From a virus, in IMG/VR virus record IMGVR_UViG_3300014501_000068, positions 1 through 25,236 of that record: a DNA stretch of 25,236 nt; one strand, 5' to 3'. Both the position numbers and the translations under genes were made by a program. The notes beneath the pieces were generated by a model. The model worked only from the letters and a program-made list of their open reading frames with translations, was not told the origin of the DNA and ran no database searches. Positions 1-25,236 of this stretch are shown in pieces (positions within the stretch are counted from its first letter, which is position 1; every line of letters starts with the position of its first letter).

Positions 1-1347
1 GTAGTTCGTCACCTCGTAGATGCCGCCCAGGATGAATCCCTGAGACGCGCCGCTGGTGCCGGTGATGTTCGCGTTGATGACGATAGGCGCAGCGTCAGAA
101 TCCGAGCAGCCGCAGTCATCGCAGGTGCCCTCGTTCGGGCCGAGGACCGGGCCGTTGCAGCCCGAGTTGAAGATTGCGATGTGCCGGATGCGCGAGTAGA
201 TATTGTCGTGACCGTGCGATCCGTAGCCCTGGAACAGCCCGTTGGGGTCAGCGGTGAAGAAGCCGCCTGCCGTGGACGTGACGTTGTTGACCGTGTTCGT
301 CGCCGTCGCGGTGATCGTGACGGAGGTCGCCGAGTTGAACCCGTTGATCGCCCCGATGAGCGTTGCGCCTGCCGCACCTGCGCCGGGGATAGCGACGGTG
401 TACCCGTTCGAGGCCGCCATGGCCGCCGTGAAGATCGGCGTGGTCGAGGTAACGGTGCTGCCCATCGCGGTGATCGAGCCAGAGAAGATGTAGCCCGCGC
501 CGCCCCAAATGACGGCGTCTTGGACGCACGCGGTTCCTGAGTTGTTTTGATTCCCGATGAACCCGAGGTGGTGGTAGTAGACGTTGGTGTTGGTGAACTG
601 GATGAACGGGATATTGGCCGTTCCGCCGTTGGTGATCGTGAGGTGGTCGATCTCCAAATAGCCGTTGCCGCGCGTGTCCACGAACGACGCCACGCCTGTG
701 TTCGCGCGACAGTCGATGATCGAGCCCTGCGGGATGAGCTTGACGCCCTTGACCAGCGTGTTGATGCCGTTGCGCGCCGGCCCGACCCCGAACAACCGAA
801 TCGGCGGTTGGTAGGGCGTAACGCCATGCACGTCGCCGAGCACGTACGGCACGGTCAAGACTTGCGACAGGTAGTACGCAACCGGCGGGATCGGGAAGTA
901 GACTTGTCCACCACCGATCGCAGCGGCAGCGTTGATCGCGGCTTGGATCGCCGGGTAGTCGTCGTTGGGATAGCCCAGCCCCGTCGCATTGAACGGGAAC
1001 GACATGACGTTGAAAAACGGGGAGGTTGCGCTCGACGGGATCGGCTGATACGAAAGCCCCGACCCTGTCGAGGTGAGAACGTACCCGTTCGGGCCGACCG
1101 CCGTGAGGGCCGTGCCGCCTTCGTCAATCGGGACGGGGATATCGGTAACGGCCTGACCGACGCCGAAGGACGACGCGGGAACCTGCACTGTCTGCCCGTT
1201 GCGGAACACCGGCACAGCGTCGGACGGCACCGCTGCAACGCCGTTGGGAAGCTCGATGATCGTTGCATCCGCCCGTGGCGCACCCTGCGACAAGCGAATA
1301 GCCGCTTCGAGGGCGGCATCGTCAAGTCGGCGCAGCCAGGGCGTCAT
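1..1347 (-). CDS. Tail spike / pectate-lyase-like beta-helix protein, C-terminus cut by window edge
   Basis: The minus-strand frame is open from ATG at 1347 to the left edge (449 codons) with no stop, so only the N-terminal part is present. Residues about 1-110 form a leader likely to attach to the virion. Around residues 129-152 the pattern DDYPAIQAAINAA followed by GGGQVYFP is the signature that opens right-handed parallel beta-helix domains of the pectate-lyase superfamily, common in phage tail spikes that bind or degrade host surface polysaccharide. The rest is rich in Asn, Thr, Gly and Ile, as expected of beta-helix coils. A Cys cluster (TCDDCGC) lies about 40 residues before the edge. 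The start lies 4 bases after the stop of the preceding small gene. Fold and virion role are inferred from the motif; the polysaccharide substrate cannot be read. Confidence 0.82.
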   Translation of the reverse strand, partial: MTPWLRRLDDAALEAAIRLSQGAPRADATIIELPNGVAAVPSDAVPVFRNGQTVQVPASSFGVGQAVTDIPVPIDEGGTALTAVGPNGYVLTSTGSGLSYQPIPSSATSPFFNVMSFPFNATGLGYPNDDYPAIQAAINAAAAIGGGQVYFPIPPVAYYLSQVLTVPYVLGDVHGVTPYQPPIRLFGVGPARNGINTLVKGVKLIPQGSIIDCRANTGVASFVDTRGNGYLEIDHLTITNGGTANIPFIQFTNTNVYYHHLGFIGNQNNSGTACVQDAVIWGGAGYIFSGSITAMGSTVTSTTPIFTAAMAASNGYTVAIPGAGAAGATLIGAINGFNSATSVTITATATNTVNNVTSTAGGFFTADPNGLFQGYGSHGHDNIYSRIRHIAIFNSGCNGPVLGPNEGTCDDCGCSDSDAAPIVINANITGTSGASQGFILGGIYEVTNY

Positions 1348-1351
1348 CGCG

Positions 1352-1540
1352 TCAGTCCTTGTCGCGAATCCGGCCGCGCGTGTTCTTGGGCACCCCGCCG
1401 ATGTCTACAAACGACCCGTCCGTGATCGCGAGGCGCTTGGTCATCCCTGAATAGACTCCGCTCGGATTGACGAGCGTGTCTTTCTCAGCCGTTTTTGGTC
1501 CGGCCCGCGCCTTCTTGAATTGATCGTTCATGCTCGGCAT
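1352..1540 (-). CDS. Small basic hypothetical protein (62 aa)
   Basis: Unrecognised protein rich in Lys, Arg and Gly, with no membrane segment or Cys motif. A second in-frame ATG three codons later (MNDQFKK) is an equally good start. Its 5' end overlaps the upstream 87-aa gene by about 50 bases in another frame, and it ends just before the tail-spike start, so the three are probably translated from one late transcript. Its place between the structural cluster and the spike suggests a minor virion or assembly role, but this is position only. Confidence 0.6.
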   Translation of the reverse strand: MPSMNDQFKKARAGPKTAEKDTLVNPSGVYSGMTKRLAITDGSFVDIGGVPKNTRGRIRDKD

Positions 1541-1748
1541 CGGGCTTCTCCGTTTCGGGCGGTTCGAGGTCAGCGGGGTCCGGGGCGGTGAATGAGCCGT
1601 TCTGCGAAATGAGGTTGGCGAGCGCGTACACTAGCCGATTGCACACCCCGCACGCGCCGGTCAGTTTCTTCGCGCCACGCGGCCCGCTGCACATGACGAG
1701 CGTTGCATCCGCCGGACAATGCGCGCCGACCGTGAGCGTGTCAGGCAC
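1485..1748 (-). CDS. Cys4 putative zinc-binding small protein (87 aa)
   Basis: GTG start at 1748, chosen because it overlaps the stop of the upstream 114-aa gene by 8 bases, like other junctions here. Cysteines at residues 11, 20, 33 and 36 (the last pair in GACGVCNR) could form one zinc site. After about residue 50 the chain is a polar, Pro/Glu-rich tail. The frame stays open upstream of this GTG, so a longer product is possible but would overlap the neighbour heavily. Function is unknown; it belongs to the late structural transcript. Confidence 0.6.
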   Translation of the reverse strand: MPDTLTVGAHCPADATLVMCSGPRGAKKLTGACGVCNRLVYALANLISQNGSFTAPDPADLEPPETEKPDAEHERSIQEGAGRTKNG

Positions 1749-2085
1749 TTGGCTCTGCCGGGACGACTCCTCCCGTGGGCGGGTCCGCATTCACGAACTC
1801 GCCAGGCGGAACGGGAGTCGGCTCGCCCCACGTCGGCGTGGGCGCCGTGTACGGCGGGGGGCTGACGGCGATTTCCGGTTCGGGCTGCGGGTTCTTGACC
1901 TGCACGTACGTCGGCGCAGCAACGGGGTTGCCGTTGATCGCTACGCGCTCGATGCGGTGGTTCGGTGCCGTGACCGTGTGGCCGAGCGCGCAACGTCCGG
2001 TGAGTACCGCGTCGTCATAGTCGCCCGAACAGGCCGTGAGGGTGCCGCACGACGGGCAAGAAACGCCTACGCTTTTCTCAGCCAC
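1741..2085 (-). CDS. Zinc-ribbon-like protein with Pro-rich tail (114 aa)
   Basis: GTG start at 2085, overlapping the end of the 47-aa gene by 8 bases. The N-terminal third has CPSCG (Cys 10 and 13), a further Cys at 19, then Cys 32 and His 36 in GRCALGH, giving a credible zinc-ribbon. From about residue 67 to the end the chain is dominated by Pro, Thr and Glu with PPPY and TPTPTW-like runs, so it is probably an unstructured tail. No family assignment is possible. Its neighbours suggest a minor structural or assembly protein. Confidence 0.68.
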   Translation of the reverse strand: MAEKSVGVSCPSCGTLTACSGDYDDAVLTGRCALGHTVTAPNHRIERVAINGNPVAAPTYVQVKNPQPEPEIAVSPPPYTAPTPTWGEPTPVPPGEFVNADPPTGGVVPAEPSA

Positions 2086-2221
2086 AGTTCAACGCCTCGC
2101 GCAGTTGAGCGACGGTGACCCGCACCGTCTGCCCGCCGACGACCATGAGCACCAGGTCTTCGTCGCTGATCGCCACTCCGGGCGTCGGTAGGTCTCGGAT
2201 GAGTGTGCCGTTCTCTGCCAC
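2078..2221 (-). CDS. Small hypothetical protein (47 aa)
   Basis: GTG start at 2221, two bases after the TAA of the 224-aa gene; the stop overlaps the start of the 114-aa zinc-ribbon gene. The translation has a sensible composition: VVGGQTVRVTVAQLREAL reads as a beta strand followed by an amphipathic helix. Small proteins ending in a helix of this type are common next to phage structural genes, but no function can be named. It is supported by tight packing and by the absence of a better frame in the gap it fills. Confidence 0.6.
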   Translation of the reverse strand: MAENGTLIRDLPTPGVAISDEDLVLMVVGGQTVRVTVAQLREALNCG

Positions 2222-2223
2222 GG

Positions 2224-2898
2224 TTATTTGCCGCCCTTCGCATCGGTGAGGCCCTTGACGTACCCGAGCGTCTCGGACATTTGCCGGCGGATCGCCGACA
2301 GTTCTTCGTCCCGAGCAGACAGTTCCGCCGCATGACGCGCGCGCTCGCCGTCGAGCGTCTCAGGCGTCACGAAGTTCTCTTTCTCAGGGTCCCACTCGCC
2401 GATGCCGTACAGCTTGTGCAGCCGGATCGGCGCCTCTTCGGTCCCGTCCGAGTTCAGGATCGTCACCGTCACGTCAGGTGAGCGGTTGTGTCCCGTCTTT
2501 CGCATGTCGGGCTTCTGGTCGCCGCCGACCATCGGCCAGCCGTAGCGATTGAGGTACCGCTCTTTTTCCGTGCGGAAGAAGGCGCGCAATTCCTCACGCC
2601 GCTTGTCGTCCGCCGTGCGAATCTCTTGCAGCACCGAGAACGGGCCGAAGTACGCCTGCGCTTTGCCCAACGGCTGGATAACGCTCTCGCCCGGCCGAAG
2701 CAGGATGAGAGACGGCCGCGAGCCGTTCCCGACGTACCACGGAAGCGGCACGACCCGTTCCGGTTCGGGCCGGTCAGCTTTCCAATCGGCTGCGAGCGTG
2801 ATGCGGACTTGCTTCTCGGGCTCGACGACACCACGAGCGCGGTCTACCGCTTCTTGGCTGTCGAGTGCTTCGAGGTCGTAGTCGAGTTGTGCGCTCAT
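2224..2898 (-). CDS. Structural-region hypothetical protein (224 aa)
   Basis: ATG at 2898 forms an ATGA overlap with the stop of the 331-aa gene, so the two are translationally coupled. The protein is soluble, with a mixed alpha/beta N-terminal region (PWYVGNGSRPSLILLRPGE) and a C-terminal 50 residues predicted as coiled coil (ERARHAAELSARDEELSAIR). No family is recognised. The position two genes after the capsid protein suggests a virion-associated or head-completion role; this is inference from order only. Confidence 0.75.
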   Translation of the reverse strand: MSAQLDYDLEALDSQEAVDRARGVVEPEKQVRITLAADWKADRPEPERVVPLPWYVGNGSRPSLILLRPGESVIQPLGKAQAYFGPFSVLQEIRTADDKRREELRAFFRTEKERYLNRYGWPMVGGDQKPDMRKTGHNRSPDVTVTILNSDGTEEAPIRLHKLYGIGEWDPEKENFVTPETLDGERARHAAELSARDEELSAIRRQMSETLGYVKGLTDAKGGK

Positions 2899-3890
2899 AG
2901 TACGTTCGGGACCACCATCGCGGGGATGACGCCCTTGTAGCCGGTACCGCTAGCGAGGTTCGCAGCGCCTGCCGTCGAGACGGTGCCGCCCGTGGACGAG
3001 ACCGCGAAGGTGAGCGAGTTGGCGACCATGCCGGAGATCGAGATTTGGAAGGACGAGTAGACGCTCGTGCCTGAGCCGAAGTTCACCGTGAACGGGGTTG
3101 CGAGTGCGTTGACCGTGATGGTCACGACGCCCGCGACTTGCGTTGCGGTGAAATACTGCGAGAACGATGGGACGCCGTTGAGGTACGTCACCAGCGCGAG
3201 CGCCGCCGTGGTGACCGTTGCGGCTTGCGCCGAGGTCAACGGAGGCGTCGTCCAAGTGATCGTCTGCGCGGTACCCGGTGCGGTCGAGACGTACGGCGAC
3301 TGAATGGTCACCGAGAGGGTATCGCCGACCGCAGGCGTTCCCGTGAGGGTGTCCGTCTGCGAGGCCTGTGCGAGCGCCGCGGCAGTCAGCGACGAGCCGA
3401 TCCCGGACGCCGGAAGCAGCGCATTGGCTGCGTAGCCGGATGCGCCCGCCGCGGTCGTAGCAGCCACGCCTTGGACGTAGCCTGCCGTACCACGTGACGG
3501 AACGAGCGGGATGCCGTTGGTGACCGTGACCGCACCCGTGCCCGACTGATCGAGGGCCACGCTGGGATGGAAGCCCCAGATGACCGTATCGACCATCTCG
3601 GTCCCGGTCGAAATGAGCGCTGTCGTGGGTGAGACGTAGGACGGCACGCCGATCGATCCGTTGAAGCCTGCCCACGCTTCCGAGACGAAGCCGCGAATGA
3701 GTTGCTGCGCTGCGCCGGTTCCCGCGAGAGCGACGGTCTTCATATCCGGCTGCGTCTGCAAGTCCACCGATGGGCACACGACCAGCGCGCCCAAGAAGAA
3801 CGTCGTGTTGATCGCCGGGCGATAGTTGAACTCGGCCCGCAGGTAATCGCGGTACTGGTTGCCGAGATCGGAAACGTCTGGGAACCCCAT
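2895..3890 (-). CDS. Probable virion structural protein, beta-rich (331 aa)
   Basis: ATG at 3890 directly follows the stop of the 64-aa gene. Residues about 1-130 look like a folded domain (MGFPDVSDLGNQYRDYLRAE, then AINTTFFLGALVVCP). The remaining 200 residues are rich in Ala, Thr, Gly, Ser and Val in alternating patterns such as SVTIQSP and AGVVTITVNA, typical of beta-sandwich surface or tail proteins. Size, composition and place just downstream of the major capsid gene suggest an abundant virion component such as a decoration, fiber-like or tail protein. The exact role is not visible. Confidence 0.75.
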   Translation of the reverse strand: MGFPDVSDLGNQYRDYLRAEFNYRPAINTTFFLGALVVCPSVDLQTQPDMKTVALAGTGAAQQLIRGFVSEAWAGFNGSIGVPSYVSPTTALISTGTEMVDTVIWGFHPSVALDQSGTGAVTVTNGIPLVPSRGTAGYVQGVAATTAAGASGYAANALLPASGIGSSLTAAALAQASQTDTLTGTPAVGDTLSVTIQSPYVSTAPGTAQTITWTTPPLTSAQAATVTTAALALVTYLNGVPSFSQYFTATQVAGVVTITVNALATPFTVNFGSGTSVYSSFQISISGMVANSLTFAVSSTGGTVSTAGAANLASGTGYKGVIPAMVVPNVL

Positions 3891-4085
3891 CTACTTGCGA
3901 TCCTTCGTGCGGGTGATCGTACGCCCGTTCCACAGCGTACCGGGCTGCGTCGGGTAGCCGCCCGAATAGTCGTGCGGCTCCATCGCACCTTTCGATGCGG
4001 TTTGGATGTCGGCGAGCTTCACGTTCCCGGCGGCCGGTTTGGTGAAGGAGCTATCGCCGCCTTTGCTAGTCTTCTTGCTTGCCAT
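3891..4085 (-). CDS. Small hypothetical protein after capsid gene (64 aa)
   Basis: ATG at 4085 is preceded on the minus strand by a GGTAGGAG ribosome-binding sequence, and the stop abuts the next start. The protein is Lys/Ser/Gly-rich and basic (MASKKTSKGGDSSF, ending RTITRTKDRK), with no hydrophobic segment, and is probably poorly structured. Its position directly after the major capsid gene is usual for small head-decoration or connector-associated proteins, but nothing in the sequence proves that role. Confidence 0.7.
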   Translation of the reverse strand: MASKKTSKGGDSSFTKPAAGNVKLADIQTASKGAMEPHDYSGGYPTQPGTLWNGRTITRTKDRK

Positions 4086-4104
4086 GTTGCTGTGTTGCTC
4101 CTAC

Positions 4105-5064
4105 CTATCCATTAGAGATATTTTGGTAAACGCCGGTCGCGCTCGGTTTCCGGACCTGGAAATTCCCCGCGGAAAAAACGTGACCCGTATCTACGTCTTG
4201 ATTCGTCGGCCGCGAGAACCCGTCGAACTCGAAGTTGCGCTCGCGGTGCAGCATCAGCCACTCGTGATCGAGGTTGTGGAAGTTCATCGTCCCGGACGGC
4301 TGCGCCGAATCGTCGACCAGGGGTGAGCCCTGGAAGGCGATGTTCTTGAAGCCGAGGTTGCCGAGTTCGTCATCGACGAACCACTCTTGCGGCGTGAGCA
4401 GACCCCAGTACGAAGCGTAGCCGGTCTTCGTCGCCGAAATGAGGTGAATGCGCTCTTCGTCCGTCTTGCACGCCATCCAGAGCGTCATCATCGAGGCGGT
4501 TGAGAGCGCCGTCGCGGTGCCCGGATTGAAGACTTGCGCCTGCCACCACGGATTCTGAATCCGGTCGATGCCGAGGTACACTTGCTGACCCGCGGCGTTC
4601 TGCACGCCCGCGCCAAGGCCGTCCCAGTCCTTGCCGCCGTTACCCGAGCCGTTCGCGAACACTTGCGAGCCCATCTTGTCGAAGATCGCCATGTACGCGG
4701 ATTCGATCTTGTTCTTCACGAGGTCGAGTTGCGCCGTGCGGCCCGAGGCCCGCAGCTTGTCCATCGCCACGATGGTGACGGAGACTTGCATCTGCTTCCA
4801 CGGAATCTGCGATGAGGTGAACTCGTTCTGCGGATCGGTCGGCAGTACGTCGGCACCCGCGTAGGTAATCGCCGTCTGATTCGGCTGCGAAAGCAGCGGC
4901 TGCGCGATGATGGACCCGCCGTCGATGAGATGCAGGCGCTTCTTTGAACGCAGCACACCGAGAATCGGCTTCGCTTGATACCGCTGGTCGACGATAGTCG
5001 GAATGACGTAGCGATCCGCGAAGGTGTTGATCTCGTCTGTGCTCAGGAACGGAATCTGTGGAAT
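4105..5064 (-). CDS. Major capsid protein (HK97-fold type), apparent ATT start
   Basis: The product (319 aa from ATT at 5064) builds the capsid shell. The pattern HLIDGGSIIAQPLLSQ, then a TYAGADVLPT loop, then IPWKQMQVSVTIVAMDKLR and a long helix (LDLVKNKIESAYMAIFDKMG) matches the N-terminal half of many HK97-fold phage capsid proteins that follow a scaffold gene. The first in-frame ATG (4956) would remove 36 residues of clear coding sequence, including FLSTDEINTFADRY, which looks like the usual N-terminal helix. No ATG, GTG or TTG lies at the true beginning, but ATT at 5064 sits 8 bases after a perfect AGGAGG. An ATG there would give MPQIPFL. The gene follows the scaffold-like gene by 33 bases and ends with TAG. 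Confidence 0.88.
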   Translation of the reverse strand: MPQIPFLSTDEINTFADRYVIPTIVDQRYQAKPILGVLRSKKRLHLIDGGSIIAQPLLSQPNQTAITYAGADVLPTDPQNEFTSSQIPWKQMQVSVTIVAMDKLRASGRTAQLDLVKNKIESAYMAIFDKMGSQVFANGSGNGGKDWDGLGAGVQNAAGQQVYLGIDRIQNPWWQAQVFNPGTATALSTASMMTLWMACKTDEERIHLISATKTGYASYWGLLTPQEWFVDDELGNLGFKNIAFQGSPLVDDSAQPSGTMNFHNLDHEWLMLHRERNFEFDGFSRPTNQDVDTGHVFSAGNFQVRKPSATGVYQNISNG

Positions 5065-5078
5065 GGCCCTATCCTCCT
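5062..5078 (-). promoter_or_regulatory. Strong ribosome binding site leading to ATT start of capsid gene
   Basis: On the minus strand the sequence reads AGGAGG, an 8-base spacer, then ATT. The reading frame is closed 15 bases upstream of the ATT by a TAG, so initiation must lie within GAG GAT AGG GCC ATT or further in. ATT is the only codon one base away from ATG at the right distance. This Shine-Dalgarno sequence is among the strongest in the window. Confidence 0.75.
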
Positions 5079-5097
5079 AGGATCGCTGTGGCGCTCA

Positions 5098-6186
5098 TCA
5101 TGAGAACCTGTCGGCGGGAACGTCGCGGGCAAACGCCTCGACGGCTTCGTTGAGGTCGGTGAACACTTTGCGCTTGATCTGCTTCGTGCGCGTGGGGTTG
5201 GGCTCGGCGCCTTGCGTGCCGAGAATCGGGCCGACTTCTGGTTGTGGCGTCGGCTGCGTGGTGCGGGCGATGGAGAGCGCGTCGTAGATCGACGCCTTGA
5301 GTGCCAGCGCGTCGAGCAGCCACGGACGATTGCCGTTGGGAAAGTTCGCAGCCTTGGCTTGCGAGTACAACGCCTGCGAGGTCAGCACGAGGTCCTGAAG
5401 CAGACCCTTGTCTGTCGCGAGCATCGGGTACTTCTGCGTTGCCGTAGCGAGGTCGCGGTTCATCGCGTCCGTGCCCTCGCGCTGCATCTGCGCCGTGCGC
5501 CACTCGTTGAGTTCTTTTACCTGCTGCGCCATGACCGGATCGACCGCGGGCTTCGCGGGAGCCGGAGCTTCGTTACCCGGTTGCTTGTCGAAGAAGGCGG
5601 AGCACTGCTGGAGATACTCGGCCTTGGCCGGATTCTGGAGCACCGACTCGAACAGTTGCGCCGTCTCGGGCTGACGGGCGAGCGTTTCGAGAATCGGTTG
5701 CCACGCCTCTTTGGCTTCGGCCAGCGGCATCCCGAACAGTTGCTTGTAGCCCTCGGCCTCGGCTTTGAGGGGAGCGAGTTGGGTACGCTGCGTCTCGCGC
5801 TCTTGAAGAGCGGTGACGATCTGCGCTCGCGTCCACTCGTTGCCTTCGGCCAGCGCGATCTTCTCGTCCGCTGCGTACGTCGGTTTCGTGACGGGCTGCT
5901 CGACGGCGGGCTTGCCTGGCTCCGTGGCGACGGGCTCCGCTTTGGTCGGCTCGACGCCCGGCTTGGGCGGAACCTTCGTCTCGGGCTCGGACGGCTTGAC
6001 GACGGGCTCGGTCGCGACTGGCTCACTCGACGGCTTCTCGGCCGGAGCGGGCTTCTCGGGATTCTCCGCCATGAACCGCTCGGTCGCGGTATCCAACGCC
6101 AAAGTCGCCTGCTCGGGAGCGGGCGAGGGTTCGGGGGATTTGCCGTTGACCGGGAGCGGGTCCAGACCGGGCTTCTTCTCAGCCAT
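5098..6186 (-). CDS. Probable capsid scaffold protein (362 aa)
   Basis: ATG at 6186. Residues about 1-105 are low-complexity and dominated by Pro, Glu, Ala and Lys (repeats like EPVATEP and KPAVEQP), so disordered. Residues about 115-260 are helical (IVTALQERETQRTQLAPLKA onward) with coiled-coil character. The C-terminus is short and basic (RTKQIKRKVFTDL), as in scaffold proteins that bind the capsid interior. Position between portal and capsid genes, size and composition all fit an internal scaffold that guides procapsid assembly and is then lost. There is no protease motif. Assignment rests on composition and order, not on a sequence signature. Confidence 0.75.
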   Translation of the reverse strand: MAEKKPGLDPLPVNGKSPEPSPAPEQATLALDTATERFMAENPEKPAPAEKPSSEPVATEPVVKPSEPETKVPPKPGVEPTKAEPVATEPGKPAVEQPVTKPTYAADEKIALAEGNEWTRAQIVTALQERETQRTQLAPLKAEAEGYKQLFGMPLAEAKEAWQPILETLARQPETAQLFESVLQNPAKAEYLQQCSAFFDKQPGNEAPAPAKPAVDPVMAQQVKELNEWRTAQMQREGTDAMNRDLATATQKYPMLATDKGLLQDLVLTSQALYSQAKAANFPNGNRPWLLDALALKASIYDALSIARTTQPTPQPEVGPILGTQGAEPNPTRTKQIKRKVFTDLNEAVEAFARDVPADRFS

Positions 6187-6259
6187 CGAATCTTTCGTCA
6201 GAAATGAGAGTGCGAGGCGGAGGAGCCCGTTGCCTGACTCCGCCGCCCCTGTGCGCTAC

Positions 6260-6385
6260 CTAGCGCCGCGACTTGCGAGAACCGCGACGCCCCCGTCGTC
6301 CGACGCCGCGCTTACCGCGCTTCATCGCACGCTCTTCGTGCTTGGAACCTTTGCGCTTGCCGCGCTTGCGACCACGCTTTGCCAT
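6260..6385 (-). CDS. Extremely basic Arg/Lys/Gly microprotein (41 aa)
   Basis: ATG at 6385 is preceded by GGGAGAGGAGGAGCACAAC, a very strong ribosome-binding region. The 41 residues contain 22 Arg or Lys, 8 Gly and only two acidic residues (MAKRGRKRGKRKGSKHEERA in the first half, RRGRRGSRKSRR at the end). Such a chain would be disordered and would bind nucleic acid or the acidic scaffold. It is the first gene after a terminator and before the scaffold and capsid genes. Protamine-like DNA packing or RNA binding are possible roles, but no family is recognised. Shadow reading in GC-rich DNA can give Arg-rich peptides; the strong binding site and lack of a competing frame argue that it is real. 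Confidence 0.65.
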   Translation of the reverse strand: MAKRGRKRGKRKGSKHEERAMKRGKRGVGRRGRRGSRKSRR

Positions 6386-6470
6386 GTTGTGCTCCTCCTC
6401 TCCCAAGATTTCGAGGGGGAGCGTACCGCGCGGCTGTCCGAGCGGGCGTTGGGGGCGCCCCGCGCAACGG

Positions 6471-6498
6471 GAAAAGGCCCGGCTTGTTAGGCCGAGCC
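6471..6498 (-). terminator. Rho-independent terminator (leftward)
   Basis: On the minus strand an 8-bp stem (GGCTCGGC with GCCGGGCC, one G-T pair), loop CTAACAA, is followed at once by TTTTCCCG. This is a classic intrinsic terminator shape acting on leftward transcription. It lies upstream of the basic 41-aa gene, so it would stop or attenuate transcription before the scaffold and capsid genes. Confidence 0.7.
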
Positions 6499-6660
6499 CT
6501 CAGCAATCCGCGTTTCGGCAGACCGCACCGATGTGCTCCATCACCAGTTTCACCTACCGGCTCTTCGCCGCGCCCTGTCATGGGCGGAGGTCTACGGGGT
6601 ACCTTCCCTCGCTCTCTCGGTTCAGCCGTTTTCAGGCCCCAGCGTGCGTGATCGCTCCTA
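6476..6660 (-). ncRNA. Candidate structured RNA or attenuated leader between two terminators
   Basis: About 185 bases of minus-strand sequence with no good reading frame lie between an extended -10 element and the terminator at 6471-6498. Visible helices include GCAC-AUCG-GUGC, GCCC-AUGACA-GGGC, CCGGU with ACUGG, and a longer-range AGACC with GGUCU pairing that encloses them. The 5' CCCGG could also pair with the terminator's CCGGG arm and undo the hairpin. It could be a small RNA, a regulated leader of the capsid operon, or simply spacer. I recognise no known riboswitch or RNA family. The fold was drawn by hand only. Confidence 0.35.
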
Positions 6661-6665
6661 CCGGG

Positions 6666-6674
6666 ATTTTAGCA
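6666..6674 (-). promoter_or_regulatory. Possible extended -10 promoter (leftward)
   Basis: The minus strand reads TGCTAAAAT, which matches an extended -10 element (TGn followed by TAAAAT). No good -35 hexamer is found at 16-18 bases upstream. It sits just downstream of one terminator hairpin and about 170 bases upstream of the next, so transcription from here would make the intervening RNA and perhaps the capsid operon. Confidence 0.35.
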
Positions 6675-6687
6675 CGGTTCACGACAC

Positions 6688-6723
6688 GAAAGAACCCCGG
6701 AGAATGGCCGTACTCCGAGGTTC
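6688..6723 (-). terminator. Terminator-like hairpin after 126-aa gene (leftward)
   Basis: On the minus strand GAACCTCGGAG pairs over 11 bases (one G-T) with CTCCGGGGTTC across a 10-base loop, then TTTC follows. The T-run is short, so strength is uncertain. A second small hairpin (CTCTCG, TTGG, CGAGAG at 6729-6744) lies just upstream. Both follow the stop at 6769 and would end the packaging/portal transcript. Confidence 0.55.
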
Positions 6724-6768
6724 CGTCGCTCTCGCCAACGAGAGGGCTTCAGCCTACCACGTCGGCGA

Positions 6769-7149
6769 CTACATCGGCCCCGGTCCGCCCGATTCTGAGA
6801 GGTCCGTGGTCGCGGGCTCCGGCGCTCCGGGAACGCTGGGCGACGTGGGCGGGGCGGATGGGTCCGATGCGCTCGCCGTGGCCGCTTGCTTCAGCCCGTC
6901 GATTGTCGCATCGAGCATCGGCTTGAGCGCGGGGTAGTGCGAGGACGCCTCCCGCAGAGCAAGGATCGCCTGATCCGCCGCTGCTTTCGACTGGACTGAG
7001 GGATCGCCCACGGGCATCTGGCCGATTCCGGTCGGGGGCGGCGGCAAGCCGGGCAGCGGGGGCGGAGCACCGAGTCCGACGCCGTGCGCTGCGGGTGGTG
7101 CGCCGAGCCCGCCTCCGCCGAGGGCTCCGAGTTGAGGACCGTATCCCAT
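6769..7149 (-). CDS. Gly/Pro-rich hypothetical protein (126 aa)
   Basis: ATG at 7149 with an AGG-containing binding site, 21 bases after the portal stop. The N-terminal 45 residues are Gly, Pro and Leu rich (GAPPPLPGLPPPP) and surely disordered. Residues about 50-90 form one amphipathic helical region (KAAADQAILALREASSHYPA, then LDATIDGLKQAA). The tail is Ser/Pro/Ala-rich. Position right after the portal suggests a portal- or capsid-associated accessory, perhaps assisting assembly. No family is recognised. It is the last gene before a terminator hairpin. Confidence 0.65.
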   Translation of the reverse strand: MGYGPQLGALGGGGLGAPPAAHGVGLGAPPPLPGLPPPPTGIGQMPVGDPSVQSKAAADQAILALREASSHYPALKPMLDATIDGLKQAATASASDPSAPPTSPSVPGAPEPATTDLSESGGPGPM

Positions 7150-7170
7150 TGCTAGCCTACCTAACCTTTT

Positions 7171-9312
7171 CTAGCGGACCGCGTTGTTGCTCAAACGCGA
7201 GGGGACCTGAGACGGTGGCGCCGGGCGCCGCTGGGGATGACGGTCCGAGCGTGTCGGCGCCGGGCCGGGCTTCTTGTCCCCGCCCACCTTCGACGCCCGC
7301 TTGGCCGCGGCCCCGATCGCCGCGTTCGCGGCCTCCTGCTTCTCCATCCGGGGAAGCTGCGTGCGCCAGCCTTCGACTCGGAACTTCTGCATCCACCAGC
7401 GGCGGTCGATGAGCTTCTTGTCGAGCATCGACATCCAGCGGTTCCAGGTTCCGGCGGGTGACGTGGAGAGCGATGAGATGGGGACGACGCCGAACTCAAC
7501 CGCACCCTGCAAGTCGGCCTTCGTGTACTTGCGGAACTGCGCTTCGACGTTCTTCGCGGGCTGAACGACGGGCGCCGCGGCGCTGCCGTCCTCAGCGACC
7601 GCGGGCGCGAGTTGATCGACCGTCTCACGCAGCGGCCGTTCGCCGTTGTCGAACTGTTGGATCAACTGGATACGCAGCTTGCCGATGCGCGTGATACCCG
7701 TTTCGAGGTTCCGTACCTTCAACCGAATGGGGGCCGCGCCACTCTCTTGCAACTGATCCATCGTGGCAAAGGCCGTGTTCGCGCCCGGCAGCGAACCCGT
7801 CACGGCCTCGTTCACGCCCGAGACCTCGCCCATCGCTTTTTGCAACGCACCGAACAACTGCATGAACTCGCCCGGAATCTCCGGCTTGGGCAGCGGCTTG
7901 ATCGCATCCATTTCGTCCATCGGGATGATGTAGCCCGGCTTGTTCTTGATCGACGCAGCGTTGACGCCCGCGCCTTTCTTGAGCATGTAGGACGGATTGC
8001 CGACCTTTTTGAGGATGTTGTAGACCTCGGTCAGCACGTTATTCGATGCGAGTTGACAGTCTTTGATCGCGATGCCCTCGCCCTGCCCCCAGAACGCGCC
8101 GACATCGTAGTCTTTCCACATCGCCCACGGAAAGCCGTCCGTCTGAAACGGTGCGGGAACATCGCGCAGGAGAACACGTCCGCCCGCAATGAGCACGAGA
8201 CGGCCGTTGGGATATTTCAGGCGCCACGCGGATTCCATGACGGGCTGCATCTTCGCGCGCATGATCGGCGCCAAGAACGGCTGACCGTCGATTTCGCTGA
8301 TTGCGACGTGCTGGCCGACCGTTTCGAGTTCGAGCATCCCGTCCTCATCCTCGACGGGCTCGAACTTCGGTTTGCCGTTCTCATACTTCTGGCGCTGGTA
8401 TTCTTCGAGCGATTCGTCTCGCAGCCAATACTCGCCCAATTCAACGGTATCCCAATCGCCTTCTTGGAAACTCCCGCCGTGCGTATACATCGGCGCGGTG
8501 ACGTTCCCGCTGATATTCTGCGCCGTAACAATTCGCTCGCGACCGTACACCGCTGCGTCCTGGATGAAGTCGCGGTCGCGGTCGTGGAAGTCGCCCGTCT
8601 GGATTCCACGGACTTTGTTGCAGGCCGCGGCTTTCTCGGGGAAGTTCCGACGAATCCAACCCATCGTCGTGTCATCGACGTGGATGATGTACTCGGCATC
8701 CTCGATGCACGTCGCGGTTCGGTTGACGAAGACTTTGTACGGCGCAATCGGCGTCGCGATATGCCGCCCACGCCCACCGTCTGCGTACGGGTCGTAGGTG
8801 ATCTTCATAAACGACGTGCCCCAGATGAGGCCGTACAGAACGAACGTCGCGAGCTTCTGCTGCATGTCGTTCTCGTCCCAATCGCGGTCAACGAGTTTCC
8901 GCAGCAGGTCGGCCGCATCTTCGGAGCCTTGAACCAACGGCTCGACGTTGACGCGCGGCTTGTTGTCCGTCATCACCGCTTGCATGAACGTGATGAAGGC
9001 GCGGACTTTGTTGACCGTGATCTTCGGGCGCCAGCCGGGCCAGTTCGTGGGCCAGGTGTTCCCGATGTAGAGGTCCCACGCCAAGTCGAACGGCTGCGGC
9101 TCGCGAGCCTTGCGCGCGTCGGAGTAGAGTTGCGCGCAGTACGACAGAATCTTGAACCGCTCGCGGTCCTCCGGGCTCAGGAGGTCGAGGTCGTCGGCAT
9201 CCGCATCCGCGTCTTGCTGCTTGCGCTCTTCGTACTCGCGTTGCTGTTGCTGAGCCTTGAAGCGGTCGTAGGGAATGAGGTTCGCGTTCTCGGTCGCGGC
9301 GGAGACGATCAC
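7171..9312 (-). CDS. Portal protein (713 aa)
   Basis: The portal forms the dodecameric ring through which DNA enters and leaves the capsid. GTG at 9312 is chosen because it makes a GTGA overlap with the stop of the 97-aa gene. The N-terminal half has the usual portal features: WDLYIGNTWP followed by WRPKITVNKVRAF, then MQAVMTDNKPRVNVEP, a long helix, and LIWGTSFMKITYDPYADGG. In the middle, KDYDVGAFWGQGEGIAIKDC and ALQKAMGEVSGVNEAVTGSL resemble the crown-side and wing segments of large portals. At 713 residues it is close to P22-type portals (about 725) and larger than HK97-type ones. The C-terminus is basic and Pro-rich. It lies between TerL and the scaffold-like gene, the expected order. Confidence 0.9.
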   Translation of the reverse strand: MIVSAATENANLIPYDRFKAQQQQREYEERKQQDADADADDLDLLSPEDRERFKILSYCAQLYSDARKAREPQPFDLAWDLYIGNTWPTNWPGWRPKITVNKVRAFITFMQAVMTDNKPRVNVEPLVQGSEDAADLLRKLVDRDWDENDMQQKLATFVLYGLIWGTSFMKITYDPYADGGRGRHIATPIAPYKVFVNRTATCIEDAEYIIHVDDTTMGWIRRNFPEKAAACNKVRGIQTGDFHDRDRDFIQDAAVYGRERIVTAQNISGNVTAPMYTHGGSFQEGDWDTVELGEYWLRDESLEEYQRQKYENGKPKFEPVEDEDGMLELETVGQHVAISEIDGQPFLAPIMRAKMQPVMESAWRLKYPNGRLVLIAGGRVLLRDVPAPFQTDGFPWAMWKDYDVGAFWGQGEGIAIKDCQLASNNVLTEVYNILKKVGNPSYMLKKGAGVNAASIKNKPGYIIPMDEMDAIKPLPKPEIPGEFMQLFGALQKAMGEVSGVNEAVTGSLPGANTAFATMDQLQESGAAPIRLKVRNLETGITRIGKLRIQLIQQFDNGERPLRETVDQLAPAVAEDGSAAAPVVQPAKNVEAQFRKYTKADLQGAVEFGVVPISSLSTSPAGTWNRWMSMLDKKLIDRRWWMQKFRVEGWRTQLPRMEKQEAANAAIGAAAKRASKVGGDKKPGPAPTRSDRHPQRRPAPPSQVPSRLSNNAVR

Positions 9313-9602
9313 TTCGCTGGCTCCGCAAGCGTGCGCGGGCAAACATCACCGTGTGCTAGGATGCCGTCAAGTCCGGGTCGCTCTAGCACGGCGTGGCATC
9401 GTTCGCAGACAAACCATTTGCTCAGTTCGTCAATCACTTCGCCGCGGGCCCGGCAATGATACGCGAGTTGCTGGACCTGTTGGGCGAGAGACACTTCCAG
9501 CGTCTGAAGCGGCGATTCGTCTTCCAGCGTGCTTTTCCACCATGCGTGCCAAATGATGACCCTCGCCCGCGCTTCCGCGTCCTCCATCTCGCGTTGCGTC
9601 AT
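9309..9602 (-). CDS. Putative zinc-finger small protein (97 aa)
   Basis: ATG at 9602 overlaps the stop of the upstream 131-aa gene (ATGA), and its own stop overlaps the portal start (GTGA), so it is coupled on both sides. The first 60 residues are helical. The C-terminal part holds FVCERCHAV (Cys 66 and 69), then His 84 and Cys 88, a C2HC-type zinc site. Small zinc proteins between terminase and portal genes are common in phages, but no role can be assigned. Confidence 0.75.
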   Translation of the reverse strand: MTQREMEDAEARARVIIWHAWWKSTLEDESPLQTLEVSLAQQVQQLAYHCRARGEVIDELSKWFVCERCHAVLERPGLDGILAHGDVCPRTLAEPAK

Positions 9603-9994
9603 CGGCTACCCAACGGGCGGTAGGAGCCCCGTTCCATCGGCGTCATCCCCTGACGTTTCGCCGCCTCGCTACGAGCGCGGTTGGACGACACCTCGTGGTT
9701 TGTCAGCGGCCGGTACTCCAGCATCTTGCTTCCGTCCGGGCGCGTACCGACCACGGTGTCAATCCCGCGGAGGCCGAGGTTCCAGCCCGCGCTGCCGTCC
9801 GCGATCCGCCGTGGGTCCGTCGAATCCTCGCCTGCCGAGTCGATGCGGGCCTGCGGGAACGAGCGCGGCGAGAAATGCTGGGGGGCTGAGAGGCCGCAGT
9901 ACGGGCACGCGAAGCGGCGCAGACGGGCGTCCTCGATGGTCGCGAACGTCTCGCCGACCCCGCATAGCTCACACGAAACGTCGTATCTCGGCAC
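9599..9994 (-). CDS. FmdB-like zinc-ribbon protein (131 aa)
   Basis: GTG at 9994 with AGGATGAGAC upstream. The opening MPRYDVSCELCGVGETFATI followed by FACPYCG gives Cys 8, 11, 30 and 33 in the spacing of FmdB-type zinc ribbons, which also begin with MPxYxxxC. The rest, from about residue 40, is polar with little predicted structure and probably functions as a tail. In phages such proteins often sit beside terminase or portal genes with unknown function. It follows the TerL stop by 42 bases. Confidence 0.78.
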   Translation of the reverse strand: MPRYDVSCELCGVGETFATIEDARLRRFACPYCGLSAPQHFSPRSFPQARIDSAGEDSTDPRRIADGSAGWNLGLRGIDTVVGTRPDGSKMLEYRPLTNHEVSSNRARSEAAKRQGMTPMERGSYRPLGSR

Positions 9995-10036
9995 GTCTCA
10001 TCCTGCCATAGAGGGGTCACGCTTGCCCCAGGGCCG

Positions 10037-12010
10037 TCACCACGCGCCCCAGGCGGCGTCTACGCCCTCGTCGTCGATGTCGCGCAGCGTGACGCCCGGC
10101 ATCGTCGGCAACTCCTCGCCCGCCCACTTGTCCCAGGTCTCGTCGTCGGAGCTAGGCGACGACCCCCAGCCGTCGTCGTCAATCTCGATTGCCTCGCTCT
10201 GGCCCGAGACGGTCGCCGAGCGAATGGAGAGGATCGCGCACAGGATCGCAAACGCGGCTACGAGGTCGTCGTGCCGACCGGCCGCCCCGCCGTACTCCTC
10301 CTCGTATCCGTTCACCCCGGACCGGAAGGACGACATTTCCCGGACGAGTTCCTGATCTGGTACGTCGATCATATCGGACTCTACCCGGCGCGTCATCCGA
10401 CCGACCGCCATCGGCTTGGTCTTGAAGTCGGACTGCCAGCCGATGTGCTTGCCCGCCGGCATCCCGCGAACGCCCGGTGTCTCGTACCGATAGAGGTGCG
10501 GGTACAGACTCTTCTTGTCGATGTAGGTGCAGGTATCGGTCCCCGGCCCCGTCCACTCCGGGATAAGTTCGGGCATCACCACCGAGTCGCCGACGTAGCC
10601 CTGAAGGCCCCAACACAGCGCGGAAAGCAGTTCGCCGAACGACGTGGTGTTGATATGCCCGCGCCAGGTCATAATCACTTCGTCTCGGTCGAAGTCGTTC
10701 AGGACTCCTACGACGGCTGTTGACCAATCGCCGTCCCGGGTTTCCGGGTTGCCGCGTCCGATGTCTGACGCCACGAAGATGCGGTCGCCCGTTCGCGGCC
10801 AGCGCCACACGCGCAGGTTGCGGTACGTCCCCTCGTAGACGTGACTGCCGAACCCACGCTCGCGGGATTCTTCGCGGGTGAGGAACGATGGCGCACGGAC
10901 GGCTTCGTGCGTTGAGGCGCGCAGGTTGCGCTCGTCGTTTTCGCCCCAGTATATGTCGCCTTCCCAAATCGGCGGCGTGACACTCGCTCGAAGGCGTTTG
11001 ATTGTCTTGCGCGTGAAGACGGACTTGCCCGTGCTGAGAAAAGCCGTCTCTAAGTCGCTCGGGTACTCTTGGTCGAAAATGTCCTCGTCGCTGTTGAACG
11101 TAGGCCCGGCGAGCATCATCCGCCGCCATTGCAACTGTTCGAGTTCGATGTGCGGGAATTGCCGCAGCAGGTCTTTCTCGGCTTGCTTGAGCGCGCGCCC
11201 GAACGCAGCGCGAGCCTCCATGCTTTTGAACGGGATGGAAAACGAGAACTTCATCATGTGCCACGGGATGAAGACCAGCCGCATGTCGCCGTACTCGGTT
11301 TTCTTCCGGTCCGCCGCGAGCATCACTTGCTCGTAAAACCACGCGCCCGGCCCTTCTTGGCCGTTGGGCGTTGACTCGATGTAAAGCGCCGATGCTTCCG
11401 TGGTCAGGATCGTCGGGTACAACGCGCGGAAGAGTTCGTGTCCGTCGAGGTAGCGCGAGGCCTCCGTCGCGTGGACGTTGGTGAAGCGGTAGCCGAGGTA
11501 GGCGTTGATCGACCGTGCGGAAGCCAGGAAGATGCGTGACTTCGGTTCGACAAACTCGATCCGGTCACGCGGCATGTTGTTGTTGTACTGCGCGGGAATC
11601 TGCGGTCGAATGCGAATCGTCTGCCCGGCGTACACGATTTGCTCCGGGGTTTCTTCCCAGAACGTGTGGCACATGCGGAGCAAGTTTTCGGAGGGGTTGC
11701 GTTCGTTCGCGACGATGAGGCTATCGGTACGATCGTTCCACGACGTGTTGTCGTAGATGAGCGCCTCTACGCCCGTCGAGACTCCGGTACGCCGCGCCTT
11801 GGGGATGATGATACGAACGGGCATCCGATGGTCGCGGAACCACCGATACGTCTTGTAGAGGTGAAGCTGCGCCTCGTTGAAGTGAAGCGGGACAAGGACG
11901 TTCTTCTTGGCGTCAAGGACCTTGAGGAGGTTCTCTACCCGGTAGCGTTCGTCGGTTTGGAACCGTGCCAGCCGCTCGCGTATGAGTTCATCGGTCGCGG
12001 CTGTCGTCGT
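10037..12010 (-). CDS. terL: Terminase large subunit (TerL), unusual start
   Basis: Packaging ATPase and nuclease. Numbered from ACG at 12010 (657 aa): degenerate Walker A PKARRTGVSTG (about 70-80), Walker B and catalytic Glu in NVHATEAS (about 178-185), coupling-type segment LYIESTPNG, hallmark QEYPSDLETAFLSTG before the nuclease domain, nuclease Asp in VASDIGRGN (416) with GDWSTAVVGV (428), and RHDDLVAAFA (Asp 581-582). The first in-frame ATG (11824) lies only about 8 residues before Walker A and would delete about 62 residues, including LVPLHFNEAQLHLYKTYRWF, which is the usual TerL adenine-binding and Q-motif region. Upstream the frame is open only to a TAG at 12014-12016 and has no ATG, GTG or TTG. 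ACG would give MTTAATDEL. It ends 42 bases before the FmdB-like gene. Confidence 0.92.
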   Translation of the reverse strand, partial: TTTAATDELIRERLARFQTDERYRVENLLKVLDAKKNVLVPLHFNEAQLHLYKTYRWFRDHRMPVRIIIPKARRTGVSTGVEALIYDNTSWNDRTDSLIVANERNPSENLLRMCHTFWEETPEQIVYAGQTIRIRPQIPAQYNNNMPRDRIEFVEPKSRIFLASARSINAYLGYRFTNVHATEASRYLDGHELFRALYPTILTTEASALYIESTPNGQEGPGAWFYEQVMLAADRKKTEYGDMRLVFIPWHMMKFSFSIPFKSMEARAAFGRALKQAEKDLLRQFPHIELEQLQWRRMMLAGPTFNSDEDIFDQEYPSDLETAFLSTGKSVFTRKTIKRLRASVTPPIWEGDIYWGENDERNLRASTHEAVRAPSFLTREESRERGFGSHVYEGTYRNLRVWRWPRTGDRIFVASDIGRGNPETRDGDWSTAVVGVLNDFDRDEVIMTWRGHINTTSFGELLSALCWGLQGYVGDSVVMPELIPEWTGPGTDTCTYIDKKSLYPHLYRYETPGVRGMPAGKHIGWQSDFKTKPMAVGRMTRRVESDMIDVPDQELVREMSSFRSGVNGYEEEYGGAAGRHDDLVAAFAILCAILSIRSATVSGQSEAIEIDDDGWGSSPSSDDETWDKWAGEELPTMPGVTLRDIDDEGVDAAWGAW

Positions 12011-12013
12011 CCA

Positions 12014-12235
12014 CTACTCAAGGTTGCCGTACTCTTCGCCGTCGGACTGCTCGTCTTGAATCACCACGCCTGCTCCGTGCGCGCACGCACCCAGGCCCGC
12101 GAGAAGCGCCGACGTGTTGGCGTCAGGCGTCTTATCCAGGACCTGCTCGATGCGGTCCATGCACTTCCACCACACGGCTCGCGCGCGAATGTCGATTCGC
12201 TCGTCGCTGTAGGTCTGCGGTCCCGTGCCGTTCAT
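12014..12235 (-). CDS. Small hypothetical protein upstream of TerL (73 aa)
   Basis: ATG at 12235 forms an ATGA overlap with the stop of the 77-aa gene. The protein is acidic at its C-terminus (DEQSDGEEYGNLE) with a central helix (WWKCMDRIEQVLDK) and a small Ala/Gly-rich hydrophobic stretch (LLAGLGACAHGAGVV). No family is recognised. It ends in TAG, is in the same reading frame as the terminase gene, and only this TAG separates the two open frames. Readthrough would fuse them. Confidence 0.75.
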   Translation of the reverse strand: MNGTGPQTYSDERIDIRARAVWWKCMDRIEQVLDKTPDANTSALLAGLGACAHGAGVVIQDEQSDGEEYGNLE

Positions 12236-12465
12236 GCCGCACTTTTCTTGGCGGCCTTCTCTGCCGCGCGCAACGAGAGGGCCTCGGCCGTCTCGTCCTC
12301 CGTATCCGCGATGATGCTATCCACGATAGCCTGCGCGTCCTTCCGCGACTCAGCGAGGAAGCGGAACGTGACGCTGGCCTCCCACAGCCGATTGTTTCCG
12401 CTGTCGTCTTGAAGCCGCATATCGGTGATGCGTGTCTCCTGCACGAACACGATGTGATTACGCAT
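12232..12465 (-). CDS. Small hypothetical protein (77 aa)
   Basis: ATG at 12465, overlapping the preceding gene by 8 bases. The N-terminal half alternates as beta strands (HIVFVQETRI, EASVTFRFLA), followed by an acidic helix and an Ala/Lys-rich C-terminal helix (RAAEKAAKKSAA). No function is recognised. It sits in the packaging transcript between terminase subunits. Confidence 0.75.
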   Translation of the reverse strand: MRNHIVFVQETRITDMRLQDDSGNNRLWEASVTFRFLAESRKDAQAIVDSIIADTEDETAEALSLRAAEKAAKKSAA

Positions 12466-12835
12466 GCTGTTCCTCGCATATCTCGATAAAGTTGTTCGGC
12501 TGAATCAAGCCGAGCGCCGTGGTAATGAAGATAAGGTGCGGCCGGTTCATCGCGTAGAAGTGGTCGCGGATGGTTGCGATGCGCCACTCGGCCGAGCGCG
12601 GCGTCACGCCGATTTGTTTTGCGATCTCGTCTTGCTCGTAGCCTTGGGCCAGCAGTTCGAGAATCTTCTTCCATTGCTCGTTGACCGGGTGGCCGAGGAT
12701 GACCTCGACGTGGTACTTGAAGCAGTTCGCGCACACGTCGGTTTCGCGAGCGCCCATCTGGTACCGCTTGGCGATGGTACGCCGTGCCGCACGGGCTTCG
12801 TTCTTGGACTCATAGGCCGTGCGGGTGCAAGTCAC
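12458..12835 (-). CDS. Zinc-knuckle plus LuxR-like HTH protein (125 aa)
   Basis: GTG at 12835 forms a GTGA overlap with the gene above. Residues 3-42 show the phage motif of an N-terminal Cys (Cys 3), a basic helix (EARAARRTIAKRY), then VCANCFKYH (Cys 35, 38, His 42), consistent with one zinc site. Residues about 58-92 (ILELLAQGYEQDEIAKQIGV and TPRSAEWRIATIRDHF) are a LuxR/sigma-4-type helix-turn-helix that would bind DNA. It could be a regulator of the late region or take part in packaging-site recognition. Its place between the likely TerS and TerL leaves either open. Confidence 0.78.
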   Translation of the reverse strand: MTCTRTAYESKNEARAARRTIAKRYQMGARETDVCANCFKYHVEVILGHPVNEQWKKILELLAQGYEQDEIAKQIGVTPRSAEWRIATIRDHFYAMNRPHLIFITTALGLIQPNNFIEICEEQHA

Positions 12836-13542
12836 TCGTCGTCCTCACTCCCGATGGCAGCGGTTACATGCTCGTCGCCTGAGTCGATGCGGCGTGCGGG
12901 TCCGGGTTCGTGCGACAGGATGGCGAGCGGATCGCCCGCTTCTCGCGCGTGTTCGTAGGTGATTGCCTGCGCGTCGGGCTTGGAGTTGCCGAACAAGCCG
13001 AAGAGGGAGACGTTGACGGTCGGCCCCGCCTCGGGTTTCACGCGGCCTTCGATCTTGGCGAGTTGCGCGGCTGCGCGGGCGGAGGCGTCGTCGTCGCCGT
13101 ACAGCGCGATCTTGCGTTGCCGTTGCAGAATCTCTTGCCATGACGCCTCGACATCGGCGAAGTTGTGCGACAGAATCGCCGTGACCCCGGGTTTCTCGAA
13201 CACGCGGGCTGCGAGTGCGTCGAGTGCCGTGCCCCATATCTGGCCCTCGCCACGGCCAACATCGAAGCCCATGCGAGCCAGGGCGTTCGCCGTGCTCCCC
13301 CACTCGCGCATGAGCGCCATCGCGGCGAATTGGTCCCGCATCTCCTCGGGGATCACGCGCTCCCACGATTCGACTTCGACGGGCTCAGAGAGGGCGAGGC
13401 GGGCGCGGAGTTCCTTCACTTCGTTTTCAAGTTGACGGAGTTTCTCGCCGCGAGCCTTGCGCCCGCCGTTCCAGGTGCCGTCCGCGTTCTGAAGTCGTCC
13501 ACCTGCGCCTCTGCCGATGCGGGTGACCTTCTCGTCGCTCAC
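12832..13542 (-). CDS. Probable terminase small subunit (236 aa)
   Basis: GTG at 13542 in a GTGA overlap. An N-terminal basic stretch is followed by a coiled coil (KLRQLENEVKELRARLA). A helix-turn-helix-like region FAAMALMREWGSTANALARM then leads into GVTAILSHNFADVEASWQEI and a helix ending AAAQLAKIEGRVK. The HTH, the central helical oligomerisation region and the location at the head of the packaging genes are the usual form of small terminases, which recognise the packaging site and stimulate TerL. The tail is flexible and acidic. Small terminases diverge strongly, so the call depends on layout and order. Confidence 0.65.
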   Translation of the reverse strand: MSDEKVTRIGRGAGGRLQNADGTWNGGRKARGEKLRQLENEVKELRARLALSEPVEVESWERVIPEEMRDQFAAMALMREWGSTANALARMGFDVGRGEGQIWGTALDALAARVFEKPGVTAILSHNFADVEASWQEILQRQRKIALYGDDDASARAAAQLAKIEGRVKPEAGPTVNVSLFGLFGNSKPDAQAITYEHAREAGDPLAILSHEPGPARRIDSGDEHVTAAIGSEDDE

Positions 13543-13907
13543 AGGTTTGCCGCCTCCTTGTAGACGCCCGCAAGGCCATCGTTCTCGGGTTCTCGGATTC
13601 CTGCGTTCCCGTCCGTGGTGTACTCTCTCGCGTTGCGATCCGGGTTGTCGCGCATGAACTCCAGAATCTCGTCAGGCGTCGGCGGCTCATCGGGCGCTTG
13701 TCTGCGACGGCGTACGTCATCGAGCGCTTCGGTTGCCTGTGCGACGGTATAGCGTTCGGCGTCTGCTGCGTAGCCGTGAGAGCGAGCGCGGTGCAGGTCC
13801 GCGATGGCGTGGGCGAAGGCGCGTAAACAGAGGCCGAGGCCGATGCATCCCGCCACGAACAGGACGCCGAAGACAGCGAGACCCGCACCGACGAGGATTG
13901 CGTCCAC
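13539..13907 (-). CDS. Single-pass membrane protein (122 aa)
   Basis: GTG at 13907, overlapping by one base the TAG that ends the upstream gene (TAGTGG). The frame is open further upstream but overlaps the neighbour and has Arg-rich shadow composition. Residues about 3-30 are one strong membrane segment (AILVGAGLAVFGVLFVAGC). It is followed by a polar cytoplasmic or periplasmic part with a helix (YTVAQATEALDDVRRRRQ) and a flexible tail. With the next membrane gene it could form a lysis or superinfection pair, but no holin or spanin signature is visible. Confidence 0.7.
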   Translation of the reverse strand: MDAILVGAGLAVFGVLFVAGCIGLGLCLRAFAHAIADLHRARSHGYAADAERYTVAQATEALDDVRRRRQAPDEPPTPDEILEFMRDNPDRNAREYTTDGNAGIREPENDGLAGVYKEAANL

Positions 13908-14428
13908 TAGAAGCGCACCGTCTGACGACGGAACATCCCGTACAAAGAAACGATGCAGGACAACACGGCGAGCGCGAAGGCTCGTATTGGAGCCGCGATG
14001 GTAGCGGCCGCCGCGAGAAGGCGCTCGCGCAACGTCGGCTCGACGAGTGGGGACTCGCGGAGTATTTCCAACGGGGTCGCAGGCCGCAGGGGGATAGACG
14101 GCTCGGGAATCAAGAGCGCGATGCAAGAGCCCGCGAATGCGCCTGCGAGTGCAGCGAGCACCAAGTCACGTCCGCTAATGCCGGGTAGCGCGACCGGACA
14201 GGGGGCTTGCTTTCCTAGCAGCGCGAGCGCGGGCGCGGCGACGCGAGGCACGAGCCTACGCGACGGCTTCGCCTTTCCGGTGACAGCCGCGTAGCCTTCG
14301 TCAATCTCAGCCAGCGTCAGCTTCGGCCCGCCGTACCCCGGTGCGAATTGCGAGAGGAAGAAGTCCCAAGCCGCGTCCTCGGGATCGTCGCCCTCTAATT
14401 GCCATACCGTGGCGTCGCTGGTCGTCAT
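13907..14428 (-). CDS. Two-pass membrane protein (173 aa)
   Basis: ATG at 14428 overlaps the preceding stop (TGATG). The first 80 residues are soluble (DDPEDAAWDFFLSQFAPGYG). Hydrophobic segments lie at about 87-108 (LVLAALAGAFAGSCIALLI) and 145-166 (APIRAFALAVLSCIVSLYGM), separated by a Pro/Glu-containing loop. The topology has both ends on the same side. The N-terminal acidic-aromatic stretch resembles phage tail-assembly-chaperone-like small proteins, but this is weak. The adjacent single-pass gene suggests a membrane module placed just before the packaging genes. Confidence 0.7.
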   Translation of the reverse strand: MTTSDATVWQLEGDDPEDAAWDFFLSQFAPGYGGPKLTLAEIDEGYAAVTGKAKPSRRLVPRVAAPALALLGKQAPCPVALPGISGRDLVLAALAGAFAGSCIALLIPEPSIPLRPATPLEILRESPLVEPTLRERLLAAAATIAAPIRAFALAVLSCIVSLYGMFRRQTVRF

Positions 14429-14643
14429 CAGGCGTTGAGTTCTGCGATCAGCGCGTCGATGCTCGCAAGCACAGGTCGCTCGGGTACGGCTTCACGCGGA
14501 CGGCGAGGTTTGGGTTTGCCGGCACCGTTGGAGCCGCCGAGCCGTCCGATACGGGCGAAGAATGCGGGGTCTTTCGTGGAGCGGGCCTTTGTCGCGAGTC
14601 CGCCCTTGCGGCCGAGTTCGCGCATGTGTGCCTTCTCGCTCAC
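14428..14643 (-). CDS. KGG-repeat-like small protein (71 aa)
   Basis: GTG at 14643 makes a GTGA overlap with the 58-aa gene. The first half carries two spaced Gly-Gly repeats, RELGRKGGLATKAR and FFARIGRLGGSNGAG, matching the pattern of the KGG (stress-induced, GsiB-type) repeats. A basic linker (KPKPRRPRE) and a C-terminal helix (LASIDALIAELNA) follow. Short KGG-like proteins are frequent in phage genomes with unknown function. Confidence 0.72.
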   Translation of the reverse strand: MSEKAHMRELGRKGGLATKARSTKDPAFFARIGRLGGSNGAGKPKPRRPREAVPERPVLASIDALIAELNA

Positions 14644-14816
14644 GTCGAGCCCGCCTTGATCGCCTTGGCGTTCGCCTCCTGCGCTCGCTCGACCATCCAT
14701 TGCTCGTCCTGGTCGAGCATCCGGAAGGCGAGGCCGCGCTCCCGAACCGCACCCAGCCAGCGTTGCTCCTCGTAGCGCGCAAAGTCCTCAACCGTCTTCA
14801 CGTCGGCGAGCCTCAC
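14640..14816 (-). CDS. Small helical hypothetical protein (58 aa)
   Basis: GTG at 14816 overlaps the stop of the 78-aa gene (GTGA), and its TGA overlaps the next GTG. The sequence is helical and charged (VKTVEDFARYEEQRWL, RMLDQDEQWMVERAQEANAK) with little low complexity, unlike the Arg-rich readings in the other frames over these bases. No family is recognised. Confidence 0.7.
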   Translation of the reverse strand: MRLADVKTVEDFARYEEQRWLGAVRERGLAFRMLDQDEQWMVERAQEANAKAIKAGST

Positions 14817-15049
14817 GTCTGGTCACCCGCTCGCGGGATGTACTCGCTGCGTTCTGGTGGCTCGTCGTCCTCCATCCCTGTGTCCGTCTGTGACGGATCA
14901 TCGAGCGGGCTGTTGGCTGAGACAGCTTGGAACTCGGTCAGCAGAAAAGCGTTGGCCGCTGAGCGCACGTCATCGTCGGCATCTCGGCTTGCTGCCACGA
15001 TCGCTGCGGCGTGGATAAGGGCGGAGTAGTCACCACCGGGGTCGTTCAT
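14813..15049 (-). CDS. Small acidic hypothetical protein (78 aa)
   Basis: ATG at 15049 with a strong CGGAGGAAAC binding site. The N-terminal 50 residues are predicted helical and Ala-rich (DYSALIHAAAIVAASRDADD), and the last 28 are acidic and disordered (PSQTDTGMEDDEPPERSEY). No function is recognised. The 5' end overlaps the previous gene by 20 bases. Confidence 0.72.
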   Translation of the reverse strand: MNDPGGDYSALIHAAAIVAASRDADDDVRSAANAFLLTEFQAVSANSPLDDPSQTDTGMEDDEPPERSEYIPRAGDQT

Positions 15050-15212
15050 GTTTCCTCCGGGCGTCGGTTCGAGTACCGCGACCTTGTGCCGCTGCGGTCG
15101 AGATGTACGAGACGCGGCCCACGATGTTCTCGCGGAACCAGCGACGCAGCATGCGACGATGGCGACCGGGTGCGCGAATCTTGGGCATGAGCGGTCCGAA
15201 CGGGTCCGTCAC
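15030..15212 (-). CDS. Small basic hypothetical protein (60 aa)
   Basis: GTG at 15212 in a GTGA overlap. The chain is strongly basic (APGRHRRMLRRWFRENIVGR, ending RRKHERPRW), with one short amphipathic region. It could bind nucleic acid or membranes. No family is recognised. Arg-rich composition raises the chance of a spurious frame, but the coupled overlap and the lack of a better frame support it. Confidence 0.55.
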   Translation of the reverse strand: MTDPFGPLMPKIRAPGRHRRMLRRWFRENIVGRVSYISTAAAQGRGTRTDARRKHERPRW

Positions 15213-15382
15213 TTCTTGGCCGCCTTCGGAGGCTCGGCGTACAGGCTTCGACCGACACGACGCTCGGCGGCCCCAAGTGCGTTGAGAGCCGAGTTACGAC
15301 GGGTGCTGTCGTGGATGTGCTCGCGCACCAGGACGCGTAGCTCCTCGAACTTGGCCGACAAAGCGAGGATGGCTTCGTTCAC
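15209..15382 (-). CDS. Small coiled-coil protein (57 aa)
   Basis: GTG at 15382 forms a GTGA overlap with the stop above. The chain is almost entirely helical with heptad-like spacing (ILALSAKFEELRVLVREHIH, then ALNALGAAERRVG), suggesting a short coiled-coil oligomer. No function is recognised. The frame remains open upstream, but that part is a shadow of the larger gene. Confidence 0.68.
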   Translation of the reverse strand: MNEAILALSAKFEELRVLVREHIHDSTRRNSALNALGAAERRVGRSLYAEPPKAAKK

Positions 15383-15984
15383 GTCATTACCACGAACGCT
15401 GAGAACTTGGCGGCCTGAATATCGGCCTCCAGTTTCCGGCGCAGCAAGTGGACGTTCATGGCCTCCCGGCACTTGCCGATGAACTCGCCCGCTTCGTCCA
15501 GCCGCCGCGCCGTCAGGTTCGAGGAGTAGACCGGCGGGTGCGACTCGATGAGGTCCGCAATCTCCGAGAACGGAAGACCAGCATCGTTGCACTCTACGAG
15601 CACCTGAATCTCGGGCGGCGTGAAGCCCAGCGCCTTGCCGACTTTCGCGTACTCCGAGGTCTCGGTCCACGTCGATACGACTTGCGGGTAGGGCTCGCCA
15701 TCGTACCAGACGATCATTCCGGGCGCGTTCTTCAGGTAGACTTTTGCGTGAGAGCCTTCGCCGACGAAATAACCGTCGGGCCACTCCGGGGCCTTGACCT
15801 CAACCGCCATCGGCCAGTACAACACGCCGTCCTTCGCGGGCGGTAGCGCGAGCAAGGGTTCGGGCGCGCCGCTCGGGTCGAAGCCCACGATGGTGGAGAA
15901 GTTCGCCTCAAGCCACGACGTGTCTATCTCGACGCTCGGCTCCAATACAACCGGGCCGAGGAAGTTCGACCACCACTTCCCCAC
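15379..15984 (-). CDS. Hypothetical protein (201 aa)
   Basis: GTG at 15984, one base after the upstream TAG, is preferred because it gives a plausible MGKWWSNFLGPVVLEP start. An in-frame ATG at 16017 would add 11 low-complexity residues and overlap the neighbour. Residues about 1-110 are beta-rich with many aromatic residues (DGVLYWPMAVEVKAPEWP, HAKVYLKNAPGMIVWYDG). The rest is helical with an HTH-like stretch (PPEIQVLVECNDAGLPFSEI) and a long helix. It is the largest gene upstream of the likely small terminase. No family is recognised. Confidence 0.75.
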   Translation of the reverse strand: MGKWWSNFLGPVVLEPSVEIDTSWLEANFSTIVGFDPSGAPEPLLALPPAKDGVLYWPMAVEVKAPEWPDGYFVGEGSHAKVYLKNAPGMIVWYDGEPYPQVVSTWTETSEYAKVGKALGFTPPEIQVLVECNDAGLPFSEIADLIESHPPVYSSNLTARRLDEAGEFIGKCREAMNVHLLRRKLEADIQAAKFSAFVVMT

Positions 15985-15985
15985 G

Positions 15986-16201
15986 CTACTCGATGACCTC
16001 AGCCGCACACCCAACAAAGCAGACGCCGCCCGAATGGTCGGTCAGCGCCCCCACAATCTGCCGATGCGCGTTCTCACGCAACGCCGCCGCGACACGCTCC
16101 CGATTCCCAGCAAAACGATCGCGCTCCGTCTCCACGACCACAATCTCCGGAACCTCGAACTCACGCTCGACTTGCTCCTCAGTAGCCAACATCATTTCCA
16201 C
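15986..16201 (-). CDS. Small acidic hypothetical protein (71 aa)
   Basis: GTG at 16201, with ATG codons two and three codons later as alternatives, and a purine-rich region upstream. Composition is acidic and Val/Glu-rich (EEQVEREFEVPEIVVVETER), then a helix (RERVAAALRENAHRQIVGAL) and a small Cys pair (GGVCFVGCA). It may be a small alpha/beta protein. No function is recognised. Confidence 0.65.
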   Translation of the reverse strand: MEMMLATEEQVEREFEVPEIVVVETERDRFAGNRERVAAALRENAHRQIVGALTDHSGGVCFVGCAAEVIE

Positions 16202-16466
16202 GCTTGCCTGCTCTCTCTTGGCGAGATTTCTTCAGCGAAATTTTTGAGACGCCGTACCCCTCAAACCAGTCAATTCTCTGGGCGGGCGGCAGTCTGAGGG
16301 GGATCGGGTTGCCCGGTGGTGGGGGCGGGTCCTGCCTGGGTGGCGCTTGGGTTGGTGAGCGGGTAAGGAGCGACTGGGCACGCCCCGGACGTAAACTTTG
16401 CGTTAAGGGCACCATCGTGAGGCGTCGCGCGCTCGCCGGCTGGGGGCCGAAGGCGGGGGTCGTCAC
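16179..16466 (-). CDS. Pro-rich hypothetical protein (95 aa), tentative
   Basis: GTG at 16466 overlaps the stop of the 38-aa gene (GTGA), and its end overlaps the next gene by 22 bases. The first 60 residues are Pro/Arg/Gln-rich and disordered. The last 35 look more like coding sequence (QRIDWFEGYGVSKISLKKSR). Support is the overlap pattern shared with the rest of this strand. The high Pro/Arg content means a chance frame is possible. Confidence 0.42.
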   Translation of the reverse strand: MTTPAFGPQPASARRLTMVPLTQSLRPGRAQSLLTRSPTQAPPRQDPPPPPGNPIPLRLPPAQRIDWFEGYGVSKISLKKSRQERAGKRGNDVGY

Positions 16467-16579
16467 AGGTTCAGCGCTCGGTGTTCTCTTTCGGCGAGCG
16501 TGGCCGGTAGGGCGTGGTCTGCCCCTATCTCCGTAGGTTCTTCCCCCGTTACGGTTCCCTCGGTGTTCGTGGCGAGCAT
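16463..16579 (-). CDS. Acidic microprotein (38 aa), tentative
   Basis: ATG at 16579. The product has balanced, acidic composition (ATNTEGTVTGEEPTEIGADH, then a helix LPATLAEREHRALNL), unlike GC-rich chance peptides. Its TGA overlaps the next GTG. No function is recognised. Confidence 0.45.
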   Translation of the reverse strand: MLATNTEGTVTGEEPTEIGADHALPATLAEREHRALNL

Positions 16580-16584
16580 CTTCG

Positions 16585-16677
16585 CTACCCGGGTTGTGTT
16601 CCGGTGATGGTCGGCGCGGCCGCGCGCTTGTTGGGAATGTCTCGTCCGTATGCCCTGGCGGGCGCCCGCTGTGTCAT
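16585..16677 (-). CDS. Very small ORF (30 aa), weak
   Basis: ATG at 16677 to TAG at 16585, five bases before the next ATG. It fills the gap between the zinc-ribbon gene and the 38-aa gene and reads MTQRAPARAYGRDIPNKRAA. There is no clear ribosome-binding site. It is listed because the spacing fits the operon; it may not be translated. Confidence 0.25.
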   Translation of the reverse strand: MTQRAPARAYGRDIPNKRAAAPTITGTQPG

Positions 16678-16719
16678 GCTCGGGCCGGGGAGCGCGGCGT
16701 GGGAAGCGATCGCGGCGAG

Positions 16720-17115
16720 CTACATCCGGACGGCCTCGCTCGTGCAGCCCGTGGGACAGGCTCGCACGTCGCGTCGTGTCTCGATCTTCTCGCCGCAGGT
16801 AGAGCAGCGGGCGACCGGTCCTTTGGACCTCAGCCTACTCGCGCCCGTGCGATGCGGACTCGTCCACTTGCCCTTGCCGTGAACGACTGGGGGCGGAGCG
16901 GCCACGTTGAGCGGGTCTGCGGCGCAGCCGTAGTTCTTGTGCCAGAGCAAGTGCTCGGTCTGCTGCGGGGAGCCGCGCTCGACCCGTTGCCGCCAACCGC
17001 ACTTCGTGCAGACCAAGGTCGCAAAGCGCCGACGCTTTATGCGCGAACCCGGCCGCTGTACGCGTGGCTGGGGGTTTGCAGTCGGTCGAACCTGTGGTAG
17101 GCTGTGCTCGATCAT
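16720..17115 (-). CDS. Two-zinc-ribbon protein (131 aa)
   Basis: ATG at 17115; the frame is open to 17256, but the added residues have chance-like composition. Finger 1 is LVCTKCGWRQRV (Cys 36 and 39) with His 55, His 59 and Cys 64 (LLWHKNYGCA). Finger 2 is ARCSTCGEK (Cys 104 and 107) with ACPTGC (Cys 120 and 124). Two independent Cys sets in one frame are unlikely by chance. It is the first gene of the leftward block, facing the early promoter at 17271. DNA or protein binding is likely; the specific role is unknown. Confidence 0.62.
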   Translation of the reverse strand: MIEHSLPQVRPTANPQPRVQRPGSRIKRRRFATLVCTKCGWRQRVERGSPQQTEHLLWHKNYGCAADPLNVAAPPPVVHGKGKWTSPHRTGASRLRSKGPVARCSTCGEKIETRRDVRACPTGCTSEAVRM

Positions 17116-17260
17116 CGCACGGTCAGCATACACCTCGGCGTCAAGAGCCCCTCCGCTCTCGTCCCGGGGTGTTTTGCTGCGCCTGGGCACGAATAGCAAG
17201 CGCGTCCCGGCGGCCTTGAAGGAGTGAGGGCTGGCGTGGCGATCTTTACAAAACACACGG

Positions 17261-17305
17261 TGCTTACGACTTGACTCTGCTCTTGCTTACGAGTATGCTT
17301 ACGAC
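17261..17305. repeat. Three 10-bp direct repeats, operator-like
   Basis: TGCTTACGAC at 17261-17270, TGCTTACGAG at 17284-17293 and TGCTTACGAC at 17296-17305 lie on the plus strand in the same direction. The first abuts the -35 box, the second fills the spacer and the third overlaps the last bases of the -10 box and runs up to the start codon. Placement over a promoter is typical of repressor or activator binding sites. The adjacent HTH gene is the obvious candidate binder. Confidence 0.7.
17271..17299 (+). promoter_or_regulatory. Early promoter, apparently leaderless
   Basis: TTGACT at 17271-17276, a 17-base spacer and TATGCT at 17294-17299 form a near-consensus housekeeping promoter. The next start codon, ATG at 17306, is only 6 bases after the -10 box, so the predicted transcript would begin at or within a base or two of the ATG, with no room for a ribosome-binding site. 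It is embedded in the three direct repeats. Confidence 0.75.
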
Positions 17306-17584
17306 ATGCAGACTACCGCTTCAGTGACCCAAGAGTTTAGCCACGCAGCCTCGATGCGGAACCCGCACGACGTGATCCGTGACCTGGCGAAGCGTGGCGC
17401 TACCGTGAAGCAACTTGCGAAGGCATCGTGCTTGAGCGAGGCGTTCGTGCGGGCAATCATCGACGCCGACGACATTGTTAAGCAGGTCGGACTCACCGTG
17501 ACTATCCGCAACGGCGGCCTCCGCGCCCTGCTCGCTGCTTACGGCACGCGCAACGAAACAGCCCGTCTCTCAGGTCAGCCCTAG
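17306..17584 (+). CDS. Helix-turn-helix protein, first early gene (92 aa)
   Basis: ATG at 17306, directly after the promoter. Residues about 22-55 form a helix-turn-helix (VIRDLAKRGATVKQLAKASC, then LSEAFVRAIIDAD), followed by a short basic and hydrophobic region (LTVTIRNGGLRALLAAYG). An internal Met at 17 could be the start if the transcript begins later. Position right after repeats that overlap its own promoter suggests an autoregulating early regulator. It is small for a CI-type repressor, and no family is recognised beyond HTH. It ends in TAG, immediately followed by the next ATG. Confidence 0.75.
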   Translation: MQTTASVTQEFSHAASMRNPHDVIRDLAKRGATVKQLAKASCLSEAFVRAIIDADDIVKQVGLTVTIRNGGLRALLAAYGTRNETARLSGQP

Positions 17585-17758
17585 ATGCACTCCAACGCCA
17601 CAGCGAACCGGATTGCCCGCAAAAAGGCGATCAAAGAGGGTCGCTGCACCCGCTGCCGCTCGAATGCGGCTGCTCCAGCTCGAACGACCTGCGACCCGTG
17701 CCGTGCGTATATCGCGGCCTGGGTTCAGGCAAAGCGAGCAAACGCTAAGCCTGCCTAA
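17585..17758 (+). CDS. Cys4 zinc-knuckle microprotein (57 aa)
   Basis: ATG at 17585 follows the previous stop without a gap. A basic helix (ANRIARKKAIKEGR) precedes CTRC (Cys 21 and 24) and CDPC (Cys 36 and 39), then a helix (AYIAAWVQAKRANA). This matches a widespread phage zinc-knuckle family with a basic flank, and it is similar to the 76-aa protein encoded at 19222. It may bind nucleic acid; no specific role is known. It is followed by 67 bases with no gene apart from a frame that overlaps it. Confidence 0.75.
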   Translation: MHSNATANRIARKKAIKEGRCTRCRSNAAAPARTTCDPCRAYIAAWVQAKRANAKPA

Positions 17759-17825
17759 CCCACACCAGGACGCCGCGACCGCTGAGAACGGACGAGGCGT
17801 CTGCACCGAAGGAAGCGAGTCCTAA

Positions 17826-18272
17826 GTGCTCCAAGATTCTACCACGAAGCCACCAAGGGCGCGGTCTATACCGTTGGCCCTGTTCGTATGTCTCACCGAC
17901 GACGCGAACCGCCTCATTTCGCTCGCCGACCTGGCGACGGATCGGCGCGAGCGCACCGAGGACTTTGAGGACGGCATCGAAGCTGCGCCTCGCCTCCCGA
18001 TGACCTACCCGACGTATGTCGGCGTGGCGTCCATCCTGCAAGACCTCGCCCTCGATGTCGCGGCCTCGGCTGAATATCGCTCGGCGCTCGCTCGCTCTGA
18101 AGCCGACTCGCGTCGGCTTGGTGCGGTCCAGAACGCCAAGCGCCGGGCTCGTGCCAACGAGAACAAGCGCGCCCGTGAGACGGGTCGCTGCCCGCGCTGC
18201 GTCAACGGTTATATCCCGAACATGCCGATCGACGGCGGCGTTTGCTACCGCTGCAACGGAACAGGCCGCTGA
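17826..18272 (+). CDS. Hypothetical protein with C-terminal CxxC zinc motif (148 aa)
   Basis: GTG at 17826. The N-terminal 70 residues form a small alpha/beta region (LALFVCLTDDANRLISLADL), and the middle is a long helix (YRSALARSEADSRRLGAVQN) that becomes strongly basic. The last 30 residues hold GRCPRCVNGY and GVCYRCNGTG (Cys 122, 125, 140, 143), similar to DnaJ-type CxxCxGxG zinc repeats. It could be a nucleic-acid or chaperone-type binding protein. The upstream context gives no clear binding site, so the start is uncertain. Its TGA overlaps the next ATG. Confidence 0.7.
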   Translation: MLQDSTTKPPRARSIPLALFVCLTDDANRLISLADLATDRRERTEDFEDGIEAAPRLPMTYPTYVGVASILQDLALDVAASAEYRSALARSEADSRRLGAVQNAKRRARANENKRARETGRCPRCVNGYIPNMPIDGGVCYRCNGTGR

Positions 18273-18397
18273 TGCGCGCCCTCACCATCGCCCTGCTGGG
18301 CTCACTCGCCTTGGTCGTCGCCTTAGCGACCGCTTACTCCTCGGTCCCCGCTTGCTCAGTCGCTGGGTATGCTGATGCTCACGCGGAGTGCCGCTGA
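18272..18397 (+). CDS. Putative exported or membrane microprotein (41 aa)
   Basis: ATG at 18272 shares a base with the preceding TGA. MRALTIALLGSLALVVALAT is a textbook signal peptide or membrane helix. The rest (AYSSVPACSVAGYADAHAEC plus Arg) carries two Cys that could form a disulfide outside the cytoplasm or a lipid anchor (PAC is only a partial lipobox). Phage-encoded exported microproteins can alter the host envelope or block superinfection. No family is recognised. Confidence 0.6.
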   Translation: MRALTIALLGSLALVVALATAYSSVPACSVAGYADAHAECR

Positions 18398-18398
18398 G

Positions 18399-18590
18399 GT
18401 GGACCGCTTCCAGATTCGCCACAAGACGCAAGGCTGGATCGCCTGCTTTACCTGGTCCCGCGAACGCGCCGACAAATGGCTCGCGGCGTTCGACCCGAGT
18501 ATGTACGACGACAAGACGCTGCGCTCGACCGACTTCGTTGTCACGGACCTCCTAGCGGCCCGCGGCTCAGTACAGGAGGACGCGCGATGA
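18399..18590 (+). CDS. Small hypothetical protein (63 aa)
   Basis: GTG at 18399, one base after the previous stop, with GGAG 10 bases upstream; an ATG at 18369 would overlap the exported microprotein. The product is a compact alpha/beta-like chain (VDRFQIRHKTQGWIACFTWS, then RADKWLAAFDPSMYDD). No family is recognised. Its stop overlaps the next ATG (ATGA). Confidence 0.65.
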   Translation: MDRFQIRHKTQGWIACFTWSRERADKWLAAFDPSMYDDKTLRSTDFVVTDLLAARGSVQEDAR

Positions 18591-18772
18591 GCGAGCAAGC
18601 GACTGTCTGCGCCGGTTGCGCTCAGGGTCCGTGGAACGGAACAGGCCGCTGCACTTGCGGCCACGATCACGGCGTGCATCACTCGTACGAGAACGACGAC
18701 GGTCACTGCACGGGCAAGGACTGCAACTGCCGTCGCTTCATCGACCGCGACCCTTCAGTGACGTTCCGCTGA
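18587..18772 (+). CDS. Cys/His-rich zinc microprotein (61 aa)
   Basis: ATG at 18587 in an ATGA overlap with a strong CAGGAGGA site upstream. Seven Cys and several His occur in CAGC, CTCGHDHGVHH and HCTGKDCNCRRF. The CTCGH...H...C...CxC...F pattern is known from small actinobacterial and phage zinc proteins. It probably binds one or two zinc ions. Function is unknown. Confidence 0.75.
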   Translation: MSEQATVCAGCAQGPWNGTGRCTCGHDHGVHHSYENDDGHCTGKDCNCRRFIDRDPSVTFR

Positions 18773-18830
18773 AGGAGAGCGCGCGGGGTAGCGCGTAGCA
18801 CAAGCCACGAGACTCGGGTCGGCCGGGAAT

Positions 18831-18879
18831 CATGGAGCGCAGGGGCCTCGACGCAAGTCGGGGCTTCTTCGTATCCATG
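18831..18879 (+). other. Nested hairpin with GCAA tetraloop, possible RNA element
   Basis: An outer stem CATGGA/TCCATG (18831-18836 with 18874-18879) encloses an inner 8-bp stem GCCTCGAC/GTCGGGGC (one G-T pair) capped by a GNRA loop GCAA (18845-18864). It lies in a gene-poor stretch of about 450 bases (18773-19221) whose only other contents are a weak 52-aa ORF and the promoter at 19187. It could be part of a small RNA or a processing/stability element. It was found by eye. Confidence 0.35.
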
Positions 18880-18919
18880 AAGGAGAGCGATCGCCGAGCG
18901 TGGTAGCGACCGAGCATCC

Positions 18920-19078
18920 ATGCTTCTCCAAGACGCCACGATGGCTGCCCGTGTCTTGAACGTCAAGCGCTCCCAACAGAGCGATGCGCTGACCGTTCGT
19001 GTTCGTTGCGAAGTTGTCGACGCTCTCCCCGCGTCGTACCCCACTGCGGCCTTGCGCCGCCCCGGCAACATTCTTTAA
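18920..19078 (+). CDS. Small hypothetical protein (52 aa), tentative
   Basis: ATG at 18920 (an alternative at 18941) to TAA at 19076-19078. The translation has plausible protein-like composition (ARVLNVKRSQQSDALTVRVR, then CEVVDALPASYP), suggesting two beta strands. It has no clear ribosome-binding site and stands apart from the overlapping chain. No family is recognised. It is the best frame in this otherwise empty stretch. Confidence 0.38.
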   Translation: MLLQDATMAARVLNVKRSQQSDALTVRVRCEVVDALPASYPTAALRRPGNIL

Positions 19079-19186
19079 AAACAGAGCACCCGCTACTCCG
19101 GGCCGGGCCAGGGGTCATGGCGCGGGCGCCCAGGTTCGCAAGTACGTCCTCCTTCACCGAAAACCTCTCGTGTCGCTAACAAGGTA

Positions 19187-19215
19187 TTGCGCGTGACGCT
19201 ACGTTATGCTAAAGT
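19187..19215 (+). promoter_or_regulatory. Early promoter, apparently leaderless
   Basis: TTGCGC at 19187-19192, a 17-base spacer and TAAAGT at 19210-19215, followed after 6 bases by the ATG at 19222. The -10 to start distance is the same as at the 17271 promoter, so the message would have no leader. The short inverted repeat CTAC/GTAG flanks the -10 region. Confidence 0.6.
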
Positions 19216-19221
19216 AGTGCT

Positions 19222-19452
19222 ATGCCAGACGTAGCCACGCGACAGCGCGAGTACCGAGCACGCAAGAAGGCCGCTGGCCTGTGCGTGCACCCAGGGTGCC
19301 ATCGCAAGGCTCGCCCCAACCGTACGCGCTGCCGGACGTGCCTCAAAGAGGCTGCTGCCCGCTCGCGTCTTGCCCGTGAAGGAGCGCGTGGCCGGCAAGG
19401 CGTAGGGCGAGCGTGGCCTCCAACGAAACTCCGAGGAGCCGTCATCGAATAG
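19222..19452 (+). CDS. Cys4 zinc-knuckle protein (76 aa)
   Basis: ATG at 19222 right after a promoter. A basic helix (TRQREYRARKKAAGL) precedes CVHPGC (Cys 21 and 26), then CRTC (Cys 37 and 40) and a helix (LKEAAARSRLAREG). The layout and residues parallel the 57-aa protein at 17585, so the two look like paralogs. The C-terminal third is basic and probably flexible. Nucleic-acid binding is plausible. The TAG stop overlaps the first ATCGAATA repeat of the next promoter. Confidence 0.75.
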   Translation: MPDVATRQREYRARKKAAGLCVHPGCHRKARPNRTRCRTCLKEAAARSRLAREGARGRQGVGRAWPPTKLRGAVIE

Positions 19453-19498
19453 GTGGCGGCTTCTTGCATTCTACTCGCTAATCGAATATAATCGAATA
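19444..19498. repeat. Three ATCGAATA direct repeats around a promoter
   Basis: ATCGAATA occurs at 19444-19451, 19481-19488 and 19491-19498. The last two are 10 bases apart, about one helical turn, and lie across the -10 box of the promoter at 19464-19492. The first is upstream of the -35 box and includes the stop of the preceding gene. The sequence differs from the TGCTTACGA repeats at 17261, so a different binder is implied. Confidence 0.6.
19464..19492 (+). promoter_or_regulatory. Strong early promoter, apparently leaderless
   Basis: TTGCAT at 19464-19469, a 17-base spacer and a consensus TATAAT at 19487-19492. The GTG start at 19500 follows 7 bases later, so the transcript should start at or next to the codon. 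This is the best sigma-70-type promoter in the window and heads the long gene chain that runs to the right edge. Confidence 0.78.
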
Positions 19499-19499
19499 C

Positions 19500-19655
19500 G
19501 TGGAGACACAACCGAAGAAGCGCCGCTGTCGCGAGTGTGGTTCGTGGTTCGCTCCGGTCGCCGGCAAGAGAGCCCGTCTCTCGTGCTCGGATCGTTGCAA
19601 AAACCGCTGGAACTACCGTGAGCGGCGTCTCCAGCGTGAAGGAGCGAGCGGATGA
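19500..19655 (+). CDS. Zinc-knuckle microprotein, CxxC...CSDRC type (51 aa)
   Basis: GTG at 19500, just after the TATAAT promoter. Cys 10 and 13 (RRCRECGSWFAP) and Cys 29 and 33 (LSCSDRCKNRWNYRERR) form the treble-clef-like pattern CxxC...CSxxCxxxxxxRRR seen in many small bacterial and phage proteins. The basic helix after the last Cys suggests DNA or RNA contact. As the first gene of the main early transcript it may be made in large amounts. The stop overlaps the next ATG (ATGA). Confidence 0.72.
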   Translation: METQPKKRRCRECGSWFAPVAGKRARLSCSDRCKNRWNYRERRLQREGASG

Positions 19656-19906
19656 GCGTCTTTGTCGAAATCAGACACAGCCCTGACGAATCACTGAGTA
19701 GGTGCGCCGAGTGCCTATTACGCCGCGAAGCGTGGGACGAACGTCCGTACTGCCTTGCCCGCACCACGCATAGCGACGCTAAGATTTATGGCGACGCGAA
19801 GGCGGCGCGCTGCGCGTCATGCGGGCTCGAAGAAGATTCGTGGCCGCTTAAGCCCCTGTGCCCCACGTCACGGTGGAATCCCGACTTTAAGCCGGTGCGG
19901 TTCTAA
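19652..19906 (+). CDS. Cys-rich putative zinc protein (84 aa)
   Basis: ATG at 19652 in an ATGA overlap. Two internal repeats of about 36 residues share the form RCAECLLRREAWDERPYC and RCASCGLEEDSWPLKPLC (Cys 18, 21, 34 and 54, 57, 70), so the protein looks like a duplicated three-Cys unit, perhaps completed by His or another ligand. No family is recognised. Its TAA overlaps the next ATG. Confidence 0.7.
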   Translation: MSVFVEIRHSPDESLSRCAECLLRREAWDERPYCLARTTHSDAKIYGDAKAARCASCGLEEDSWPLKPLCPTSRWNPDFKPVRF

Positions 19907-20208
19907 TGAGCGCGACAGAGGCCGCGCCCCTGAAGGCTGGGGACGCGAATGAAGCACTCGTTACAGCCTTGTACGAGGCGCACGCCCGTATCCTGGCTCT
20001 GCATGACGAAGCCTTCGCGAAATGGCGCGAAGGTAAGGACGCTTTCCCGATTCCCCCCAAGCAGCAACGCCTCGATGGTCAGTGTGACGGCTTGCTCATG
20101 GCTGCGTACGTTCTCTCTGACGCGCTGACGCTCGCGGTCCGCCGGGTGGAGCCTACTGAGCAGGAGCGGGGCCTCGAAAACTACTTGCTGGAGGACGACA
20201 ATGACTGA
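19906..20208 (+). CDS. Small helical hypothetical protein (100 aa)
   Basis: ATG at 19906 (TAATG junction). The chain is mainly helical (ANEALVTALYEAHARILALH, then CDGLLMAAYVLSDALTLAVR), with an acidic C-terminus (LENYLLEDDND). It could form a helical bundle or dimer. No function is recognised. Confidence 0.72.
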   Translation: MSATEAAPLKAGDANEALVTALYEAHARILALHDEAFAKWREGKDAFPIPPKQQRLDGQCDGLLMAAYVLSDALTLAVRRVEPTEQERGLENYLLEDDND

Positions 20209-20623
20209 CCCGAGTGTGATGCCGCCGTTCCCGGGCGAGGTAAGCCTTGCCCCCCACCCGCTGCTGCCCGCGGGGAACACGATGCGGGCCAATGAGACAC
20301 ACCAGTCGGCAGGGGGTGCTCCTACCGCTGGAAGCTACCGCAACGCGCTTCGTATGGTGCGCGACTCGGTGCGGGACCGCGACGGTTTGATCCACGGTCG
20401 CCTTCACGGCACGAACGGGTTGCATTGCGCCATCGGGTGCTTCTTCGCGGACCATCCGACTTGGGGCATCCGCTCTGACGTGATCGACGAGGTGGCGACC
20501 TTCAACGACGCGCTCCCGGAATCGCTGACGCCTAAGCAGCGCCGCGCCTATGTCCTACGCTGGCTCAACGGGCGACTGTTTCGTATGTCTGTCCACGACT
20601 TTTTCTTTGGGAAGCCCGCATGA
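20201..20623 (+). CDS. Hypothetical protein with HCAIGC core (140 aa)
   Basis: ATG at 20201 overlaps the previous gene by 8 bases. The first 45 residues are flexible. The core HGTNGLHCAIGCFFADHPTW, followed by a helix (PKQRRAYVLRWLNGRLF), is like a family of small phage proteins with a conserved C-A-x-G segment. A related segment (CGTAACAVGFAMLHPWF) occurs in the 146-aa protein encoded at 23041. No biochemical role is known. Confidence 0.7.
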   Translation: MTDPSVMPPFPGEVSLAPHPLLPAGNTMRANETHQSAGGAPTAGSYRNALRMVRDSVRDRDGLIHGRLHGTNGLHCAIGCFFADHPTWGIRSDVIDEVATFNDALPESLTPKQRRAYVLRWLNGRLFRMSVHDFFFGKPA

Positions 20624-20826
20624 CGCCCGCCTCACTCGATGCCCGCGCGCCCGGCTGTGGCTGCGTTCATGGTAAGCATCGCAACCCGTGCTTCGTGGTC
20701 GTGCGCTCTGGTCCGGGCTGGGCTGCTATCTGCGGGTGCGACGGTGGGCCCGCACCCCAGGAGCGAGTTTTGCAAACCGCAGTCATTGTTGACGCGGCCG
20801 AGACGCAGCCGGAGGTGACGAAATGA
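20620..20826 (+). CDS. Cys-rich small protein (68 aa)
   Basis: ATG at 20620 in an ATGA overlap. Cys 13 and 15 (PGCGCVHGKHRNPC), 24, 38 and 40 (AAICGCDG) could bind zinc with His 17 or 20. The central strand (CFVVVRSGPGWAAICGC) suggests a small beta fold. The C-terminus is polar. No family is recognised. Confidence 0.68.
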   Translation: MTPASLDARAPGCGCVHGKHRNPCFVVVRSGPGWAAICGCDGGPAPQERVLQTAVIVDAAETQPEVTK

Positions 20827-21074
20827 GCGCGCTTGCCGATCGTTTACGTGAAGCTGCGAGTAACCCGTTTGCTCTGGACGCGAACGACCTGCGTTCTGCG
20901 GCTTCCGCTCTCGACGCCGACGCATCCTCGAAGGCCGTCACCCAGGCCTTGGTCGAGGTGCATGACCGGATCAAAGACAAAGCCGCGTTCCTGAAGCGTC
21001 ACGGCTTCGATGAGTTTGAGCGCGGCATGCAGGAGGCGGCCGAAACAGTCCGTCTGATGATGGAGGGCAAGTAG
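20823..21074 (+). CDS. Small helical hypothetical protein (83 aa)
   Basis: ATG at 20823 in an ATGA overlap. The sequence is helical throughout, with a charged coiled-coil-like middle (TQALVEVHDRIKDKAAFLKR) and an amphipathic end (RGMQEAAETVRLMMEGK). No Cys or membrane segment. It ends in TAG with the next ATG immediately after. Confidence 0.72.
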   Translation: MSALADRLREAASNPFALDANDLRSAASALDADASSKAVTQALVEVHDRIKDKAAFLKRHGFDEFERGMQEAAETVRLMMEGK

Positions 21075-21212
21075 ATGCAGGACGAGATTTGCATTGACTG
21101 CGGCTGCATCGTCTCGATGACCGCCGAGCACGATGGTGTCCCAACTCCGGTTGACGGACACACGGACGGCGACGACGTGGTGTGCGACAAGTGCTGGGAG
21201 AAGCGCGCGTGA
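21075..21212 (+). CDS. Cys-rich zinc microprotein (45 aa)
   Basis: ATG at 21075, directly after a stop. Cys 6, 9 and 11 (EICIDCGCIV) and Cys 37 and 40 (VVCDKCWEK) bracket an acidic loop with two His. It is likely to bind one zinc. It overlaps the next gene as GTGA. Function is unknown. Confidence 0.68.
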   Translation: MQDEICIDCGCIVSMTAEHDGVPTPVDGHTDGDDVVCDKCWEKRA

Positions 21213-21511
21213 GCCCCGCTGTTGATCGGGCGGCGCACGAAATCGCCCAGGCCGCGATCGAAATGGGCGAGAGGGTTGCCGAGCTCGACCGGACGGGGGC
21301 TTGCGTAACCTACGACCTGTATACTTTGGCGCTTGACGCCTCTCGCCGGCACCTCGTCAACCCGGTCCGGGCGCTTACCGCCGCTGACGACCTCATTCGA
21401 GGACTGAGAGACTTTCTACGGGGGCCCAAGACGCTGCCTCGTTCGCGGTACGGGATGTACGGTCCGAATTGCAGGCTCGAAGAATACGACAAGGGCTGGT
21501 GGAACGCATGA
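21209..21511 (+). CDS. Hypothetical protein (100 aa)
   Basis: GTG at 21209 overlaps the previous stop (GTGA); the frame is open further up but overlaps the 45-aa gene. It is helical (AVDRAAHEIAQAAIEMGERV, then DLYTLALDASRRHL), with a basic, aromatic C-terminus (RSRYGMYGPNCRLEEYDKGW). No family is recognised. Confidence 0.7.
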   Translation: MSPAVDRAAHEIAQAAIEMGERVAELDRTGACVTYDLYTLALDASRRHLVNPVRALTAADDLIRGLRDFLRGPKTLPRSRYGMYGPNCRLEEYDKGWWNA

Positions 21512-21705
21512 CCGCTGACTTTCAATTCCGCTGCCAAGCCTGCGGCGTGGTCAAGACGTACAACCTCGACCCCGAGAAGGTGCGCTCCTGGCTAGCGGGC
21601 GCGCTGATTCAAGACCTGTTCCCCGAGATTGAGGACCGCGAGATTATGATTTCGCAAACCTGTGGCGATTGCTTCGACAAGTTGTTTGCCGGGATGGACG
21701 ACTGA
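21508..21705 (+). CDS. Zinc-ribbon small protein (65 aa)
   Basis: ATG at 21508 in an ATGA overlap. A split zinc site is formed by FRCQACG (Cys 9 and 12) and QTCGDC (Cys 52 and 55), with a helical insert of about 40 residues (PEKVRSWLAGALIQDLFPEI) between them. This arrangement is like the zinc hooks of small nucleic-acid-binding proteins. Function is unknown. Confidence 0.7.
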   Translation: MTADFQFRCQACGVVKTYNLDPEKVRSWLAGALIQDLFPEIEDREIMISQTCGDCFDKLFAGMDD

Positions 21706-21818
21706 TGAACGCCAAGAAGAAGCGTGAGGTCGTGGACGCTATCGCCTCACTCTTGGCCCTGGGGTTGGGCTTTGCTGGCATCATCGGGATTTATTGCACC
21801 TTCGTGGTGCCGCAATGA
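21705..21818 (+). CDS. Single-pass membrane microprotein (37 aa)
   Basis: ATG at 21705 shares a base with the preceding TGA, and its TGA overlaps the ATPase ATG. A basic N-terminus (MNAKKKREVVDAI) is followed by one membrane helix (LLALGLGFAGIIGIYCTFVV). The positive-inside rule puts the N-terminus in the cytoplasm. Role unknown. Confidence 0.65.
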   Translation: MNAKKKREVVDAIASLLALGLGFAGIIGIYCTFVVPQ

Positions 21819-23029
21819 GCGCGCTCGCCTTTCGCCCCGTAGCCGCGACCGCGCGCCGAGCCAAGGTCCTGTTGCTCGGTGAAGCCGGGTCGGGGAAAAC
21901 CCACGCGGCGCTGACCTTCCCGAAACCTGCCGTCATCGACGCCGAGGGCAGCATCGACTGGTTCGCCGACCGCTTTGACTTCGTTGCGGTCCCGACCAAG
22001 AGCTACGCCGACGTGCGCGACCTCATCAAGAGCGTTCGCGCCGGGCGAGTGCCGTGCGAGACGTTGGTCATCGACTCGCTGACCTCCATTTACAACGGGC
22101 TCCTCAACGCGGCGTCCAGCGAACGCGAGGACCTGCGTCCGCTGGATTGGGGCCGGATCAAGCGCAAGTTCTCGTCCCTCTTGGACGAGCTTTACCACCA
22201 GTTGCCGATGAACGTCGTCTGCATCGGCTGGATCAAGCCCGAGTACGCCAAGCCCGGCGACAACATCAACGGGCAAGTCGTGAAGGCGAACGACCTGGTG
22301 AAGATCGGCGAGACGTTCGACGGCGACAAGAAGACGCTGTACGCCTTCGACTTCGTGTTCAAGCTAGAAGTCGTCAAGGGCAAGTATTTCGCGACCGTGG
22401 TCAAGAGCCGGTCGGGGGCGCTCAAGGCGGGTCAGAAGATCGCGGACTTCTCCTGGAAGACGCTGGCCCCGTTGCTGCCCTCGGGGGGCGATGACTACCA
22501 CGGGATGACGGACGAGGAGCAGATCGTTCGTGACGGCGGCGTTTTGGAGACGCAGGACGATTCGGCCGGCGATCGTGGCTCCTCGGTCACCCCACCGCCT
22601 CAAAACGCCACCACGGGCACGGAGGACGGCAAGGACGAGGCGCTACGCACGAAGATTGCCGACCAGTGTCGCCGGGGCTTCGCGGCCTTGTCGTTCACGG
22701 CGGAGAAGGACTACTACGAGGCCATCCTCGCCGCCACGGGGCGCAAGGTCCCGGGCTTCTCGTGGCCGACGCTGGAGACCGACGAGCTTGTCTCCCTCTC
22801 GAAGCACCTCGTCGCCCTGTTCGTGGCGCAGCAGGCCACCAAGTTCTGCTCTCTGTGTGAAGCGCCCACGGGCCAGGAGCACGAGTACGACGAGTACGGC
22901 AACCCGTGTGAGAACGACCAAAGCGAAGCCGCGATGAAAGTCCGGGCCGACGCCGTGACCCTGGACTCCCCGCGTGGTCCGGCTGCGACCCTCGAAGATG
23001 AAGTCCCCGATCTAAGTTTGCCGCTCTAG
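21815..23029 (+). CDS. Sak4-like RecA/AAA-family recombination ATPase (404 aa)
   Basis: ATG at 21815 is chosen for its ATGA overlap. Walker A is LLLGEAGSGKTHAAL (22-29), followed by VIDAEGSIDWF, and Walker B is ETLVIDSLTS (83-88). LPMNVVCIGWIKPEYA and FKLEVVKGKYFATVVKSR are typical of the Sak4/AAA_24 group of phage ATPases, which promote strand annealing or recombination with single-strand binding proteins. Residues after about 240 are variable and include an extra domain with FCSLC (Cys 345 and 348), His 356 and Cys 365, a possible zinc site not in the usual Sak4 core. It is the largest gene of the rightward block. No separate SSB is visible nearby. Confidence 0.8.
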   Translation: MSALAFRPVAATARRAKVLLLGEAGSGKTHAALTFPKPAVIDAEGSIDWFADRFDFVAVPTKSYADVRDLIKSVRAGRVPCETLVIDSLTSIYNGLLNAASSEREDLRPLDWGRIKRKFSSLLDELYHQLPMNVVCIGWIKPEYAKPGDNINGQVVKANDLVKIGETFDGDKKTLYAFDFVFKLEVVKGKYFATVVKSRSGALKAGQKIADFSWKTLAPLLPSGGDDYHGMTDEEQIVRDGGVLETQDDSAGDRGSSVTPPPQNATTGTEDGKDEALRTKIADQCRRGFAALSFTAEKDYYEAILAATGRKVPGFSWPTLETDELVSLSKHLVALFVAQQATKFCSLCEAPTGQEHEYDEYGNPCENDQSEAAMKVRADAVTLDSPRGPAATLEDEVPDLSLPL

Positions 23030-23040
23030 GAGAAACCGCA

Positions 23041-23481
23041 ATGAACAAAGTGCGCCTGCGTAAGCTCGCCTCCGTGTTGGAGAACTACGCCACCGAGAAG
23101 AAGAAACTCGTCGTGCCGTTGGACCGCTTCGACATGGACCACTGGTTTCGCCACGACTACACCGAGCCGAAACAACGGGGCTGCGGTACAGCGGCGTGTG
23201 CGGTCGGTTTCGCGATGCTGCACCCGTGGTTCCAAAAGCAGGGGCTTGTCCCGACTAACGACGTGACGCTGGAACCCTCAGCAGATGACGCTTGCCTCAA
23301 TGCCGCTCCGAAGTTCGAGGGAACGATATACCGGGCGATTGAGGACTTCTTCGACATCGACGAGGAGGCTAAGCGGCATTTATTCATGCCCGGGTCATAC
23401 GAAGGACTGTGGGTCGTGCGCCCTCTCACGGTCGCTCGTCGCATCCGCGAGTACGTCAAGACAGGCGTAGTCCCCGAGTGA
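23041..23481 (+). CDS. Hypothetical protein with CGTAACAVG core (146 aa)
   Basis: ATG at 23041 with AGGAGAAACCGCA upstream. The segment FDMDHWF then CGTAACAVGFAMLHPWF is the conserved core of a common phage and plasmid family of unknown function, followed by a helical C-terminus (YRAIEDFFDIDEEAKRHLF). It shares this core pattern with the 140-aa protein at 20201. The Cys pair could be catalytic or structural; nothing in the sequence decides. Confidence 0.75.
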   Translation: MNKVRLRKLASVLENYATEKKKLVVPLDRFDMDHWFRHDYTEPKQRGCGTAACAVGFAMLHPWFQKQGLVPTNDVTLEPSADDACLNAAPKFEGTIYRAIEDFFDIDEEAKRHLFMPGSYEGLWVVRPLTVARRIREYVKTGVVPE

Positions 23482-23840
23482 CCCCCGACCTCAACGAGAC
23501 ACGCGAGCCCCGCAAGCGCTACTTTTCTTTCCGTGAATGGTGGGAGCAAGTCGGCAAATGGATTCCGCCTAGTAACGACGAGTCCCGTCGTGCGGAGTAC
23601 GCGGCCGAAATGGGTTGGACTTCCGGCGTATCTCGGTACGTAGTCTCGTACGACGCGACGCGGCGTGAGGAGCGAGGCCGTATCCACGCGCTCGTCGCCT
23701 CCCTCCGTTCTGAAGCCCGAGAAGCCCACAACGAAGAAGGCTGGGGCTTCGAGCCAATGGCGAAGATGAAAGCTGGTATTGCGGATCGCATCGACGCTGC
23801 TCTTGGCGGGCGCTCTCCCGATGCAGGTGACGCGCGGTGA
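23478..23840 (+). CDS. Hypothetical protein (120 aa)
   Basis: GTG at 23478 in a GTGA overlap; the upstream open frame is a shadow of the previous gene. The N-terminal region is aromatic and basic (KRYFSFREWWEQVGKWI), and the rest is helical and charged (EERGRIHALVASLRSEAREA). No family is recognised. Confidence 0.7.
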   Translation: MTPDLNETREPRKRYFSFREWWEQVGKWIPPSNDESRRAEYAAEMGWTSGVSRYVVSYDATRREERGRIHALVASLRSEAREAHNEEGWGFEPMAKMKAGIADRIDAALGGRSPDAGDAR

Positions 23841-24280
23841 AGCGGTCGGACATCGTTCGGAAAACGGCTATGAAGAAAAGCCGGAAGCCGATCGCACACA
23901 GGAACGTCGCACGGCGTGACCCAGCCCTCGCGTCCCTGCAACGGGAGAAGGTCCTGGAGCGGGACGGGTATCGATGCGCGGTTGAGACTTGGCAACCGCT
24001 TATCGGCTGGCTCGTGTGCGGCCTGGAGCATCGACTTGAAACCGCGCACGTCTTTCGTCGGCACAAATGCGGCGACGCGATCTACGATCCCGACGTTGCG
24101 GTCACCGCCTGCAAGTGGTGCCGCGACATCATCGACTGTCGCTGTCACCCGAATCACTTTGGTACGGCGCGCTTCCCCTCTGAGGCCCTCGACCGGGCGC
24201 AAGCCTGCGTGCGGAGATACGAGGCGGAGCGCGAGAAGAACGGGCGAGCCGTCGTCAAGCTAAAGGAGAGAAGCAAGTGA
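23837..24280 (+). CDS. HNH-like nuclease (147 aa)
   Basis: GTG at 23837 in a GTGA overlap. A basic N-terminus leads to LQREKVLERDGYRCAV, the standard opening of HNH nucleases. Then come a Cys (61), ETAHVFRRHKCGD with the first catalytic-type His (71), and DPDVAVTACKWCRD with the CxxC that closes the zinc finger (Cys 92 and 95). The second and third H/N positions are atypical: DPDV stands where a DxxN is usual, and the final His is not in the usual place. It may be a degenerate or variant HNH enzyme. HNH enzymes in this position serve as nicking or homing nucleases or in packaging; here it lies in the early block. Confidence 0.68.
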   Translation: MKRSDIVRKTAMKKSRKPIAHRNVARRDPALASLQREKVLERDGYRCAVETWQPLIGWLVCGLEHRLETAHVFRRHKCGDAIYDPDVAVTACKWCRDIIDCRCHPNHFGTARFPSEALDRAQACVRRYEAEREKNGRAVVKLKERSK

Positions 24281-24873
24281 GCACCACACCCGAGACTGGT
24301 GGGGACCGCGCGCAAGAACTCGACCTCGACTCCTTGGAGGCGCTTGCGAAAGCGGCAACGCCGGGGCCGTGGCGCGTTCACGGCATCGACGTTTACACAG
24401 ACGACGACTCCTCGATGGTGGCGAATGGAAGCTATTGCGATGCACAGGGCGGGGAGAATGACACCGCTTTCATCGCCGCCGCAAACCCGCAAACGGTCCT
24501 CGAACTCATCCGCCACCTCCGTGCTGCCGGTGACGGCCGATTCATTCGGATCGCCGAACAGAACGCCGAGGTGATGCGTCGCTTTGGTGACGTACCCGAC
24601 GTGCGCGAGAAGAACGGCCTCGGCAACGGCTTTCTTCAAGGCGTCGATTGGGCGCTGAATCGAGGCCGCGCTGCCGGTGACGAGCATGGACCGGGGCATG
24701 AAGTCGTCGCGGCAGGGCTGAGCGATGACGATATGCTCGACTTCGCCAAGCCGCTAGCCCCGATTGCTATGGAGCAGCGTTCTCTGCGCTGGCGCATTGT
24801 CGAGATACTGAACCGGCTGAACGCCGCCGGATTCACGGTTACTCGTCAAGACGCCGCCGAGGGTTCACGATGA
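24277..24873 (+). CDS. Ead/Ea22-like protein (198 aa)
   Basis: GTG at 24277 in a GTGA overlap. The N-terminal half carries EALAKAATPGPWRVHG, a glycine/asparagine turn (MVANGSY) and NDTAFIAAANPQTVLELIRH, the recognised layout of phage Ead/Ea22-type early proteins of unknown role. The C-terminal half is helical and specific to this phage (LRWRIVEILNRLNAAGFTVT). Ea22-like genes usually sit in early operons that are not needed for growth under standard conditions. Confidence 0.75.
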   Translation: MSTTPETGGDRAQELDLDSLEALAKAATPGPWRVHGIDVYTDDDSSMVANGSYCDAQGGENDTAFIAAANPQTVLELIRHLRAAGDGRFIRIAEQNAEVMRRFGDVPDVREKNGLGNGFLQGVDWALNRGRAAGDEHGPGHEVVAAGLSDDDMLDFAKPLAPIAMEQRSLRWRIVEILNRLNAAGFTVTRQDAAEGSR

Positions 24874-25079
24874 GCACCGTAACCGTTCGCCAGTGCGCGA
24901 ATTGCGCCGATACTATGCGCCCGCGAGGCAAGTGGTCCCCGCATTGGTGCGCGCCGTGCGACGTTGCGCGGATGCGGCATATCGGCGCGTTCTTGGCACA
25001 CGCTGCCGGTGAGCCGTACGAGCCAAGCGTCGATGACCGTGTGGCTGAGAGCGACGTTCCAGAATGGAAGCCACGATGA
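24870..25079 (+). CDS. Zinc-ribbon small protein (69 aa)
   Basis: ATG at 24870 in an ATGA overlap. CANC (Cys 9 and 12) and CAPC (Cys 27 and 30), separated by a basic loop with a Trp/His pair, form a small zinc ribbon. A helix (DVARMRHIGAFLAHAAG) and an acidic tail follow. Function is unknown. Confidence 0.7.
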   Translation: MSTVTVRQCANCADTMRPRGKWSPHWCAPCDVARMRHIGAFLAHAAGEPYEPSVDDRVAESDVPEWKPR

Positions 25080-25236
25080 GCGACCCAGCGGCCCGCGAAG
25101 CCTTGGTGCGGAGAGCGCGGGCTCCTGAAGCCGACGCGCTCGACGTATTCGAGCGACGGAGGATGATCGCGGCTCTTTGCGACCTCGTCGAAGAACAAGC
25201 CCGCCTCATAGCCGGACCCGCCACGCCCGTTCCAGA
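25076..25236 (+). CDS. Partial hypothetical protein, cut by right edge
   Basis: ATG at 25076 in an ATGA overlap. The frame is open to the right edge, 53 full codons. The visible part is helical and Ala/Arg/Glu-rich (REALVRRARAPEADALDVFE, then ALCDLVEEQARLIAG). It continues the coupled early chain. No family is recognised. Confidence 0.6.
   Translation, partial: MSDPAAREALVRRARAPEADALDVFERRRMIAALCDLVEEQARLIAGPATPVP

Follow-up and report, generated by a model that had tools for sequence, protein, structure and literature searches.

In lambdoid phages the operators are palindromic and common to CI and Cro, whereas the repeats that we describe here, at an early promoter of an uncultivated phage, are direct. 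Direct repeats are bound by ArdK of plasmid R388, an HTH repressor of solved structure; gaps of 3–6 bp separate the repeats in its subfamily, and throughout the KorA/ArdK family the sequence and position of the operators vary while the layout persists (PMC9723621). In phage 186, the regulator Apl binds cooperatively at early promoters to direct repeats spaced by a helix turn, and its sites comprise five to seven copies at a spacing of 10–11 bp, located between face-to-face promoters and at att (PMC7498355). The immunity repressors of mycobacteriophages use asymmetric sites, the stoperators, which occur dispersed throughout the genome and to which the repressor binds as a monomer with two domains (PMC9283540). 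With respect to the transcript start, the cI and cro mRNAs of PY54 begin with AUG, as mapped by RACE, and for these genes and for lambda cI the promoter lies immediately upstream of the regulator's start codon, yielding a leaderless message (PMC4488713).

The locus studied here lies in a linear virus record of 25,236 bp, a genome fragment that was analyzed as a whole and is referred to as the window. With the ArdK system it would share a small HTH regulator and direct repeats at the regulator's own type of promoter, and the 3 bp between the second and third phage copies compare with the 3–6 bp gaps of the ArdK family, whereas ArdK operators consist of two repeats at the −35 element and the phage site of three that reach the −10 element (PMC9723621). 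A sequence relationship between ArdK and the 92-aa protein encoded next to the phage repeats was not detected, and KorA/ArdK was not among the Pfam, NCBIfam or PDB sequence matches of this protein. Traits in common with Apl of 186 and Cox of P2 are an early phage regulator, direct repeats spaced by roughly one helix turn and, as predicted for our phage, repression; unlike the Apl sites, the phage site has spacings of 23 and 12 bp and a single promoter, and att and a tyrosine integrase were not seen. A phage regulator on asymmetric sites would also be shared with the stoperator systems, whereas the site described here is confined to one promoter, where all three copies found in the 25-kb record, itself a genome fragment, are located. 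By analogy, the element may work like an early autoregulator in the style of Cro, ArdK or Apl whose start is leaderless, as that of PY54 cro is (PMC4488713); the group it would join is the leaderless promoter class, and a membership of KorA/ArdK or Apl/Cox would be conjectural. An "unusual binding mode" had been proposed in a sequence-only reading of this DNA, and this is apt in the sense of uncommon but not of unprecedented, as ArdK (PMC9723621), Apl (PMC7498355) and the stoperator repressors (PMC9283540) illustrate. We regard the element as neat, not as a control element without precedent.

Direct repeats over the early promoter

The elements of the site are as follows.

17261..17269, plus strand: direct repeat copy 1, TGCTTACGA, at −45 to −37 from the ATG, with one base between it and the −35 hexamer
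17271..17276, plus strand: −35 hexamer TTGACT, from the promoter scan
17284..17292, plus strand: direct repeat copy 2, an exact match inside the 17-nt spacer
17294..17299, plus strand: −10 hexamer TATGCT, ending 6 nt before ATG 17306
17296..17304, plus strand: direct repeat copy 3, an exact match over the −10 hexamer and up to the predicted +1
17285..17298, no strand assigned: imperfect 14-bp dyad GCTTAC-GA-GTATGC through copies 2 and 3, an alternative operator reading
17306..17584, plus strand: gene of a small 92-aa protein with a predicted HTH; it opens the early block, and the protein is likely to regulate this promoter itself

The TTGACT-N17-TATGCT promoter that the sequence-only reading had placed 6 nt before the ATG was confirmed at these positions; it matches the consensus in 9/12 bases and is the sole promoter-like site between 16000 and 19000, where shuffled sequences gave 0.3. 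Three direct copies of a repeat of 10 bp had also been claimed, and their number and common direction hold, but the exact repeat is strictly a 9-mer, the tenth base being common to copies 1 and 3 only (TGCTTACGAC) while the middle copy reads TGCTTACGAG. The copies start at −45, −22 and −10 relative to the ATG. Copies 2 and 3 form an imperfect 12-bp tandem unit and are about one helix turn apart, and copy 1 lies about two turns further. As had been stated for the window, no other exact copy was found on either strand of the record, and near-copies with up to two mismatches are no more frequent than expected by chance (53 against 55), among them a fourth copy-like stretch, TGCTTACGG, at 17536 within the 92-aa gene.

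The direct repeats overlap the promoter elements beyond chance: three non-overlapping copies of a 9-mer within 60 bp occur once in the window, compared with a mean of 0.015 per window in shuffled sequences, and a 10-mer repeat in the 70-bp upstream stretch was obtained in 0/2000 shuffles. A coding origin of the repeats (in-frame AYEYAYD) was considered and rejected, as the frame has no start codon between the stop at 17225 and the repeats, and its GC3 is 0.46, compared with 0.74 in the gene. Exact inverted repeats ahead of 17306 do not exceed 4 nt, a length that every shuffle reaches, and the dyad is symmetric at 10/14 positions, which is often expected by chance in such a search. With a dyad running through copies 2 and 3, a purely direct-repeat binding, as read from the sequence, is not certain.

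Probable leaderless starts in the window and in related records

Relatives were reached via the Sak4-like and portal proteins, and their records were then retrieved. The window and five of these records (G001, G003, G004, G005 and G007) were scanned for promoter sites at distances of 0–30 nt before 5477 ATG or GTG starts of open reading frames of at least 45 aa, with at least 8/12 promoter matches and a TAnnnT −10 element being required. In these six records, the distance from the −10 element to the start was 6 nt at 8 sites and 7 nt at 2, with about one site at each of the other distances. In the window, many genes have a Shine–Dalgarno motif of 4 to 7 nt ahead of their start, whereas 17306, 19222 and 19500 have none. 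In Deinococcus radiodurans, leaderless −10 motifs likewise lie 6–7 bp upstream of the open reading frames; these promoters are mostly without a −35 element, whereas the phage site has a −35 element and repeats (PMC12340547). Because of the 6-nt peak across the records, the match with the Deinococcus distance and the absence of a Shine–Dalgarno motif, the start at 17306 is very probably leaderless, although the exact 5' end is one that we infer. The leaderless promoter, which had already been postulated, is thus well supported, and, as judged from the DNA, two of the three defining features of this promoter class are present, namely a −10 hexamer that ends 5–8 nt before the start codon and has a spaced −35 element, and the lack of a Shine–Dalgarno motif.

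A second promoter covered by repeats at 19442–19500 had been overlooked in the sequence-only reading and emerged from an unbiased repeat scan, which gave two adjoining copies of TAATCGAATA, starting at 19479 and 19489, and, at 19442, TCATCGAATA. Together with a third, weaker site, the features are:

19442..19451, plus strand: outer copy TCATCGAATA of the second site, from the repeat scan
19464..19492, plus strand: second leaderless promoter, TTGCAT-17-TATAAT, 7 nt before GTG 19500
19479..19498, plus strand: two copies of TAATCGAATA, a perfect 10-bp tandem that contains the −10 hexamer TATAAT
19500..19655, plus strand: gene of a 51-aa Cys-rich protein resembling the NinG N-terminus (NinG E 0.00032, below the Pfam cut-off)
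19187..19221, plus strand: third, weaker leaderless-like promoter, TTGCGC-17-TAAAGT, 6 nt before ATG 19222

GTG 19500 opens a long run of tightly packed early genes, the second early operon, and the repeat length of this site was matched by 1/2000 shuffles; the promoter of ATG 19222 carries no significant repeats. In seven records, a direct repeat of at least 10 bases within 70 nt upstream was found at 3/11 leaderless-like starts versus 72/5838 others (Fisher p 0.0003), a test that is rough and only a guide, as the starts are not independent and the counts include nested and spurious reading frames. Leaderless-like starts without significant repeats over them were found in G003, and therefore repeats are not a general feature of such promoters.

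The 92-aa protein, its surroundings and related phages

The HTH assignment of the 92-aa protein stems from weak matches below curated cut-offs (HTH_29, E 0.0087; the repressor family phrog_769, E 0.0086); the gene itself is coding-like, with a GC3 of 0.74. A single-sequence AlphaFold model contains helices at residues 20–29, 34–41 and 45–61, i.e., a tri-helix at 20–61 with the presumed recognition helix at about 45–55, and has a mean pLDDT of 70 overall and of 80–87 over residues 11–50. Solved HTH proteins align to this model at Z 5–6; ArdK (7bca/7bcb, Z 6.1, rmsd 1.9) and KorA are among them, at 1.9–2.0 Å over 46 residues, but LuxR-type domains, sigma region 4 and other HTH folds match equally well. 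The model thus supports a tri-helical DNA-binding domain, but nothing finer. Homologues were found neither by pattern search and tblastn in viral_contigs or genome_contigs, nor by tblastn in phages and plasmids (best E 0.8), nor among nine related records.

To the left of about 17,256, the genes for the portal, a terminase-like protein and the capsid run leftward, and to the right of 17,306 the early block with a Sak4-like annealing protein runs rightward. A search with the capsid protein gave no relatives in bacterial genomes, and Rfam and tRNA scans of the window gave no matches. The early block further encodes small, basic, Cys-rich proteins with HNH/NinG-like zinc knuckles (17585–17758, 19222–19452 and 19500–19655), and in this otherwise packed region about 450 bp at 18773–19221 are without a convincing gene. 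There, TGAAGGAGAGCG at 18770 and 18878 flanks a long GC-rich hairpin (about 18830–18880, fold z-score −2.4), possibly a terminator or structured RNA.

Among the relatives, G005 (contig of L069), whose portal is 53% identical, has a TTGACG-17-TACAAT-6-ATG arrangement before a gene whose 83-aa product is of the ribbon-helix-helix type (TacA1 at 21.5 bits, just above the cut-off of 21; NikA-like, E 5.5e-6). Two copies of CGTGAAACGT, at −45 and −28, lie over this promoter together with an incomplete one at −17, and an outer repeat at −45 that abuts the −35 element is common to G005 and the phage of the window. In G004 (contig of L066), TTGACA-18-TAGACT-6-ATG leads into the gene of a small protein (77 aa) whose PHROG matches are repressor-like but weak; two operator-like repeats overlie this promoter, one inverted (8 bp) and one direct (7 bp). 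A divergent XRE-like gene starts at 5084, as found by reading the sequence, with a serine-recombinase domain further on. The region L077 5011–5084 of G004 has the appearance of a CI/Cro-like divergent module, with the leaderless 77-aa gene, GATCGTGTC/GACACGATAC as inverted sites and, close by, a serine integrase, and at least one portal-related phage, G004, is thus probably temperate.

Other repeats came to light in the same records. The start of the G004 contig (L077 1–280) is a long 12-bp tandem array of GGTCGCGTCCCT and variants, and G003 has two GTCCGTTT clusters (L074 18064–18202) with spacings of 11 and 22–23 bp that are iteron- or operator-like. A single TGCTTACG in G001 was not promoter-like on reading. 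The spaced pair TGCTTACGA-N1-25-TGCTTACGA has 53 matches in viral_contigs, near chance by a rough estimate, and these were rejected, as, on reading, none of their flanks had the promoter layout described here and many resemble coding repeats; the tandem pair TGCTTACGANTATGCTTACGA has no match in other viral contigs.

We tentatively considered, and find it doubtful, that the lineage keeps one promoter geometry while regulator fold and operator sequence are swapped as a cassette. The conserved geometry would consist of the leaderless start, the outer repeat at −45 against the −35 element, and inner repeats that lie within the spacer and over the −10 element, and the exchanged regulators could be an HTH protein in the window, a ribbon-helix-helix protein in G005 and another small regulator in G004. 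The material for a fixed geometry with exchanged regulators is that of two phages and the second site; if the idea is true, regulatory specificity changes fast on a fixed scaffold.

Possible functions of the repeat-covered promoter

We consider it probable that the site is a leaderless early promoter on which the product of its first gene acts as a repressor via direct-repeat operators, with binding, the exact +1 and the sign of the regulation being what we infer. A transcript from this sigma-70 type promoter would begin at ATG 17306 or within one to two bases, and the three direct repeats would be operator sites of the 92-aa HTH protein itself. Once enough of the protein has accumulated, the sites beside the −35 element, in the spacer and over −10/+1 would be occupied, probably cooperatively, and the occupied sites would exclude RNA polymerase, so that early expression limits itself. 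Self-regulation by the 92-aa protein, with its predicted binding, is plausible on the basis of the sequence, and this reading is strengthened by the relative G005, which has the same layout before a DNA-binding gene. What speaks against autorepression is that the HTH matches are below cut-offs and that the gene following the same design at 19500 is not an evident regulator; the failure to find homologues of the 92-aa protein and the single-sequence basis of its model weigh on the same side.

The weak HTH matches and the gene at 19500 would fit an arrangement in which the repeats are operators for a different protein, be it a host repressor or a further early regulator of the phage, with the 92-aa protein acting elsewhere: as the gene at 19500 is not an evident regulator, the ligand of the repeats need not be the downstream product. 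However, since the repeat sequences of the two sites differ, a single regulator common to 17261 and 19442–19500 is unlikely, and the adjacency of a gene for a DNA-binding protein recurs in G004 and G005, so that we regard operators for another protein as rather unlikely. The sequence-only reading had called the locus a "switch", and its position at the divergence of two gene blocks, together with the apparent module and serine integrase of the relative G004, would be in line with a lysis-lysogeny switch of the CI/Cro type in which the 92-aa protein is Cro-like or CI-like. This designation was not supported, as a consensus scan of the minus strand at 17000–17420 revealed no leftward promoter, even with relaxed thresholds, and a partner repressor and an integrase are not visible in the fragment. 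The divergent open reading frame 16720–17256 has only weak zinc-ribbon-like matches, a tyrosine integrase (PF00589) was not found in ten records, i.e., the window and the nine related ones, with the control being positive in 14 genomes, and a resolvase-type recombinase was not found in the window record, a fragment. A CI/Cro-type switch is therefore improbable.

It is also conceivable that the repeats bind nothing and are by-products of short tandem duplication in an AT-rich promoter, as slippage generates tandem units like the imperfect one of copies 2 and 3 and the perfect one of TAATCGAATA at 19479. Both sites, however, have a detached third copy (17261 and 19442), and in two phages the outer copy begins at −45, next to the −35 element, which makes such an origin very improbable. 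Iterons of a replication origin could be imagined on account of the 23-bp spacing of direct repeats next to an early promoter, but just three short copies are present, of which one abuts and one overlaps promoter hexamers, and no adjacent initiator gene was recognized; this explanation can practically be dismissed.

The autorepressed leaderless early promoter that we favor would offer a compact case, open to direct testing, in which a small regulator of a phage probably recognizes direct repeats; only a minority of prokaryotic HTH proteins bind DNA in this way. The 6-nt distance between the −10 element and the start can be used to locate more early promoters and regulators in such phages. Uncultivated relatives of this phage probably use leaderless early promoters as well, with operators that change in sequence while the geometry stays.
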